A program made the translations under genes and the position numbers. 64,000 nt of DNA from Gemmatimonadaceae bacterium. GTDB lineage: Bacteria; Gemmatimonadota; Gemmatimonadetes; Gemmatimonadales; Gemmatimonadaceae. The notes beneath the pieces were generated by a model. It was not told the DNA's origin and made no database searches. It worked only from the letters and a program-made list of their open reading frames with translations. Location of the stretch: contig JAHBVT010000001.1 of NCBI GenBank assembly GCA_019637355.1, forward strand, positions 744,001 to 808,000, written 5' to 3'. Shown here piece by piece: positions 1 to 64,000 of the stretch (the stretch's first letter is position 1; each line of letters starts with the position of its first letter).

Positions 1-1040
1 ACCTGCGTGAGCGGAATGATCAGATTGTGCGTCAGCAGCCCTGACGACACGAGCAGCGTGGAGTCCACGGTGGAGAGAATCGCCGAGACGAGTCCGCCGG
101 CGAAGATCGCGAAGAGCAGCGGCGGCATCAGGTCGCGCGCCACGGCCGGCAGCACCGCCTCGGCGTCCGCGAGCCCAGGCACGAAGCTCGCCGCCAGCAG
201 CGCGATGATGATGGGGATGATGCCGACGCCGAGGTACAGCGCGCCGGCCGCCAGCGACGAGCGCTGCGCGACGCGGCCACTGCGCGCCGCGATCACGCGG
301 CCGATGACCTCCGTGGCGGTGAGCGAGCCGATGACGGGAATCGCCCAGGCCTCGAGCGTGAGATACCACGGACCCGCCGCCTGCGGCGCAAGGTTCACGC
401 GATCGCTCTGCACGAGCAGTTGGGCCGCGGACGCCGTGCCGCCGACGTGTCCGACGACTATCACCAGGAGCGCGATGAGTCCGATGACGAGTACGCCGCC
501 TTGGATCACGTCGGTAATGGCGTCGGCGAGCAGCCCGCCGAACGTCGTGTAGAGAATAACGAAACCGGCGGCGATGCCTACCGACAGCCCGATCGGCAGC
601 TCGCCCACGAGCGCGAGCACGGTCCCGAAGGCGCGGATCTGCGCCGCTGCCCAAAGCACGGATGCCGGAATGAGGAGCACCGCCGCGAGGCGCTCCACAC
701 CGACGCCGAAGCGCGTGCGGTAGAGGTCCGCTAGCGTCGTGAGCCCGCGATTCCACAGCGGCTTGGCGATGAACAGCCCCATCAGCACGAGGCAGAGCCC
801 GTAGCCGAACGGTTCGGCCGAAGCCAGCGACACGCCGTGCGCGTAGGTCTCGCCGGCGGAGCCGATCACCGTCTCGGCGCCGAACCAAGTGGCGAAGATC
901 GAGAACGTCGCGAGCAGGTAGCCGAAGCGCCGGCCGCCGACGAGATAGTCGTCCTCGGTCGCGATGCGGCGTGAGACCCACACGCCGATGCCGAGCTGGA
1001 GTGCAAGGAAGCCGGCCAGCGCGAGCAGCGGTGCGGTCAC
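1..1040 (-). CDS. sodium:solute symporter family transporter, 3' end cut by window
   Basis: Translating the minus strand from a GTG at 1040 gives a continuous very hydrophobic protein that stays open to the window edge, so about 345 N-terminal residues are visible. The first segment runs TAPLLALAGFLALQLGIGVW, followed by DDYLVGGRRFGYLLA and a TWFGAETVIGSAGETY stretch, which is the layout of transmembrane helices 1-2 in the SSS (SLC5/PutP) family, where sodium and substrate bind. Later helices and the VSAILSTVDSTLL stretch also fit. The GTG start is 8 bases after the stop of the upstream synthetase gene, so the two are probably co-transcribed. Substrate cannot be told. The plus-strand reading frames over this region are shadows. 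Confidence 0.85.
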   Translation of the reverse strand, partial: MTAPLLALAGFLALQLGIGVWVSRRIATEDDYLVGGRRFGYLLATFSIFATWFGAETVIGSAGETYAHGVSLASAEPFGYGLCLVLMGLFIAKPLWNRGLTTLADLYRTRFGVGVERLAAVLLIPASVLWAAAQIRAFGTVLALVGELPIGLSVGIAAGFVILYTTFGGLLADAITDVIQGGVLVIGLIALLVIVVGHVGGTASAAQLLVQSDRVNLAPQAAGPWYLTLEAWAIPVIGSLTATEVIGRVIAARSGRVAQRSSLAAGALYLGVGIIPIIIALLAASFVPGLADAEAVLPAVARDLMPPLLFAIFAGGLVSAILSTVDSTLLVSSGLLTHNLIIPLTQ

Positions 1041-1047
1041 GAGCGAC

Positions 1048-1989
1048 TCAGCGGAAGAGATGCCGCAGGTCCGCGGCGGCGATCGGCGAACCATCGTGTA
1101 CGAGGCCGCCGAGCTGCGCGGCGCGGCCGAGCACGGCCTCCGGCGTGGCACCGAAGGCACGCAGCTCACGCACGCCGGAATCGCCCGCCGACTTGCTGAG
1201 CTTTCGGCCATCGGCGTGCGTCACCAGCGGGTGGTGCAGGTAGCGCGGCGGTTCGTTGCGTCCGAGCAGGCGCGCGAGCAGGATCTGCCGGCCGCAGCTC
1301 TCGAGCAGGTCGTCGCCGCGGATCACGAGCGACACGCCTTGGTCGAGGTCGTCCACCGTCACGCAGAACTGGTAGGTGAAGTTGCCGTGACGGTCGCGGG
1401 CGAGCAGGTCGCCGCACTGCAGGCGCGGTTCCTGCACGCGCCGGCCCCAGCGCAGGTCCTCGAAGACGATCGGATCCTCGGCGTCCATCACGATGCGGCG
1501 GGCCGGCGTGCTGCTCGGGTCCACTGCGCGCTGGCGGCATCTGCCGGTGTAGCGCAGTTCCACGCCCTCGAGCAGCGGGATGCCCGCTTGCTCGCGCGCC
1601 CAGGTCTCGGCCCAGGCAGTCTCGATGTCGCGCCGGGAGCAGGTGCAGGCATAGGCGAGTCCGCGGGCCTCGAGCTGCCCCAGCACCTGTGAGTATCGGT
1701 CACCATTGTCGGTTTGCCGGAAGTGCGAGCGGCCCTCGCGGAATGCGCTCGCGGGCGGTTCGTCCGGCGCGAGCCCCAGCCACTCGAGGTCGTCGAGGAT
1801 GCTGGCCTCGAACTCCGGACGGCAACGACCGCGGTCGTGGTCCTCGATGCGCAGCAGCACGCGGCCGTCGTAGGCGCGCGCGAGGCCCCACACCCAGACC
1901 GCATTCACGATGTGGCCGAGGTGCAGGTGTCCGGTCGGTGCGGGGGCGAAGCGGGTCGTGAAGCCTCGCGGGATCTCGCCTTGGATCAC
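1048..1989 (-). CDS. gluQ: glutamyl-Q tRNA(Asp) synthetase
   Basis: A 313-residue class I aminoacyl-tRNA synthetase without an anticodon-binding domain, the size expected of GluQRS, which activates glutamate and transfers it to queuosine in tRNA(Asp). The HIGH-type motif HLHLGHIVNA is near residue 20, the KMSKS-type motif KLSKSAGD near 265, and a cysteine cluster CTCSRRDIE with a later YTGRCR fits the zinc site of this family. Full GluRS would be about 470 residues and carry an anticodon domain, which is absent. Its ATG overlaps the stop of the preceding VOC gene by 4 bases and its stop is 8 bases before the symporter, so the three form an operon. Confidence 0.93.
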   Translation of the reverse strand: MIQGEIPRGFTTRFAPAPTGHLHLGHIVNAVWVWGLARAYDGRVLLRIEDHDRGRCRPEFEASILDDLEWLGLAPDEPPASAFREGRSHFRQTDNGDRYSQVLGQLEARGLAYACTCSRRDIETAWAETWAREQAGIPLLEGVELRYTGRCRQRAVDPSSTPARRIVMDAEDPIVFEDLRWGRRVQEPRLQCGDLLARDRHGNFTYQFCVTVDDLDQGVSLVIRGDDLLESCGRQILLARLLGRNEPPRYLHHPLVTHADGRKLSKSAGDSGVRELRAFGATPEAVLGRAAQLGGLVHDGSPIAAADLRHLFR

Positions 1990-2483
1990 GAGGCCAGGGC
2001 GAGCAGTGCGTCGAGGTCGAGGCCGCGCGTGAACATCGTGAGCGAGCCATCGGGATTCTTAGGCCATTCGGCTTGTGGCCGATCCCAATAGAGCTCGATG
2101 CCGTTGCCGTCGGGGTCGTCGAGGTAGATCGCCTTGCTCACGCCGTGGTCCGAGGCCCCGGTGAGGGACACGCCGGCCTTCATCACGCGCGCGACGGCGA
2201 CGGCCAGTTCACGCTCCTCGGCGAAAAGGATGGCCACGTGGTACAGCCCCGGTGCGCGACGCGGGGCGGGGCCGCTGCCGGCGCTCTCCCAGGTGTTGAG
2301 CCCGAGGTGATGGTGGTAGCCGCCGGCCGAGAGGAAGGCGGCCTGCGTGCCGTACAGCATCTGCAGCTCGAAGCCGAGCACGTCCCGGTAGAACGCCACC
2401 GAGCGCTCGAGGTCGGAGACCTTGAGGTGCACGTGCCCGATCGTCGTGCGCGGCGGGATGGTATAGACGGGGAGTGAAGTCAT
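1986..2483 (-). CDS. VOC-family (glyoxalase/extradiol dioxygenase-like) protein
   Basis: A 165-residue protein starting MTSLPVYTIPPRT with an early IGHVHLKVSDLERSVAFYRD segment and a C-terminal DPDGNGIELYWDRP segment, both typical of the vicinal-oxygen-chelate fold. GHVHLKV supplies the first metal histidine, GLYHVAI the second and the glutamate of GIELYWD the third, as in catechol 2,3-dioxygenases. The YHHHLGLNTW segment also fits extradiol dioxygenases. Substrate is unknown. It is the first gene of the minus-strand operon and is divergent from the HMG-CoA lyase gene, with only 4 to 25 bases between the two starts depending on which lyase start is used, so their promoters must overlap coding sequence or each other. 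Confidence 0.85.
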   Translation of the reverse strand: MTSLPVYTIPPRTTIGHVHLKVSDLERSVAFYRDVLGFELQMLYGTQAAFLSAGGYHHHLGLNTWESAGSGPAPRRAPGLYHVAILFAEERELAVAVARVMKAGVSLTGASDHGVSKAIYLDDPDGNGIELYWDRPQAEWPKNPDGSLTMFTRGLDLDALLALAS

Positions 2484-2487
2484 AGGG

Positions 2488-3363
2488 ATGACTACATTAT
2501 GCTTCAGAATGCCGCGTGACGTCACCATCGTCGAGGTCTCTCCCCGCGACGGGCTCCAGAATGAGCGGGCCGTCCTGCCGGTCGCGGCCAAGGTCGCGCT
2601 GGTGGACGCGCTGTCCGCGGCTGGTTTGCCCGTCATCGAGGTCACGAGCTTCGTGAGCCCGACGGCCATCCCGCAGCTGGCCGACGCCGAGCAGGTGATG
2701 GCCGGCATCACGCGGCGCTGCGGCGTACGCTACACAGTGCTCGTGCCCAACCTGCGCGGCCTGGAGCGCGCCCTGCCGACGCGGCCTGATGGCATCGTCG
2801 TGTTCGGCGCGGCGAGCGAGACCTTCTCGCAGCGGAACATTAACTGTTCCATCGAGGAGTCCCTGGCGCGGTTTGCGCCGGTGGTCGAGCGCGCCAAGGC
2901 CGCCGGGCTGCACGTGCGCGGGACCGTGAGCTGCGCGCTGGGCTGTCCGTACGAGGGAGAGATTGCGCCGAGTGCCGTGCGTGACGTCGCGGCGCGCCTG
3001 CTCGACCTCGGCGTGGATGAGCTGTCCATCGCCGACACCATCGGCGTCGGGACGCCGGAGCGCACGACGGCAGTGTTCGAGGCTGTGCTCTCGCTCGTGG
3101 AGGCCCCGCGCGTGAATGCGCACTTCCACGACACCTACGGCCGTGCGTTGGCGAATCTCGAGGCCTGCCTCGCGCTTGGCGTGCGCAGCATCGACGCCAG
3201 CGCGAGCGGCCTGGGGGGCTGCCCCTTCGCGCCTGGGGCGACCGGGAACGTCGCGACCGAGGCGGTGCTCGCGATGCTCGCCGCGCGCGGGCTGGAGACC
3301 GGCGTGGACGCCGTGCAGGTGCAGGCGGCCGGTGCGGCCGTGCGCCGCGCGCTGGCGGCCTGA
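2488..3363 (+). CDS. mvaB: hydroxymethylglutaryl-CoA lyase
   Basis: About 290 residues of TIM-barrel HMG-CoA lyase, which cleaves HMG-CoA to acetoacetate and acetyl-CoA in leucine and ketone-body metabolism. EVSPRDGLQNE near the N-terminus holds the catalytic arginine-aspartate pair; EVTSFVSP, TVSCALGCPYEGE, NAHFHDTYG (metal histidines) and the signature ASASGLGGCPFAPGATGNVA with its catalytic cysteine are all intact. The start could be 2488 or the ATG at 2509 (MPRDVTIVEV); the latter fits the family's usual N-terminus better and leaves room for a promoter. No other leucine-degradation genes are adjacent. Confidence 0.93.
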   Translation: MTTLCFRMPRDVTIVEVSPRDGLQNERAVLPVAAKVALVDALSAAGLPVIEVTSFVSPTAIPQLADAEQVMAGITRRCGVRYTVLVPNLRGLERALPTRPDGIVVFGAASETFSQRNINCSIEESLARFAPVVERAKAAGLHVRGTVSCALGCPYEGEIAPSAVRDVAARLLDLGVDELSIADTIGVGTPERTTAVFEAVLSLVEAPRVNAHFHDTYGRALANLEACLALGVRSIDASASGLGGCPFAPGATGNVATEAVLAMLAARGLETGVDAVQVQAAGAAVRRALAA

Positions 3364-3470
3364 AGGAATCGCCCTACCGGGGAGTCCCCCACATCGGGTG
3401 GTGAATCTCCCCGACTGACCGCGCCTGGTCCCGGTCCGACATTGCGCTCGTCCCCTACGCGAGGAGCGCG

Positions 3471-4208
3471 ATGCAGCGGTTCAAGGGCAAGACGGTGATC
3501 GTCACCGGTGGTGGCAGCGGCATCGGCGCGGCAGCGGCCCTGCGCTTCGGCGCGGAAGGCGCGGCGGTGGTCGTGTCCGACATCAACCACGAGCAGGCGG
3601 TGGCCGTCGCCAACCAAATCAAGCGCAGCGGGCAGGCGGTGGCGCTGCAGGCCGACGTGTCCAAGGAAGCCGAGGTCGCCGCGCTGGTGGACAGTGCGGT
3701 GAAGGCCTACGGTCGCCTCGACGTGATGGTCAACAACGCCGGCGTCGGCGGGCTCGAGACGGCGGTGGATGCCATCACCGAAGCCGAGTGGCGCAAGTTG
3801 ATGGGCGTCAACCTCGACGGCGTGTTCTTTGGCGTGAAGCACGCCGTGCGCGTGATGAAGGCCGGGAAGATCGCCGGGTCCATCATCAACGTGAGCTCGA
3901 TCCTCGGGCTCGTCGCGTTCGAGCACGCGGTGGCATATACCGCCGCCAAGCACGCCGTGGTCGGGATGACAAAGGCGGCATCGCTCGAGCTCGCCCCGCT
4001 CGGCATCCGCGTGAACGCGGTGAACCCGGCGTTCATCAAGACGCCGATGATCGTCGGTTTGGAGGAGGCGGTGGTGCCGCTGCATCCGGCAGGACGCATC
4101 GGCACGCCGGAAGAAGTCGCGGCGGTGATTTGCTTCCTCGGAGCGGACGAGGCGTCGTTTGTGACCGGCGCGAGCTACCTGGTAGACGGCGGGTACGTCG
4201 CCAAGTAG
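3471..4208 (+). CDS. short-chain dehydrogenase/reductase (classical SDR)
   Basis: A 245-residue classical SDR: the nucleotide-binding TGGGSGIG motif lies near residue 12, NNAGVGG near 87, the catalytic serine in NVSSILG, and the YTAAKHA Tyr-Lys pair near 155. The end SFVTGASYLVDGGYVAK is the usual SDR C-terminus. The aspartate in VVVSDINHEQA suggests a preference for NAD. A good AGGAG ribosome-binding site lies just before the ATG at 3471. The 107 bases after the lyase gene hold no other gene. The substrate cannot be named from sequence. Confidence 0.92.
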   Translation: MQRFKGKTVIVTGGGSGIGAAAALRFGAEGAAVVVSDINHEQAVAVANQIKRSGQAVALQADVSKEAEVAALVDSAVKAYGRLDVMVNNAGVGGLETAVDAITEAEWRKLMGVNLDGVFFGVKHAVRVMKAGKIAGSIINVSSILGLVAFEHAVAYTAAKHAVVGMTKAASLELAPLGIRVNAVNPAFIKTPMIVGLEEAVVPLHPAGRIGTPEEVAAVICFLGADEASFVTGASYLVDGGYVAK

Positions 4209-4268
4209 CGCCAGCGGGTGCCCGGGCCGGGGGACTCGGCCCCGCTGCTCGTCCCGCGTCGGCGTCGG

Positions 4269-4892
4269 CTAGTAGCCGGCGCCGACGCGCTTCTTGAGGT
4301 GCGCACTGTCGCGCAGCGCCCTGAGGAGGAAGTCGGCGACGTCCTCGACGCTGATCTTGCGCGCGCCCTCGGGCAGGAAGTCCTCGAGCGTGCGGTAGGT
4401 GCCCGTGCGTTCGCCCGGCACGATGTCGCCGGTGGCGACCATCGTCCAGTCGAGGCCGCTGTCGCGCATCGCGTGCCAGGCCTCCTTGTGCTTGTTGCTG
4501 ACCTTCTTGAAGACGGCGGGGAACGTGGGCTGGTCGTGGCGCAGCCCGCCGTGCACGGAGTCGAGAATGCCGCCGCCGGCGACACCGAGCACGCGGTGCA
4601 CGCCCAGTTGCTGCATCGCGGCGACGATGTTGCGCATTCCCTGCGATTGCGCGTCGCCGGGATCGTCCACGCCGGCGCCGCCGAGCGTGGAGATGACGGC
4701 GTCGGTGCCGGCGACGGTGCGTTCGACATCGGCGGGGACGAGGACGTCGCCCTGCACGACCTCGAGGCTGTCGCGCGGCGCGAGCTTGGCGGGGTCGCGG
4801 ACGAGTGCGCGGAGCCTGTGGCTGTCGGCGATGGCGTATTCGAGTACGCGGGTGCCGACGCGGCCGGTGGCGCCGAAGAGTGCGAGGTGCAT
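4269..4892 (-). CDS. NAD(P)H-binding atypical SDR (NmrA/YwnB-like)
   Basis: A 207-residue protein beginning MHLALFGATGRVGTRVLEYA, with the GxTGxxG dinucleotide-binding motif of atypical SDRs at residues 7-13. ISTLGGAGVDDPGDAQ and HRVLGVAGGGILDS match NAD(P)H-binding (NAD_binding_10) proteins, which often lack a known substrate and may bind cofactor as redox sensors. No classical YxxxK catalytic pair is obvious. It converges with the upstream SDR gene (stop at 4208); the 60-base gap holds GC-rich sequence only. Confidence 0.8.
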   Translation of the reverse strand: MHLALFGATGRVGTRVLEYAIADSHRLRALVRDPAKLAPRDSLEVVQGDVLVPADVERTVAGTDAVISTLGGAGVDDPGDAQSQGMRNIVAAMQQLGVHRVLGVAGGGILDSVHGGLRHDQPTFPAVFKKVSNKHKEAWHAMRDSGLDWTMVATGDIVPGERTGTYRTLEDFLPEGARKISVEDVADFLLRALRDSAHLKKRVGAGY

Positions 4893-5078
4893 AGGGTCTT
4901 AAGACGGAAGATTGAAGACGGAAGAAGCGGCCTGTTCAATCTGCGGGACGTGCACTGAGCCTGCTACGGCGATGGGCCGTATGGGGGCGGTAGCGGCGTA
5001 GGGGAGGCGCCGGTGTATCGCCCAAGGATTCGGCCTCTGGGCTTGGATTGCGCCTAGGATGGCACCTCGGCCCAACGC
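4893..5078. other. intergenic stretch with short purine-rich repeat
   Basis: Divergent spacer between the NmrA-like gene and the BNR-repeat gene. It begins with a GACGGAAGATTGAAGACGGA-type purine repeat (about 4904-4925), one of a family of such repeats in intergenic spacers of this window. No coding potential is seen. Confidence 0.5.
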
Positions 5079-5107
5079 TTGCGATGGGGCGCTGTCCAAT
5101 CTATACA
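5079..5107 (+). promoter_or_regulatory. candidate sigma-70-type promoter for BNR gene
   Basis: TTGCGA is followed after 17 bases by TATACA, about 80 bases before the ATG at 5185, in a locally AT-richer stretch (5095-5135) unusual for this GC-rich region. Spacing is ideal; the match is from the consensus only. Confidence 0.4.
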
Positions 5108-5184
5108 TAGAACTGAATAGTATAGGCGATACTCCCAACGGCGGCCGCTGGTGCCGCCGTGCTTCGGCTTCCACGGAGGATGCT

Positions 5185-7104
5185 ATGAGAGGCTTGTGGC
5201 CGCTGTTCCTGTACCTCCTAACAGTCTCCCAACCCGTCGCCGCACAGGCCGCACGGTCCGGCATCGAACGGTTGGGTGCTCGTCAGGTCAGCGTCGACCA
5301 CGAGGCGCGACCGCACGTCGAGAGCCATATCGCCGTCAATCCTCAGGATGCTCAGCACATCCTTGCCACTTCGATGGTTGTCGTTCAAGGCGAGATACGC
5401 GCCTATCCATACGCGTCCTTCGACGGTGGACGGAACTGGATGCGCGGGCAGTTCATCGGCGATTCCGGTATGACGGTGGGAGCGGCAGATCCGGTCGTCT
5501 ACATCGCCCGGGACGGCGTCTCGCTCTTCTCGACGCTTGCGGATGTGGACGGGGTTCGCCGGAGCATCATCGCGCGCTCGACCGATGGAGGACGCACGTG
5601 GCGGCGCACGACCGTGCTCCCGTACGCCGATCGCCAGTGGCTCGCCTCCGATCCTGGGCGCGGATTGTTCGGCGGACGCACGTACTTCACCGGCACCGGG
5701 GTCTATAGCACGCGCGAAGGATCGCGCGGCGTCACGCCATTCCTGGCTCGCTCCGACGACGGTGGACAGAGCTTTCCGCTCCGCAGCGTCGCCGGCGATG
5801 ATCGCAACGGGGCCAACCCAGGCGCGCCGCTCAACGCGGTCCCCCTAGAGCCGCTCGTCACGCCGGCTGGGCTCCTCCTGCTGACGCTGCAAGGGTCGGT
5901 GGATGACCAGCAGGCCGAACGGTTTCGGCGCGATTCGCTGAACGCCTGGACCATCGGCGTCGCCGTATCGGACGATGGTGGCGAGTCGTTCGGGCCGGCG
6001 CGGTACGCGCCCAAGCCACGGCTAAGCGTCACCGGGAGCCCGCGCCGCCGATTCCGTGGTCACTCGGCGGTGGGCTACGTTCGCCCGGCGATGGACCTGA
6101 CGCGCGGCCGCTACCGCAATCGCATCTATTTCGTTGCATCCGACTACGATCCCGCATTGGACCGATACGTCGCTCGCGTGTGGAGGACGGGGGATTTCGG
6201 CGAGACCTGGGCGACATCGGTGGCGAGCGATGCGCCGCGCGGCGACGTGGCGAACCCGGCCATCGCCGTGAGCAGGGACGGCGTGGTGGCCGTGATCTGG
6301 AACGACCGGCGCGACGACCCAGCGGGGCGCTGCTGGCGACTGTACGCGGCCGTATCGACCGACGGCGGCGAGCACTTCCATACGGCGCAGCGGCTCAGCG
6401 ATGCCCCGACGTGCGCGAGCCATCCGGCGAATTGGGAGACGTTCGGGACGGCGTTCAACTCCGACCAGAGCGGAACCTATCTGGCTCACTTCCAGACGGG
6501 CGCGAGCATCCCCGCGCGGTTCCCAATGGGCGGGGACACCCAGGGACTCACTGCGGACGCGGAGGGCGTGTTCCACGCTGCCTGGATCAATGGGGAAACG
6601 GGGGTGATGCAGCTCTGGCACACCCGTTTCAAGGCAGATCCCGCGATGGTTGCGTCCTTGCACTCGCTGCCGCCGCCCCTTGATCCCGCTCCGGATGCCG
6701 TCGCCGTTCCGCCCGGTATGCAGGACATCACGCGCGACATTCGTTTGCTCGTCAGGAGTACGCGGCTCGATTTTGCGGCTCGCACGTATACGGTCACGCT
6801 TGAGATCCAGAACGAGGGCATTCGCCCCGTGTACGGACCGCTGCACGTGCGAATGCAGCACTTCCTGGATGCGTTTGACAATGGGCTTGGCCTGCGAAAT
6901 CTCGTTGCAGCGAACGCCGAGAACGGCCGCCCCGGGGTCGGTGCGGTTTGGACGGCCGGCGTGCCAGGCGGTGTGCTTGCCCCGGGCGCCCGCAGCCAGC
7001 CCTTGGTCATTCGATTCGCGTTCGAAGGCGGCGTTCCGGATTTCCCCGAGGGCTATCTCTCGCCCGGCTTTCGAGTGTATGGCCGCACCGCAGCACCGGA
7101 ATAG
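5185..7104 (+). CDS. secreted BNR/Asp-box repeat protein (sialidase-like fold)
   Basis: About 639 residues. The start at 5185 is chosen because a GGAGG box sits 6-10 bases upstream and the following MRGLWPLFLYLLTVSQPVAAQ is a signal peptide with an AAQ cleavage site. Asp-box motifs recur along the chain: FDGGRNW, STDGGRTW, SDDGGQSF, SDDGGESF, GDFGETW and STDGGEHF, which build a multi-bladed beta-propeller as in exo-alpha-sialidases and Vps10-type proteins. The sialidase catalytic arginine triad cannot be confirmed, so an enzymatic role is not claimed. A C-terminal domain (from about residue 510) looks like a beta-sandwich. It lies just outside the integron's distal end. Confidence 0.85.
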   Translation: MRGLWPLFLYLLTVSQPVAAQAARSGIERLGARQVSVDHEARPHVESHIAVNPQDAQHILATSMVVVQGEIRAYPYASFDGGRNWMRGQFIGDSGMTVGAADPVVYIARDGVSLFSTLADVDGVRRSIIARSTDGGRTWRRTTVLPYADRQWLASDPGRGLFGGRTYFTGTGVYSTREGSRGVTPFLARSDDGGQSFPLRSVAGDDRNGANPGAPLNAVPLEPLVTPAGLLLLTLQGSVDDQQAERFRRDSLNAWTIGVAVSDDGGESFGPARYAPKPRLSVTGSPRRRFRGHSAVGYVRPAMDLTRGRYRNRIYFVASDYDPALDRYVARVWRTGDFGETWATSVASDAPRGDVANPAIAVSRDGVVAVIWNDRRDDPAGRCWRLYAAVSTDGGEHFHTAQRLSDAPTCASHPANWETFGTAFNSDQSGTYLAHFQTGASIPARFPMGGDTQGLTADAEGVFHAAWINGETGVMQLWHTRFKADPAMVASLHSLPPPLDPAPDAVAVPPGMQDITRDIRLLVRSTRLDFAARTYTVTLEIQNEGIRPVYGPLHVRMQHFLDAFDNGLGLRNLVAANAENGRPGVGAVWTAGVPGGVLAPGARSQPLVIRFAFEGGVPDFPEGYLSPGFRVYGRTAAPE

Positions 7105-7167
7105 AAGCGTCGCATAACCGACCTCAAGGCACGGTCACGGATTCCGTCCTTCGCGCCTGGGTTCCCT

Positions 7168-7188
7168 AGCGAGCGTCGTTATATCGCG
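7168..7188 (-). other. attC remnant (outer box and inner-arm edge only)
   Basis: GAGCGTCGTTATATCG here matches the AAGCGTCGTTAT end shared by the array's attC sites and abuts the stop of the next minus-strand gene exactly as in intact cassettes, but no partner half is present. It marks the probable original distal end of the cassette array. Confidence 0.5.
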
Positions 7189-7793
7189 CCCCACGCGCAA
7201 GCCAGCACAAGGCCATGGTCGGCGTTGGGCAGGTCGAATACGGCGGGGTCGAATCCGCGCGGCACCCAGGCGTGGGCTTGGGCGTGGTCCGGATGCTCGG
7301 GATCCATCAGTGCGTCCCGGAGCCTGGCATAGCCCGGGGGACCACCGCAGTCCTCCGGTGGCGCGGCACGCTGCCCGTCGAGAATGCGAGGCAGGGGAAT
7401 GGCGCGCGGGTCTATGGTCTCGTGCGCCATGGCGACGACCTCGATGTCGTGCTCCCAGCCGTCGCCATAGTCGTAGGCATAGACGAACTTTGACCCGCGC
7501 TTGAGGCCGAGCGACGCCAGGGTCGTCCGTGCGGTGCCGGTGCCTGCAATCTCGCTCTCTCTTGGCACGAACCGCTCACGCCTGATCTGGAACTCGTGGA
7601 GATGGTAGTCCATCCACGCAAAGGAGCACTGGAGGACTCGGTGCAGTTGCTGGAGGGTGAAGAAGTCCGGCACCGAGATCTCGCGCCAGACGGGAGGCTC
7701 CACGTGGCGCAGCGTCACCCGGAGCACGAGGATGCCGAGTACGTCCGGAGACTGCTTGCTGCGCGCGAATGTGCGCTTTCTGGGTGCTGGCAT
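7179..7793 (-). CDS. plasmid pRiA4b ORF-3-like protein
   Basis: A 204-residue protein starting MPAPRKRTF. The sequence LRVTLRHVEPPVWREISVPD, then LHRVLQCSFAWMDYHLHEF, YAYDYGDGWEHDIEV and EDCGGPPGYARL, is the hallmark of the PRiA4_ORF3 family, found often on plasmids and near mobile elements; the molecular function is unknown. Its stop codon lies in an attC remnant and another remnant precedes its start, so it is most likely an old integron cassette whose attC sites have decayed. Confidence 0.85.
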   Translation of the reverse strand: MPAPRKRTFARSKQSPDVLGILVLRVTLRHVEPPVWREISVPDFFTLQQLHRVLQCSFAWMDYHLHEFQIRRERFVPRESEIAGTGTARTTLASLGLKRGSKFVYAYDYGDGWEHDIEVVAMAHETIDPRAIPLPRILDGQRAAPPEDCGGPPGYARLRDALMDPEHPDHAQAHAWVPRGFDPAVFDLPNADHGLVLACAWGAI

Positions 7794-8518
7794 CGAAAGG
7801 CGGTGGCGTTGATATAGCGCGGGCTTCTGCTGCAAACGCTCCAATGGGCCGCTACAGTCCTTCCATAGTAGCGCGCGTACGGATCCGTAGTGACGACGCG
7901 ATGATCTCCCCGTGCCGAGAGCGACCGCCGAACGAAATCCTCGAGGGCCATACGCTCTGGGCCCGCAAGTTCAAGGAGGCCATTGGCAGGCGGACCGGCA
8001 ATGATCTCGGCGAGGGCCGCGGCGACGTCTCGGGACGCGATGGGTTGCACGGTGGCCACCGGCACGCGCACGGTGTTGCCGTCGGAGGCGGACTGCGCGA
8101 TGCCTGCCGCGAACTCAAAGAACTGCGTCGCCCGCACTATGGTATACGGCACCCCACTCGCGCGGACTGCGTTCTCCTGCACCATCTTGGCCCGAAAGTA
8201 CGCGCTGTCGCCGAGGCGATCCGTGCCGACCACGGACAACAGGACCAGGTGCCCAACGCCTGCCGCGAGCGACGCGGCGGCGACATTGCGCGCGGATGCC
8301 TCGAAGAACGTCAACACCGCGTGGTCGTCAAACGACGGCGGATTGGTCACGTCGGCCACGACGCGGGCGGCCGCCACGGCTCCGGCCAAGCCGACGCCAG
8401 AGACCGAGTTCACCCCCGTCGCACGTGACGCCGCAACGGCATCGTGCCCGTGACGACGGAGGGTCGCAATGAGCTGGGCGCCGACAAGTCCGGAACCGCC
8501 GATGACGGCGACTCTCAT
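7715..8518 (-). CDS. NAD(P)-binding NmrA/YtfG-like protein with damaged 3' end
   Basis: Starts MRVAVIGGSGLVGAQLIATL, the glycine-rich Rossmann motif of atypical SDRs (SDR family oxidoreductase, YtfG/NmrA type). HLVLLSVVGTDRLGDSAYFR and YTIVRATQFFEF are typical of the group. The recognisable protein ends near PYARYYG (about base 7865). The frame then runs through the degenerate attC and antisense into the neighbouring gene, adding about 50 nonsense residues before a stop at 7715. The natural stop, expected in the attC outer box, has been lost, so this is a decaying cassette gene. An alternative ATG lies at 8536. Confidence 0.75.
   Translation of the reverse strand: MRVAVIGGSGLVGAQLIATLRRHGHDAVAASRATGVNSVSGVGLAGAVAAARVVADVTNPPSFDDHAVLTFFEASARNVAAASLAAGVGHLVLLSVVGTDRLGDSAYFRAKMVQENAVRASGVPYTIVRATQFFEFAAGIAQSASDGNTVRVPVATVQPIASRDVAAALAEIIAGPPANGLLELAGPERMALEDFVRRSLSARGDHRVVTTDPYARYYGRTVAAHWSVCSRSPRYINATAFRCQHPESAHSRAASSLRTYSASSCSG
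7795..7870 (-). other. degenerate attC site
   Basis: GGCTTCTGCTGCAAACGCTC (about 7822-7841) followed by CAATGGGCCGCT and AGTCCTTCCATA matches the R'-L' half and loop of intact attC sites such as the one at 16003-16103. The outer box is corrupted and the other half is missing. It sits at the 3' end of the next minus-strand gene. Confidence 0.6.
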
Positions 8519-8540
8519 TCGCTCGGAGGGTCGCAAGTCG

Positions 8541-8600
8541 TCATATCGTGTGCTTTTGCTTCGGACGCTCCAATGAAATGCGGGTGGGCGGCCGCGCTAC
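8541..8600 (-). other. degenerate attC site (one half)
   Basis: TCGTGTGCTTTTGCTTCGGA then CGCTCCAATGAAATGCGGG matches the R'-L' half of the array's attC sites with several changes, but the complementary half is absent. The beta-propeller gene's stop lies at its edge, as in intact cassettes. Confidence 0.65.
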
Positions 8601-9760
8601 GGCTGCGTATCCTGCAGTTGGAGATACTCGAGATCATCGGTGTCACGGCGCACCGTGTACACGCCGTTCCGGCCAAAGCCGACGACGCGCATCTTGGGGG
8701 ACAGTGCGACCCGTCTCGCCAGCTGACCGCGCGCATCGACGACATCGAAGAGTTGGCCAGCGCCGGCCGGCCCGAGCCGCTCAATCCAGAGCATTCCGTC
8801 CGGTGCGAACCGCAGCGCACGGCCGAAGAAGGGAGGGAGCACGTCCGGCCATTCCGGTGGTTCCTGGTACGGCCGACGCACCCATCCGGCCGTCATCGCT
8901 CCACCCGCGCCCATCTGAAGGGTCGCCACGGGCTGCTCTTGGCGCTGTCGCCACTCGGCTTTGAGCTCAACGCTCATCGGCACAGCGCGATACGAGATCG
9001 GTGGTCCCTCGACGACGCGCCCGGTCGGGTCGACGAAGCGTACGCGATAGGGGTCGGTGGTCACGATCGCGATGCGACCGTCGGGCGCGACCGCCCATTG
9101 GTCGACTGTCGCATACGGTGGTGGCGGACCACCCGCACGGCGCTGACCTCCATTGGCTGGGCTCGGCGCCACGGGACGGACGAGGGGCGACCGCACCCGC
9201 TGGCTGACGCGTCCGATTGTATCGAGGCGCCCGGAGGCGCGATTGAGTCGACGAACTCCGGAGTACCCCTCCTGGCGGTCAGCGGGAGAGGTCAACATCA
9301 CCAGCTCATACAGGTTGCCGCGGGCATCCGATTGCACGTCCGGACGAAAGAAGAGCGGTGCGCCGGGCTCGAAGCCGTTCGCGCCGATGCGCCCGTCAGT
9401 CGCCCCACGGGTGACGATGAGCAGTGCACGACCCCCGCCAGTCATGTCGACTGCGAGCGTTGTATCACCGGGGAGAGCCAAGAGGTCGAGCGGCAAAGTG
9501 TACTCCCCGGGGCCCCTCCCTTGCCGGCCGAGCGGTGTGGCCGTCATCGCACGGAGGTCGACACGGACGATGCGATTCTCAATGTCGTCGAGGACGAGCA
9601 CGCGTCCATCTGGCTCCTCGCGTACCGCGGCGACGCGCGAGAATGGCTCGCTGAAGGTGGCGCGTACGCGACCGAGGCTCGTCGCGGAGACCTCTTGAGC
9701 GCCAATCGATCCCGGGAGAGCTGCAAGCCCGAAGACGAGAGCATAGCGGCGTAGTCGCAT
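8597..9760 (-). CDS. secreted 6-bladed beta-propeller protein
   Basis: A 387-residue protein with signal peptide MRLRRYALVFGLAALPGSIG followed by AQE. Repeated blade-like segments (VAAVREEPDGRVLVLDD, GRQGRGPGEYTLP, QWAVAPDGRIAIVTTDP, ALRFAPDGMLWIERLG) match the NHL-like 6-bladed propellers common in Gemmatimonadota. These are usually periplasmic or surface proteins of unknown ligand. Its stop lies in a degenerate attC, so it is probably an old cassette gene. The IS481-type element lies just upstream of its start and may have separated it from its neighbour. Confidence 0.75.
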   Translation of the reverse strand: MRLRRYALVFGLAALPGSIGAQEVSATSLGRVRATFSEPFSRVAAVREEPDGRVLVLDDIENRIVRVDLRAMTATPLGRQGRGPGEYTLPLDLLALPGDTTLAVDMTGGGRALLIVTRGATDGRIGANGFEPGAPLFFRPDVQSDARGNLYELVMLTSPADRQEGYSGVRRLNRASGRLDTIGRVSQRVRSPLVRPVAPSPANGGQRRAGGPPPPYATVDQWAVAPDGRIAIVTTDPYRVRFVDPTGRVVEGPPISYRAVPMSVELKAEWRQRQEQPVATLQMGAGGAMTAGWVRRPYQEPPEWPDVLPPFFGRALRFAPDGMLWIERLGPAGAGQLFDVVDARGQLARRVALSPKMRVVGFGRNGVYTVRRDTDDLEYLQLQDTQP

Positions 9761-9789
9761 TGGCCTGCACCCGAAGAAGTTGGTGTTGA

Positions 9790-11003
9790 ACAGTCGGGGA
9801 CATGGGTAACACAACTGTCCGGGAACATGGGTGACAGTCCTCCCTAAACTGCACGGTCTACCTCCTTTCCGCGAGTTAGCCTGATGCCTTGGCAGGAGAC
9901 CCAGTCCGTGGACCAACGGGAGCAGTTCATCGACGACGTGCAGCGCGGCCGGATGCCGGTGTTGCAGCTGTGCGCGCACTACGGCGTGAGCCGGAAGACC
10001 AGCTACAAGTGGATCGCGCGGGCGCGTGAGGAAGGGCGCCAGGGATTGCAGGACCGGAGCCGCGCGCCGCATCATTGCCCACATCGGATGTCGGCCGAAC
10101 TGGCCGACCTGCTCTGCGCGCTGCGCATCAAGCACGACGACTGGGGTGCGCGGAAGCTCCTGCGGGTCCTGCAACGGCGGCATCCGCACCGCACCGACTG
10201 GCCGGCGCATCCACACCACGGCCCCGAACGACGTGTGGACGACAGACTTCAAGGGCGAGTTCCGCACGGGCGACGGCACGTGGTGCTACCCGCTCACGCT
10301 CGCGGACCAGCACACGCGCTATCTGCTCGCGTGCCGCGCGCGGCCCTCGACGCAGACGGTGACCGCCTGGCCGGTCTTCGAGCGGGCATTCCGCGAGTAC
10401 GGGCTGCCGCGCGCGATCTGCAGCGACAACGGGGCGCCGTTCGCGACCGTGGGGCTGCACGGGCTGTCGCGGCTCAGCGTGTGGTGGCTCAAGCTCGGCA
10501 TCGCGCACCAGCGCATCACGCCGGGGACGCCGAGCGAGAACGGGGCGCACGAGCGGATGCACCGGACGCTGAAGCGGCGCGCGATCCGGCCCGCGCGGGC
10601 GACCGTGCATGCGCAGCAGCGGGCCTTCGACGTGTTTCGTGAGGAGTACAACGAGATCCGGCCGCACGAGACGCGCGGCATGGAGACGCCGGCGTCGCAG
10701 TACGACACGTCGCCGCGCGCCTATCCGTCACGCATCCTCGCGCCGGAGTATCCGGGGCACTTCACGGTGAAGGGCGTGACGACGGGTGGGACCTTCCGCT
10801 TCCACAACCGCCTGCTCTACCTCGCGAATGCGCTGAGCGGGGAGCGGGTCGGCCTGGACAAGGTCGACGATGGCGTGTGGTACATCTACTTCGGCGCCGT
10901 GCTGATTGCGACGCTGGACGAGCGGGATTGCATCATCCGGGAATGACCGACCGAGTGTCACCCATGTTGCCGGACAGAAGTGTTACCTATGTACCCGGAC
11001 TGT
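9790..11003 (+). mobile_element. IS481-type insertion sequence (defective)
   Basis: About 1.2 kb bounded by near-perfect terminal inverted repeats of about 48 bases: ACAGTCGGGGACATGGGTAA on the left and its counterpart ending CGGACTGT on the right, each followed by an inner ACTGTCCGG...CATGGGTGACA block. No flanking target duplication is evident. The transposase inside is broken. It sits at the distal edge of the well-preserved cassette array. Confidence 0.85.
9884..10946 (+). pseudogene. IS481-family transposase, internally deleted and frameshifted
   Basis: The N-terminal half reads in one frame from MPWQETQSVDQREQFIDDV through a helix-turn-helix (VSRKTSYKWIARAREEG) to about base 10195. The catalytic half is in another frame: NDVWTTDFKGEF carries the first catalytic aspartate, AICSDNGAPF the second and TPSENGAHERMHRTLK the glutamate. 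Family members have roughly 30 extra residues between these halves, so a deletion with frame change near 10190-10210 has removed the linker. The element is therefore probably not autonomous. Confidence 0.8.
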
Positions 11004-11051
11004 ACCATTCTGGTCCGGCTAACGTGTGCTTCTGCTGCAGGTGCTCCAATA

Positions 11052-12472
11052 GTTGGTATGAAGCGGCGGCTGGACCTCCGCCCATCCACGGGTGCAAGGT
11101 TCTGCCCCATACCATCTACCGTGCTCGCCGTCTCGCGACGGGGCACACTGCGGAGGCCAGCCGCCATGGATATGATAGGCATCGATCTCCACAAGCGCGA
11201 GAGCCAGCTCTGCATCCTCGACGGGCAGGGCGGCGTCACCGAACGACGCATCGTCACGAGCCGCGACCGCTTCACCGCGGTGCTGGGCGCGCGTCCGCCC
11301 GCACGCATCCTCGTCGAGGCGTCGACCGAGAGCGAGTGGGTCGCGTGCCACCTGGAGGCGCTGGGCCACGAGGTGGTCGTCGCCGACCCGAACTTCGCGC
11401 CGATGTACGCCACGCGCAGCCGGCGGGTGAAGACGGACAAGCGCGATGCGCGGACCCTGGCTGACGCGCTCCGGCTCGGCGCCTATCGTCCGGCGCACCG
11501 CGTCTCGGCGGCGCGGCGGCATGTGCGCGCCGAGTTGGCGGTGCGCGAGGCCTTGGTCCGCACACGCACGCGATGCATCGCGCTCGCCAAGGCCCTCGTG
11601 CGCCGCGACGGCCTGCGCGTGCCGAACAGCACGGCCGCGTGGTTTGTCGAACGACTCACCGCGCTCCCGCTCTCGCCGGTGCTGGCGGCCGAGCTCGCGC
11701 CGCTGGTCGCGATCCTCGCGCCGCTGAACGTGCAGATCGCGGCCGCCGACGCGCGCATCGCGGCGCTCGGGCGGACGGACCCGATCGTCGCGCTGCTGCA
11801 GACGGCCCCCGCCGTCGGGCCGGTGACGTCCAGCGGCATCGTCGCGATCGCGGATGACATCGGCCGGTTCCCGTCGGCGCACCAGTTCGAGGCCTTCCTC
11901 GGGTTGGTGCCCGGGGAGCGGAGCTCGGGCGAGAAGCGGCGACTCGGCCACATCACGAAGGCGGGCAACCGGCGCGCGCGCTATCTCCTGGTCGAGGCGG
12001 CGTGGCGCATCCTCCGCTCCAAGTCAAGCGACACCGCGGTGTTGCGGGCGTGGGCGCAGCGCATCCTGCATCGCCGCGGCACGAAGATCGCGGCGGTCGC
12101 GCTGGCGCGGCGGCTCGCGGGCATCCTCTATGCGATGTGGCGGGACCAGCGGGCGTACGACGCGGGCCACCTGCGGACGCCGCAGCCCGTGCCGGCGTCC
12201 GCCGCATGATCGATGGGTAAGGGCAGGACCTGCGTGGGATCGAGATGACTGAATCGGGAGTGGTGAGCGCGACGCATTTTATGGCCGCAGGTGAGAGCCG
12301 CCCCATAGTTGGCGCCACCATTCCTTCGCAGACCCCAATGCGCCAAGGCCTCGGGCCTCACGAGCGAGCGCGAACAGAAGGATGAGCAGCACCTCGAGCA
12401 GCGCAGGCACAACGGAGAACTGCAACAGCGTCAACGCACCTGGGGCTTGACGCGGGCCGCCGCTTCACAGAA
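11052..12472 (+). mobile_element. IS1111-type element, copy A, inserted in attC
   Basis: A 1421-base element running from GTTGGTATGAAGCGGCGGC to GCCGCCGCTTCACAGAA. The 12-base inverted repeats (TGAAGCGGCGGC and GCCGCCGCTTCA) are subterminal, set in by several bases, as in the IS1111 group of the IS110 family. Removing it restores CCAATA-GAATGCG, the same target position as in the four other copies. No target duplication. About 110 bases precede the transposase and about 260 non-coding bases follow it. Confidence 0.9.
11166..12209 (+). CDS. IS110/IS1111-family DEDD transposase, copy A
   Basis: A 347-residue transposase starting MDMIGIDLHKRESQLC, whose first aspartate belongs to the RuvC-like DEDD domain; ILVEASTESEW carries the glutamate and KTDKRDARTLADALRLG the late aspartates. 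The C-terminal Transposase_20 domain has APAVGPVTSSGIVAIADD, FEAFLGLVPGERSSG and GHITKAGNRRARYLL with the serine proposed to be catalytic in this family. IS1111 relatives use a structured non-coding end of the element to choose targets. Reading frame intact; differs from copy C by a handful of bases. Confidence 0.93.
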   Translation: MDMIGIDLHKRESQLCILDGQGGVTERRIVTSRDRFTAVLGARPPARILVEASTESEWVACHLEALGHEVVVADPNFAPMYATRSRRVKTDKRDARTLADALRLGAYRPAHRVSAARRHVRAELAVREALVRTRTRCIALAKALVRRDGLRVPNSTAAWFVERLTALPLSPVLAAELAPLVAILAPLNVQIAAADARIAALGRTDPIVALLQTAPAVGPVTSSGIVAIADDIGRFPSAHQFEAFLGLVPGERSSGEKRRLGHITKAGNRRARYLLVEAAWRILRSKSSDTAVLRAWAQRILHRRGTKIAAVALARRLAGILYAMWRDQRAYDAGHLRTPQPVPASAA

Positions 12473-12550
12473 GAATGCGCGGGCGAAGCCCGCGCTACCC
12501 AGTGCACCTGTCGGCAGCAAGCTGCGTTATGGCGCGCGCACCCTTGCGCA

Positions 12551-12590
12551 GTAGCACGCGGATGCTACCTTTGTAGCATACCCGTGCTAC
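12551..12590 (+). promoter_or_regulatory. nested palindromic operator of toxin-antitoxin cassette
   Basis: Four half-sites form two nested palindromes: GTAGCAC (12551) pairs with GTGCTAC (12584-12590) and GATGCTAC (12561-12568) pairs with GTAGCAT (12573-12579). The array lies 10 bases before the GGAG-containing leader of the antitoxin gene, the usual place for autoregulation by an AbrB/MazE-type antitoxin. Confidence 0.7.
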
Positions 12591-12600
12591 GGAGAACCCC

Positions 12601-12828
12601 ATGGTCCGTGAACTCACCCTGCGCCAAGTCGGCGGCTCGATCGGCGCCACGATCCCGAAGGACATGGCCGACCGACTGCACCTCGAGGCCGGCGACCGCG
12701 TGCTGGCCGTCGAGACGGACCGGGGCATCCTGCTGACGCCCTACGACCCGGACGTCGCGGCGGGATTGGCCGTGGCCGCCCACGCCGCGAAGAAATTCCG
12801 GAACGCGCTGCGCGAGCTGGCGAAGTAG
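12601..12828 (+). CDS. AbrB/MazE-type antitoxin (partner of Doc)
   Basis: A 75-residue protein with the swapped-hairpin AbrB pattern: VRELTLRQVGGSIGATIPKD, then LHLEAGDRVLAVETDRGILLTPYD. This matches the putative addiction-module antidote family. It would bind DNA through its N-terminal half and neutralise the Doc toxin through its C-terminal tail (AAHAAKKFRNALRELAK). GGAG lies 9 bases before the ATG. It is 3 bases from the toxin gene. The pair runs opposite to the array's usual strand and has its own operator, so it does not rely on the integron promoter. Confidence 0.88.
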   Translation: MVRELTLRQVGGSIGATIPKDMADRLHLEAGDRVLAVETDRGILLTPYDPDVAAGLAVAAHAAKKFRNALRELAK

Positions 12829-12831
12829 CGG

Positions 12832-13227
12832 ATGGCGACGCCCCGTTGGGTGCCGCGACTCGTACTCGACGCCGCACACCTCGACCAGCTGCGCGAGCAC
12901 GGCGGCCTCCCGGGCATTCGGGACGAGAATGCGCTGGAGGCCGCGTTGGCGCGTCCGCAGCAGAAGCACAACTACGAGCCCGACTCCGACCTCGCGACGC
13001 TGGCCGCCGCGTACGCCTTCGGGCTCGCGAAGGCGCATCCGTTCAACGACGGCAACAAGCGGGCCGCGTTTCTGGCGGCGATGATCTTCCTCGGCTTGAA
13101 CGGCAAGGACCTCGACGCGACGGAAGCGGAGGTCGTTCAGGTGATGACCGCGCTGGCTGCCGGTTCGCTTACGGAAGCGGCGCTCGCCACGTGGATGCGT
13201 GAGCGAACTATTCGATTGAAGCTGTAA
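12832..13227 (+). CDS. doc: Doc-type toxin (Fic/Doc family)
   Basis: A 131-residue Doc protein. The Fic-type motif HPFNDGNKRAA (about residue 66) has the catalytic histidine and anion-binding loop; Doc toxins phosphorylate EF-Tu and stop translation. GGLPGIRDENALEAALARPQQ is the conserved N-terminal segment. Length and motif are normal, so the module looks functional. TA cassettes are known to stabilise large chromosomal integrons against loss. Confidence 0.93.
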   Translation: MATPRWVPRLVLDAAHLDQLREHGGLPGIRDENALEAALARPQQKHNYEPDSDLATLAAAYAFGLAKAHPFNDGNKRAAFLAAMIFLGLNGKDLDATEAEVVQVMTALAAGSLTEAALATWMRERTIRLKL

Positions 13228-13237
13228 TCAGCCCAGT

Positions 13238-13373
13238 CGCCATAACGTGTGCTTCTACTGCGAGCGCTCCCATGAAATGCGGTTGTGGGGCCTCGGCAAA
13301 CCTTCCAGAAGATGAAGCCGAGGCCCCACAACCGCCACCGCACCTGCGCTCGTCGGCAGCAAGCGTCGTTATG
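13238..13373 (-). other. attC 26
   Basis: Outer boxes CATAACG and CGTTATGG; inner arms CGAGCGC and GCGCTCG perfectly complementary; loop hairpin GCGGTTGTGGGGCCTCGGC paired with GCCGAGGCCCCACAACCGC. Confidence 0.92.
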
Positions 13374-13381
13374 GCGTGGCG

Positions 13382-13798
13382 CTACGAATCCGATTCGGCC
13401 AGTCGCTGGATCGCTGTTCCGGCGGCGAGCACGAACTCGGCCGACGCCTCCTGGAACTGCGCGCCCTCCGGGACGAGCGCGCAGTCGCCGACGCGGAGAG
13501 TGAGGCGCGAGCCGGCGGCAGTCGGCGTCACGACGTACTCGTAGCCGACCGGGCCGTCGGGGGGCCGCGGCCACTTGTGGACGTGCAGGCTGGCGTAGAG
13601 GCGCGTCGGCGCCACGACGTCGCGATAGGTGAGGGTGGCGTGTCCGGGCCAGGTCAGGGCCACGCCCTGGGCGATGCGCTCGGCGGTGTACTCGGCCGGG
13701 ACGTCGTCCCATTGGCGGATGTAGCGGCAGAGCGTGAGGACATCCCACACGCGCTGCGGGGGCGCGGCGATGTCAATCGTGTGCTCGGCGAATTGCAT
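13382..13798 (-). CDS. SRPBCC (START/polyketide cyclase-like) protein cassette
   Basis: A 138-residue protein beginning MQFAEHTIDIAAPPQRVWDV, the first strand and helix of SRPBCC/AHSA1 ligand-binding proteins. RYIRQWDD, GHATLTYRDVV and GSRLTLRVGDCAL continue the helix-grip fold. The ligand is unknown. Its stop is 8 bases from attC 26 and its start is 32 bases from attC 25, the tight fit of an integron cassette on the array's main strand. Confidence 0.8.
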   Translation of the reverse strand: MQFAEHTIDIAAPPQRVWDVLTLCRYIRQWDDVPAEYTAERIAQGVALTWPGHATLTYRDVVAPTRLYASLHVHKWPRPPDGPVGYEYVVTPTAAGSRLTLRVGDCALVPEGAQFQEASAEFVLAAGTAIQRLAESDS

Positions 13799-13829
13799 AG
13801 ACCGTGAGGGGGCAGGGAGTCCGTCGAGT

Positions 13830-13968
13830 CGCCATAACGTGTGCTTCTGCTGCGAGCGCTTCCATAAGAAGCAGTTGTGGGGCAGCCGCAGGCTGTCCCA
13901 CATACGATAACGCGGCTGCCCCAGAACTGCATCACTAGCTGCGGCTGTCGGCAGCAAGCGTCGTTACG
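13830..13968 (-). other. attC 25
   Basis: Outer boxes intact; hairpin AGCAGTTGTGGGGCAGCCGC paired with GCGGCTGCCCCAGAACTGC. Inner arms CGAGCGC and GCGGCTG match poorly (three mismatches); the second half and loop resemble attC 6, so this site may itself be a recombinant. Confidence 0.88.
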
Positions 13969-13986
13969 CGGCCGCCGCGGCCGGAA

Positions 13987-14277
13987 CTAGAACGCGCGCG
14001 GAGTTTGCTGTCGGCCGTGCACGATCGCCAGAAGCTCGATGGCGTCGGCGTGGACACGGTAGAAGACGCGATGGTTCTCGACGACCAGCTCACGCACGTC
14101 CAGGTCGATGGCTTCCGGCGCGTGCTTGCCCATCTCCGGATGGGCGCGGAGCAGCTGGAGCCGATAATCGATGTGGGCGACGACACCTTCGGCGTAGATC
14201 GCGGAGGTGCGGCTGATGAACTCCGCAATGCCCGCGAGGTCCGAGACCGCGCGGTCGGTCCAGCGCAGCGGCAGCAC
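13987..14277 (-). CDS. ParE/RelE-superfamily toxin
   Basis: A 96-residue toxin starting at a GTG that shares one base with the antitoxin stop (TAGTG). MLPLRWTDRAVSDLAGIAEF and ELVVENHRVFYRVHADAIEL, ending AIVHGRQQTPRAF, are the ParE pattern (fold of RelE, gyrase or ribosome target). Last gene of its cassette; attC 25 begins about 18 bases after its stop. Confidence 0.88.
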   Translation of the reverse strand: MLPLRWTDRAVSDLAGIAEFISRTSAIYAEGVVAHIDYRLQLLRAHPEMGKHAPEAIDLDVRELVVENHRVFYRVHADAIELLAIVHGRQQTPRAF

Positions 14278-14480
14278 TAGGCCGGGCGGCGGATGCGAGC
14301 GCGGATGCGGGCGAGGGCGGTGTCGTGATCGACGGTGCGCCCGGCCTCCGCGTCGGCGAGCCCCTGCTCGATGGCCTGGCGGACGTACACCTCGTAGGCG
14401 AGGTCGTCCCAGCCGGCCCCTTCTGGGAGCTGGTCGACGAGGCGCTTGGCGTCGTCGCGGATGTCAGGAGCGTCAGCCAT
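14277..14480 (-). CDS. antitoxin of ParE-type pair
   Basis: A 67-residue protein, MADAPDIRDDAKRLVDQLPE then WDDLAYEVYVRQAIEQGLAD and AEAGRTVDHDTALARIRARI. This short helical protein is the usual partner upstream of ParE toxins in many phyla. Start chosen at the first ATG after the attC; the frame upstream runs into the IS-split attC 24. Adjacent attC sites on both sides show it is a complete two-gene cassette. Confidence 0.82.
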   Translation of the reverse strand: MADAPDIRDDAKRLVDQLPEGAGWDDLAYEVYVRQAIEQGLADAEAGRTVDHDTALARIRARIRRPA

Positions 14481-14581
14481 GCTTGGAACCTGTCGCGGAG
14501 GGGCGGGGGGCGCAACTGCGGACGTCCCGGAGTCGGTGGCGAGGCCGCGTAACGTGTGCTTCTGCTGCAGGTGCTCCAATA

Positions 14582-16002
14582 GTTGGTATGAAGCGGCGGC
14601 TGGACCTCCGCCCATCCACGGGTGCAAGGTTCTGCCCCATACCATCTACCGTGCTCACCGTCTCGCGACGGGGCACACTGCGGAGGCCAGCCGCCATGGA
14701 TATGATAGGCATCGATCTCCACAAGCGCGAGAGCCAGCTCTGCATCCTCGACGGGCAGGGCGGCGTCACCGAACGACGCATCGTCACGAGCCGTGACCGC
14801 TTCACCGCGGTGCTGGGCGCGCGTCCGCCCGCGCGGATCCTCGTCGAGGCGTCGACCGAGAGCGAGTGGGTCGCGTGTCACCTGGAGGCGCTGGGCCACG
14901 AGGTGGTCGTCGCCGACCCGAACTTCGCGCCGATGTACGCCACGCGCAGCCGGCGGGTGAAGACGGACAAGCGCGATGCGCGGACCCTGGCTGACGCGCT
15001 CCGGCTCGGCGCCTATCGTCCGGCGCACCGCGTCTCGGCGGCGCGGCGGCATGTGCGCGCCGAGTTGGCGGTGCGCGAGGCCTTGGTCCGCACACGCACG
15101 CGATGCATCGCGCTCGCCAAGGCCCTCGTGCGCCGCGACGGCCTGCGCGTGCCGAACAGCACGGCCGCGTGGTTTGTCGAACGACTCACCGCGCTCCCGC
15201 TCTCGCCGGTGCTGGCGGCCGAGCTGGCGCCCTTGATCGCGGTGCTCGCCCCGCTGAACGTGCAGATCGCGGCCGCCGACGCGCGCATCGCGGCGCTCGG
15301 GCGGACGGACCCGATCGTCGCGCTGCTGCAGACGGCCCCCGCCGTCGGGCCGGTGACGTCCAGCGGCATCGTCGCGATCGCGGATGACATCGGCCGGTTC
15401 CCGTCGGCGCACCAGTTCGAGGCCTTCCTCGGGTTGGTGCCCGGGGAGCGGAGCTCGGGCGAGAAGCGGCGACTCGGCCACATCACGAAGGCGGGCAACC
15501 GGCGCGCGCGCTATCTCCTGGTCGAGGCGGCGTGGCGCATCCTCCGCTCCAAGTCAAGCGACACCGCGGTGTTGCGGGCGTGGGCGCAGCGCATCCTGCA
15601 TCGCCGCGGCACGAAGATCGCGGCGGTCGCGCTGGCGCGGCGGCTCGCGGGCATCCTCTATGCGATGTGGCGGGACCAGCGGGCGTACGACGCGGGCCAC
15701 CTGCGGACGCCGCAGCCCGTGCCGGCGTCCGCCGCATGATCGCTGGGTAAGGGCAGGACCTGCGTGGGATCGAGATGACTGAATCGGGAGTGGTGAGCGC
15801 GACGCATTTTATGGCCGCAGGTGAGAGCCGCCCCATAGTTGGCGCCACCATTCCTTCGCAGACCCCAATGCGCCGAGGCCTCGGGCCTCACGAGCGAGCG
15901 CGAACAGAAGGATGAGCAGCACCTCGAGCAGCGCAGGCACAACGGAGAACTGCAACAGCGTCAACGCACCTGGGGCTTGACGCGGGCCGCCGCTTCACAG
16001 AA
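14582..16002 (+). mobile_element. IS1111-type element, copy B, inserted in attC
   Basis: A 1421-base copy with the same ends, the same subterminal inverted repeats and the same attC position (CCAATA-AAATGCGG on removal) as copy A. It shares a distinctive block near 15229-15250 with copy E, so B and E are closest relatives. Confidence 0.92.
14696..15739 (+). CDS. IS110/IS1111-family DEDD transposase, copy B
   Basis: A 347-residue intact transposase with all motifs listed for copy A. It differs from copies A and C by APLIAVLAPL in place of APLVAILAPL around residue 180 and is indistinguishable from copy E at protein level as far as can be read. Confidence 0.93.
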   Translation: MDMIGIDLHKRESQLCILDGQGGVTERRIVTSRDRFTAVLGARPPARILVEASTESEWVACHLEALGHEVVVADPNFAPMYATRSRRVKTDKRDARTLADALRLGAYRPAHRVSAARRHVRAELAVREALVRTRTRCIALAKALVRRDGLRVPNSTAAWFVERLTALPLSPVLAAELAPLIAVLAPLNVQIAAADARIAALGRTDPIVALLQTAPAVGPVTSSGIVAIADDIGRFPSAHQFEAFLGLVPGERSSGEKRRLGHITKAGNRRARYLLVEAAWRILRSKSSDTAVLRAWAQRILHRRGTKIAAVALARRLAGILYAMWRDQRAYDAGHLRTPQPVPASAA

Positions 16003-16067
16003 AAATGCGGTTGTGGGGCCGCCGCAGTCCTTCCATAAAGTGGAGCGGTGGCCCCACAACCGCTACA

Positions 16068-16646
16068 CTAGCCGCGTTTGTCGGCAGCAAGCGTCGTTAC
16101 GTTGCCGCGCGGCGACAAGGTGAGCTCAACCTCCAGCGCTGCCTCCGCCAGGTGCACCGGATCATCGTTCTCGATACTTGGCGCCACTTCCGACCGTGGC
16201 ATCGCGCGTCGCGCTATGCGGAGCATGACGGCAGCAGAACCCGCGCCGAGCGATGCCCCGAGACCGGCGAAGAACAGGTCGCGCAGCATTGAGGGCGCGC
16301 CCGTCAGCACTGCGCCGATCCCTACGAGGAGCGGCAACGCCGCGCCACCGAGAGCGCCCCAAGCGACCATGCGCCTCGTATTCAGCGTGGCGAATGTGCG
16401 TCGACGCTCCGCCACGGCAACGACACCGGCGAAGAGAGCGCCGGCGACTGCGCCTACGAGCGCGAAGAAGCGTGCACCATCGAGGAAGAGCGTCCAGGCG
16501 AACGAGCCGCTCGTGAGTGTGTGGAATCCCGGGGCGCGCGAGAGCCAGTCGAACGCGACGACGGTAGCGCCACCAACCACCGCCCACGGCAGCGCCCACG
16601 TGAGCGCGGTCGAGAGAATGCCGCGAAGTCGTTGAACGATGAGCAT
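16068..16646 (-). CDS. multi-pass membrane protein cassette, unknown function
   Basis: A 192-residue protein starting MLIVQRLRG, chosen because GGAG lies 6 bases upstream. Four hydrophobic segments are visible: ALTWALPWAVVGGATVVAF, FFALVGAVAGALFAGVVAVA, GALGGAALPLLVGIGAVL and LFFAGLGASLGAGSAAVML, then a polar acidic tail. No family recognised. The coding frame runs through the attC outer box without using its TAA and ends at a TAG inside the attC (16068), so the last 14 or so residues are encoded by attC DNA. Confidence 0.72.
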   Translation of the reverse strand: MLIVQRLRGILSTALTWALPWAVVGGATVVAFDWLSRAPGFHTLTSGSFAWTLFLDGARFFALVGAVAGALFAGVVAVAERRRTFATLNTRRMVAWGALGGAALPLLVGIGAVLTGAPSMLRDLFFAGLGASLGAGSAAVMLRIARRAMPRSEVAPSIENDDPVHLAEAALEVELTLSPRGNVTTLAADKRG

Positions 16647-16671
16647 GGACCGCTCCGATGCTTGCTTGGTC

Positions 16672-16809
16672 AACGTAACGTGTGCTTCTGCTGCAAACGC
16701 CCTAATGAAATGCGGTTGTGGGGCCGCTGCAGACGGTCACCTAAAGTGAAGCGGCGGCCCCACAACCGCTACCGCATCCGCGTTTGTCGGCAGCAAGCGT
16801 CGTTATGCG
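16672..16809 (-). other. attC 23
   Basis: Inner arms CAAACGC and GCGTTTG perfectly complementary; loop hairpin GCGGTTGTGGGGCCGCTGC with GCGGCGGCCCCACAACCGC; outer boxes GTAACG and CGTTATG. Confidence 0.92.
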
Positions 16810-17180
16810 GCGCGCACCTCTGCGCCGAATGTCAGCCGATGTCCGTCGGGCGTGCGGACGGCGAATTCCCGCATACCCCAGGGCTTGGTGGACGGCCCCG
16901 CGATGATGCTCGCTCCCCTCGCGCGAAAGTCTTCGCAGAGGGTATCGACGTCGTCGACCGTGATGTAGGCGACATACGAGTGATCGCCGAGCGTTCCGGC
17001 TGCCGGCTGGTCGGCGCACTCGCCGAGGCCGACTGCCACCCCATCGCGCGACAGCCAGCTCCAGCCATCAGACTCGTCCCCGAAGTCTCGAGAGAATCCG
17101 AGCGTTGCCATCCAGAAGTCCGTCGAGACACGGAGGTTCTGCACGGCGAGGATGAGGCGCTGCCGGAGAAGTGTGGTCAT
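16803..17180 (-). CDS. VOC-family (glyoxalase/bleomycin-resistance-like) protein cassette
   Basis: A 125-residue VOC protein: RLILAVQNLRVSTDFWMATL at the N-terminus, HSYVAYITVDDVDTLCEDFR in the second half and AVRTPDGHRLTFGAE at the end. Such small VOC proteins bind metals or antibiotics as dimers; the substrate is unknown. Its TAA stop at 16803 is the TAA of the attC 23 outer box. An IS110-type element has been inserted upstream of its start. Confidence 0.87.
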   Translation of the reverse strand: MTTLLRQRLILAVQNLRVSTDFWMATLGFSRDFGDESDGWSWLSRDGVAVGLGECADQPAAGTLGDHSYVAYITVDDVDTLCEDFRARGASIIAGPSTKPWGMREFAVRTPDGHRLTFGAEVRAA

Positions 17181-17321
17181 CGTATCAAGTCAGCTGGTCC
17201 GCATAGAAGTTATGACTGGGCTGGCCCCCCGACCTCTCGTGGGTTAGCTCCCCGAGTGCGTCGGAGGTGCCAGAGCCACTGGCGACGGTGCGTCGCCCTT
17301 CCTGCAACGGAGGACCAGCCC

Positions 17322-18461
17322 ATGTCATCGGTTCCTGCAGCAGCTGCCTCAACTATCTGGCTTGGCTGGGATGTGCACAAGGCCTCGGTCACGTCGGCGG
17401 TGCTGCGCGACGGCGCGGCCCAGGCCGAGTGCGTGGACCGGCTCCCGAATGCGCTGCCGAAGCTCGAACGCTATGTGCGGCGCTGGCAGCGCGAGGGGAC
17501 GGTGCGCGTGGTCTACGAGGCGAGTAGCGCGGGCTTCGTGCTGCAGCGCGCGTGCGCGGCGTGGGGCGTGGCGTGCGACGTGATCGCGCCGTCGCTGATG
17601 CCGACGCGGCCCGGCGTGCAGCGCAAGCACGACCGCTATGATGCGGTGCAGCTCGCGCGGCTGCACCGCGCGGGGGAGCTCACGCCGGTGCGGGTGCCGG
17701 CGGCCGCCGAGGAGCGGGTGCGTGACCTCGTGCGGCTGCGGACGACGCTGCAGCGCGAGGTGATGCGCTCGCGGCACTACGTGCTGAAGTTCCTCACGCG
17801 GCGCGGCTGCGCGTACGGCGCGAAACCCTGGACGCCCGCGCACCACACGTGGCTGGCGACGCTGCTGCGGGCGCCCGCGTCGCCCTTGGAGGCGGAAGAC
17901 CGCGAGATCCTGCAGGAGCACCTGGCGCTGCTGGCGTACAAGGAGGGGCGCCGCAGCGCACTCGACCAGCGCGTGGCGGCGCTGGCGGCGACGCCGGCCT
18001 ATGCGCCGCTGGTCGGGCGCCTGGGCTGCTTCCGGGGGATCGACACCTTGGCGGCGATGGTGCTCGCCACGGAACTCGGCGACTGGCGGCGCTTCGCGTC
18101 GCCGCGCGCGCTGATGAGCTACGTGGGGCTCGTGCCGCGCGAGCACTCGAGCGGGGAGCGCGAGCGCCGCGGCGCGCTGACCAAGGCGGGGAACGCGCAC
18201 GTGCGGCACGTGCTGGTGCAGGCGGCGTGGAGCTATCGGCACCTGCCGCGCGTGGGCAAGCGGCACCAGCAGCGGCAGGCGGGCCAGCCGGCGGCGGTGA
18301 TCGCGCACGCGTGGAAGGCGCAGCATCGCCTGTACAAGCGCTACCACCGGTTGCAGGACGGCCACGCGCGCCAGGTCGCGGCGGTGGCGGTGGCGCGGGA
18401 GTTGATCGGGTTCCTGTGGGCGGTGATGCGCGAGGAGGCGCCGCCGCACGCACAGGCGTAG
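17322..18461 (+). CDS. IS110-family transposase (second type)
   Basis: A 379-residue DEDD transposase distinct from the IS1111-type copies. TIWLGWDVHKASVTSAVL carries the first aspartate, VRVVYEASSAGFVLQRAC the glutamate, KHDRYDAVQLARLHRAGEL the later acidic residues; the C-terminal domain has FRGIDTLAAMVLATELGDWR, YVGLVPREHSSGERERRG and KAGNAHVRHVLVQAAW. GGAGG lies 7 bases before the ATG. It sits in the spacer upstream of the VOC cassette gene and not in an attC. Its exact ends cannot be set because no inverted repeats are evident. Confidence 0.92.
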   Translation: MSSVPAAAASTIWLGWDVHKASVTSAVLRDGAAQAECVDRLPNALPKLERYVRRWQREGTVRVVYEASSAGFVLQRACAAWGVACDVIAPSLMPTRPGVQRKHDRYDAVQLARLHRAGELTPVRVPAAAEERVRDLVRLRTTLQREVMRSRHYVLKFLTRRGCAYGAKPWTPAHHTWLATLLRAPASPLEAEDREILQEHLALLAYKEGRRSALDQRVAALAATPAYAPLVGRLGCFRGIDTLAAMVLATELGDWRRFASPRALMSYVGLVPREHSSGERERRGALTKAGNAHVRHVLVQAAWSYRHLPRVGKRHQQRQAGQPAAVIAHAWKAQHRLYKRYHRLQDGHARQVAAVAVARELIGFLWAVMREEAPPHAQA

Positions 18462-18730
18462 GAGACAGCTCGGCTCGGGTTCCAGCGGCACGATAGGGAG
18501 GACGCGCGGCACACGTTATCGGGTAGCGCTCGCGAGAGCGTGGATCCCCGCGCATAGAACGCGCCTGCTCCGGACGAATCCACTTCGTGCCGCTCCGGTC
18601 TCCTGGAGACTGACCGGCGTATAGCAGCAGGATTCATCGTCGAAGCCGCCGCTGGGATCCGAGCCCCTCGCTTCACCACCCTCGACGCGGGAGCGCCGAT
18701 GTAGCTCGTGCCCTTGACGGATGCCCAGTC
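18462..18730. other. non-coding stretch after IS110-type transposase
   Basis: About 270 bases. It probably contains the right end of the IS110-type element and the remaining upstream part of the interrupted cassette. A small hairpin GCTCGCGAGAGC lies near 18528. No gene is supported. Confidence 0.4.
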
Positions 18731-18865
18731 ATAGCAACGTGTGCTTCTGCTGCGAGCGCTCCAACAGAATGCGGTTGTGGGGCCCCAGCAGACCTTCCAA
18801 AAGATGAGGCTGGGGCCCCACAACCGCTACACTAGCTGCCCTCGTCGGCAGCAAGCGTCGTTATG
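18731..18865 (-). other. attC 22
   Basis: Outer box variant TAGCAACG on one side and CGTTATG on the other; inner arms CGAGCGC and GCCCTCG with one mismatch; strong 19-base loop hairpin GCGGTTGTGGGGCCCCAGC paired with GCTGGGGCCCCACAACCGC. Confidence 0.9.
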
Positions 18866-19163
18866 CGCCGTGCACGATCTCATCAGGATCCCAGTCCCGT
18901 CGCCCATGCCGGATGGTCAAGACGACCACCTGCTTCGCGTCGACCCGGTAGACGATGCGATAAGGGTGGTGCTGCAGCTGGCGGTACGCGGGCCTGCCGA
19001 TCTCGGGCACCGGGCGGCCGCGCTTGGCGAAGCGATCGAGTGTGCCGACCTTGGTCAGGAGCTCGCGGAGCCAGCGCGCCGCGGCCTCAGGGCGATCGGC
19101 GGCGATGGTCTCGAAGGCCTCGACGGCGCGCTGCTCCGCGAGAGGCGACCAGATGACCTTCAC
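18861..19163 (-). CDS. RelE/ParE-type toxin cassette
   Basis: A 100-residue toxin: MKVIWSPLAEQRAVEAFETI, GRPVPEIGRPAYRQLQHHPY, RIVYRVDAKQVVVLTIRHGR. These are the ParE/RelE landmarks. Its start overlaps the antitoxin stop by 4 bases (ATGA) and its TAA stop is formed by the attC 22 outer box. Confidence 0.92.
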   Translation of the reverse strand: MKVIWSPLAEQRAVEAFETIAADRPEAAARWLRELLTKVGTLDRFAKRGRPVPEIGRPAYRQLQHHPYRIVYRVDAKQVVVLTIRHGRRDWDPDEIVHGA

Positions 19164-19441
19164 TTGAGCAGGCGTGCTCGCAGGGACTTGGCGACGGCGG
19201 CGTGACTGCGGCCCTTGCCGGCGGCGACCTGGGCCTCGGCGGTCCGCACGTCTCGGAGCAGCTCGAGCTCGTCGACCATGGCCTCGTAGGCCTCGACGTC
19301 GAGCAGGACGGCGGCGCCGCGGCCGTGCTGCGTCAGGATAACGGGCGCGCCGGTCTCGCGGACCTGCTCGATGACCTGCGCGGCGTTGGCGCGGAACTCC
19401 GTGACGGGCTGGATGTCACGGGAGGGCTTGAGCTTCGGCAT
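19160..19441 (-). CDS. Phd/YefM-type antitoxin
   Basis: A 93-residue antitoxin, MPKLKPSRDIQPVTEFRANA then AAQVIEQVRETGAPVILTQH and GRGAAVLLDVEAYEAMVDEL, the Phd/YefM DNA-binding fold, with a charged C-terminal tail for toxin binding. Translationally coupled to the ParE-type toxin. Probably represses its own operon through the palindrome just upstream. Confidence 0.93.
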   Translation of the reverse strand: MPKLKPSRDIQPVTEFRANAAQVIEQVRETGAPVILTQHGRGAAVLLDVEAYEAMVDELELLRDVRTAEAQVAAGKGRSHAAVAKSLRARLLK

Positions 19442-19457
19442 CAGGGCTCCAGAAAGT

Positions 19458-19478
19458 CAGTACAGAATAATGTACCGA
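19458..19478 (-). promoter_or_regulatory. candidate operator of Phd-ParE cassette
   Basis: GTACA (19460-19464) and TGTAC (19471-19475) flank a short AT-rich centre, about 20 bases before the antitoxin ATG. The centre contains a TACATTATT-like minus-strand -10 element. Fits antitoxin autoregulation. Confidence 0.5.
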
Positions 19479-19512
19479 CTTCTCTTCGATCACGCCAGAG
19501 CCAGCGTTGTGC

Positions 19513-19648
19513 GCATAACGTGTGCTTCTGCTGCAAGCGCTCCAATAAGATGCGGTTGTGGGGCCGCTGCAGACCTTCCGTAAAGTGAAGCGGCGGCCCC
19601 ACAACCGCTACCGCATCCGCGCTTGTCGGCAGCAAGCGTCGTTATCGC
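19513..19648 (-). other. attC 21
   Basis: Inner arms CAAGCGC and GCGCTTG perfectly complementary; loop hairpin GCGGTTGTGGGGCCGCTGC with its complement in the right half; outer boxes CATAACG and CGTTATCG. Confidence 0.93.
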
Positions 19649-19664
19649 GCGCCTGTCGGAGCGC

Positions 19665-20063
19665 TCACGGGTCCGGATAGACTGTCAGGTGCGTGAAAAT
19701 CCATCCTGTAAGGTCACTGCGGTCCATAGCGCCCGATGCGACGTCCAGGATAGTACGCTCCGCATCGCCGACGGATGCGTCAAGTTGATATCCGTTCAAC
19801 GCGAGGAAAACTTCGAGCGCAGCGTGTCCGATACGCTTGTTCCCGTCGACAAATGGATGATTCCGGATAAGCGCAAACCCGAGCGCTCCGGCTTTCTCGA
19901 CCAAGGAGGGGTAGAGCTCGACGCCGTCGAAGGTGGCTCGGGGCTGCGCGAGTGCAGCCTCGAGCGCACCGAGGTCACGAAGTGCAGAGGAGCCGCCGCC
20001 TGACACCAGGACGCGGCCGTAGAGATCGAGAACTTCAGCGAGCGAGAGAAACCGAGTCGCCAC
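19665..20063 (-). CDS. doc: Doc-type toxin (Fic/Doc family) cassette
   Basis: A 132-residue Doc toxin starting at GTG (20061-20063): MATRFLSLAEVLDLYGRVLV, then LGALEAALAQPRATFDG and the Fic motif HPFVDGNKRIGHAALEVFLA. ATIL-type C-terminal helices are present. It has the same fold and motif as the Doc toxin at 12832-13227 but low sequence identity, so the two cassettes were acquired separately. The antitoxin gene lies 11 bases upstream. Confidence 0.92.
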   Translation of the reverse strand: MATRFLSLAEVLDLYGRVLVSGGGSSALRDLGALEAALAQPRATFDGVELYPSLVEKAGALGFALIRNHPFVDGNKRIGHAALEVFLALNGYQLDASVGDAERTILDVASGAMDRSDLTGWIFTHLTVYPDP

Positions 20064-20074
20064 GGGCGACCCGA

Positions 20075-20269
20075 TTAGGCGAGCCGGCGATACAACTCGG
20101 CATTCTTCTCGACGACGTGCGCGGCGGCGGCCTCGTAGGCAGCTTCGCGGCGATCGAGAAGGTCGCGCAGCGCCGCGGCCGCCAGCGCATCAGCAGGCAC
20201 GTTCAGCCGCTGGGCGATGGCGTTGAGCTGGCCCTGCTGGGCCTCGGTAAGCTCGAAAGACAGGCGCAT
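20075..20269 (-). CDS. antitoxin partner of Doc
   Basis: A 64-residue helical protein, MRLSFELTEAQQGQLNAIAQ then RLNVPADALAAAALRDLLDR and a charged tail, typical of ribbon-helix-helix or short helical antitoxins next to Doc. The start at 20269 begins the natural RLSFELT strand; a longer in-frame start at 20305 would add 12 residues. attC 20 begins about 47 bases upstream. Confidence 0.78.
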   Translation of the reverse strand: MRLSFELTEAQQGQLNAIAQRLNVPADALAAAALRDLLDRREAAYEAAAAHVVEKNAELYRRLA

Positions 20270-20315
20270 AACTGGAAGATACCCCGGAGCCGACGACTTC
20301 GCCACGCGCCACGTC

Positions 20316-20449
20316 GCGATAACGTGTGCTTCTGCTGTGAACGCTCAAAAAGAAGGGTTTGGCGGGGCGTCCGCAACCAGCCTAGGGCATCACGGACGCC
20401 CCGCCAAACCCAATCCGCACCGCGTTCATCGGCAGCAAGCGTCGTTATA
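20316..20449 (-). other. attC 20
   Basis: Inner arms TGAACGC and GCGTTCA perfectly complementary; loop hairpin GGGTTTGGCGGGGCGTCCG with CGGACGCCCCGCCAAACCC. Confidence 0.93.
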
Positions 20450-21386
20450 GCGCCGGCGCGGATGGAGGCAGGCCCAGTGACGTGCCGTTCGCCCATTTCG
20501 TAAGCTCGAGTTCGCAGTCTGAGGCGAGCAAATCACGCAGGTAGCCGGGATGCGTCCGGGCCCACTCGTAGTAGGCGGCAGCGTCGTCGTTGAGCGCTGT
20601 GGTGTTGAAGGGAATTCCGTGGAAGATCTTGTCTCGAACACGCCCGCCTATCTCCACACGGTCGACTTTAACCACGCGCCCGTCGGGCAGGGTGTGCGGC
20701 GAAATCTCTGCGTTCTGAATACCGAGAAGGAGCCGAACGGCGGTCCGAGAGCCGATGGTTGCGGACTTCAGGCGGAACGCTAGGGACTCGAGGCACATGA
20801 AGAAGCGACTAATGCGGAACTCAGTGTCCACGTCGCGGAGCGCGTCGCGATACATGGTCAGCGCAAATGCATAGCGATCATCCGCGGCCGCCGCTGCGTA
20901 TAGCTGCTTCGGCGTGCTCCGGTGCGATTCACTGTCACCTAGAAGAACAAAGCGCTGCTTACGCCGACTGAACGGCGGACGAAGAGAGAACTCCGGCCCA
21001 CCAGGGCGATTCGGAACTACTGCGAAGAGTTCCGGCGTTTCGCTGCATTGCCAGCTGAGCACTTTGCGAGCGCGCTCGAAGCTTTCCCAAGTGGCGCTGA
21101 TGAGATCTTCGCCTGGAGCATCAATCGAGCGGACGATGGTAACCACGAGGCACGGCTGCTCATTGTCACCGAGCGCGACAAGACGAGCGAAGTCTTCATC
21201 GTGAAGCTGCTTGCCCAGCGCTATCCGAGAGTACTCCGCAGCATAGGCGGCCTCACAACGAAAGCCGATCGGAGCGAGCGGCGTTGCGAAAACGTCGGTG
21301 GCCAGTTCAAGGGGGTGTTGAAGGAATGCCCCTCGGCAGAGATAGTGCACCGCCGGCGAATGTGTGAGGATGACACTTTCAGCCAA
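20445..21386 (-). CDS. unknown cassette protein with HEPN-like motif
   Basis: A 313-residue soluble protein beginning at TTG (MAESVILTHSPAVHYLCRGA). No named family is recognised with certainty. The C-terminal third is helical, with SRFFMCLESLAFRLKSATIG and then GGRVRDKIFHGIPFN; the R-x4-H in RDKIFH is like the RNase motif of ApeA-type HEPN domains. The N-terminal half looks beta-rich. The stop is the TAA in attC 20. Start codon and first residues lie 17 bases from attC 19, so the coding frame fills the cassette. Confidence 0.72.
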   Translation of the reverse strand: MAESVILTHSPAVHYLCRGAFLQHPLELATDVFATPLAPIGFRCEAAYAAEYSRIALGKQLHDEDFARLVALGDNEQPCLVVTIVRSIDAPGEDLISATWESFERARKVLSWQCSETPELFAVVPNRPGGPEFSLRPPFSRRKQRFVLLGDSESHRSTPKQLYAAAAADDRYAFALTMYRDALRDVDTEFRISRFFMCLESLAFRLKSATIGSRTAVRLLLGIQNAEISPHTLPDGRVVKVDRVEIGGRVRDKIFHGIPFNTTALNDDAAAYYEWARTHPGYLRDLLASDCELELTKWANGTSLGLPPSAPAL

Positions 21387-21402
21387 GCGGACTCCGGTAG
21401 GT

Positions 21403-21538
21403 CGCTATAACGTACGCTTCTGCTGTGAACGCTCCAATAAGAAGGGTTGGGCGGGGCCTCCGCAACCAACCTAGGGCATCACGGAGGCCCCGCCCAACCC
21501 AATCCGCACCGCGTTCATCGGCAGCAAGCGTCGTTAGG
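21403..21538 (-). other. attC 19
   Basis: Inner arms TGAACGC and GCGTTCA perfectly complementary; loop hairpin GGGTTGGGCGGGGCCTCCG with CGGAGGCCCCGCCCAACCC; outer boxes TATAACG and CGTTAGG. Confidence 0.93.
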
Positions 21539-21569
21539 TCGCACTCAGGCCGAGACATGATAGTAGTGT

Positions 21570-22256
21570 CTAGAGCGCGCGCTCCCAGCTATCGCTTATT
21601 CCCGTGGCGAACGTCAAGTAAGCCGCCGCTCGCTCTCGACGAGCCTCGTCAGAGTCTCGGCTGCTGCGCTGGGTGCCGGACTGCCGAAGTTCCCGCGCAA
21701 GAAGGGCTGCGGACGCAACAGCGGCGGCAGTCGCCGCGGCGGGGCCGATGACAACGGCGGCTAGAGTAACCCCTCCCGAAATGAGGATCACGAGCTGCGC
21801 TTCGACTTTGTCGTCGTCGAGGAGGGCGACAATCGCCTTCGCCAAACCGTGATGCCACTCCAAGAGTATCGTCTCTCCCCGAGTCGCGGCTGACCTCACA
21901 GTCCGATAGAGGGTTCCCTCTTGAACGCTGGCCAAGTGCAGTTCCGCGGCCTCTACGAGTGCTCTAGCACCCGGCAAGAGAGCAGTCATTCCCTTGCTCT
22001 CCATCTCCGCGAGGTGATTCCGCGAATCGAGGAGGGAGGACTGAGCCTCGGCGACCGCGCGCTGCTGATTTTCGGCTGCGGACGAATCCTCACGCGCCAA
22101 GCGCGTGGCTAGCTTCGTGCGCAACCGTTTGCGACTTGCCTTAAGGTCGGTTAGCGCCGTTCGGATCCGGCGGCTCAAATCGCTTTCGGGATTTCGATAT
22201 GGGTCCCTTTGGAGCATCTCTTCGATCGCCAAGCCAACGGGATCATCGGTTTCCAT
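21570..22256 (-). CDS. coiled-coil plus membrane-hairpin protein cassette, unknown
   Basis: A 228-residue protein starting METDDPVGLAIEEMLQRDPY. Residues 25-110 are highly charged and helical with heptad-like spacing (RRIRTALTDLKASRKRLRTK, AAENQQRAVAEAQSSLLDSR), a likely coiled coil. Around residues 155-190 are two hydrophobic segments (VILISGGVTLAAVVIGPAAA and TAAAVASAALLA) that could form a membrane hairpin. No family recognised. Ends 32 bases before attC 19. Confidence 0.7.
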   Translation of the reverse strand: METDDPVGLAIEEMLQRDPYRNPESDLSRRIRTALTDLKASRKRLRTKLATRLAREDSSAAENQQRAVAEAQSSLLDSRNHLAEMESKGMTALLPGARALVEAAELHLASVQEGTLYRTVRSAATRGETILLEWHHGLAKAIVALLDDDKVEAQLVILISGGVTLAAVVIGPAAATAAAVASAALLARELRQSGTQRSSRDSDEARRERAAAYLTFATGISDSWERAL

Positions 22257-22290
22257 TATCAGCCTCGCATAAAGACGATTCGTGATTGTC

Positions 22291-22427
22291 GACCTAACGT
22301 CTGCTTCTGCTGTGGACGCTCCAATAAGAGGGTTGGGCGGGGCGTCCGCAACCAAGCCTAGGCCCATCACGGACGCCCCGCCCAACCCATTCCGCACCCG
22401 CGGCCATCGGCAGCAAGCGTCGTTATG
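22291..22427 (-). other. attC 18
   Basis: Inner arms TGGACGC and GCGGCCA (one mismatch); loop hairpin GGGTTGGGCGGGGCGTCCG with CGGACGCCCCGCCCAACCC; outer boxes CCTAACG and CGTTATG. Confidence 0.92.
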
Positions 22428-22496
22428 TGGCCCCGTCGGCGCGCGCGCTGTACACTAGTGCCGATGCCAAATCCGAACTGGGCGATAACGAGGACG

Positions 22497-22991
22497 ATGC
22501 GTGCCTGCGCGGTGCATGTCTTCGCCTTCCTATTCGTGGTCGCGGCCGAGAGCCAAGCCCAACGGCCGCGCGAGGTTGGCGTCGATCTATTCGGTGTTTC
22601 CTGGCATTACAGCTCTGACACGTATTTCGACGGAGTTGAGACGCGGCGCTATCAGGGGCGCAATCTGGGCGCCGGCCTGCACGTCACGCTGGGGGAACGC
22701 GGGCGGCACGTCTGGATGCTCAAGGCGGGCGGCTACGAGGACTCGATGTACAACCAATCCTGGTACGCCGGGCCCGTTTGGCAGTACCGGGTCATCGGAG
22801 GGCTACGCGCTGGCGCCGGTGTGCTGCTCTTCGATTCGGACTCCTACGTGACGCCGGTGATTCCGCTGCCGCTGGTGACGTATCGCGCGGGTGGGCTAGG
22901 ACTCAACATGACGTGGGTTCCTGCGGGCAACTCCGAGGCGTCCGGCGCGCTCGCCTTCTTCGGCACACTCGTGCTGTGGAGAGAGCCGTAA
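22497..22991 (+). CDS. PagP-like outer-membrane beta-barrel protein, reverse-oriented cassette gene
   Basis: About 164 residues. The ATG at 22497 is preferred because CGAGGACG lies just upstream and MRACAVHVFAFLFVVAAESQ is a signal peptide ending AQ. The mature part alternates hydrophobic strands (VGVDLFGVSWHYSS, GAGLHVTLGERGRHVW, AGPVWQYRVIGGLRAG, VTPVIPLPLVTYRAGGLGLN), ending in a tryptophan near the C-terminus as outer-membrane barrels do. The pattern resembles lipid A palmitoyltransferase PagP, but catalytic residues cannot be confirmed. It runs opposite to the array, so it needs its own promoter. Confidence 0.65.
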   Translation: MRACAVHVFAFLFVVAAESQAQRPREVGVDLFGVSWHYSSDTYFDGVETRRYQGRNLGAGLHVTLGERGRHVWMLKAGGYEDSMYNQSWYAGPVWQYRVIGGLRAGAGVLLFDSDSYVTPVIPLPLVTYRAGGLGLNMTWVPAGNSEASGALAFFGTLVLWREP

Positions 22992-23040
22992 GCCCGCGCG
23001 AGTCCACATAACGTGTGCTTCTGCTGCAAACGCTTCAATA

Positions 23041-24461
23041 GTTGGTATGAAGCGGCGGCTGGACCTCCGCCCATCCACGGGTGCAAGGTTCTGCCCCATA
23101 CCATCTACCGTGCTCGCCGTCTCGCGACGGGGCACACTGCGGAGGCCAGCCGCCATGGATATGATAGGCATCGATCTCCACAAGCGCGAGAGCCAGCTCT
23201 GCATCCTCGACGGGCAGGGCGGCGTCACCGAACGACGCATCGTCACGAGCCGCGACCGCTTCACCGCGGTGCTGGGCGCGCGTCCGCCCGCACGCATCCT
23301 CGTCGAGGCGTCGACCGAGAGCGAGTGGGTCGCGTGCCACCTGGAGGCGCTGGGCCACGAGGTGGTCGTCGCCGACCCGAACTTCGCGCCGATGTACGCC
23401 ACGCGCAGCCGGCGGGTGAAGACGGACAAGCGCGATGCGCGGACCCTGGCTGACGCGCTCCGGCTCGGCGCCTATCGTCCGGCGCACCGCGTCTCGGCGG
23501 CGCGGCGGCATGTGCGCGCCGAGTTGGCGGTGCGCGAGGCCTTGGTCCGCACACGCACGCGATGCATCGCGCTCGCCAAGGCCCTCGTGCGCCGCGACGG
23601 CCTGCGCGTGCCGAACAGCACGGCCGCGTGGTTTGTCGAACGACTCACCGCGCTCCCGCTCTCGCCGGTGCTGGCGGCCGAGCTGGCGCCGCTGGTCGCG
23701 ATCCTCGCGCCGCTGAACGTGCAGATCGCGGCCGCCGACGCGCGCATCGCGGCGCTCGGGCGGACGGACCCGATCGTCGCGCTGCTGCAGACGGCCCCCG
23801 CCGTCGGGCCGGTGACGTCCAGCGGCATCGTCGCGATCGCGGATGACATCGGCCGGTTCCCGTCGGCGCACCAGTTCGAGGCCTTCCTCGGGTTGGTGCC
23901 CGGGGAGCGGAGCTCGGGCGAGAAGCGGCGACTCGGCCACATCACGAAGGCGGGCAACCGGCGCGCGCGCTATCTCCTGGTCGAGGCGGCGTGGCGCATC
24001 CTCCGCTCCAAGTCAAGCGACACCGCGGTGTTGCGGGCGTGGGCGCAGCGCATCCTGCATCGCCGCGGCACGAAGATCGCGGCGGTCGCGCTGGCGCGGC
24101 GGCTCGCGGGCATCCTCTATGCGATGTGGCGGGACCAGCGGGCGTACGACGCGGGCCACCTGCGGACGCCGCAGCCCGTGCCGGCGTCCGCCGCATGATC
24201 GCTGGGTAAGGGCAGGACCTGCGTGGGATCGAGATGACTGAATCGGGAGTGGTGAGCGCGACGCATTTTATGGCCGCAGGTGAGAGCCGCCCCATAGTTG
24301 GCGCCACCATTCCTTCGCAGACCCCAATGCGCCGAGGCCTCGGGCCTCACGAGCGAGCGCGAACAGAAGGATGAGCAGCACCTCGAGCAGCGCAGGCACA
24401 ACGGAGAACTGCAACAGCGTCAACGCACCTGGGGCTTGACGCGGGCCGCCGCTTCACAGAA
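23041..24461 (+). mobile_element. IS1111-type element, copy C, inserted in attC
   Basis: A 1421-base copy at the same attC position (TCAATA-AAATGCGG on removal), with the same ends and subterminal inverted repeats. Nearly identical to copy A. Confidence 0.92.
23155..24198 (+). CDS. IS110/IS1111-family DEDD transposase, copy C
   Basis: A 347-residue intact transposase, identical to copy A at protein level as far as can be read, with all DEDD and Transposase_20 motifs. The cassette-upstream position means the element and most cassette genes are transcribed towards opposite directions. Confidence 0.93.
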   Translation: MDMIGIDLHKRESQLCILDGQGGVTERRIVTSRDRFTAVLGARPPARILVEASTESEWVACHLEALGHEVVVADPNFAPMYATRSRRVKTDKRDARTLADALRLGAYRPAHRVSAARRHVRAELAVREALVRTRTRCIALAKALVRRDGLRVPNSTAAWFVERLTALPLSPVLAAELAPLVAILAPLNVQIAAADARIAALGRTDPIVALLQTAPAVGPVTSSGIVAIADDIGRFPSAHQFEAFLGLVPGERSSGEKRRLGHITKAGNRRARYLLVEAAWRILRSKSSDTAVLRAWAQRILHRRGTKIAAVALARRLAGILYAMWRDQRAYDAGHLRTPQPVPASAA

Positions 24462-24565
24462 AAATGCGGTTGTGGGGCCAGTGCAGTCCTTCCGTAAGGT
24501 GAAGCAGTGGCCCCACAACCGCTACCGCACCCGCGCTTGTCGGCAGCAAGCTTCGTTATACGGCG

Positions 24566-26065
24566 CTAGGCGCGCCGAACCGAGGGCGACGTTCCGTGCC
24601 GAATCTGCTCTCCCGCAAGTGCAGCGCGCCGCGCGCGCCTACGCTCTTCGTGCAAGACTGCAGCGGAAAAGTACCACACGGCGGCCTTGGCTACGCGGCC
24701 AAGTGCGAACGCGGATTCCTCCAGAGTCGAGCGGTCGACAAGCGTTAACTCACTTTTCGCTCCGGGCACCGACGAATGCGAAAGCACGAGGCGATGCTCA
24801 ATGCCGTGCCTGAGCTCTCTCAAATGGGAGTAGCGTCCCTTTCCCCTCTCAAGAGACCGTGTCAGCTCAAATAATGCAGTGAGCCCGTGGTTGTCGGTCC
24901 GATAGAGCCGGCGTCGCATATCTGACTCGGTGCTCGGCAAGCTCCGCGCACCGTCCTTTCTGTGCCAAATGGATTCGAGTGTCACGGCCTGAGGCGCGAG
25001 CCCCAAACGGAAGTAGACATTTACTGCGTACGCGACGTTGTTGAGGAGCGAGAAGAAAGCTGTGCAAGCAGACATCAGAAGTCCGCTCGAGAGGCCAAAC
25101 TCAGCTCCAGATCCGGTTGGCACATACACCTGATGCTCGCTCTCGCGCACGGCATGCTTTGACACTGCCGCGTACAAGTGCCAGCGTGCAGTTGCATAGC
25201 CTTGGCAAAGGCGGTTGACCATATCGAGCACGAGGTCGACTGGCACGCTGCGCCTTGGAGCTGAGAAGTGGCCTTGAAGCGGAAAAAGGTCGAACACGGC
25301 GGGCGTGTCAACGCGACAGAGTGGACACGGATTCAATGCCAAGCGCGAACTCCAGATCCACTTCTGGTAGTCAGAGGGCGTGACAGTCTCCAACGGAAAG
25401 TGCCTGACATGTCTAGCTAGAGCATCTCGGTGCTTGCGATAGCTGTCCGCAAAGACAATGTCCGCACCCGCTAGCTCAACTGCGCGGTCGTAGTCCTGGT
25501 ATGCAGCGAGAAGAAGTGCAGCGTGCTGCGGAAGCCAGTGGCTAAGCTGCACGAGGCAGCCAGCGCGCATCGCGACCGACTGGTGATGATTCGGGACCTG
25601 AAGGAGTACTGTTTCGTACTCGTCGAGGGCCTCGAACAGGCGCCACTGAAGTCGGAACGAAGTGGCAAGATTGGTGCGAGTATCCGGCGATTCCTTGGAG
25701 CGAAGGCTCTCGTCAAGTTCGCTGATAGCGCGTGAGTTGGCTATGCGCCGCCACGGACCTCTCCCGCGCTCGAACCGGGCAGTTTCCGCATAACCGTTTC
25801 CGAGGTTGTAGTGATACGCGGCACGATACTCGCTCGGTACATCGTCGCCTACTGACTCGATCAGCGCGCGCCCCTCCGCCACAAGCCGCCTATTGCCAAG
25901 CTGTGCACCTGCATCTATCAGAATGCCGCCTAGGCTCATCGCTGCTGAGAACGGGTCCTCAACGAGTCGTGAAGTCTGTCTGGCGAGGCGCACGGCCGAA
26001 CGGCTCTCGCCAATCGAGAGCAAGCGTTGGCACTCTGCGAACAAGAGAGCGGGGTCCGATGTCAA
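24566..26065 (-). CDS. large cassette protein resembling LA2681-type HEPN proteins
   Basis: About 499 residues from a TTG at 26065, the only plausible start between the attC and the conserved body (alternatives are not ATG or GTG). The N-terminal half is a tetratricopeptide-like helical region (YHYNLGNGYAETARFE, LATSFRLQWRLFEALDEYET). The centre has a CPLC pair (LNPCPLCRVDTPAVFD). The C-terminal part FFSLLNNVAYAVNVYFRLGL then HLRELRHGIEHRLVLSH carries R-x4-H (RHGIEH), like the LA2681 HEPN group. Such proteins are usually linked to RNA cleavage in conflict systems; function here is not shown. It is the longest single cassette gene in the array. Confidence 0.7.
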   Translation of the reverse strand: MTSDPALLFAECQRLLSIGESRSAVRLARQTSRLVEDPFSAAMSLGGILIDAGAQLGNRRLVAEGRALIESVGDDVPSEYRAAYHYNLGNGYAETARFERGRGPWRRIANSRAISELDESLRSKESPDTRTNLATSFRLQWRLFEALDEYETVLLQVPNHHQSVAMRAGCLVQLSHWLPQHAALLLAAYQDYDRAVELAGADIVFADSYRKHRDALARHVRHFPLETVTPSDYQKWIWSSRLALNPCPLCRVDTPAVFDLFPLQGHFSAPRRSVPVDLVLDMVNRLCQGYATARWHLYAAVSKHAVRESEHQVYVPTGSGAEFGLSSGLLMSACTAFFSLLNNVAYAVNVYFRLGLAPQAVTLESIWHRKDGARSLPSTESDMRRRLYRTDNHGLTALFELTRSLERGKGRYSHLRELRHGIEHRLVLSHSSVPGAKSELTLVDRSTLEESAFALGRVAKAAVWYFSAAVLHEERRRARRAALAGEQIRHGTSPSVRRA

Positions 26066-26113
26066 GTGTTGCTCTGAACGCTGTGGCGATTGACGGCGAG
26101 AGCGGAGCCAGTC

Positions 26114-26209
26114 CGTATAACGTACGCTTCTGCTGCAGGTGCTCCAATAAACCGCGCGGGCGTAGCCCGCGCTACCAAGGGCACCTGTCGGCAGCAAGCC
26201 GCGTTATGC
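26114..26209 (-). other. attC 16 (short type)
   Basis: About 95 bases; inner arms CAGGTGC and GCACCTG perfectly complementary; short loop CGCGCGGGCGTAGCCCGCGC; outer boxes TATAACG and CGTTATG. Confidence 0.92.
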
Positions 26210-26382
26210 GGAGGTATTCGGCAGCGCCGCGATTCGGCGCCCTGCGCTCCGCGTTCGGGTCCGGTCGCACACGCCGCGCGCGGAATCTTCCGCACGGACC
26301 ACCTAAAGTGCGTTGGGGGGCGCGCACGGCGAGCCGGCGTTTCGCCGCGACGCCTCGGAAGCTCCGCGGACTCGGACCCTGC

Positions 26383-26477
26383 CGCATAACGTACGCTTCT
26401 GCTGCAGGTGCTCCAATAAAACGCGCGGGCGTAGCCCGCGCTACCAAGTGCACCTGTCGGCAGCAAGCCGCGTTATG
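26383..26477 (-). other. attC 15 (short type)
   Basis: Same short form as attC 16: arms CAGGTGC/GCACCTG, loop GCGCGGGCGTAGCCCGCGC. Confidence 0.92.
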
Positions 26478-26651
26478 CGGAGGTTCTCGGCTGCACCGCG
26501 ATTCGGCGCCCTGCGCTACGCATTGGGATCCGGTCGCCGACGCCGCGCGCGGATCCTTCCGTACGGACCACCTGAGGTGCCGTGGGGGGCGCGCACGGGA
26601 AGCCAGCGTTTCGTGGCGACGCCTCGGAAGCTTCGTGGACTCGGACCCTGC

Positions 26652-26746
26652 CGCATAACGTGTGCTTCTGCTGCAGGTGCTCCAATAAAACGCGCGGGCG
26701 TAGCCCGCGCTACCAAGGGCACCTGTCGGCAGCAAGCCGCGTTATG
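26652..26746 (-). other. attC 14 (short type)
   Basis: Same short form as attC 16, with outer box CATAACGTG where attC 13 and 15 have CATAACGTA. Confidence 0.92.
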
Positions 26747-26920
26747 CGGAGGTGTTCGGAAGCGCCGCGATTCGGCGCCCTGCGCTGCGCGTTGGGGTCC
26801 GGTCGCCCACGCCGCGCGCGGAACCTTCCGCACGGACCACCTAAAGTGTGTTGGGGGGCGCGCACGGCGAGCCGGCGTTTCGTCGCGACGCTTCGGAAGC
26901 TTCGTGGACTCGGACCCTGC

Positions 26921-27014
26921 CGCATAACGTACGCTTCTGCTGCAGGTGCTCCAATAAAACGCGCGGGCGTAGCCCGCGCTACCAAGTGCACCTGTCGGCA
27001 GCAAGCCGCGTTAT
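26921..27014 (-). other. attC 13 (short type)
   Basis: Same short form as attC 16: arms CAGGTGC/GCACCTG, loop GCGCGGGCGTAGCCCGCGC. Confidence 0.92.
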
Positions 27015-27189
27015 GCGGAGGTGTTCGGAAGCGCCGCGATTCGGCGCCCTGCGCTGCGCGTTGGGGTCCGGTCGCCCACGCCGCGCGCGGAACCTTCCGG
27101 ACGGACCACCTCAAGTGTGTTCGGGGGTGCGCACGGCGAGCCGGCGTTTCGTCGCGACGCCTCGGAAGCTCCGCGGACTCGGACCCTGC

Positions 27190-27327
27190 CGCATAACGTG
27201 TGCTTCTGCTGCAAGCGCTCCCATAAAACGCGGTTGTGGGGCCTCAGCAGACCGTGGTTCAAGATGAAGCTGAGGCCCCACAACCGCTACCGCCCCTGCG
27301 CTTGTCGGCAGCAAGCGGCGTTAGGCG
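27190..27327 (-). other. attC 12
   Basis: Inner arms CAAGCGC and GCGCTTG perfectly complementary; loop hairpin GCGGTTGTGGGGCCTCAGC with GCTGAGGCCCCACAACCGC; right outer box GCGTTAGG. Confidence 0.92.
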
Positions 27328-27351
27328 GCGTGTCGCCCGCTGCCGGAGGCG

Positions 27352-27714
27352 CTAGAAGTGCAGGTCGAGCGGATACAAGTGGATGCTCTCGCATCCTGGC
27401 TGTTCGGAGAAGAGCGTCAATGCATGACCTGAATCGAACTCGAGGCGAATGGACGTGGGCGACGCGACTGTGGCGCGCACGACCGTAGCGTCGAGCGCGT
27501 CGAAGCCCTGGCGCGCAGGATGGGGCGTTCCGTCAGCGGAATAGTTTGAGATGGCACCTGACGCGTCTCGCAGTTCCCAGCGTCCGTCGACGCCAATGCC
27601 GGTGAAGTGCGGTCCATCGAAGCGAAAGTGCACGACGAAACTGGCGATGCCCACCTCCTGCAGCATCGAGCCGACGTAGGCGCTGAGGTCAAGTGCCGCA
27701 GGTATAGCTTGCAA
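27352..27714 (-). CDS. small hypothetical cassette protein
   Basis: A 120-residue soluble protein read from a TTG at 27714 with GAGGAG immediately upstream. Beta-rich: IASFVVHFRFDGPHFTGIGV, GRWELRDASGAIS, SIRLEFDSGHALTLFSE, ending ESIHLYPLDLHF. The alternating strand pattern and length resemble small immunity-like or DUF6188-like proteins, but no family can be named with confidence. It ends 24 bases before attC 12 and begins 21 bases after attC 11, so it fills its cassette. Confidence 0.65.
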   Translation of the reverse strand: MQAIPAALDLSAYVGSMLQEVGIASFVVHFRFDGPHFTGIGVDGRWELRDASGAISNYSADGTPHPARQGFDALDATVVRATVASPTSIRLEFDSGHALTLFSEQPGCESIHLYPLDLHF

Positions 27715-27735
27715 TCGCTCCTCGCTGTATCCGTC

Positions 27736-27875
27736 CGCATAACGTTTGCTTCTGCTGTGAACGCTTCAATAAGAGGCCGTTGTGGGGCGGCCGCTAGGCC
27801 GTCCCATGCTTCAACAACCGGCCGCCCCACAACGGCCATCCGCACCGCGTTCATCGGCAGCAAGCGTCGTTATGT
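27736..27875 (-). other. attC 11
   Basis: Inner arms TGAACGC and GCGTTCA perfectly complementary; loop hairpin GGCCGTTGTGGGGCGGCCG with CGGCCGCCCCACAACGGCC. Confidence 0.92.
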
Positions 27876-27895
27876 TGCCGCCAGACGAAGCGCAC

Positions 27896-28303
27896 CTAGT
27901 AAACCGTCTCAGGCCGCAAACGGAAGTCGAGTTGCTCCGGCGACGGTGTGCAACGAGCGGGTGTGACCACGCGGCCGCGCTCATCGGATACCGCGACTGT
28001 GCAGGAGGGCCGAATCTCTCGGCGCTCGGGGATGTAGCCGATTGCCCGAACGCTGAGAGTCTGATCAGTGCGCGAGACATCGGGGAATCGGTATCGACCG
28101 TCGCGATCCGTCATGACGCTTCGGCGCTCGTTAGCGTCGAGAGTGACGCGTGCGCCCATCACCGGCGCTCCGGTGGCCTCCACGAGCACCCGCCCTTCGA
28201 CCACGATGGCGGGGCCCGCAGCGACAGCCTGTCCGAGCGGCACCCGACACGCGAGTCCGCCTACGAGCAGTAAGCTGAGTACGAGACGAGAACTCGTTGC
28301 CAT
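27896..28303 (-). CDS. exported protein with carboxypeptidase-regulatory-like domain
   Basis: A 135-residue protein from an ATG at 28303 (MATSSRLVLSLLLVGGLACR), a signal peptide with a possible lipobox at GLAC. The mature part VVEGRVLVEATGAPVMGARV then TLDANERRSVMTDRDGRYRF and RAIGYIPERREI is the beta-sandwich carboxypeptidase-regulatory-like domain. An in-frame ATG at 28309 would overlap the IS3 end. The IS3-type element begins 6 bases upstream of the start, so the natural promoter has been cut away. Confidence 0.78.
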   Translation of the reverse strand: MATSSRLVLSLLLVGGLACRVPLGQAVAAGPAIVVEGRVLVEATGAPVMGARVTLDANERRSVMTDRDGRYRFPDVSRTDQTLSVRAIGYIPERREIRPSCTVAVSDERGRVVTPARCTPSPEQLDFRLRPETVY

Positions 28304-28360
28304 TCGCATGTGAATCGGCCCGGGTTTGCCGGAGGCTCCACATCGTGAGAGGTTGGAGCC

Positions 28361-29999
<1,639 letters not shown>

Positions 30000-30050
30000 G
30001 GGGCTACTCGGGTCCGGCTAACGTGTGCTTCTGCTGCGAGGGCTCCCATA

Positions 30051-31473
30051 GTTGGTATGAAGCGGCGGCTGGACCTCCGCTGATTCGCGGGTGCAAGGTT
30101 CTGCCCCAGATACCATCTACCGTGCTCACCGTCTCACGACGGGGCACACAGCGGAGGCCAGTCGCCATGGATATGATAGGCATCGATCTCCACAAGCGCG
30201 AGAGCCAGCTCTGCATCCTCGATGCGGACGGGCACGCGACCGAACGGCGCATCGTCACGAGCCGCGACCGCTTCACGGCGGTGCTGGGATCGCGTCCGCC
30301 CGCCCGGATCCTCGTCGAAGCCTCGACCGAGAGCGAGTGGGTCGCGTGCCACCTGGAGGCACTCGGGCACGCGGTGGTCGTCGCCGACCCGAACTTCGCG
30401 CCGATGTATGCCACGCGCAGCCGCCGGGTGAAGACGGACAAGCGCGATGCGCGCACCCTGGCCGACGCTCTCCGGCTCGGGGCCTATCGCCCGGCGCATC
30501 GGGTCTCGGCGGCCCGGCGCCACATCCGCGCCGAGCTCGCCGTGCGCGAGGCTCTCGTCCGCACGCGCACGCGGTGCATCGCCCTGGCGAAGGCGCTCGT
30601 GCGCCGCGACGGCCTGCGCGTACCGAACAGCACGGCCGCGTGGTTTGTCGAACGACTCACCGCGCTCCCGCTCGCGCCGACGCTCGAGGCCGAGCTCGCG
30701 CCGCTGGTCGCGGTGCTCGGGCCGCTGACCGTGCAGATCGCGGCCGCCGACGCCCGCATTGCGGCGCTCGGGCGGACGGACCCAATCGTGGCGCTCCTGC
30801 AGACGGCTCCCTCCATCGGGCCGGTGACATCGAGCGGCATCGTCGCGATCGCGGATGACATCGGCCGGTTCCCGTCGGCGCACCAGTTCGAGGCGTTCCT
30901 CGGGTTGGTGCCCGGGGAGCGGAGCTCGGGCGAGAAGCGGCGGCTCGGCCACATCACGAAGGCGGGCAACCGGCGCGCGCGCTATCTCCTGGTCGAGGCG
31001 GCGTGGCGCATCCTCCGCTCCAAGTCGGCCGACACGGCGGTGCTCCGCGCGTGGGCGCAGCGCATCCTGCATCGCCGCGGCAAGAAGATCGCGGCGGTCG
31101 CGCTGGCGCGGCGGCTCGCGGGCATCCTCTATGCGATGTGGCGGGACCAGCGGGCGTACGACGCGGGCCACCTGCGGATGCCGCAGCCCGTGCCGGCGTC
31201 CGCCGCGTGATCGAGCAGTGACGGTAGGACCTGCGTGGGATCGGGATGACTGAATCGGGAGTGGTGAGCGCGACGCATTTTATGGCCGCAGGTGAGAGCC
31301 GACCCATAGTTGGCGCCACCATTCCTTCGCAGACCCCAATGCGCCGAGGCCTCGGGCCTCACCAGCGAGCGCGAACAGAAGGATGAGCAGCACCTCGAGC
31401 CGCGCAGGCACAACTGAGTCGTGCAACAGCGTCAACGCACCTGGGGCTTGACGCGGGCCGCCGCTTCACAGAA
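30051..31473 (+). mobile_element. IS1111-type element, copy D (diverged), inserted in attC
   Basis: A 1423-base copy at the same attC position (CCCATA-AGATGCGG on removal) with the same subterminal repeats, but many scattered base changes compared with copies A, B, C and E. It is either an older insertion or a separately acquired relative. Confidence 0.92.
30167..31210 (+). CDS. IS110/IS1111-family DEDD transposase, copy D
   Basis: A 347-residue transposase with the same motifs as copy A but about 20 amino-acid differences (for example ADGHATERR for GQGGVTERR, SRPPARI for ARPPARI, APSIGPV for APAVGPV). Reading frame intact. Most base changes against the other copies are silent, suggesting selection on the protein. 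Confidence 0.93.
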   Translation: MDMIGIDLHKRESQLCILDADGHATERRIVTSRDRFTAVLGSRPPARILVEASTESEWVACHLEALGHAVVVADPNFAPMYATRSRRVKTDKRDARTLADALRLGAYRPAHRVSAARRHIRAELAVREALVRTRTRCIALAKALVRRDGLRVPNSTAAWFVERLTALPLAPTLEAELAPLVAVLGPLTVQIAAADARIAALGRTDPIVALLQTAPSIGPVTSSGIVAIADDIGRFPSAHQFEAFLGLVPGERSSGEKRRLGHITKAGNRRARYLLVEAAWRILRSKSADTAVLRAWAQRILHRRGKKIAAVALARRLAGILYAMWRDQRAYDAGHLRMPQPVPASAA

Positions 31474-31568
31474 AGATGCGGTTGTGGGGCCTCGGCGAAC
31501 CTTTCAAGAAGATGGAGCCGAGGCCCCACAACCGCTACACTATCTGCCCTCGTCGGCAGCAAGCGTCG

Positions 31569-32123
31569 TTAGGCTGCATCGGGCGCAAACCACTCGTCTC
31601 GTAGCGCAAGGATTGCGTCTGAGAGGCGCCGTCTATCGTGGAGAATGCTCGGATCGGCGCGAACCAGCTGTTTGACCCGATACTCGCCCACGATAAGGCC
31701 GATGATGTATCCGATGAGCTTCGAGAGCGCGACAGCCGGGACCGACGCGTCAATCTCTTGAGGTGCAATCCTCGGACCAGACCGAAGGGCTAGAGTCAAT
31801 TCAGAAACGTGCGCGGCGGACGGTCCCGCGTGAAGCTTGTGCGCGAGTTGGTTGCGGATCTTGTTGAGACACAGGAGTGGCCCGAGAAGCTCGGTTCGCA
31901 GCACTCCTGTAGCGACGCAGAGGCGGGAAGCTTGTGCGAACGAAATGCGTTCGAGATCAAGTGCTTCGGGTTGCGGCAGTTCGCGGCGCAATAGCTCGAT
32001 GAGCATCGACTCGATCCGCACATGAGCTTGAATCACGGAGCCAGTGCCGAAGTGATCCGCGGCTGGCGCGCGCATCGCGAGCGTGCGAAGAACGTCGTCG
32101 GAAAGAACGTCGGATGGGCTCAT
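31569..32123 (-). CDS. helical cassette protein with HEPN-like motif
   Basis: A 184-residue all-helical protein, MSPSDVLSDDVLRTLAMRAP, then HVRIESMLIELLRRELPQPE and LLCLNKIRNQLAHKLHAGPS. The RNQLAH (R-x4-H, with N next to R) is the pattern of HEPN-type or MltR/DUF4145-like domains. ALSKLIGYIIGLIVGEYR may be a hydrophobic helix. The TAA stop is in the attC 10 outer box. Role unknown; HEPN proteins commonly act in toxin-antitoxin or phage-defence systems. Confidence 0.7.
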   Translation of the reverse strand: MSPSDVLSDDVLRTLAMRAPAADHFGTGSVIQAHVRIESMLIELLRRELPQPEALDLERISFAQASRLCVATGVLRTELLGPLLCLNKIRNQLAHKLHAGPSAAHVSELTLALRSGPRIAPQEIDASVPAVALSKLIGYIIGLIVGEYRVKQLVRADPSILHDRRRLSDAILALRDEWFAPDAA

Positions 32124-32134
32124 GTGTCGTGGTC

Positions 32135-32229
32135 AGCCTAACGTACGCTTCTGCTGCAGGTGCTCCAATAAACCGCGCGGGCGTAGCCCGCGCTACCAAG
32201 GGCACCTGTCGGCAGCAAGCCGCGTTATG
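32135..32229 (-). other. attC 9 (short type)
   Basis: Inner arms CAGGTGC/GCACCTG, loop CGCGCGGGCGTAGCCCGCGC, identical in form to attC 13-16. Confidence 0.92.
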
Positions 32230-32403
32230 CGGAGGTATTCGGTAGCGCCGCGATTCGGCGCCCTGCGCTCCGCGTTGGGATCCGGTCGCCCCCGCCGCGC
32301 GTAGATCCTTCCGCACGGACCACCTAAAGTGTGTTGGGGGGCGCGCACGGCGAGCCGGCGTTTCGCCGCGACGCCTCGGAAGCTTCGTGGACTCGGACCC
32401 TGC
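32230..32403 (-). repeat. fifth copy of the gene-less cassette body
   Basis: About 174 bases closely matching the bodies in the tandem block at 26.1-27.2 kb, and followed by its own short-type attC 9. It is 5 kb away from the block, so the cassette has been copied or mobilised as a unit. The MRQGPSPRSFRGVA frame is open here and runs on through the attC. Confidence 0.85.
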
Positions 32404-32542
32404 CGCATAACGTCAGCTTCTGCTGTGAACGCTTCAATAAGAAGCAGTTGTGGGGCGGCCGCTAGGCCGTCCCATTCTCTACAGGGCGGCCGCCCCACAA
32501 CTGCATCCGCACCGCGTTCATCAGCAGCAAGCGTCGTTATGG
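32404..32542 (-). other. attC 8
   Basis: Inner arms TGAACGC and GCGTTCA perfectly complementary; loop hairpin GCAGTTGTGGGGCGGCCGC with GCGGCCGCCCCACAACTGC; right inner arm variant CAGCAGCAAGC. Confidence 0.92.
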
Positions 32543-32983
32543 CGGCGCGTCCCGACCCCAAGGGGCTAGGTCGAAAGGTGGCGGACTGGAACTGAATCGT
32601 TCGACCACGCCGGTAGCTGATACTCGCGCGCCGAAGCCGCACCCCGCCCGCTCTTCGCGCTGGCTGATCTCCACCGAGGCACCGCGGAAGCGAAACTCAA
32701 TGCGGCAGGTCCCACCGTTCTCGGCCGCCACATAGACGGCGAGCCCGTCGACTACGCGGAGGCGAGCGTCAACGAAGCCGAGGTTGTAGGCCGGCGGCCC
32801 CGTCACACAGCCCAGCTGCAATCGGACACTGTCGCGACTCACGGCCTGCGATTGCAACGCGCAGCCTGCGTCGTCGCCGTTCTTGAAGGACCCGGTTAGC
32901 GGCGAGTCTATCGCGATCCGCGTCTGAGCCCGGCAGGCGGTCGCGGACGCGAGAGCAAGAAGCAGTAGAACTTTGAGTCGCAC
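32537..32983 (-). CDS. small lipoprotein cassette, unknown function
   Basis: A 148-residue protein. The GTG at 32983 is chosen because AGGGAG lies 6 bases upstream and MRLKVLLLLALASATAC is a textbook lipoprotein signal with the lipid cysteine at residue 17. An ATG at 33004 inside the attC 7 outer box (GTTATGG) is in frame and would add seven residues. The mature part has cysteines in GDDAGCALQSQ, LQLGCVTGPP and GTCRIEFRF. Family not recognised. The TAA stop lies in attC 8. Confidence 0.7.
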   Translation of the reverse strand: MRLKVLLLLALASATACRAQTRIAIDSPLTGSFKNGDDAGCALQSQAVSRDSVRLQLGCVTGPPAYNLGFVDARLRVVDGLAVYVAAENGGTCRIEFRFRGASVEISQREERAGCGFGARVSATGVVERFSSSPPPFDLAPWGRDAPP

Positions 32984-33035
32984 GAGTCTCTCCCTGCTCG
33001 CCATAACGTGTGCTTCTGCTGCAAGCGCTCCCATA

Positions 33036-34456
33036 GTTGGTATGAAGCGGCGGCTGGACCTCCGCCCATCCACGGGTGCAAGGTTCTGCCCCATACCATC
33101 TACCGTGCTCACCGTCTCGCGACGGGGCACACTGCGGAGGCCAGCCGCCATGGATATGATAGGCATCGATCTCCACAAGCGCGAGAGCCAGCTCTGCATC
33201 CTCGACGGGCAGGGCGGCGTCACCGAACGACGCATCGTCACGAGCCGTGACCGCTTCACCGCGGTGCTGGGCGCGCGTCCGCCCGCGCGGATCCTCGTCG
33301 AGGCGTCGACCGAGAGCGAGTGGGTCGCGTGTCACCTGGAGGCGCTGGGCCACGAGGTGGTCGTCGCCGACCCGAACTTCGCGCCGATGTACGCCACGCG
33401 CAGCCGGCGGGTGAAGACGGACAAGCGCGATGCGCGGACCCTGGCTGACGCGCTCCGGCTCGGCGCCTATCGTCCGGCGCACCGCGTCTCGGCGGCGCGG
33501 CGGCATGTGCGCGCCGAGTTGGCGGTGCGCGAGGCCTTGGTCCGCACACGCACGCGATGCATCGCGCTCGCCAAGGCCCTCGTGCGCCGCGACGGCCTGC
33601 GCGTGCCGAACAGCACGGCCGCGTGGTTTGTCGAACGACTCACCGCGCTCCCGCTCTCGCCGGTGCTGGCGGCCGAGCTGGCGCCCTTGATCGCGGTGCT
33701 CGCCCCGCTGAACGTGCAGATCGCGGCCGCCGACGCGCGCATCGCGGCGCTCGGGCGGACGGACCCGATCGTCGCGCTGCTGCAGACGGCCCCCGCCGTC
33801 GGGCCGGTGACGTCCAGCGGCATCGTCGCGATCGCGGATGACATCGGCCGGTTCCCGTCGGCGCACCAGTTCGAGGCCTTCCTCGGGTTGGTGCCCGGGG
33901 AGCGGAGCTCGGGCGAGAAGCGGCGACTCGGCCACATCACGAAGGCGGGCAACCGGCGCGCGCGCTATCTCCTGGTCGAGGCGGCGTGGCGCATCCTCCG
34001 CTCCAAGTCAAGCGACACCGCGGTGTTGCGGGCGTGGGCGCAGCGCATCCTGCATCGCCGCGGCACGAAGATCGCGGCGGTCGCGCTGGCGCGGCGGCTC
34101 GCGGGCATCCTCTATGCGATGTGGCGGGACCAGCGGGCGTACGACGCGGGCCACCTGCGGACGCCGCAGCCCGTGCCGGCGTCCGCCGCATGATCGCTGG
34201 GTAAGGGCAGGACCTGCGTGGGATCGAGATGACTGAATCGGGAGTGGTGAGCGCGACGCATTTTATGGCCGCAGGTGAGAGCCGCCCCATAGTTGGCGCC
34301 ACCATTCCTTCGCAGACCCCAATGCGCCGAGGCCTCGGGCCTCACGAGCGAGCGCGAACAGAAGGATGAGCAGCACCTCGAGCAGCGCAGGCACAACGGA
34401 GAACTGCAACAGCGTCAACGCACCTGGGGCTTGACGCGGGCCGCCGCTTCACAGAA
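33036..34456 (+). mobile_element. IS1111-type element, copy E, inserted in attC
   Basis: A 1421-base copy at the same attC position (CCCATA-AAATGCGG on removal), essentially identical to copy B including the 22-base diagnostic block around 33683. The copy closest to the integrase. Confidence 0.92.
33150..34193 (+). CDS. IS110/IS1111-family DEDD transposase, copy E
   Basis: A 347-residue intact transposase matching copy B at protein level as far as can be read, with all DEDD and Transposase_20 motifs. High identity to copies A-C implies recent spread within this array. Confidence 0.93.
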   Translation: MDMIGIDLHKRESQLCILDGQGGVTERRIVTSRDRFTAVLGARPPARILVEASTESEWVACHLEALGHEVVVADPNFAPMYATRSRRVKTDKRDARTLADALRLGAYRPAHRVSAARRHVRAELAVREALVRTRTRCIALAKALVRRDGLRVPNSTAAWFVERLTALPLSPVLAAELAPLIAVLAPLNVQIAAADARIAALGRTDPIVALLQTAPAVGPVTSSGIVAIADDIGRFPSAHQFEAFLGLVPGERSSGEKRRLGHITKAGNRRARYLLVEAAWRILRSKSSDTAVLRAWAQRILHRRGTKIAAVALARRLAGILYAMWRDQRAYDAGHLRTPQPVPASAA

Positions 34457-34551
34457 AAATGCGGTTGTGGGGCCTCAGCAGACCTTGTCTTAAAATGAGG
34501 CTGAGGCCCCACAACCGCTACCGCACCCGCGCTTGTCGGCAGCAAGCGTCG

Positions 34552-35151
34552 TTATAGCGCGCGGGCGCGAAGCCACCCGGCAATGTCGGGACCTAGGGGA
34601 AGAGGTTCCTCGGACAAGATGTATGCAAGGAAACCATCCAACTGAATGATCGTTTGCGCCAGCGCCCAAGTCATCATTTGAAGCTCAAACAGGCTCGAGT
34701 ATCCAAAGCGACGAACTAACTCTGCGCGTTTGAGGTGCTTCGGGTCCTGGTGAAACAGCTCGCCATGCATGTAGGCCTCGAACGCCTCGCGCGTAGACAT
34801 GCTGATGCCGTTTGAGTAAAAGTGAACGCCGCGACCCTGAGCGAGCTCCCAGTTCGTTTTGACTATGTCGAGGTGCTCGTGAAGCGATGGGTCGAGCCGG
34901 GCGCGGACGACGTTGAAGACTCGCGGGAAGTACGCCTCTTGCTTGGCGAGGTACACGAGGCGGACATCAGTGATGAGGCGAACGAACGTGTCTTCGGGAA
35001 GCCCCTCAAACTCTTCTCGTCCCGGACCGGGCGGACCGATGCTGAAGCTGAATCGCTGACCGCGATGGCGGTCGAGAACGTCGTGAACGCGCGCGGCAGC
35101 GCGACGGAACGCGACAAGGCGTCTTGTATTGTCCTCGCTGAATGCATCCAT
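34552..35151 (-). CDS. hypothetical helical cassette protein
   Basis: A 199-residue protein, MDAFSEDNTRRLVAFRRAAA, then FVRLITDVRLVYLAKQEAYF, LDIVKTNWELAQGRGVHFYS and LFELQMMTWALAQTIIQLDG. Almost wholly helical, soluble, no metal or catalytic motif visible; no family recognised. The TAA stop is in the attC 7 outer box and the ATG is 13 bases from attC 6, so the coding region fills the cassette. Codon use is slightly less GC-rich than the core genes, as in many cassettes here. Confidence 0.7.
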   Translation of the reverse strand: MDAFSEDNTRRLVAFRRAAARVHDVLDRHRGQRFSFSIGPPGPGREEFEGLPEDTFVRLITDVRLVYLAKQEAYFPRVFNVVRARLDPSLHEHLDIVKTNWELAQGRGVHFYSNGISMSTREAFEAYMHGELFHQDPKHLKRAELVRRFGYSSLFELQMMTWALAQTIIQLDGFLAYILSEEPLPLGPDIAGWLRARAL

Positions 35152-35163
35152 GCGTGCTCGGTC

Positions 35164-35302
35164 GCTATAACGTCTGCTTCTGCTGCAGCCGCTTCCACAA
35201 AAAGCAGTTGTGGGGCAGCCGCAGGCTGTCCCACGTACAATAACGCGGCTGCCCCACAACTGCATCCTTCGCTGCGGCTGTCGGCAGCAAGCGTCGTTAT
35301 CC
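35164..35302 (-). other. attC 6
   Basis: Inner arms CAGCCGC and GCGGCTG perfectly complementary; loop hairpin GCAGTTGTGGGGCAGCCGC with GCGGCTGCCCCACAACTGC; outer boxes TATAACG and CGTTATC. Confidence 0.92.
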
Positions 35303-35902
35303 GGGTCGCACGGATGTCGCGGCGTCGGCGGCCAGCTCGGCGGCGCGCACGCGGCGCCCGATGCGGATCGCCCCGCGGAGGACGAGCCAGCAGACCACGA
35401 GTCCGATGACGAGGTCGGGAATCGCCGAGCGTGTCAGGGCGACGAGTGCCCCGGCCAGGAGCACACCGAGATTCGCCTGCACATCGGTGGCGGAGAAGAT
35501 CCACGCCGCCTGGAGATGGACCTCGCCGTGCCGATGGCGGCGCAGGAGGACGAGGCACCAGACGTTGACGGCGAGCGCGGCGAGGGACACCGCGACCATG
35601 GTTGGCGGTTCTGGCGCGCTCCCCATGACGGCACGACGCGCCAGTTCCAGCATCGCGACGACGGCGAGCGCGAGCTGCACCCGGCCGGCAAAGCGCGCGG
35701 CCCTGAGCTTGCGGGACTCGGCCGCGCCGATGGCGAGCAGGGCGAGGAGATAGACAGCGGCGTCGGCGCCCATATCGAGGCCGTCCGCGATGAGTCCCAT
35801 GGACTCCGCGCGCCAGCCGCTGAGGAGCTCGACGACGAACATCGTGCCGTTCAGCGCGAACAACGTCGTCAGCGCGCGCCGTCCGAGATGTTCGTTACTC
35901 AC
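35297..35902 (-). CDS. cation diffusion facilitator-like membrane protein
   Basis: A 201-residue protein from a GTG at 35902 with six predicted membrane helices. LNGTMFVVELLSGWRAESMG then LIADGLDMGADAAVYLLALL is helix 1-2 of CDF (CzcD-type) transporters, with the paired acidic metal ligands in ADGLDMGAD. IFSATDVQANLGVLLAGALV matches helix 5, where one ligand of the usual HxxxD pair is replaced (S-A-T-D). It lacks the cytoplasmic C-terminal domain of full CDFs (about 300 residues). A metal-efflux role is plausible but unproven. Stop TAA falls in attC 6. Confidence 0.78.
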   Translation of the reverse strand: MSNEHLGRRALTTLFALNGTMFVVELLSGWRAESMGLIADGLDMGADAAVYLLALLAIGAAESRKLRAARFAGRVQLALAVVAMLELARRAVMGSAPEPPTMVAVSLAALAVNVWCLVLLRRHRHGEVHLQAAWIFSATDVQANLGVLLAGALVALTRSAIPDLVIGLVVCWLVLRGAIRIGRRVRAAELAADAATSVRPG

Positions 35903-35917
35903 TGATGGGTCTCACTC

Positions 35918-36054
35918 CGGATAACGTATGCTTCTGCTGTGGACGCTCCAATAAGAAGGGTTTGGCGGGGCGTCCGCAACCAGCCGTCCCAATCACGGAC
36001 GCCCCGCCAAACCCAATCCGCACCTGCGGCCATCAGCAGCAAGCGTCGTTATGC
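35918..36054 (-). other. attC 5
   Basis: Inner arms TGGACGC and GCGGCCA (one mismatch); loop hairpin GGGTTTGGCGGGGCGTCCG with CGGACGCCCCGCCAAACCC. Confidence 0.92.
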
Positions 36055-36642
36055 CTCATCGCGCCACGGAGCGTCGGATTCGTCGTCCGGAGTCTGGATG
36101 ACCTGCACGAACTCGTCCGACGCGCGCACGACAAGGCGAGAAGTGGCAATAAAAAGAGAGCTGTCGGTTCCGTAGAACCGCTCGATCTCGGCACTCGGAA
36201 ATGAGATCTGACCGACTACTTCCAGTCTTCGCCGAAAGAACCTGCGAACTGGATGAAGGATGGTCAGCGAAATGACATCCGGCCGATTGCGCATCCACAT
36301 GCTTGGGCCGAGCTGCGCGCTCCATGACTGCTGAGAGGGCGCTCCCCATTCGAGTCTGCCTGTCGTGCCGGCAAACGCATCGATCAGAGCGCGCAGCTCC
36401 GCGGAATGCTCGGGCCCGGTTCCGCTGCGCCGAACGTACTCTAGCTCAAACTGCTCCGGATCGCGCGCGGCATAGTCCTCGAGAAACTTGCCAAGCGTTG
36501 CCTGAAGTGGGCTCGGCTTTCCGCCCACCACAATGAGCGACGAGATGCGCTCCGACGCACTGAGTCCGGCTCGGTGCATCAGCTCGTGCTCCTCGGCATC
36601 CGTGAGGACGATCTGTCTTCCACCGACTGTCCAGTAGAACAT
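36049..36642 (-). CDS. hypothetical soluble cassette protein
   Basis: A 197-residue protein starting MFYWTVGGRQIVLTDAEEHE. An N-terminal alpha-beta region contains RISSLIVVGGKPSPLQATLG, and the C-terminal half is beta-rich (VISLTILHPVRRFFRRRLEV, SLFIATSRLVVRASDEFVQV). No family recognised. The TAA stop is the attC 5 outer box and the ATG is 15 bases from attC 4. Confidence 0.68.
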   Translation of the reverse strand: MFYWTVGGRQIVLTDAEEHELMHRAGLSASERISSLIVVGGKPSPLQATLGKFLEDYAARDPEQFELEYVRRSGTGPEHSAELRALIDAFAGTTGRLEWGAPSQQSWSAQLGPSMWMRNRPDVISLTILHPVRRFFRRRLEVVGQISFPSAEIERFYGTDSSLFIATSRLVVRASDEFVQVIQTPDDESDAPWRDEA

Positions 36643-36656
36643 AGTCCGAGGATGTA

Positions 36657-36791
36657 GGCATAACGTCAGCTTCTGCTGTGGACGCTCATATAAAAAGGGT
36701 TGGGCGGGGTGGCCGCAACCAGCCCAGGTCATCGCGGCCACCCCGCCCAACCCATCCTTAGCTGCGGCCATCGGCAGCAAGCGTCGTTATC
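36657..36791 (-). other. attC 4
   Basis: Inner arms TGGACGC and GCGGCCA (one mismatch); loop hairpin GGGTTGGGCGGGGTGGCCG with CGGCCACCCCGCCCAACCC. Confidence 0.92.
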
Positions 36792-36809
36792 GAGGCGCGC
36801 GCTGAAGTT

Positions 36810-37010
36810 CTACGAATCCAGCGGAGTAACGGATACTTCTACTCCGTTCTGTCGAAACGCATTGACGACCGGCCCGCGACATGACTCGCAGACAAGAATG
36901 CGCCGTGGGCCCGCCACGACTGTAAGCCGCGCAATCCAGCGCTTCATCGGCTCGCGTTCCTTTCGGACCATGCCGCAGAAGCCGTGCTCACACTTTGGCG
37001 CAGCGCTCAT
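36810..37010 (-). CDS. small cysteine-containing cassette protein
   Basis: A 66-residue protein, MSAAPKCEHGFCGMVRKERE then RWIARLTVVAGPRRILVCES and CRGPVVNAF. Two cysteine pairs, C-x4-C at the N-terminus (CEHGFC) and C-x2-C (CESC), are arranged as in a small zinc ribbon. It overlaps the preceding gene by 4 bases (ATGA), so both are translated from one message. Second gene of a two-gene cassette ending 19 bases before attC 4. Confidence 0.6.
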   Translation of the reverse strand: MSAAPKCEHGFCGMVRKEREPMKRWIARLTVVAGPRRILVCESCRGPVVNAFRQNGVEVSVTPLDS

Positions 37011-37225
37011 TCGAACTCGGCGAGGCCGACGGGAAGGGCAGGAGATGAGTCGTTAGCCTGGATACTGACGACCCCGTTGCTATCGCGTACGAATCGGAGT
37101 CGCATCATTCCGCCAGACTCGCGGCAGAATCCAGCAGTGATCAGCGCGCGCGGATAGAGACGATAGGAACCGACGCGCACCGTCTGACGAAGCGCGGCCG
37201 AGTGCCAATCCAGAATGATGGACAT
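37007..37225 (-). CDS. small hypothetical cassette protein
   Basis: A 72-residue protein, MSIILDWHSAALRQTVRVGS then YRLYPRALITAGFCRESGGM and VVSIQANDSSPALPVGLAEF. Beta-rich and soluble. The ATG at 37225 is the first in frame after attC 3; frames reaching further up run into attC DNA. Coupled to the following zinc-ribbon-like gene by ATGA. No family recognised. Confidence 0.55.
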   Translation of the reverse strand: MSIILDWHSAALRQTVRVGSYRLYPRALITAGFCRESGGMMRLRFVRDSNGVVSIQANDSSPALPVGLAEFE

Positions 37226-37374
37226 CGGAGCGTTCGCGCGGACCTCGCCATGGTGGTCGTCACGGCTGTCGTGATCGGCCTGCCAGTGGCGAGCGTCGGC
37301 TGGGGGATGGTCCAGTCGAACGACACGGAGCGCGTGACTCTTCTCTGGATATTCGCTCAAGGTGGCCCTGCTCT

Positions 37375-37508
37375 CGATAACGTGTGCTTCTGCTGCAAGC
37401 GCTCCCATTTAATGCGGTTGTGGGGCCTCAGCAGACCTTCTAGAAGATGAGGCTGAGGCCCCACAACCGCCACCGCACCTGCGCTTGTCGGCAGCAAGCG
37501 TCGTTAGG
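37375..37508 (-). other. attC 3
   Basis: Inner arms CAAGCGC and GCGCTTG perfectly complementary; loop hairpin GCGGTTGTGGGGCCTCAGC with GCTGAGGCCCCACAACCGC. Confidence 0.93.
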
Positions 37509-37644
37509 GCGCGGCGGGCAGAACGACCGGCGCCATTTCCGACCTCAGCAAGCCGGCACAGGCTGAAACACTCGCCCGGCAAATGCGTACGGAGAGAGTT
37601 CACGTACACGTCTGCTCGTCTCTGCGACAGGAGCCACGTTCTCG

Positions 37645-38799
37645 ATGCGTTCACTACACACCGCTCTCGGATTGCTGTTCGGGCTCGCCGCTGCGCAAGC
37701 AGAGGCCCAACGCATCGACACCCTCGCGGTTGATTCGCGCGCATTCGGGACAATGCGTACGGTGTACGTGCACCTCCCCGCGACCTATCGGTACTCCTCG
37801 CCAGCCGTGAAAATGCCGCTGGTCGTGTTGCTGGACGGGCAACACGAGTGGTTTAGCGAACCGGTACTGAATCAACTGCGGTTTCTGCAGTACACGCACG
37901 AGATTCCGTCGTTGATCACGGTAGTCGTGCCGCACGCGGACCGCGTCCGCGAAAGTGCGATGCGCGACGTCCAGGGCCCAGATCTTCCGCTACTGACGTT
38001 TCTGGCGGACGAACTGCCTGCCGCGTTGGAGCGATATCGAGCGGGGGCGCATCGAATCGTCATCGGGCATTCCTTCACGGCATCGTTCGCGCTCTACGCT
38101 CTCGCTCGGCGGCCGGACGCGTTCCAAGCGGCGGTTGCGCACACGCCACTGCATATGTTGGAGCAACTGATGCCGCTCGTGGCACAGCGCTTGCACGAGG
38201 ATTCGACTCGTCACGCGATGGTCAGCGTCGGAGGCCAAGAGCGCGTGAAGGACAAGTATCATCACGACGCGCTGCAGCGAATGCTCGGCCAGCCGGAGTA
38301 CATTCCGCTGCCGCACGGCCTGGACGTTGTCGTCGCGACCTCTGCACGGCACAATGCGGTACCTATACGCACGACCGCCGAGCTCCTCTCGCGACACTTC
38401 CTCGAGTTCTCGATGAGAGATACGCTCGCGCCGGTCGACGAGAACTATCGCATGACCAGCACCCCTCCGAGCCCCGACGAGTTGCTGCGCGCTGTCGACG
38501 GAATGCTCAAGTTTCGCGGAGCGGTACTGCCATGGGAAATTGCGGAGATCAACGGACTGTCGTCGCGTCTCCAGTCAAGCGGATACTCGGAGCACGCTGC
38601 CGCGGTGCTGAGGCGAGGCACGGCGCTCTACCCGGAGTTCTGGCAGTTTCATCAAGCGCTCGCACGGCTCGTCGCATCATCCGATGCGACGGCGGCAGCG
38701 GAGCACCTTCGACGCGCCATCGTGCTGCTTGACGCGCACGAGCGCGACCAGCCCTTCTACGGCGCAGTGAGGTCTTCGCTCACGCAACTGCCGCACTAG
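37645..38799 (+). CDS. secreted esterase (esterase D/IroE-like alpha/beta-hydrolase), reverse-oriented cassette gene
   Basis: A 384-residue protein with signal peptide MRSLHTALGLLFGLAAAQAE ending before AQR. MPLVVLLDGQHEW and IVIGHSFTASFALYALARRP are the putative-esterase landmarks: the serine of GHSF is the nucleophile. HGLDVVVATSARHNAVP may hold the catalytic histidine (H-N). The C-terminal 100 residues look like TPR-type helices (HAAAVLRRGTALYPEFWQFH). AGGAG lies 11 bases before the ATG. It runs against the array direction and must have its own promoter in the 136 bases after attC 3. Confidence 0.82.
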   Translation: MRSLHTALGLLFGLAAAQAEAQRIDTLAVDSRAFGTMRTVYVHLPATYRYSSPAVKMPLVVLLDGQHEWFSEPVLNQLRFLQYTHEIPSLITVVVPHADRVRESAMRDVQGPDLPLLTFLADELPAALERYRAGAHRIVIGHSFTASFALYALARRPDAFQAAVAHTPLHMLEQLMPLVAQRLHEDSTRHAMVSVGGQERVKDKYHHDALQRMLGQPEYIPLPHGLDVVVATSARHNAVPIRTTAELLSRHFLEFSMRDTLAPVDENYRMTSTPPSPDELLRAVDGMLKFRGAVLPWEIAEINGLSSRLQSSGYSEHAAAVLRRGTALYPEFWQFHQALARLVASSDATAAAEHLRRAIVLLDAHERDQPFYGAVRSSLTQLPH

Positions 38800-38824
38800 C
38801 GGGCAGCTCACTAGTGTCCTCGTC

Positions 38825-38963
38825 GCCCTAACGTGTGCTTCTGCTGTGGACGCTCTAATAAGAGGCCGTTGTGGGGCGGCCGCTAGGCCGTCCCATGCCC
38901 GTGCAGTTGGGCGCCCCACAACGGCCATCCGCACCGCGGCCATCGGCAGCAAGCTGCGTTAGC
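38825..38963 (-). other. attC 2
   Basis: Inner arms TGGACGC and GCGGCCA (one mismatch); loop GGCCGTTGTGGGGCGGCCG with a partly mismatched return arm GCGCCCCACAACGGCC; outer boxes CCTAACG and CGTTAGC. Confidence 0.9.
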
Positions 38964-38973
38964 CGGCGCGCGC

Positions 38974-39387
38974 CTACGGAGCGCGAAACAGTTGCGAGAG
39001 CTGGTCGGCGCGTTGCCTGGTGAGTCGCGCCATGCACGTCGCGACCTCAACTCCCTGCAGTGAACCGCCCGCGAACGGTGCGCCGGACAACGCGCAGTCA
39101 TACCGCCGCGACTGCCGCCACGCAGACTGTGCGGAGTCGACTAGGCTTGGGTCGGCGCCGCGTGCTCGCAGGGAGTCCACGGCAAACTCGAGTTCCCGTT
39201 CGGCGGATGCGAGGTCTGACGCGCCGCACTCGCGCATAGCAAGCGTCGTTGTCGCAGAGTCGCAATGGGTAGTGGTTGCCGTGATCGTCCCGGGCGCGGA
39301 TTGCGCGGAAGCGGGAACATCGCGTTCCGGCGCGCCATTGCATCCGACGCACAGAATAAGTGAAACAAGTCGCACGCTGCGAATCAT
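38974..39387 (-). CDS. LprI-like (DUF1311) lipoprotein cassette
   Basis: A 137-residue protein, MIRSVRLVSLILCVGCNGAP, a lipoprotein signal with the lipid cysteine after CVG. The mature part has CDSATTTLAMRECGASDLAS, SAQSAWRQSRRYDCALSGAP and GVEVATCMARLTRQRADQLS. Repeated cysteine-containing segments with W-R-x-x-R-x-x-x-C are the lysozyme-inhibitor LprI/DUF1311 pattern. Such proteins sit in the periplasm and may inhibit host or rival lysozymes. Start is 9 bases from attC 1. Confidence 0.8.
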   Translation of the reverse strand: MIRSVRLVSLILCVGCNGAPERDVPASAQSAPGTITATTTHCDSATTTLAMRECGASDLASAERELEFAVDSLRARGADPSLVDSAQSAWRQSRRYDCALSGAPFAGGSLQGVEVATCMARLTRQRADQLSQLFRAP

Positions 39388-39395
39388 CTTGGTCC

Positions 39396-39538
39396 GGCTA
39401 ACGTGTGCTTCTGCTGTGAACGCTCCAATAGAATGCGGGGGTGGGGCGGTCGCCAGACCGCACCGTCCCCGCTCGCCATAAGGCGACCGCCCCAGCCCCG
39501 CTACCGCACCGCGTTCATCGGCAGCAAGCGGCGTTACG
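39396..39538 (-). other. attC 1 (closest to integrase)
   Basis: Inner arms TGAACGC and GCGTTCA perfectly complementary; loop hairpin GCGGGGGTGGGGCGGTCGCC with GGCGACCGCCCCAGCCCCGC; outer boxes GCTAACG and CGTTACG. Confidence 0.93.
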
Positions 39539-39553
39539 CTGCCGCGCGCAGAT

Positions 39554-39832
39554 CTACTGTCCGAGCGGCTCGGCGCGTGTCGTGCGGTTCGGTGCCGTGA
39601 GCCGCTGGACGTGGCCGCGGAGCTCCGCCAGCTCGCGCTCCTGCTGCGCGACCCGCGCGGAAAGGAGGAGGATCTCCTCGGCGACGGTCGATCGCTTCTC
39701 GAGCGCCCGGACGGCACGGACGATGATCCGAACGAGCCAGACGGCGCCGAGAATCGTGCCGACGAACAGCACCCACCAGAGGACGACCGGGCCCAGGGGG
39801 ACTTCGAGTGTGCTGGGCGGAACGGATTGCAT
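39554..39832 (-). CDS. first cassette gene: small membrane protein with coiled coil
   Basis: A 92-residue protein, MQSVPPSTLEVPLGPVVLWW, then a single membrane helix (LFVGTILGAVWLVRIIVRAV) and a charged coiled-coil segment (EILLLSARVAQQERELAELR). GAGG lies 8 bases before the ATG. No family recognised; the layout resembles small LapA- or phage-holin-like proteins only in general terms. It lies directly after the candidate attI and its promoter, so it is the most recently inserted and best expressed cassette if the integron is active. Confidence 0.72.
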   Translation of the reverse strand: MQSVPPSTLEVPLGPVVLWWVLFVGTILGAVWLVRIIVRAVRALEKRSTVAEEILLLSARVAQQERELAELRGHVQRLTAPNRTTRAEPLGQ

Positions 39833-39854
39833 GAGAGTACCTCGGAATCGGTTC

Positions 39855-39880
39855 AGGTCCGCGTAACGTGGATTATACGC
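39855..39880 (-). other. candidate attI core and cassette promoter -10 box
   Basis: On the minus strand, TATAAT (39872-39877) is followed 4 bases later by CGTTACGC (39861-39868), which has the GTT core and flank of the R' boxes at the attC ends. It is the only such core between the integrase gene and the first cassette gene, where attI and the cassette promoter must be. No good -35 box is visible at 16-18 bases. Confidence 0.55.
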
Positions 39881-39975
39881 AAAACGAACACATCCGCTCC
39901 GCGCTATTTCCCACGTTGCACCCCGTACCCAAATCCCGCAACTCCCCACGCACCCCAGCCTTAACCCTCGCGACC

Positions 39976-41016
39976 TCACCGCGGTTCTCCAGAATTAGCT
40001 TGCAAGGAACTCGCACTGGTCCGGCCGAAGTCCAACGGGCTCCGAACCCCCAATCCGCCCTTGTTCAGCACGTGCGTGTAGATCATCGTCGTGCTCACAT
40101 CCCGATGGCCGAGTAGTTCCTGAACAGTGCGTATGTCGTAGCCAGCCTCCAACAGGTGCGTCGCAAAACTGTGCCGGAAGGTGTGGCAGGTCACGCGCTG
40201 GGCGAGCCCGGCGGCGCGAGCGGCCTGGGTCACGGCGCGCTGCACGACGCTGGCGTCAAGATGATGGCGGCGCACGATGCGGGACTCGGCTTCGGTGTAG
40301 GTGCGCTGCGCCGGAAAGAGCCACTGCCACCCTAGCGCGGTGGCGGCGCCACGGGACTTGCGCTCGAAAGCGTCGGGAAGGACGACTCCGCCGTAGCCGC
40401 GCGCACGGTCGCGGTCGCGGAGCTTCTTGACGGCACCGATCTGCTGGCGCAGCGGCGGGATGAGGCTGGCGGGCAGCATTGTCCGACGGTCACGGGCGCC
40501 CTTGCCAGCGCGTACGATGACTTCGCCGCGATCGAGGTCGATGTCCTTGACGCGCAGCGCGACAGCCTCACCGACGCGGAGGCCGCTTCCATAAAGCAGG
40601 CTGGCGGCGAGCCAGGTCGCCCCGCTGAGCTGCTCGAGCACGAGTTGTATGGCGCCTCGGCTCAGGACGGTGGGGATGTGATGGCTGCGCTTGGCGGGCA
40701 GGAGCCCGTCGGGCGCGCCCATCGGGATGGCAAGGACGACGTTGTACAGGAACAGGATGGCGGAGAGAGCCTGATTCTGAGTGCTGGCGCTGACGTCGCG
40801 CTCCTCGACGAGGAAGGTGAGGAAGCGCCGCACGTGGCTGGCGTCGAGCTCGGTTGGGTGGCGGAGCCCGTGGTACCTGATGTACCGGCGCACCCAGGCA
40901 GAGTAGACCTCGATGGTCCGCGCGCTGTAGCGGCGGCCGCGGAGGACGACGGCGAGCTCGTCGAGCAGGCCGGGAGCGGACTCGGCGGCAGGCTCGGGCA
41001 GGCTGGGTACGGTCAC
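39976..41016 (-). CDS. intI: integron integrase (tyrosine recombinase)
   Basis: A 346-residue tyrosine recombinase from a GTG at 41016. [20 protein letters not shown] holds the first catalytic arginine, [20 protein letters not shown] the H-x-x-R pair, [20 protein letters not shown] the last histidine and the nucleophilic tyrosine. The IntI-specific insertion (patch III) is present: [20 protein letters not shown] then [16 protein letters not shown], absent from XerC/D. The N-terminal SAM-like domain ([20 protein letters not shown]) is complete. Its 3' end faces the cassette array, with attI beyond its stop codon, the reverse of class 1 integrons. A run of 32-base repeats covers its start. Confidence 0.95.
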
Positions 41017-41146
41017 GGAGTTCGCCGAGGCAGGCTGGGTACGGTCACGGAGTTCGCCGAGGCAGGCTGGGTACGGTCACGGAGTTCGCCGAGGCAGGCT
41101 GGGTACGGTCACGGAGTTCGCCGGGGCAGGCTGGGTGCGGTCGCGG
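40999..41146. repeat. 32-base tandem repeats over the integrase start
   Basis: Four full units (40999, 41031, 41063, 41095) and a partial fifth (41127), each CAGGCTGGGTACGGTCACGG then AGTTCGCCGAGG. The first unit contains the integrase GTG codon. Units 1-3 are identical and unit 4 differs by one base. The unit length is not a multiple of three. They may set integrase expression or translation. Confidence 0.9.
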
Positions 41147-41233
41147 CGGTACGCTACGGAGCGCACGCGAGGTTGGGCGAATCGCTACCGGACGCGGCGC
41201 ATCGCTTTGTTGCACGGCTAGATTCCCTGCACG

Positions 41234-41845
41234 ATGTCCGCCTCCCGCCCTGTCCTCCCGCTCGATGCGGCCGGCCGCCGCCGGCTGAAGATCGCCTTCG
41301 TGGGCACGCACGGGGTGGGGAAAACGACGCTCTGCTTCGACCTGGCGGCGCACCTGAAGCGGCTGGACCTAGGCGTGGACCTGGTCAAAGAAGTAGCCCG
41401 ACGCTGCCCGCTGCCGATCAACGAAGAGACGACGCTGGACGCGCAGGCCTGGATCCTGCACACGCAAGTGGCGGAAGAGATCGCGGCCCTGTCGCTCTAC
41501 GAAGTGGTGGTCTGCGACCGCTCGGTGCTGGATAACTACGCGTACCTGGTGGCGCGGGTGGGGCGGCGGCCTGAACTGGATCCGCTGGTGCAGGAGTGGA
41601 TCCGCGGCTACGACGCGTTGTTCAAGGTGCCGGTGATGGCGGCCCCGACGTTCGACGGGAAGCGCGCGGTGAGCCGGCAGTTCCAGCTGGAGATCGACGG
41701 GGTGATCGACTCGCTGGTGCAGGCGTTTGAGGTGCCGGTGGTCGCGCTGGATCCCGCGGACCGCGACGGCTGGCTGCCGGCGGTGCTGGCGGCGCTGAAG
41801 CTGCCGTTGGAGCCGCCGCAGATCGAGCTGTTCGAGGGAGCTTGA
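41234..41845 (+). CDS. P-loop kinase-like ATPase (AAA_28/NadR-like)
   Basis: A 203-residue protein with Walker A KIAFVGTHGVGKTTLCFDLA at residues 18-37 and a kinase-type DRSVLDNYAY segment following VVVCDRS. VKEVARRCPLPINEETTLDA fits the substrate-binding part of NadR-kinase or thymidylate-kinase-like AAA_28 proteins. EPPQIELF ends the chain. The small-molecule substrate is not known. It is divergent from the integrase gene. GC-rich coding sequence matches the core chromosome, so it marks the integron's proximal boundary. Confidence 0.78.
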   Translation: MSASRPVLPLDAAGRRRLKIAFVGTHGVGKTTLCFDLAAHLKRLDLGVDLVKEVARRCPLPINEETTLDAQAWILHTQVAEEIAALSLYEVVVCDRSVLDNYAYLVARVGRRPELDPLVQEWIRGYDALFKVPVMAAPTFDGKRAVSRQFQLEIDGVIDSLVQAFEVPVVALDPADRDGWLPAVLAALKLPLEPPQIELFEGA

Positions 41846-41931
41846 GCGGCTGACAGCGCGAGGTGGTTATCGCGCAGTTCGAGGCGGGCGCGGTTGTGCA
41901 CTGTTGCTCGGCCGCGCGGACTACTCAACCT

Positions 41932-43509
41932 CTATCTGAGCAGCGTCACGCGGCTGGGCTGCTTGTACTGCGACAACCTAGCCTCGCACCACGCTTTGAC
42001 GTCGGCAACGGTGACCTTACTTCCGGCATCTACGCTCAGCTCGACGCCGATGTCGTTCTCGCGGCTCGGCTCATAAATCGGATACGCCCACGCATCGCGC
42101 ACGCCAGGCATCGCCTTGATCACGCGCGCGATCTCCTGCGGGTAGATGTTGAATCCGTTGCGCGTGAACATCTCCTTGCAGACCCCGCGGAACTCGACGC
42201 GGTCGTCCTCACGCAACACGCCGAGGTCGCCGCTGTGGAGCCAGCCGTCGCGGGTGCGCAGGCCGCGGGATTGGTCGCGGGGGGTGGGGCCTGAGTGCTG
42301 GTTGCGTCCGACGTTAGCGGTGGGGTCGGAGTGGTGACTGCGGCTGTCGGTGGCGGTGGGGACTGCGGGGCCACTGGCGCCGGTAGCCCCGAATCGTGTT
42401 GCCCCAGGCGCCGGCACCTCGCCGATGTATCCCCGGAACACGGTCTCGCCTGCAACGCAGATCTCGCCGACGCTGCCCTGCGGCACCTCAGCGCTGGTCT
42501 CGGGATCGCGCACACTCACGCGCACGCCCGGAAACGGCAGCCCGAGGCTGCCGAGCACGTTGTCGCTGCCAACTCTATTGAACAGCGCGACAGGCGACGC
42601 CTCGGTCAGACCATAGCCCTGCCGCAGCGCGACGCCGGTGGCGGCCTCCCACTGCTCCTGCAACTCGGGCGCGAGGGGCGCACCGCCGCAGATGCAGAGC
42701 CGCAGCGCGGGCGCGTTGAGCTTGCCGCCACGCCTCGCGACGGCGGCGAGCAGCGCCGCGAAGATGGCGGGCACGCCGACAACTTCGGTGATGGCCTCGC
42801 GCTCGATGAGATCGACGGCGGCGATGGGATTGAAGCGCGGCATCGTGGTCACGCGCGCGCCGGCCATCAGCGGTGCGACGAGCGAGACGGTGAGTCCGAA
42901 CAGATGGGAGAACGGCAACAGCGCGAGGACGTGGTCGCTGGGCTCGTTGGCGGCGGCCTGCACGGTGGCGCGGGCGTTGGCGATGAGGTTGCGATGGGTG
43001 AGGATGGCGCCGAGGGGCGTGCCCTGCATCGCACTGGTATAGACGATGGCGCACTCCTCGTCGCGGCCGGGCGCGTCGGCGTCACCCTCGAGCTCGAGGC
43101 CGAAGTGGGAGCCGAGGTCGATGCGCTGCTCGTCGCCGCCGGAGATGGTGAAGAGGGCCTGCGCGGGGGCCTCGTCGAGGAGCACGACGGGGATGTGATC
43201 GGGCAGGCGCCTGGCCAGCGCGGCGACGGTGAACACGGCCCCGACGGCGGCGTCTTGGAGCTGGTACGCGATCTCGGCGGGCGCGGCGAGCGGATTGATG
43301 AGCACGGCCCCGCGGCCGTCAGACGCGGCGAGGGCGGTGAGGAACTGGGGGGACGAGGGGAGGAGGATTCCGGACCGCTTGCCGGCGAGCGCGCGCACGA
43401 GCGCAGGGCAGCGCTGCAGGAGGGTGAAGCCGGCGGCGACGAGGCTGGGCGCGGGGATGGAGTCGACGCGACCCTTGGCGGCGGCGGAGCGGAGGGGGAG
43501 GAGGTCCAA
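41932..43509 (-). CDS. AMP-binding acyl-CoA-synthetase-like protein with degenerate motifs
   Basis: A 525-residue ANL-superfamily protein from a TTG at 43509. The A5 motif QGYGLTEASPV, A7 HSGDLG and A8 FTRNGFNIYPQEIA are good. The A3 loop is odd: YTSAMQGTPLGAILTHRN instead of YTSGTTGxPKGVxLTH, losing the usual lysine. The C-terminus stops at YKQPSRVTLLR, before the A10 motif that carries the catalytic lysine for adenylation. About 45 low-complexity residues rich in S, T, G and R (roughly residues 375-420) are inserted before the HSGDLG motif. It may bind acyl-CoA or adenylate without catalysing ligation, or be decaying. Confidence 0.8.
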   Translation of the reverse strand: MDLLPLRSAAAKGRVDSIPAPSLVAAGFTLLQRCPALVRALAGKRSGILLPSSPQFLTALAASDGRGAVLINPLAAPAEIAYQLQDAAVGAVFTVAALARRLPDHIPVVLLDEAPAQALFTISGGDEQRIDLGSHFGLELEGDADAPGRDEECAIVYTSAMQGTPLGAILTHRNLIANARATVQAAANEPSDHVLALLPFSHLFGLTVSLVAPLMAGARVTTMPRFNPIAAVDLIEREAITEVVGVPAIFAALLAAVARRGGKLNAPALRLCICGGAPLAPELQEQWEAATGVALRQGYGLTEASPVALFNRVGSDNVLGSLGLPFPGVRVSVRDPETSAEVPQGSVGEICVAGETVFRGYIGEVPAPGATRFGATGASGPAVPTATDSRSHHSDPTANVGRNQHSGPTPRDQSRGLRTRDGWLHSGDLGVLREDDRVEFRGVCKEMFTRNGFNIYPQEIARVIKAMPGVRDAWAYPIYEPSRENDIGVELSVDAGSKVTVADVKAWCEARLSQYKQPSRVTLLR

Positions 43510-43660
43510 TTTCGTGAGAGAGGGGAGGAGGGAGGGGGGTGACGGGAGGGAGGGGGTGAGACGGGAGATGGTTGGGAGGGGGGGGAGACGGTGGGAGACG
43601 GGAGAGGGGAGACGGGAGACGGGGACGGCCCGGCAGGATTCAAGCTAATCCTCACCCGCT
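43510..43660. repeat. G-rich intergenic repeat (G-quadruplex-like)
   Basis: About 150 bases of purine-rich plus strand built from GGGAGACGGGAGA-, GAGGGAGGGGGG- and GGGAGGGGGGGGAGAC-like runs. Many G-runs of 3-9 bases on one strand. It lies between the divergent starts of the acyl-CoA-synthetase-like gene and glmM. No gene. Confidence 0.8.
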
Positions 43661-43695
43661 GGGCTGCCTCGCGGCGCGGCGTCTAGATTATCGGG

Positions 43696-45075
43696 ATGAC
43701 TGATCCTCGTCTGATGGTCTCCGTCTCCGGGATTCGGGGGCGGGTGGGGCACGGGCTGACGCCCGAAGTCGTCGCGCGGTATGCCGCGGCGTTCGGCGCG
43801 TGGGCGATTGCGCGGGCGCGCGAACGGGGTGGGCGGCCGGCGGTGGTGCTGGGGCGCGACTCGCGCGTCACGGGGCCGCTCTTCCATACGGTCACGCGCG
43901 CGGCGCTGGAGAGCGTGGGCGCGGATGTCATCGACATCGGGCTCACGACGACGCCGACGCTGCAGCTGGCGGTGGAGCATCACCACGCGGCGGGCGGGCT
44001 GGGCATCACGGCGAGCCACAACCCGATCGAATGGAACGCGCTGAAGTTCATCGGGCCGGACGGCCTGTTCCTGAGCGCGGCGCAAGGCGCGGAGATGCGC
44101 GCATTGGTGAATGCGGGCATTCCGTATGCCGAGTGGGACGCGCTGGGCGAAGTGCACTTCGACGGCGAAGCGGTGGCGCGGCACCTGGACGCGGTGCTGG
44201 CGCTGCCGTTCATCGACGTGGATGGCATCCGCGCGCGCAAGTTCCGCGTGGCTTACGACGCCTGCCGTGGCGCTGGCGGTGTGGTGATCCCGAAGCTGCT
44301 TGAACTCCTCGGCTGCGAAGTCCACGCGATCGAGCTCGAGGCGGACGGACGCTTCCCGCGGCCGCCGGAGCCGATCGCCGAGAACCTGGTGGCGCTGCAG
44401 AACCTGGTGAAGAAGACGGGCGCGCAGATTGGCTTCGCGACGGACCCGGACGTGGACCGCCTGGCACTGGTGGACGACGACGCCCGCGCGATCGGCGAGG
44501 ACTACACGCTGGCGTTGGCGACACGTGTCGTCCTGCGACACCGCAAGGGCGCGGTGGTGACGAACCTCTCGACCAGCCGCATCGTGGACGATATGGCGGC
44601 GGAGCACGGCGTGAGCGTGGTGCGCGCCCCGGTGGGCGAAGTGAACGTGGCCCTCAAGATGCGCGCGGTGGACGCGGTGATCGGCGGCGAAGGCAACGGG
44701 GGCGTCATCCTCCCGGAGCTGCACCTCGGCCGCGACGCGCCGCTGGGTGTGGCACTGCTCTTGCAGTTACTGCACGAGGACGCCGAGCCGCTGAGCCGGA
44801 TCGTGGGGCGCTTCCCGCGCTACGCGATCATCAAGGACAAGCTCGACCGTCCGTCCAAGCCGCTGGATAAAGTGTACAAGGCGCTGCGCGAAGCCTTCGC
44901 AGACGCCGAGGCGGATACGCAGGACGGCCTCAGGCTCGGCTGGCGCGATCGCTGGGTGCATATTCGTCCGAGCGGCACGGAGCCGATCGTTCGGGTGATC
45001 GCGGAGGGGCCGACAGAGGCGGTGGCTCGGCAGATGGTACAGCGCGGTCGAGAGTTGTTGGCGCAGTTGACATAG
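43696..45075 (+). CDS. glmM: phosphoglucosamine mutase
   Basis: A 459-residue alpha-D-phosphohexomutase. GITASHNPIEWNALKFIGPD has the catalytic phospho-serine in TASHNP, ATDPDVDRLALVD the metal-binding aspartates, GGEGNGGVILPELHL the sugar-binding loop and HIRPSGTEPIVRVIAE the phosphate-binding loop. It converts glucosamine-6-phosphate to glucosamine-1-phosphate for UDP-GlcNAc. Family alternatives are phosphomannomutase/phosphoglucomutase, but the gene that follows is glmS, the preceding step of the same pathway, which supports GlmM. Confidence 0.9.
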   Translation: MTDPRLMVSVSGIRGRVGHGLTPEVVARYAAAFGAWAIARARERGGRPAVVLGRDSRVTGPLFHTVTRAALESVGADVIDIGLTTTPTLQLAVEHHHAAGGLGITASHNPIEWNALKFIGPDGLFLSAAQGAEMRALVNAGIPYAEWDALGEVHFDGEAVARHLDAVLALPFIDVDGIRARKFRVAYDACRGAGGVVIPKLLELLGCEVHAIELEADGRFPRPPEPIAENLVALQNLVKKTGAQIGFATDPDVDRLALVDDDARAIGEDYTLALATRVVLRHRKGAVVTNLSTSRIVDDMAAEHGVSVVRAPVGEVNVALKMRAVDAVIGGEGNGGVILPELHLGRDAPLGVALLLQLLHEDAEPLSRIVGRFPRYAIIKDKLDRPSKPLDKVYKALREAFADAEADTQDGLRLGWRDRWVHIRPSGTEPIVRVIAEGPTEAVARQMVQRGRELLAQLT

Positions 45076-45182
45076 GGGACGGACGACGAATGTCGGATGC
45101 AGGAGCATTCGTGTTCGCAGGCGTCCCAGAGAGCAAGTGAAACGTTCCGCAGTTCGCATCCGTCCTCCGTCCTCCGTCCCTT
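45075..45182. repeat. inverted simple-repeat spacer
   Basis: GGGACGGACGACGAATGTCG near the left and CATCCGTCCTCCGTCCTCCG near the right form an imperfect stem around a short loop, between glmM and glmS. It could act as a partial terminator or processing site. Confidence 0.5.
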
Positions 45183-47009
<1,827 letters not shown>

Positions 47010-47335
47010 CGGCGTTCACCACAGAGGGCACAGAGGGCACAGAGAACGGCAAACTGCGAACTGAGTTCAACGCAGAGGCGCAGAGTACGCAGAGAACGGC
47101 AACTGCTTTTTTGGGGGGCTCGTGCCGAACTATCGGGGCGGGCCCCCAAAGCATTGTACTTGTAGTTCTCTGCGCCCCTCTGCGTCTCTGCGTTGAATAG
47201 CCGTTGCAGTTCAGTTTCGAAGGCAGTTGCAGTTCTCTGTGCCCTCTGTGCCCTCTGTGGTGAACAGCAGTTGGTCCGGGCCGGGAACGAGACTAGCTTC
47301 CCTGAGATTCGCCCAACCTCCGGGAGCCTGAACCG
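47010..47335. repeat. CACAGAG-type long inverted repeat
   Basis: The left part has CACAGAGGGCACAGAGGGCA then CAGAGAACGGCAAACTGCGA and AACGCAGAGGCGCAGAGTAC; the right part (47160-47275) has their complements: TGCGCCCCTCTGCGTCTCTG and TCTGTGCCCTCTGTGCCCTC then TGTGGTGAACAG. The loop is about 60 bases and contains CTTTTTTGGGGGG. Such CACAGAG elements are known as intergenic repeats in many GC-rich bacteria. No gene in the 326-base spacer. Confidence 0.85.
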
Positions 47336-49822
47336 ATGCGCCGTCTGTCGCCCGCCCTCGCCCTCGCCGCCGTCCTCGCCGTCCTCACCGCCCCGCTCGG
47401 CGCGCAGCAGCGGCCGGCCACGCGGTCTCCCAGCGCCGCACAGCGCTTCGACAACGCCTACTATCTGTGGGACGCGGGCAAGTACGACACCGCGCTCGTC
47501 GAGCTGAAGCGCGTCCTCGCGATGCCGGAGGGCGCGGCCTTGCACGACCGCATCGCCGAGCTGACGGGCGAGATCTACACGACGGCACTGGTCGCCGAGG
47601 ATGCCAGCGCGCCGCTGTGGTCGCCGGACGGGCGGCACCTGGCGTATGGGATCGGGCTCGGCGCCGCACGGCGGCTGGTGGTGCAGTCGGCCAACGGTGC
47701 GACCCTCACGCCGCGGCTCGATACCCCCGGCTCGGCCCCGAGCTTCTCGGCGGACGGTCGGCACCTGAGCTACCTGACGCCGGGCACGCCGGGCGCGGGC
47801 TTCAGCTACGTCGCGCTCGCCGGCGGCACGCCGCAGCGCATCAACGTGGATGCACCGGCCATCACGCAGGTCACGTTGTTCGGGAGCAATCCCACGCGCG
47901 TGGCGCTGCTGGCCGGGACGGTGGGGGATTCGACGGCGCGTGTCCTCGTACGCGATTTGGTGAACGGGACGTGGAGCGAGGTCCCGGTTGCTGGTGGCCA
48001 TCCGACCACACTGCTGCGTTCGCCTGACGGCCAGCGCCTGCTCGTGCTGCTCGGCGAGCGCGGGGCCTTCGCGCGGCAACTGCCGGGATTCGCGCAGCAG
48101 GCCTCGCGTGGAGGCAAGTTCGCGGAGCTCATCGGCAGCGCGCTGGGGCCGGTCACCGACGGCGTGATGCCGGTGTGGAGCGCCAACGGACGCGCGCTGG
48201 CGTGGGTGGACGCGAGCGCCGAGCAGCCGCGGCTCAAGGCGAAGGTGGGCGAGGCGCCGGTGCGCGAACTGTACACGCTCGACACGCGCTTCCAGGCGCC
48301 GGCGATCTCGCCCGACGGCAGCCGCATCGCCATCCCGCTGATGCACCGCGAGGACTGGGAACTCTGGACCATCGGCACGGCCGCGGCCGGAGACGTGAAG
48401 CGCATCACGCGCGAGATCCAGCACGACCACTCGCCGCGCTTCATCAGCAACGACCTCCTGCTCGGCGTGATGGGCGAAGGGCGCCACCAGCGCTCCTACC
48501 TGTACGACCTGCGCGCCGGTAAGCGCACGCGGCTGCACCACAACAACACCGTGCGCACCGTCGCGCCGGAGTACGATTGGGCGGTGAGCCCCGACGGCTC
48601 ACGCGTGGCCATCGTGGCTGAGCGCGATGGCGATACCGTCACGCCGCATCGCCACCTGTGGTTGATGGACCTCACGCGCAAGGTGACCAACGCCGAGCTC
48701 GTGGCGCGTGTGGATGCCAGCTTGACCGCCGAGCGTGCGCTGCGCGAGAACGGACGCCGCATCTTTGCGCCGATCGCCACGCAGGTGCGCGCCGCCACCA
48801 GCGAGGTGAACATCGGCCGCATCTATGAGTACCAGAAGCAGCTCTTCGCCTTCGACTCCAAGCACATCACGCAGCCGGGCAACTGGAAGGCCACGGAATG
48901 GCTGCAGCGGACGTATGAGAGCTTCGGCCTCGAGACGCGGCTGCAGCGCTTTATGACCGTGGCCGGAGCTGAGATCGAGGTCGCGAATGTCATCGCGACG
49001 ATCCCCGGCACGGTGAATCCGGAGTTGGTGTACGTGGTCGGCGCGCACTTCGACTCGCGCGCCGAGGGTCCGGGCGCCGACGACAACACCTCCGGCACCG
49101 CGATGATCCTCGAGGCCGCGCGCGTGCTGGCGACGCGGCCGCTGCCGGCCACCGTGATGTTCGTGGCCTTCACCGGCGAGGAAGCCGGCCTGCGCGGCGC
49201 GCGCGAGTTCGGGCGCCGGATGAAGGATTCCATCACCGTCGTCGGCGCGCTCAACAACGATATGATGGGCTGGTCCAACGACCATCGCCTCGACAACACC
49301 ATCCGCTACAGCAACCCCGGCCTGCGCGACGTGCAGCACGCGGCGGCAATCCACTTCTCGGAACTGATCACCTACGACGCGTTCTACTACAAGAGCACCG
49401 ACGCGCAGGCGCTCTACGACGCCTGGGGCGACATCATCGCCGGCATCGGCTCCTACCCGATCCTCGGCAACCCGCACTACCACCAGGTGCACGACGTGCT
49501 CGAGACGATCAACCATCGGCAGCTGACCGAGACGAGCAAGGCCACCGTCGCGACGATTATGTATATGGCGTCCGCGCCCTCGCGGCTCGGTGCCCTCGTC
49601 GCGCAGGGCAACACGGCGACCTGGGAGCCCGCCCGCGAGAAGGGTGTCGCGCGCTACCTCGTGCGCTACGGCCCGCCCGAGAACCCGATGCAGTACAGCG
49701 CCAATGTGACGAACCCGCGCATCACGCTCAATTCGCTGCGCGCGGGCTGGCACGTGGCGGTGAAGGCGGTGAACGCGCAGGGGTTGGAAGGCTGGGATTG
49801 GGCGAGGACGATTGTGAGATGA
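47336..49822 (+). CDS. secreted M28-family metallopeptidase with TolB/WD40-like propeller
   Basis: An 828-residue exported protein: signal peptide MRRLSPALALAAVLAVLTAP ending LGAQ, a beta-propeller of DPDG/SPDG blades (APLWSPDGRHLAYGIGL, APAISPDGSRIAIPLM, AVSPDGSRVAIVAERDGD) at about residues 80-460, then the M28 peptidase: VVGAHFDSRAEGPGADDNTS gives the first zinc histidine and bridging aspartate, MFVAFTGEEAGLRGAREFGR the catalytic glutamate pair, VGALNNDMMGW a further ligand and HYHQVHDVLETINH the last histidine. Likely a periplasmic or extracellular aminopeptidase. The C-terminal 70 residues look fibronectin-like. Confidence 0.9.
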   Translation: MRRLSPALALAAVLAVLTAPLGAQQRPATRSPSAAQRFDNAYYLWDAGKYDTALVELKRVLAMPEGAALHDRIAELTGEIYTTALVAEDASAPLWSPDGRHLAYGIGLGAARRLVVQSANGATLTPRLDTPGSAPSFSADGRHLSYLTPGTPGAGFSYVALAGGTPQRINVDAPAITQVTLFGSNPTRVALLAGTVGDSTARVLVRDLVNGTWSEVPVAGGHPTTLLRSPDGQRLLVLLGERGAFARQLPGFAQQASRGGKFAELIGSALGPVTDGVMPVWSANGRALAWVDASAEQPRLKAKVGEAPVRELYTLDTRFQAPAISPDGSRIAIPLMHREDWELWTIGTAAAGDVKRITREIQHDHSPRFISNDLLLGVMGEGRHQRSYLYDLRAGKRTRLHHNNTVRTVAPEYDWAVSPDGSRVAIVAERDGDTVTPHRHLWLMDLTRKVTNAELVARVDASLTAERALRENGRRIFAPIATQVRAATSEVNIGRIYEYQKQLFAFDSKHITQPGNWKATEWLQRTYESFGLETRLQRFMTVAGAEIEVANVIATIPGTVNPELVYVVGAHFDSRAEGPGADDNTSGTAMILEAARVLATRPLPATVMFVAFTGEEAGLRGAREFGRRMKDSITVVGALNNDMMGWSNDHRLDNTIRYSNPGLRDVQHAAAIHFSELITYDAFYYKSTDAQALYDAWGDIIAGIGSYPILGNPHYHQVHDVLETINHRQLTETSKATVATIMYMASAPSRLGALVAQGNTATWEPAREKGVARYLVRYGPPENPMQYSANVTNPRITLNSLRAGWHVAVKAVNAQGLEGWDWARTIVR

Positions 49823-49939
49823 GAACTGAGACGTGAGACGTGAGAGACGCGGCGGAAGTGGAGTGCGCGGCCCCTGCGCACGATCAGCGCTGAGCACTTC
49901 TCCCTCTCACGTCCCACGTCTCAAGTCTCAAACCTTCCA
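49823..49939. repeat. inverted simple-repeat spacer
   Basis: GAGACGTGAGACGTGAGAG near the left pairs with CTCTCACGTCCCACGTCTCA near the right, between the peptidase gene and dtd; likely hairpin in RNA after the stop codon. Confidence 0.6.
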
Positions 49940-50377
49940 ATGCGTCTCCTCCTCCAACGCGTCTCCTCCGCCTCCGTGCGCGTCGCCGGCCGCCAGGTCG
50001 GCGCCATTGCGCGTGGCTACGTCCTGCTCGTGGGCTTCACGCACACTGACACAGCCGCACAGGCGGGATGGATGGCCGACAAGGTCAACGGCCTTCGCCT
50101 GTTTGCGGACGACGAGGGCAAGATGAACCTCGGCCTCGACGAGGTGGGCGGCAGCGTGTTGGTGGTGTCGCAGTTCACGCTGTACGGCGACGCGCAGAAA
50201 GGCCGCCGCCCGAGCTTCGTCGACGCGGCGCGGCCGGAGCAGGCGATTCCGCTCTACGAGCGCTTCATCGTGCTGCTGCGCGAGCGGGGCCTGACGGTGG
50301 AGACCGGCGAGTTCGGTGCGATGATGGACGTGGAGCTGGTGAACGACGGACCCGTGACCCTGTGGCTGGAACGATGA
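49940..50377 (+). CDS. dtd: D-aminoacyl-tRNA deacylase
   Basis: A 145-residue [23 protein letters not shown] at the N-terminus, the catalytic [20 protein letters not shown] segment with S-Q-F-T in the middle and the [11 protein letters not shown] cross-subunit Gly-cisPro type motif at the end. Frees tRNAs from D-amino acids. Its stop overlaps the maf start by 4 bases (ATGA). Confidence 0.95.
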
Positions 50378-50982
50378 GCATCCGCGTGATCCTCGCCTCG
50401 CAGTCGCCGCGACGGCGCGAGCTGCTGGCCCTGGTCGGCATCGACCACGAGGTGATGCCGGCGGACATCAACGAGGACGTGCGCGCCGGCGAGGAGGCCG
50501 TGCCGTACACCGAGCGACTGGCGCGCGAGAAGGCGGCGGTCATCGCGGCGCGGCATCCGGAGGCCTATGTGATCGCCGCGGATACCACGGTGGTTGTCGA
50601 CGGCGACATCGTCGGCAAGCCGGAGGACGAGGCGGACGCCAAGCGGATGCTGCGGCGCCTGAGCGGCCGCTCGCACGTGGTCTGCACCGGCATCGCCGTC
50701 GCGCACGGCGCGCGCACCGAAAGCGCGGTGGAGCAGGTGACGGTGACCTTCCGCGCGCTCAGCGACGAGGACATCGAGGCCTACGTCGCCACCGGCGAGC
50801 CGATGGACAAGGCCGGGGCCTACGGCATCCAAGGCTGGGGCGCGACGATCGTCGAGCGCGTGGAGGGGGACTACTTCTCCGTGATGGGGCTCGGCGCTCG
50901 ACGGGTGGTGGAGCTGTTCGAGCGGATGGGGGTGATCTATCGGTTTGCGGTGGGGCTGACGCTGGGACAGAGGAGGGGGTAG
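50374..50982 (+). CDS. maf: Maf-type nucleoside triphosphate pyrophosphatase
   Basis: A 202-residue Maf protein: [20 protein letters not shown] is the signature SxSPRR N-terminus, [20 protein letters not shown] holds the conserved aspartate, [12 protein letters not shown] and [20 protein letters not shown] the C-terminal signature. Hydrolyses non-canonical nucleotides; also linked to septum formation. ATGA overlap with dtd shows coupled translation. Confidence 0.94.
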
Positions 50983-51125
50983 GGGGGTGAGGGCAGGGAG
51001 ACGGTAGAAGCGCGACGGCCGAGAGAGGGTCTACACGTCCTCTCCCGACCGTAGCGCCTCTCCCAACCCTCTCCCGTCTCCCACCTCCCCGCCGTCACCC
51101 CCCTCCCCGTCTCCCTTCTCCCGTT
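50983..51125. repeat. purine-rich inverted repeat between convergent genes
   Basis: GGAGGGGGTAGGGGGGTGAG on the left and its near-complement CACCCCCCTCCCCGTCTCCC on the right enclose a 60-base loop containing a second smaller complement. It lies between convergent stop codons and could end transcription in both directions. Confidence 0.6.
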
Positions 51126-51572
51126 CTACTGCACAGGCAACCCAGCCTGTCGCACCCGCTGATGCACCGCGGCCATCGGACTTGCATCAATCGTCCGCCA
51201 CAGGTTCACGACGAAGCAGCCAGCCGCGAGCGCGCTGAGAATCCCGCCTGTCGCGATGAGTGCGCTCGCGGCCGCGAAGCCGTGCACGCGCGTGATGAAG
51301 CCGAGCGCCAGCGCCGCGAGCCCGCTCTGCGCCGCCCAGAACTGCACCTCCGCCGCGCGTCGGTACACCAGCGGCTGGCCGAAGAAGCGCGGGATGACGT
51401 GCAGCGCCACGCCGTAGATCATCTGCGCGACGAAGCCGAGCAGCGCGAGGTGCAGGTGGGCGGTGCGGTACACGGTCAGCGTGGGCACGAGCGCCATCGC
51501 CAGCGCGAGCAGCACGGCGAGGGAGAGCCAGACGAGGCTGGACTTGATGAAGGCGCGGACGAACCAGTCCAT
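51126..51572 (-). CDS. small membrane protein resembling haem-copper oxidase subunit I helices
   Basis: A 148-residue protein with four membrane helices (WLSLAVLLALAMALVPTLTV, ALLGFVAQMIYGVALHVIPR, AAQSGLAALALGFITRVHGF, ASALIATGGILSALAAGCFV). AHLHLALLGF and ALHVIPRFFG place histidines as in helices of cytochrome oxidase subunit I or NnrS-like haem proteins. Full oxidases are about 500 residues, so it is a mini-relative. Being next to the NsrR-like gene and the nos cluster suggests a role in NO or N2O metabolism. Confidence 0.6.
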   Translation of the reverse strand: MDWFVRAFIKSSLVWLSLAVLLALAMALVPTLTVYRTAHLHLALLGFVAQMIYGVALHVIPRFFGQPLVYRRAAEVQFWAAQSGLAALALGFITRVHGFAAASALIATGGILSALAAGCFVVNLWRTIDASPMAAVHQRVRQAGLPVQ

Positions 51573-51636
51573 GCTGTGAATTGGGACGGAGGACGGAGGA
51601 CGGAAGGGGGCGGCAACTACAACTACAACTGCGCCT
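51573..51636. repeat. simple-repeat spacer
   Basis: GGGACGGAGGACGGAGGACG followed by CAACTACAACTACAACTGC, two short tandem repeats in the gap between two minus-strand genes. Confidence 0.6.
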
Positions 51637-52071
51637 CTAGGACGCGAGAAGCCTCGTGAGGCTGCGCGGCTTCGCGATGAGGTCGGCCAGAGTGTAGCGG
51701 TCGAGCACCTGCAGGAATGCGGTCAAGGCTTCGTCGAGTGCGGGCGCCAGCGCGCAGGCAGGCGCGATGGGGCACTGGTTGGTTTCCGGATCGAAACATT
51801 CCACCAAGTTGAGATTGTCCTCAGTGGCGCGGACCACGGCGCCGACGACGATCTGCTCGGCGGCCTTGGCCAGCCGCACGCCGCCGTCGCGGCCGCGGAG
51901 GGTCTCCACGTACCCAAGCTGGGCGAGCCGGGCGACGACCTTGGCCAGGTGGTCCTCGCTCATCCCCATCCGCCGGGCGATGTCGGTGATGCGCGCCGGA
52001 CCGTCGGCGGAGTGAATGCCGAGGTAGATCAGGGCGCGGAGCGCGTTGTCGGAATGCCGAGTGAGCCGCAT
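51637..52071 (-). CDS. nsrR: Rrf2-family NO-responsive repressor (NsrR-like)
   Basis: A 144-residue Rrf2 regulator, MRLTRHSDNALRALIYLGIH, winged-helix IARRMGMSEDHLAKVVARLA and a cysteine triad CFDPETNQCPIAPACAL that matches the 4Fe-4S cluster ligands of NsrR (first and second cysteine 8 apart, second and third 6 apart). NsrR clusters are destroyed by nitric oxide, releasing repression. It is divergent from nosZ and a good palindrome lies between them, so it probably represses the nos operon. Confidence 0.87.
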   Translation of the reverse strand: MRLTRHSDNALRALIYLGIHSADGPARITDIARRMGMSEDHLAKVVARLAQLGYVETLRGRDGGVRLAKAAEQIVVGAVVRATEDNLNLVECFDPETNQCPIAPACALAPALDEALTAFLQVLDRYTLADLIAKPRSLTRLLAS

Positions 52072-52130
52072 CCTGCGTGGTCTCCTTAGGGAGAAGCCTG
52101 ACAGAGAATCCGGAGAATCCGGACTGGATG

Positions 52131-52155
52131 AAAGGTGCAAGTAAAATGCACCTTT
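52131..52155. promoter_or_regulatory. nsrR box: candidate NsrR operator before nosZ
   Basis: A 25-base near-perfect palindrome: AAAGGTGCA and TGCACCTTT around a 7-base AT-rich centre AGTAAAA, 61 bases before the nosZ ATG and 60 bases before nsrR. It matches the published NsrR-type inverted repeat of AAGNTGCA-like arms spaced similarly. The -10 region of nosZ would lie just downstream. Confidence 0.75.
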
Positions 52156-52215
52156 GACGCGTCCGGCACAAGTCCCTCCCGCCGGCGACACCCCCCTTCC
52201 ACTCTCGAGGTCGTT

Positions 52216-54201
52216 ATGTCCCTCACCCGTAACCGCCTGATCCTCGGCGTCGCGCTCCTCGGAGCCGTCGGGGTCGGGTATGCCTGTGCGGGCGACCGCA
52301 CGTCGTCCCTCGCCGGTAATGCCAGCAATGCGCAGCGTGTCTATGTGGCGCCCGGCGAGTACGACGAGCTCTACGCCTTCCTCTCCGGCGGCTTCTCCGG
52401 CCAGCTGGGCGTCTATGGTCTCCCCTCCGGCCGCCTCCTGCGCGTGGTGCCGGTGTTCTCGCAGAACGCCGAGAACGGCTGGGGCTACTCCGAAGAGACG
52501 AAGCCGATGCTGGAGACGTCCTATGGCTTCATCCCCTGGGACGACCTGCACCACACGGCGCTCTCGCAGACCAACGGCGAGGATGACGGCCGCTGGATCT
52601 TCGTGAACGGCAACAACACGCCGCGCGTGGCCCGCGTGGACCTGCACACCTTCGAGACCAACGAGATCCTCGAGATCCCGAACGCGGCGGGCAACCACGC
52701 CTCGCCCTTCGTCACGGAGAACACGGAGTACATCGTCTCCTCGACGCGCTTCTCGATTCCGGTGCCCAACCGCGACGTGCCGATCGCCGAGTACAAGCGG
52801 CACTTCCGCGGACAGATCTCGTTCATCACGGCCGACCAGCCGGGCAAGATGGACATCGCCTTCCAGCTGATCGTGCCGGGCTTCAACTACGACCTCGCCC
52901 GGGCCGGCAAGGGCCCCTCGGCGGGCTGGATGTTCTTCTCCTCGTACAACTCGGAGCAGGCCAACACGCTGCTCGAGGTGAACGCCTCGCAGGCGGACAA
53001 GGACTACATCGCCGCGGTGAACTACCGCGCCGCCGAGGCCTGCGTGCGCCAGGGCAAGGGCCGCCGCGCCGCGGTGGACTATCGCCACAACTTTATGGAC
53101 GAGTTCACGCGGACGGCCATCTCCGAGCGCCGTACCTCCGTCCTGCAGCTCACGCCGGCAGACTGCCCGGGGGTGATGTACTTCCTCCCGACGCCGAAGT
53201 CGCCGCACGGTGCGGACGTGGATCCGACGGGTGAGTACATCGTGGCCGGCGGCAAGCTGGCCGCCATCATCCCGGTGCACTCGGCCACCAAGATGCTCGC
53301 GGCCATCCAGGCCAAGGAGTTCGAAGGCGAGCTCGAGGGCATCCCGGTGCTCAAGTACAACGCGACGCTCGCGGGCGAAGTGCAGGAGCCGGGCCTCGGC
53401 CCCCTCCACACGGAGTTCGACGGCAAGGGCTACGCCTACACCTCGATGTTCCTCTCGTCCGAGATCGTGAAGTGGCGCCTCGGCACCTGGGAAGTCGTGG
53501 ACCGGCAGCCGACCTACTACTCGGTGGGCCACCTGATGATTCCCGGCGGCGGCACGCGGAAGCCCTACGGCCGCTATGCACTGGCGATGAACAAGATCAC
53601 GAAGGACCGCTACCTGCCGACGGGCCCCGAGCTCGCCCACTCGGCCCAGCTCTTTGACATCACCGGCGAACGGATGCAGCTGCTGCTCGACTTCCCGACG
53701 CACGGCGAGCCGCACTACGCCAACGCGATCGAAGCGCGGCTGGTGCGCGAGAACCAGAAGCGCTTCTACGCGCTGGCCGAGAACCGGCACCCGCGCGCAA
53801 TCCGTGCGGAGCGTGAGAGCGGCGTTGAGCGACGCGGTGGTACGGTCCACGTCCGGATGGCGAGCATCCGCTCCCACTTCACCCCGGACAACATCGAGGG
53901 CGTGATGGTCGGTGACACGGTGCTCTTCCACGTCACCAACCTCGAGCAGGACTGGGACGTGCCGCACGGCTTCGCCATCCTGGGCGCGAACAATGCCGAG
54001 CTGCTGGTGATGCCGGGTGAGACGCGTACGCTCCGCTGGGTGCCACAACGCGTGGGTGTGTACCCCTTCTATTGCACCGACTTCTGCTCGGCGCTGCACC
54101 AGGAGATGCAGGGGTACGTGCGGGTGTCGCCGCGCGGCTCGACCGTCGCGCTGACGGGCACCACGGGCAATCGGGCGCCGACGCGCGCCGGAGGGCGCTG
54201 A
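52216..54201 (+). CDS. nosZ: nitrous-oxide reductase, clade II type
   Basis: About 661 residues. The ATG at 52216 (MSLTRNRLILGVALLGAVGV) is used because GAGG lies 7 bases upstream and a Sec/lipoprotein signal ends GYACAGD; a Tat twin-arginine signal is absent, as in clade II enzymes. CuZ histidines: WDDLHHTALS, AAGNHAS, SPHGADVDPTG, PLHTEFDGKGYAYTSMF, SVGHLM and GEPHYAN. CuA motif YCTDFCSALHQEM at the C-terminal cupredoxin domain has both cysteines, the histidine and the methionine. It reduces N2O to N2 in the periplasm. Start of a seven-gene operon. Confidence 0.96.
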   Translation: MSLTRNRLILGVALLGAVGVGYACAGDRTSSLAGNASNAQRVYVAPGEYDELYAFLSGGFSGQLGVYGLPSGRLLRVVPVFSQNAENGWGYSEETKPMLETSYGFIPWDDLHHTALSQTNGEDDGRWIFVNGNNTPRVARVDLHTFETNEILEIPNAAGNHASPFVTENTEYIVSSTRFSIPVPNRDVPIAEYKRHFRGQISFITADQPGKMDIAFQLIVPGFNYDLARAGKGPSAGWMFFSSYNSEQANTLLEVNASQADKDYIAAVNYRAAEACVRQGKGRRAAVDYRHNFMDEFTRTAISERRTSVLQLTPADCPGVMYFLPTPKSPHGADVDPTGEYIVAGGKLAAIIPVHSATKMLAAIQAKEFEGELEGIPVLKYNATLAGEVQEPGLGPLHTEFDGKGYAYTSMFLSSEIVKWRLGTWEVVDRQPTYYSVGHLMIPGGGTRKPYGRYALAMNKITKDRYLPTGPELAHSAQLFDITGERMQLLLDFPTHGEPHYANAIEARLVRENQKRFYALAENRHPRAIRAERESGVERRGGTVHVRMASIRSHFTPDNIEGVMVGDTVLFHVTNLEQDWDVPHGFAILGANNAELLVMPGETRTLRWVPQRVGVYPFYCTDFCSALHQEMQGYVRVSPRGSTVALTGTTGNRAPTRAGGR

Positions 54202-54202
54202 G

Positions 54203-55258
54203 ATGACCTCCCGGGCCCGCTGGATGGTGGCGATCGCGGCGCTGGTGATGTCGGCCGCTTACGTGCTCCCGCTGTGGCGCGTGGATCTCATCGCGCCGCA
54301 GTATCCGGAGGGCCTCGGGATGTTCATCACGATCAACGGGGTGGACGGCCTCAAGCCCAATGACCTCAATAGCATCAACAACCTCAACCATTACATCGGG
54401 ATGAAGGCGATCGAGCCCGACGCGATCCCGGAGCTGAAGTGGATGCCCTGGATCCTGGCCGGACTCATCGCCGGCGGCCTCGCCGTCGCCGCGATGGGCA
54501 AGCGCGCCGCGCTGTACGTGTACGGCGGCGCGCTGGCCCTCATCCTCAGCGCCGGGTTGTACGACTACTGGCGCTGGGGCTACGACTACGGCCACGACCT
54601 CGACCAGGAAGTGGCAATCATCAAGATCCCGGGGATGACGTACCAGCCCCCGCTGATCGGCACCAAGAAGCTGCTGAACTTCAAGGCCAAGTCCTGGCCC
54701 AGCGGCGGCGGCGTCGCGCTCACGCTGGGGGCGCTGCTCGTCGGCCTCGCGATCGTGGACTCGCGCCGTGGCCGGCAGGCAACGGGTGAGCGTGCGGGCG
54801 TTGGCTCCGCCACTCCGATGAGTGCCGCGCTGCTCCTACTGTTCACGCTCGGCGCCTGCTCTGCGCGCGCGCCGCGCGACATCGTCCTTGGCGACGACCA
54901 GTGCGGTTACTGCCGGATGGAGATCACCGACGCACGCTTTGGTGCGCAGGTGATCACGACCACGGGTCGCCACTTGGTGTTCGACGCACCCGAATGCCTC
55001 GGAGGCTTCCTCGCAGGCACGGACGCCGGCACGCTGGCCTCGGTGTGGGTGCTCGACGCCGAGCGGCCAGGAACCTGGGTGGAGGTACACGACGCGGGCT
55101 TCCTGATCGACGCGTCCCTCCGCGGGCCGATGGGTCGCGTGGTGGCCTTCGCTTCGCCGCAGGCGGCGACGGCGGCGCGCGCAACGCTCGGCGGCACTCC
55201 CGTGAGTTGGGACGCCATCCGCAGCGACAGCGCGGGCATCCGCGCCCACGGTCACTGA
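54203..55258 (+). CDS. NosB-like membrane domain fused to NosL lipoprotein domain
   Basis: One 351-residue frame with two parts. Residues 1-200: four membrane helices with a conserved PQYPEGLGMFITINGVDG segment, the clade II nos-associated membrane protein (NosB-like). Residues 206-351: MSAALLLLFTLGACS, a full lipoprotein signal, then DDQCGYCRMEITDARFGAQV, the NosL copper-chaperone motif with the C-x2-C-x-M metal site. The internal ATG at 54818 could restart NosL alone, but no ribosome-binding site is seen and no stop separates them, so a fusion is most likely. Supplies or guards copper for NosZ. Confidence 0.82.
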   Translation: MTSRARWMVAIAALVMSAAYVLPLWRVDLIAPQYPEGLGMFITINGVDGLKPNDLNSINNLNHYIGMKAIEPDAIPELKWMPWILAGLIAGGLAVAAMGKRAALYVYGGALALILSAGLYDYWRWGYDYGHDLDQEVAIIKIPGMTYQPPLIGTKKLLNFKAKSWPSGGGVALTLGALLVGLAIVDSRRGRQATGERAGVGSATPMSAALLLLFTLGACSARAPRDIVLGDDQCGYCRMEITDARFGAQVITTTGRHLVFDAPECLGGFLAGTDAGTLASVWVLDAERPGTWVEVHDAGFLIDASLRGPMGRVVAFASPQAATAARATLGGTPVSWDAIRSDSAGIRAHGH

Positions 55259-55259
55259 C

Positions 55260-56492
55260 GTGCGCGCGCTCCGGCTGCTCGCGCTCGGCGCCGCCGTCGC
55301 ACCCGCGATGCCGGCGCAGGAGCTCGTGGTCGGGGCGGGCGCGCGCTATACGACCGTCACCGCGGCACTGGCCGCCGCAGCACCCGGTGCGACCATCCGC
55401 GTGCGGGCCGGGACCTACCGCGAAGCGACCTTGGTCATCCGCACCGACGGCGTGACGCTGCAGGGCGAGCCGGGCGCCATCTTCGATGGCCAAGGTCAGC
55501 GCGAGCTCGTCGAGATCCGCGCCGACGACGTGACCGTGCGCGGCTTCGCGTTTACGAACACGGGCGTCGCCCATATGGAGGACCGCTCGGCCCTGCGCGT
55601 CGTCGAGGCCGCGCGCTGCATTGTTGCGGAGAACCAATTCACCGAGTCGCTCTTCGCGATCTACCTCCAGCGGGCGCTCGACTGCGTCGTGCGCGACAAC
55701 GACATCCGCGGCGGCGGGGCGGGGGAGTCTTCCAACGGCAACGGCATCCATCTCTGGCACTCCACCGGCATCCAAGTGCTGCGCAACCGCGTGCGCGGCC
55801 AGCGCGACGGCATCTACTTCGAGTTCTCGCGCGGCGCCGTCGCCGAGGACAACATCAGCGAGGAGAACGCCCGGTACGGGCTGCACTTTATGTTCTCCGA
55901 TTCCTGCCGCTACGCGCGCAACGCCTTCGTGCGCAACGGCGCCGGCGTCGCGGTGATGTATAGCCGCGCCATCGAGATGGAGCGCAACGACTTCCGTGAC
56001 GCCACCGGCAGCGCCGCCTACGCGCTGCTGCTCAAAGAGATCACGGACGGACGTCTGGTCGGCAACCGCTTCGTCGGCAGCTCCACCGGCCTCTACCTCG
56101 AGGGCGCCTCGCGCCTGGAGATCACCGGCAACGAGTTCCGCGGCAATGGCTGGGCCGTGCGCCTGATGGCCGACGCGCTCGACAACCACTTCACGGCCAA
56201 CCGCTTCGTCGGCAACGCCTTCGACGTCGCCACCAACAGCCGAACCGTGCGCTCCACCTTCGAGGGCAACTGGTGGGATGGGTACCGCGGCTATGACCTC
56301 GACCGCGACGGGCGCGGCGACGTGCCCTTCCGCCCGGTGCGCTTCTTTGCCCTCGTGGTGGAGAAGCATCCGGCGGCGCTGCTGATGCTGCGCAGTCCCG
56401 TCACCGTGGTGCTCGACGCCGCCGAGCGCGTGTTCCCGGTGCTCACGCCCCCGTTGGCCGACACTGCGCCCTTGATGAGGCCCCCGCAATGA
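55260..56492 (+). CDS. nosD: NosD periplasmic maturation protein
   Basis: A 410-residue protein starting at GTG. Signal-peptide-like N-terminus (ALRLLALGAAVAPAMPAQ), then a right-handed beta-helix of CASH/NosD repeats (VEAARCIVAENQFTESLFAI, DCVVRDNDIRG, IQVLRNRVRGQRDGIYFEFS, YARNAFVRNGAGVAVMYSRA). The C-terminal FEGNWWDGYRGYDLDRDGRG is the NosD signature. It works with NosF and NosY on assembly of the CuZ site of NosZ. Its stop overlaps the next start by 4 bases. Confidence 0.92.
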   Translation: MRALRLLALGAAVAPAMPAQELVVGAGARYTTVTAALAAAAPGATIRVRAGTYREATLVIRTDGVTLQGEPGAIFDGQGQRELVEIRADDVTVRGFAFTNTGVAHMEDRSALRVVEAARCIVAENQFTESLFAIYLQRALDCVVRDNDIRGGGAGESSNGNGIHLWHSTGIQVLRNRVRGQRDGIYFEFSRGAVAEDNISEENARYGLHFMFSDSCRYARNAFVRNGAGVAVMYSRAIEMERNDFRDATGSAAYALLLKEITDGRLVGNRFVGSSTGLYLEGASRLEITGNEFRGNGWAVRLMADALDNHFTANRFVGNAFDVATNSRTVRSTFEGNWWDGYRGYDLDRDGRGDVPFRPVRFFALVVEKHPAALLMLRSPVTVVLDAAERVFPVLTPPLADTAPLMRPPQ

Positions 56493-57214
56493 TCTCGCTC
56501 GACGGACTCCGCAAATCGTACGGTACGCGCCCGGTGCTCGACGGCGTCTCGCTAGCGCTGGAGCCGGGACGCATCACGGCGCTGGTCGGGCCCAACGGGT
56601 CCGGCAAGACGACGCTGATCAAGTGCATCCTCGGGCTCGCGCGCCCTGACGCCGGCCGCCTGCTGCTCGACGGCAAGGTCGTGGACCGCGATGGTCGCTA
56701 TCGCGCGCGGCTGGGCTATGCGCCGCAGGCGCCGCACTTCCCCGCCAACCTCGCCGTCGGCGAGGTCTTCGCGATGCTGCGCGCGCTGCGGCCCGGTACC
56801 GCCACCGACGAGTCCCTGCTCGACGCGTTCTCGCTGCGCGCCGAGTGGGAGACGCCGGTCGGTACGCTCAGCGGCGGATGGCGCCAGAAAGTCTCGCTGG
56901 CCGCGGCGTGGCTGTATTGCCCGGACGTCTACATCTTGGATGAACCGACCGCGGGCCTGGATCCGATCGCGGCCGGTCTCCTCAAGCACGCGCTCCGCAG
57001 CGTGCGCAGCGAGGGCCGCACCGTGCTGATCACCTCGCACATCCTGAGCGAGCTCGAAGAACTCGCCGACGACGTCGCCTTCCTCACCGAGGGCCACCTG
57101 CGCTTCGCCGGGCCGGTGCCGGCCCTGCTGGCGGCGACGGGCACGAGGCGCCTCGAGCCGGCCATTGCGGCGTTGCTGCGCGGCCTCAAGGTCTCGAGCG
57201 GAGGCCGCGCGTGA
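56489..57214 (+). CDS. nosF: NosF ABC transporter ATPase
   Basis: A 241-residue ATPase with Walker A ALVGPNGSGKTTLIKCILGL, ABC signature LSGGWRQKVSLAAAWL, Walker B VYILDEPTAGLDPIAAG and the switch histidine in ITSHILSELEELADD. Pairs with NosY and NosD for CuZ maturation. ATGA overlaps at both ends show a polycistronic message. Confidence 0.93.
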   Translation: MISLDGLRKSYGTRPVLDGVSLALEPGRITALVGPNGSGKTTLIKCILGLARPDAGRLLLDGKVVDRDGRYRARLGYAPQAPHFPANLAVGEVFAMLRALRPGTATDESLLDAFSLRAEWETPVGTLSGGWRQKVSLAAAWLYCPDVYILDEPTAGLDPIAAGLLKHALRSVRSEGRTVLITSHILSELEELADDVAFLTEGHLRFAGPVPALLAATGTRRLEPAIAALLRGLKVSSGGRA

Positions 57215-58002
57215 GCCCCTTCCTGCTCGTCCTGCGCGCCGGCGTGCGTGACCTCGCCCGCAATCGCTGGCTGCTGGCCTACGGCCTCGGTCTCGCCGCC
57301 ATCGCCGAGCTGCTCTTCGTCTTCGGCGGCGCGGGTCAGCAAGTCGTGCTCTCGCTGCTCAACGCCACGCTGCTGCTCGTGCCGCTGGTGGCGCTGGTCT
57401 TCGGCACGATGCACGTCTACGCCTCGCGCGAGTTCATCGAGCTGCTCCTCGCGCAGCCGTTGCCGCGCACGGCGGTGTTCAGTGGCCTGTATCTCGGGCT
57501 CACGCTGCCGTTGGCGGCGGCGTTTCTCCTGGGCGTCGGCGTGCCGCTGCTCCTGCACGGGGCGGGCGCCCAAGCGCCCGTGGCCGCGCTCGTCTCACTC
57601 GCCGTGGCCGGCACCTTCCTCACGGCCGCCTTCGCCGCGCTCGCGATGGCCATCGCCCTCGGCAGCGACGATCGCCTCAAGGGGATGTCCCTGTCGCTCG
57701 GCGCGTGGTTCCTGCTCACCATCGGCTATGACGGCGGCGTGCTCGCCGTGGTCTCATTGCTCGGCGCGTGGCCGCTCGAGAAGCCGATGCTCGCGCTGAT
57801 GCTCGGCAACCCCGTGGACGTGGCGCGCGTGCTCGTCCTCACGGGCCTCGATACCGCCGCGCTGCTCGGCTACACCGGTGCGCTGTTCCGCCGGGTCTTC
57901 GGCGGCGCGCTGGGCCCCAGCATCGCCATCGCCGCGCTGGCCCTGTGGACGGCGCTGCCCATCCTGCTCGCCCGGCGTCGCTTCCTGCGGCGCGACTTCT
58001 AG
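57211..58002 (+). CDS. nosY: NosY ABC transporter permease
   Basis: A 263-residue membrane protein with six helices (for example LLAYGLGLAAIAELLFVFGG, VVLSLLNATLLLVPLVALVF, LPLAAAFLLGVGVPLLLHGA, FAALAMAIALGSDDRLKGMS). TMHVYASREFIELLLAQPLP is the conserved NosY segment between helices 2 and 3. Partner of NosF. Confidence 0.9.
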   Translation: MSPFLLVLRAGVRDLARNRWLLAYGLGLAAIAELLFVFGGAGQQVVLSLLNATLLLVPLVALVFGTMHVYASREFIELLLAQPLPRTAVFSGLYLGLTLPLAAAFLLGVGVPLLLHGAGAQAPVAALVSLAVAGTFLTAAFAALAMAIALGSDDRLKGMSLSLGAWFLLTIGYDGGVLAVVSLLGAWPLEKPMLALMLGNPVDVARVLVLTGLDTAALLGYTGALFRRVFGGALGPSIAIAALALWTALPILLARRRFLRRDF

Positions 58003-58025
58003 CGTACCCCCAACGGAGTATCCCG

Positions 58026-58463
58026 ATGATTCGCCACACCATTGCCTTCACGTTCATCGCGGCGCTCGTCGCCTGCGGTGGCAAGGAAGGCTCCGACGCC
58101 GGTCGTAGCGCCGGCTCCGCCGCCCCGGCCGCTACGGTCGCGCAGGCCTCGTTCGATCCCGCGTCCATCACGCCAGCGATGATCGCCCTCGGTGACTCGA
58201 TCTTCCACGGCAAGGTGGGCGCGAGCTCCTGCCAGGCCTGTCACGGCGCCGGGGGCAAGGCCGGCGCCGCCGCGCCTGACCTCACCGACGGCAACTGGCT
58301 GCACAGCGACGGCTCCTTCGAGGGCATCTACAACACCATCAAGGCCGGCGTGATGACCCCGAAGGAGTTCAACAGCGTGATGCCGCCGTACGGGGGCGTG
58401 ACGCTGACCGAGGAGCGCACGCGGGCGGTGGCGGCGTATGTGTACTCGCTGGGGCATAAATAG
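58026..58463 (+). CDS. lipoprotein cytochrome c
   Basis: A 145-residue protein, ATG at 58026 with GGAG 8 bases upstream. Lipoprotein signal MIRHTIAFTFIAALVACGGK with lipid cysteine; one haem motif ASSCQACHGAGGKAGAAAPD (C-x2-C-H); distal methionine in SVMPPYGG. The class is a small c-type cytochrome of about 90 folded residues. As the last gene of the nos operon it is a candidate electron donor to NosZ. Confidence 0.9.
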   Translation: MIRHTIAFTFIAALVACGGKEGSDAGRSAGSAAPAATVAQASFDPASITPAMIALGDSIFHGKVGASSCQACHGAGGKAGAAAPDLTDGNWLHSDGSFEGIYNTIKAGVMTPKEFNSVMPPYGGVTLTEERTRAVAAYVYSLGHK

Positions 58464-58543
58464 GACGGAAGACGGATGACGGACGCTGCAGTCAGGGGCG
58501 ACACACCGATGATTCGGCGTGCCGCCCTTTCTTGTGGCTTCCG
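58464..58543. terminator. inverted simple repeat between convergent genes
   Basis: GACGGAAGACGGATGACGGA on the left pairs with TCCGTCATCCGTCATCCGTC (58540-58560) on the right around a 60-base loop, between the convergent stop codons of the cytochrome and glycosyltransferase genes. A bidirectional end-of-transcript role is likely. Confidence 0.55.
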
Positions 58544-59614
58544 TCATCCGTCATCCGTCCTGTAATCTCTCACCCACCGCTCCACCCGCTCCAGCACTTC
58601 TCGCACCGTTATCCGCTCCATCCGCCCCGCCCGATTCTCCATACTCGCCGCGTATTCCTCCCCCGGCTCCGCGTACGCATCAATCGCCAGGTCAGCGAAC
58701 CTCCGGTACGGTCCGACGCGCTTGGGATTGGTGTAGCCGAGCAGTGAGATCACCGGCGTCCCCAGCGCCACGCTGAGGTGCAGCGGGCCAGTGTCAGGCG
58801 AAATCACCAGCGCGCTGCGCTCGATGATCGCCGCGAGGCCGCGCAGGCCGCCGTCGCCGAGGGCGCTGGCGGGCCGCACGCGCGCGCGCTCGAAGATCAC
58901 GCGTTCGGCTTCGACCTCGCGCGCTGAGCGTCCGCCCACGAGCAGCGGCTGCAGGCCAAAGTCGTGCCACAGCGCATCGCTCACCTCCGCCCAGCGTTCG
59001 GCGGGCCAATCCTTTGCTGCCTTGCTCGTCGCGACGACGAGGGGCGCGACGGGGCGATCGAAGCGCGCAAAGAACTGGTCCTGCCACGCACGCTCGGCGT
59101 CGTTCCACGGGCCGATCTTCCATTCAAGCGGTTGTGCCGGAACGCCGAGCGCAGCGAGGAACTCGAGGTACTGGTCCTGCATATGCTGCAGCGGATGCGG
59201 CGGCAGGCGGTGCGTGCTGAACAGCCAGGAGAGATCGCGGGCGCGTGCACGGTCAAAGCCGAGGCGAACCGGCGCCGGCGCGAACGAGGCCACGATGCCG
59301 CTCTTGAGGTAGGGCTGCAGCACCAGCACGAGATCGAATCGTCGCTGCTGCAGCAGCGCGCGCACGGCGGCGAAGCCGCGCCAGCCGGCGGCGCGGTCAA
59401 AGGGAATCACGTCGTCGATGCTCGGATGCCCCGTGAGCAACTGCGTGAGCGCCCCGCGTTGCATCACCCAAGAAATGCGCGCAGCCGGGTGACTGCGTTT
59501 GATGGCGTTCACCACCGGCAGTGCGTGCACCGCGTCGCCGACGGCGGCGAGCATCACGATGAGCACGCGGTCCAGCGGCACCTGTGCAAACGGAGCGGTG
59601 GTCTCGCGGTTCAT
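58544..59614 (-). CDS. glycosyltransferase family 9 (heptosyltransferase-like)
   Basis: A 356-residue GT9 enzyme. VPLDRVLIVMLAAVGDAVHA is the N-terminal Rossmann start with the conserved D for catalysis, ISWVMQRGALTQLL and VATSKAAKDWPAERWAE fit the ADP-heptose domain, and LVISPDTGPLHLSVALGTPV is the C-terminal signature with P-D-T-G-P-x-H. Adds heptose or a related sugar to LPS core. Start overlaps the preceding gene's stop by 4 bases (ATGA). Confidence 0.92.
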   Translation of the reverse strand: MNRETTAPFAQVPLDRVLIVMLAAVGDAVHALPVVNAIKRSHPAARISWVMQRGALTQLLTGHPSIDDVIPFDRAAGWRGFAAVRALLQQRRFDLVLVLQPYLKSGIVASFAPAPVRLGFDRARARDLSWLFSTHRLPPHPLQHMQDQYLEFLAALGVPAQPLEWKIGPWNDAERAWQDQFFARFDRPVAPLVVATSKAAKDWPAERWAEVSDALWHDFGLQPLLVGGRSAREVEAERVIFERARVRPASALGDGGLRGLAAIIERSALVISPDTGPLHLSVALGTPVISLLGYTNPKRVGPYRRFADLAIDAYAEPGEEYAASMENRAGRMERITVREVLERVERWVRDYRTDDG

Positions 59615-60648
59615 CGCGCGCCCGCCTTCCAGCGCTGCAGGCGCTCGAGCACGTCGTCCACGCTGATGCGCCCCATCCGGCCGCGGCGGCGTTCCCAGAT
59701 CACCTCGTCCGGAGGATCACTCGCGTCCGCGAAGGCATTCACCACGAGGTCCAGCCCGCGGCCGTAGGGGCCGGTGCGCTTGGGATCGGCCTGCGACATT
59801 AGGCCGATCACCGGCTTGCCCAGCGCCACGGCGATGTGCATCGGCGCGGTGTCGAGCGAGAGCACCAGCGCCGCCGCATCGAGAATGCCGACGAGGCCGC
59901 GCAGGCCGCCGCGTCCGAGTGCGTTGAAGGGCTTCGACGTGCGTGCGGCCGCCGTGATCGCCGCGGCGGTGGCCTGCTCGCGCGGGCTCGGGCCGCCCAC
60001 GAGCACGGGGCGCAGGCCGTAGTCGCGCGTGAGCGCATCGCAGACCGCGGCCCAGCGATCGGGCAGCCAGTCGCGGTCGGGATCGCTGGTGCCGCAGACG
60101 ATGGCCGCGTACGGCGCGCCGATCTCCTCGACAAGGGCCTGCTGCGCCGCGCGCTCGTGTTCGTACGGACCGAGGTTCCAGGTCACGGGCGCGTGCGGTA
60201 CGCCGAGGTGGGCGAGGAACTCGAAGTACTGGTCCTGCACGTGCCGTCGCGGTCCGGCGGGGATGCGGTGCGTCGTGAACAGCCAGTTGAGGTCGCGGGC
60301 GCGCGCGCGGTCGAAGCCCAGCTTCACCGGCGCGTGGACGAAGTGCAGTGCGAGGCCAGCCTTAAGCGATACCTGCAGGGCCAGCGCGAGGTCGAAGCGG
60401 CGGTTGGCCAACGCGCGGCGCAGTTCGGTGTACGCCGAGAGTCCCGTGCCGTAGTGGAACGGAACGATCTCGTCTACGTCCGGGTGCCCCTGCACCAGCG
60501 AGGCCGGCCCGGGCTGCAGCAACCAGGTGATCTTCGAGGCCGGCCGCGCGCGCTTGAGCGCCGTCAGCACCGGCAGCACGTGGACACTGTCGCCGACGGC
60601 CGACATCATCACGATCGCGATGCGGTCCATCGGCACCGCCAACGTCAC
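59611..60648 (-). CDS. glycosyltransferase family 9 (heptosyltransferase-like), second
   Basis: A 345-residue GT9 paralogue with the same landmarks: MDRIAIVMMSAVGDSVHVLP, ITWLLQPGPASLVQGHPDVD, VCGTSDPDRDWLPDRWAAVC and LVLSLDTAPMHIAVALGKPV. The GTG at 60648 overlaps the kinase stop (GTGA) and aligns with the longer N-terminus of its paralogue; an ATG at 60630 is the alternative. Together with the first GT9 it probably adds two successive sugars. Confidence 0.9.
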   Translation of the reverse strand: MTLAVPMDRIAIVMMSAVGDSVHVLPVLTALKRARPASKITWLLQPGPASLVQGHPDVDEIVPFHYGTGLSAYTELRRALANRRFDLALALQVSLKAGLALHFVHAPVKLGFDRARARDLNWLFTTHRIPAGPRRHVQDQYFEFLAHLGVPHAPVTWNLGPYEHERAAQQALVEEIGAPYAAIVCGTSDPDRDWLPDRWAAVCDALTRDYGLRPVLVGGPSPREQATAAAITAAARTSKPFNALGRGGLRGLVGILDAAALVLSLDTAPMHIAVALGKPVIGLMSQADPKRTGPYGRGLDLVVNAFADASDPPDEVIWERRRGRMGRISVDDVLERLQRWKAGAR

Positions 60649-61426
60649 GGCGCGTCTCCCTGCGAGGGCCGGCGCAGCGCGCGTGCCTCGAGTGCGGCGA
60701 TTTCCTCGTCGCTGATGGCGAGGCCGAACTGCTGGCGCGCCTTGCGCAGCGAGCGCGTGAGCCGCGCGAGGTTGAGGGCGGTGGCGCGGCCGTCTCCGTC
60801 GCGCAGGAAACGCACGCGGTCCACGTCTAGCGCGTAGGCGCGCCAGCCGCTGCCTTCGCGCGCCAGGTACACGTTCTTGGCGTTGAGGTCCTCGTGGTGC
60901 GCGTTGACCAAGCCCAGCGCGCGTACCAACGACGCGGCGGCGGTGAGCATCGCGTCGCGCGTCGTGGCGTCCGCCGTGCGCCAGAGGTCGGGAAAGTCGC
61001 CGCCGTCGGGGAGCCGCGCCGTGGCGACGTCGCAGCGGCAGAAGCCCGGGCCCGCCGGGTACAGCGCGTAGGCCACCACCGCGGGCGTGGGCACGCCGGC
61101 GGCGCGCAGGCGCTCGCTGGCTTCCAGCTCCCAGGGTGCACGGCCGGGCCAGAGGAAGCGGTCGCCGGTGATGGCCGCAAACATCCCGCCGTGCCGCGCG
61201 TGCCGCACCACCACCGCCGGGCCGCCGCGCGGCAGCGTGGTTCCCCAAGCCGTCGCGCGCCCTTGAAACGGCCTCGCGCCAGGCACCGTGGCCGCCCAGC
61301 AGTGCAGCGTGCGCGTCTCCTGCAACGCATCCTCGACGCCGCGCACGGCGTCGTGGCGCGCGATCACCGTCGCGTCGCGCAGGTCCAGCCGCCGGTAGCC
61401 GGCGGGGGCAGCCGGCCCCGCGTCAC

Positions 61427-61430
<4 letters not shown>
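60645..61430 (-). CDS. LPS-core kinase (Kdo/heptose kinase-like)
   Basis: A 261-residue small kinase from GTG at 61430, overlapping the cyclase stop by 4 bases. VVVRHARHGGMFAAITGDRF with its lysine-replaced first strand, and the catalytic HHEDLNAKNVYLAREGSGWR (H-x-D-x-x-x-x-N) followed by YALDVDRVRFL fit the KdkA/WaaP/InaA group. It lies with two GT9 enzymes, so an LPS-core phosphorylation role is likely. Confidence 0.85.
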
Positions 61431-63010
<1,580 letters not shown>

Positions 63011-63024
63011 TGTCCAAATATGAC

Positions 63025-64000
63025 CTAGGCGCGGCCCCCTCGCACCCGTCCGATGGCCGTCAGCATCGCGCGGGCCTTGGCGGCGGTCTCCTCCCACTCC
63101 GCCGCGGGGTCCGAGTCGGCCACGATGCCGGCCCCCGCCTGCACGTTGGCGCGGTCGCCGGCCAGCACGCAGGTCCGGATGGTGATGCAGAGGTCCATCC
63201 GGGCGTCGCCCCAGCCGATGTGCCCCACCGCGCCCGCATACGGGCCGCGGCGCTCCGGCTCCAGCGTGTCGATCAGCTGCATCGCCCGCACCTTGGGCGC
63301 GCCGGTCATCGTCCCGGCCGGAAACACGGCCTGGAACGTCGCCAGCGCCGAGCTCGCGTCGCGCAGGATGCCCTCCACCGAACTCACCAGGTGCAGCACG
63401 TGCGAGTAGCGCTCGACGACCATCAGGTCCGGCACCGTCACGCTGCCATAGCGCGCCACGCGCCCCACGTCGTTGCGGCCCAAGTCCACCAGCATCACGT
63501 GCTCGGCGCGTTCCTTGGGGTCGGCGAGCAGCTCGGCGCCGCGCGCGGCGTCTTCCTCGGGCGTCGTCCCGCGGGGCCGCGTGCCCGCGATCGGCCGCAC
63601 CACCACCTTCCCGTCCGCCACGCGCACCAGCAACTCCGGCGAGCTGCCCACCAGCTCGAGGTCCTCGAGCACGAGGTGGAACATATACGGCGACGGATTG
63701 AGCACCCGGATCGCGCGGTACAGCGCCGTACCGTCAAAGTCCCGCGGCAGGCTGATGCGCCGCGCCAGCAGGCACTGGAAGACATCCCCGGCGAGGATGT
63801 GCTCCTTGATGCGGCCGACGTGCTCCAGGAAGCGCTCCCGCGTGGTGTTCGACTCGCCTGCGGCGGGCGCGGCATCGCCGTCGAGCTCCAGCGGCGGCAG
63901 CGCGGGGCCACTGCGCAGGCGCGCGACGGTCGCGGCGATCTCCCCTTCGGCCTGCGCGTAGGCGTCGCGCAGCGCGGAATCGCTCGGCGTCGCCGGCACG
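63025..64000 (-). CDS. trpE: anthranilate synthase component I, N-terminus outside window
   Basis: The visible 324 residues are the chorismate-binding half: RIKEHILAGDVFQCLLARRI, LEDLELVGSSPELLVRVADG, VVVRPIAGTRPRGTTPEEDA, LVDLGRNDVGRVARYGSVTV, FPAGTMTGAPKVRAMQLIDT and ITIRTCVLAGDRANVQAGAG. All core motifs of the chorismate-utilising family are intact. The set fits TrpE best; aminodeoxychorismate synthase PabB is the close alternative. The frame is open to the window edge. Confidence 0.88.
   Translation of the reverse strand, partial: VPATPSDSALRDAYAQAEGEIAATVARLRSGPALPPLELDGDAAPAAGESNTTRERFLEHVGRIKEHILAGDVFQCLLARRISLPRDFDGTALYRAIRVLNPSPYMFHLVLEDLELVGSSPELLVRVADGKVVVRPIAGTRPRGTTPEEDAARGAELLADPKERAEHVMLVDLGRNDVGRVARYGSVTVPDLMVVERYSHVLHLVSSVEGILRDASSALATFQAVFPAGTMTGAPKVRAMQLIDTLEPERRGPYAGAVGHIGWGDARMDLCITIRTCVLAGDRANVQAGAGIVADSDPAAEWEETAAKARAMLTAIGRVRGGRA

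Follow-up and report, generated by a model that had tools for sequence, protein, structure and literature searches.

Whether gene-less integron cassettes are kept up as selfish elements or for a regulatory role is a question that goes back to 2006 or earlier. It arises again at a locus of a Gemmatimonadaceae bacterium where, within the 64,000 nucleotides analysed here (the window), one 269-base cassette stands four times in a row and a fifth time further along. What is this unit, does its body carry a function, and how did its copies come to lie side by side? We lean towards a short non-coding cassette family that is driven by recombination and is selfish or nearly neutral, which is the reading that best fits the data.

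The repeated cassette, its array and its relatives

TRF delimits an array of period 269 at 26113-27232 (4.2 copies, 92% matches), and a repeat finder places units at 26113, 26382, 26651, 26920 and 32134, with identities of 90-95%. Chance is excluded, and the tandem repeat and the distant fifth copy described in an earlier note on this DNA are real. In recombination-site coordinates, in which the cut points are shifted rightward by 7 bases from the starts given there, four units run head to tail at 26121-27196, each with a body of about 174 bases followed, on the minus strand, by a 95-base attC. In that direction the first tandem cassette (W_10, 26928-27196) has its body at 27017-27196 and its attC at 26928-27016, the second (W_11, 26659-26927) has them at 26748-26927 and 26659-26747, the third (W_12, 26390-26658) at 26479-26658 and 26390-26478, and the fourth (W_13, 26121-26389) at 26210-26389 and 26121-26209, the latter plus the R' hexamer. 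The fifth copy (W_7, 32142-32410), on the same strand, has its body at 32231-32410 and its attC at 32142-32230.

All 16 full family members have G|TT boundaries and their own 95-nt attC on the left-hand side in plus coordinates, whereas the length of the attC to their right varies, and of the 89 cassette bodies scored, 84 have their best ORF on the minus strand. This association of body and attC, the strand of the best ORFs and the placement of intI indicate a minus-strand orientation of the cassettes, and the order of attC then body previously given for plus coordinates is therefore correct. A plus-strand orientation was considered, the attC ends being nearly symmetric, and is ruled out by the same association and by the gene strand. 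The R'', L'', L' and R' arm motifs are present in all copies. By inspection, there are extra bases on the L'' side, and the arms read on the cassette strand GCTT-G-CTGC-CGA on the left and GCAGAAGC on the right.

The cassette array of the window extends on the minus strand over 13240-39539, with 22 attC sites, these being the ones found by a motif search that missed sites interrupted by insertion sequences. At 39976-41016, on the minus strand and with its 3' end towards the array, lies intI, an intact ORF of 346 aa that encodes a predicted integrase with Phage_integrase and SAM-like domains. The first cassette begins GTTACGCGGAC at about 39866, reading leftward, and between this start and the intI stop lies the putative attI region (39867-39975), so that attI would adjoin the intI 3' end. 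Since the cassettes read leftward from an intI of the same direction whose 3' end faces the array, the layout is that of a reverse integron. Such integrons are listed for Treponema, Chlorobium and Blastopirellula (PMC6557892), and the reversed intI layout is thus one that the present integron has in common with those of Treponema. A 32-bp unit occurs in 4.7 tandem copies (97%) at 40997-41146, spanning the 5' end of the gene and the sequence immediately before it, and could alter the integrase N-terminus or the intI promoter. The window also holds five copies (92-99.5%) of an IS110-family insertion sequence of about 1.44 kb (PF01548, PF02371), at 11020-12461, 14539-15991, 22951-24450, 30019-31462 and 33002-34445. 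Those at 30019 and 33004 each come after an attC left half, at the identical point, in which they are like the IS1111-attC group.

We searched the genome (3.15 Mb in one large and two small contigs) and delimited 151 cassettes in its arrays (G000) and in those of a congener with 99% 16S identity (G011). Its RpoB has 78-83% identity to that of three Gemmatimonadota MAGs and about 50-59% to that of most of the other genomes compared, with one MAG labelled Gemmatimonadota reaching only 63%, and a Gemmatimonadota host is accordingly the most likely. The five copies first reported are all present, but the genome-wide total is far higher: there are at least 16 full members, of which 14 belong to type A and two to a diverged type B, and each carries a 95-nt attC. 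A pair of type C relatives with a 118-nt attC, and one type D relative in G011, have body ends in common with the family. When 17 genomes from this genus were scanned with a sequence model, clear members turned up in G000 and G011 only. Other relatives searched gave only attC or chance-level matches, a plasmid search gave no match to the family, and exact-pattern scans of genome and viral collections were empty. With at least 16 copies and clear members confined to two genomes, the family is paralogous in the manner of the Vibrio non-coding cassettes, but it lacks the high conservation that would suggest purifying selection, as body identity within the genome falls as low as 62%. The first 25 nt or so of the body are conserved in an alignment with the diverged relatives and could be a small functional element.

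A second gene-less family, E, has a body of about 243 nt, with a conserved 5' end and a variable middle, and a 139-nt attC. Thirteen copies were delimited and at least 15 exist overall across G000 and G011, in runs of up to three (for example, G000 C1 2539052-2540054 and G011 C1 3126035-3131996). In one of its reading frames synonymous changes are weakly in excess (P=0.024, uncorrected). A further short gene-less family, F, has three copies, two of them adjacent.

Coding, RNA and promoter tests of the body

The earlier statement that no one reading frame is preserved throughout the copies needs qualifying. One cassette-strand frame is in fact free of stops in each of the five window copies, but no start codon lies close to its 5' end, and synonymous changes in it are depleted (8 against 16.6 expected). 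The frame that the R' box ATG opens (MRQGPSPRSFRG...) is disrupted in two of the five. A small protein made from the R' box ATG would account for the ten of 16 copies in which this frame is stop-free and for the similarity of its N-terminus in diverged relatives. The remaining six copies, however, have stops or frameshifts, and synonymous changes are not significantly in excess (21 against 17 expected, P=0.17). There is no Pfam match, and the sense-strand ORF has no plasmid match. Small ORFs on either strand are rejected as an explanation, and we consider a protein product highly improbable. Neither frame has the synonymous bias of a conserved small protein, and the suggestion that the cassette has been kept or amplified for a reason other than a protein is borne out by this lack of coding bias and by the stop-broken ATG frame. 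In having no conserved ORF or synonymous pattern, the body is non-coding in the sense used for the Vibrio cassettes.

A small regulatory RNA would suit a cassette that is gene-less and multi-copy, and it has a precedent in sRNA-Xcc1 from an ORF-less cassette of Xanthomonas (cited in PMC6557892). On either strand, however, the body folds no more stably than shuffled sequences (z from -1.1 to +1.9), and the covariation check proposed in the earlier note gives a term of 0.01 and no support for an RNA. The sole fully kept helix is the inverted repeat of the cassette ends, which is present in nearly every cassette. Rfam gives no match at gathering thresholds and only chance-level matches at a lax threshold, none of them in the bodies. 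With neither excess stability nor covariation in these tests, an RNA of this kind is very unlikely.

The main live rival is a promoter cassette, the body of which drives the cassettes downstream, several in a row adding strength. Most of the gene-less Vibrio cassettes tested have sense-strand promoter activity (PMC11014356), ORF-less cassettes of Treponema also have promoter activity (PMC6557892), and across relatives of the present family conservation is highest at the body's 5' end. The body is, however, very GC-rich with no AT-rich stretch, and a scan of 26050-27400, which non-consensus promoters would escape, finds no sigma-70-like site (0.1 expected). The downstream neighbours vary among loci, and the attC hairpin is followed on the same strand by TTTTATT, as in a terminator; this tail is not specific to the family, since similar ones follow the hairpins of other attCs that we inspected. 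We hold a promoter role to be unlikely. Of the three options originally raised (an RNA, a promoter or selfish duplication) the selfish one fits best, the RNA being without support and the promoter without sigma-70 support. The missing signal of function is weak evidence for a functionless body, as promoters outside the sigma-70 consensus escape detection.

Movement and clustering of the copies

Homology among the 16 copies begins and ends exactly at G|TT, and the flanks are unrelated. A block of three units, 807 bp in length, is 99.1% identical between the window and an array at 3.134 Mb, and its homology stops at the integrase cut point. Single bodies recur in the same way. The body of W_11 is 100% identical to that of R3110_3 and the body of W_12 is identical to that of R3110_4, both in a distant array on the same chromosome, and the body of W_7 is 100% identical to those of R2530_33 and R2530_39 in another array, identical bodies being present at three sites with different neighbours. 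Judged by sequence, these boundaries show that the mobile unit is exactly one cassette between integrase cut points and that the family has been copied between distant arrays, both singly and as a three-cassette block. Because the flanks switch at G|TT and the block ends at the cut point, we attribute both kinds of event to the integrase. Runs of one cassette can evidently persist and travel as blocks.

The run could instead have grown from one founder by replication slippage or unequal crossing-over alone, without the integrase. W_10 is indeed a recombinant of its neighbour, a mosaic with one breakpoint that is like R3110_2 at seven informative sites and then like W_11 at four, and this shows that homologous exchange within bodies takes place. 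The tandem neighbours, however, differ by 4-13% (87-96% identity), as much as they differ from distant copies; W_11 is 89% identical to W_12 and 100% identical to R3110_3. Since the units are as diverged from each other as from distant copies, the run does not stem from recent slippage, and blocks and single copies have moved between arrays with cut-point precision. Slippage or crossing-over as the sole mechanism is largely refuted, and we rate it as quite unlikely. The same divergence between units argues against an assembly artefact in a repetitive region, as do tandem runs at several loci with different flanks. The assembly is imperfect, since fragments of arrays lie on the small contigs C2 and C3, and an artefact as the source of the run is barely credible.

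In 132 of the 151 cassettes of the G000 and G011 arrays exactly the first 8 nt (5' consensus TTANNNSGA) form the complement of the last 8 nt of the same cassette. Position 9 pairs in only 5% of cassettes, and pairing with the end of the neighbour mostly covers 3-4 nt. As the ends match their own cassette and mostly not the neighbour, the stem of the R box seems to be lengthened to 9 bp and maintained for the circular form.

Type A cassettes form eight adjacent pairs against 2.6 expected under random order (P=0.0002). The three gene-less families pooled form 12 against 4.7 (P=0.00025), and this excess remains without the shared block (P=0.001); for families E and F alone the excess is not significant. 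Matching of R' boxes was considered as the cause of adjacency and rejected, as unrelated neighbours with the same R' box are not in excess (7 against 6.0 expected, P=0.40). Since an R' box match alone gives no excess, the identity of the whole cassette matters, which points to an action through homologous recombination or attC identity. Gene-bearing cassettes have no adjacent pair, against 0.8 expected, a difference that is not significant, and the restriction of tandems to gene-less cassettes is therefore descriptive only. The view that a tandem array of one cassette is out of the ordinary, as recombination ought to remove it, is correct only in part: adjacency within a family is not random here, families E and F also form tandems, a Diaphorobacter integron (below) does likewise, and copy-and-paste makes adjacent duplicates (PMC8024014).

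A proposed history and its parallels

We propose that the integrase excises the bottom strand of a cassette as a circle, which would re-insert at an attC while the donor copy is left in place, that is, by copy-and-paste. Insertion beside a resident copy, through attC x attC or through homologous recombination between circle and resident, would produce tandem runs with the precise 269-base spacing. The integrase would thus amplify the copies and homologous recombination would reshuffle them. The body would do little or nothing sequence-specific for the host, and the family may persist because it recombines well, is short and is harmless. Duplication by copy-and-paste, including an aadB-aadB tandem, has been demonstrated experimentally elsewhere (PMC8024014).

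Among type A copies, there are 58 changes over 186 body sites (0.31 per site) and 4 over 83 attC sites (0.05), so that the body changes 6.5 times faster per site than the attC (Fisher P=3e-7). The ratio of attC to body divergence is 0.0-0.5 in the gene-less families, and it is 1.8-3.4 in several gene-bearing families whose multiple copies have diverged and 0.28 in one other gene-bearing family, many of these gene-bearing comparisons being between species. However, attCs at least 92% alike are found across unrelated cassettes, in about 20 classes, many of which span G000 and G011, which suggests homogenisation or re-use of attCs when cassettes are formed. As a general homogenisation could cause it, low attC divergence is no proof of an unconstrained body, and we do not take slow attC evolution as proof of a selfish one, an argument weakened by this sharing and by the between-species comparisons. 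A stricter form of the selfish reading is a true integron parasite, in which only a highly recombinogenic attC and the short ends are conserved, the body is drifting filler, and the element spreads by copy-and-paste and lands preferentially beside its own copies. We regard this as possible but doubtful; if it is true, the integron has a selfish element of its own that is comparable to a MITE.

Boucher et al. (2006, PMC1382264), in those parts of their paper on which we draw, describe short, ORF-less, paralogous cassettes in Vibrio superintegrons, of a single lineage and many per genome, with 45 copies of a paralogous non-coding cassette in V. vulnificus CMCP6, and both selfish and regulatory roles are proposed there. 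The present cassettes are likewise short, ORF-less, lineage-restricted and rich in paralogues within a genome. They differ in belonging to another phylum, in their unrelated sequence and in bodies far more diverged than the attCs, and they cluster in tandem, of which those parts of the paper make no mention. With the promoter cassettes of the Vibrionaceae (PMC11014356) and Treponema (PMC6557892) they have in common a gene-less body, an own attC and a chromosomal integron. Promoter activity has been measured in those, whereas no consensus promoter is found in the present family. As in duplication by IntI1, where semi-conservative excision and attC x attC insertion give adjacent duplicates (PMC8024014), copies lie side by side; that process was driven by selection for a resistance gene, whereas here the cassette has no gene to select. 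In kind, then, the phenomenon is already known from the Vibrio non-coding paralogues and from the copy-and-paste tandems of class 1 integrons (PMC1382264, PMC8024014). The novelty lies in the lineage, in a sequence unrelated to those cassettes, in a significant clustering in tandem, in the block transfer and in the strongly divergent bodies. A genome outside Vibrio with several independent multi-copy gene-less families makes it possible to compare the evolution of body and attC and to put the selfish and regulatory alternatives to a direct test.

Tandem hits in two public integron loci (L079 and L113) were set aside, as by inspection they have no attC-like sites. In Diaphorobacter nitroreducens (L109, 432-1518), near-identical short units with attC-like sites stand in tandem and adjoin intI, with periods of 279 (99.6%) and 262 (88.6%). 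This is a Betaproteobacterium in which the sequence is unrelated, intI has the standard orientation and the units appear non-coding by eye. As this integron also carries a tandem, the pattern is wider than the present genus.
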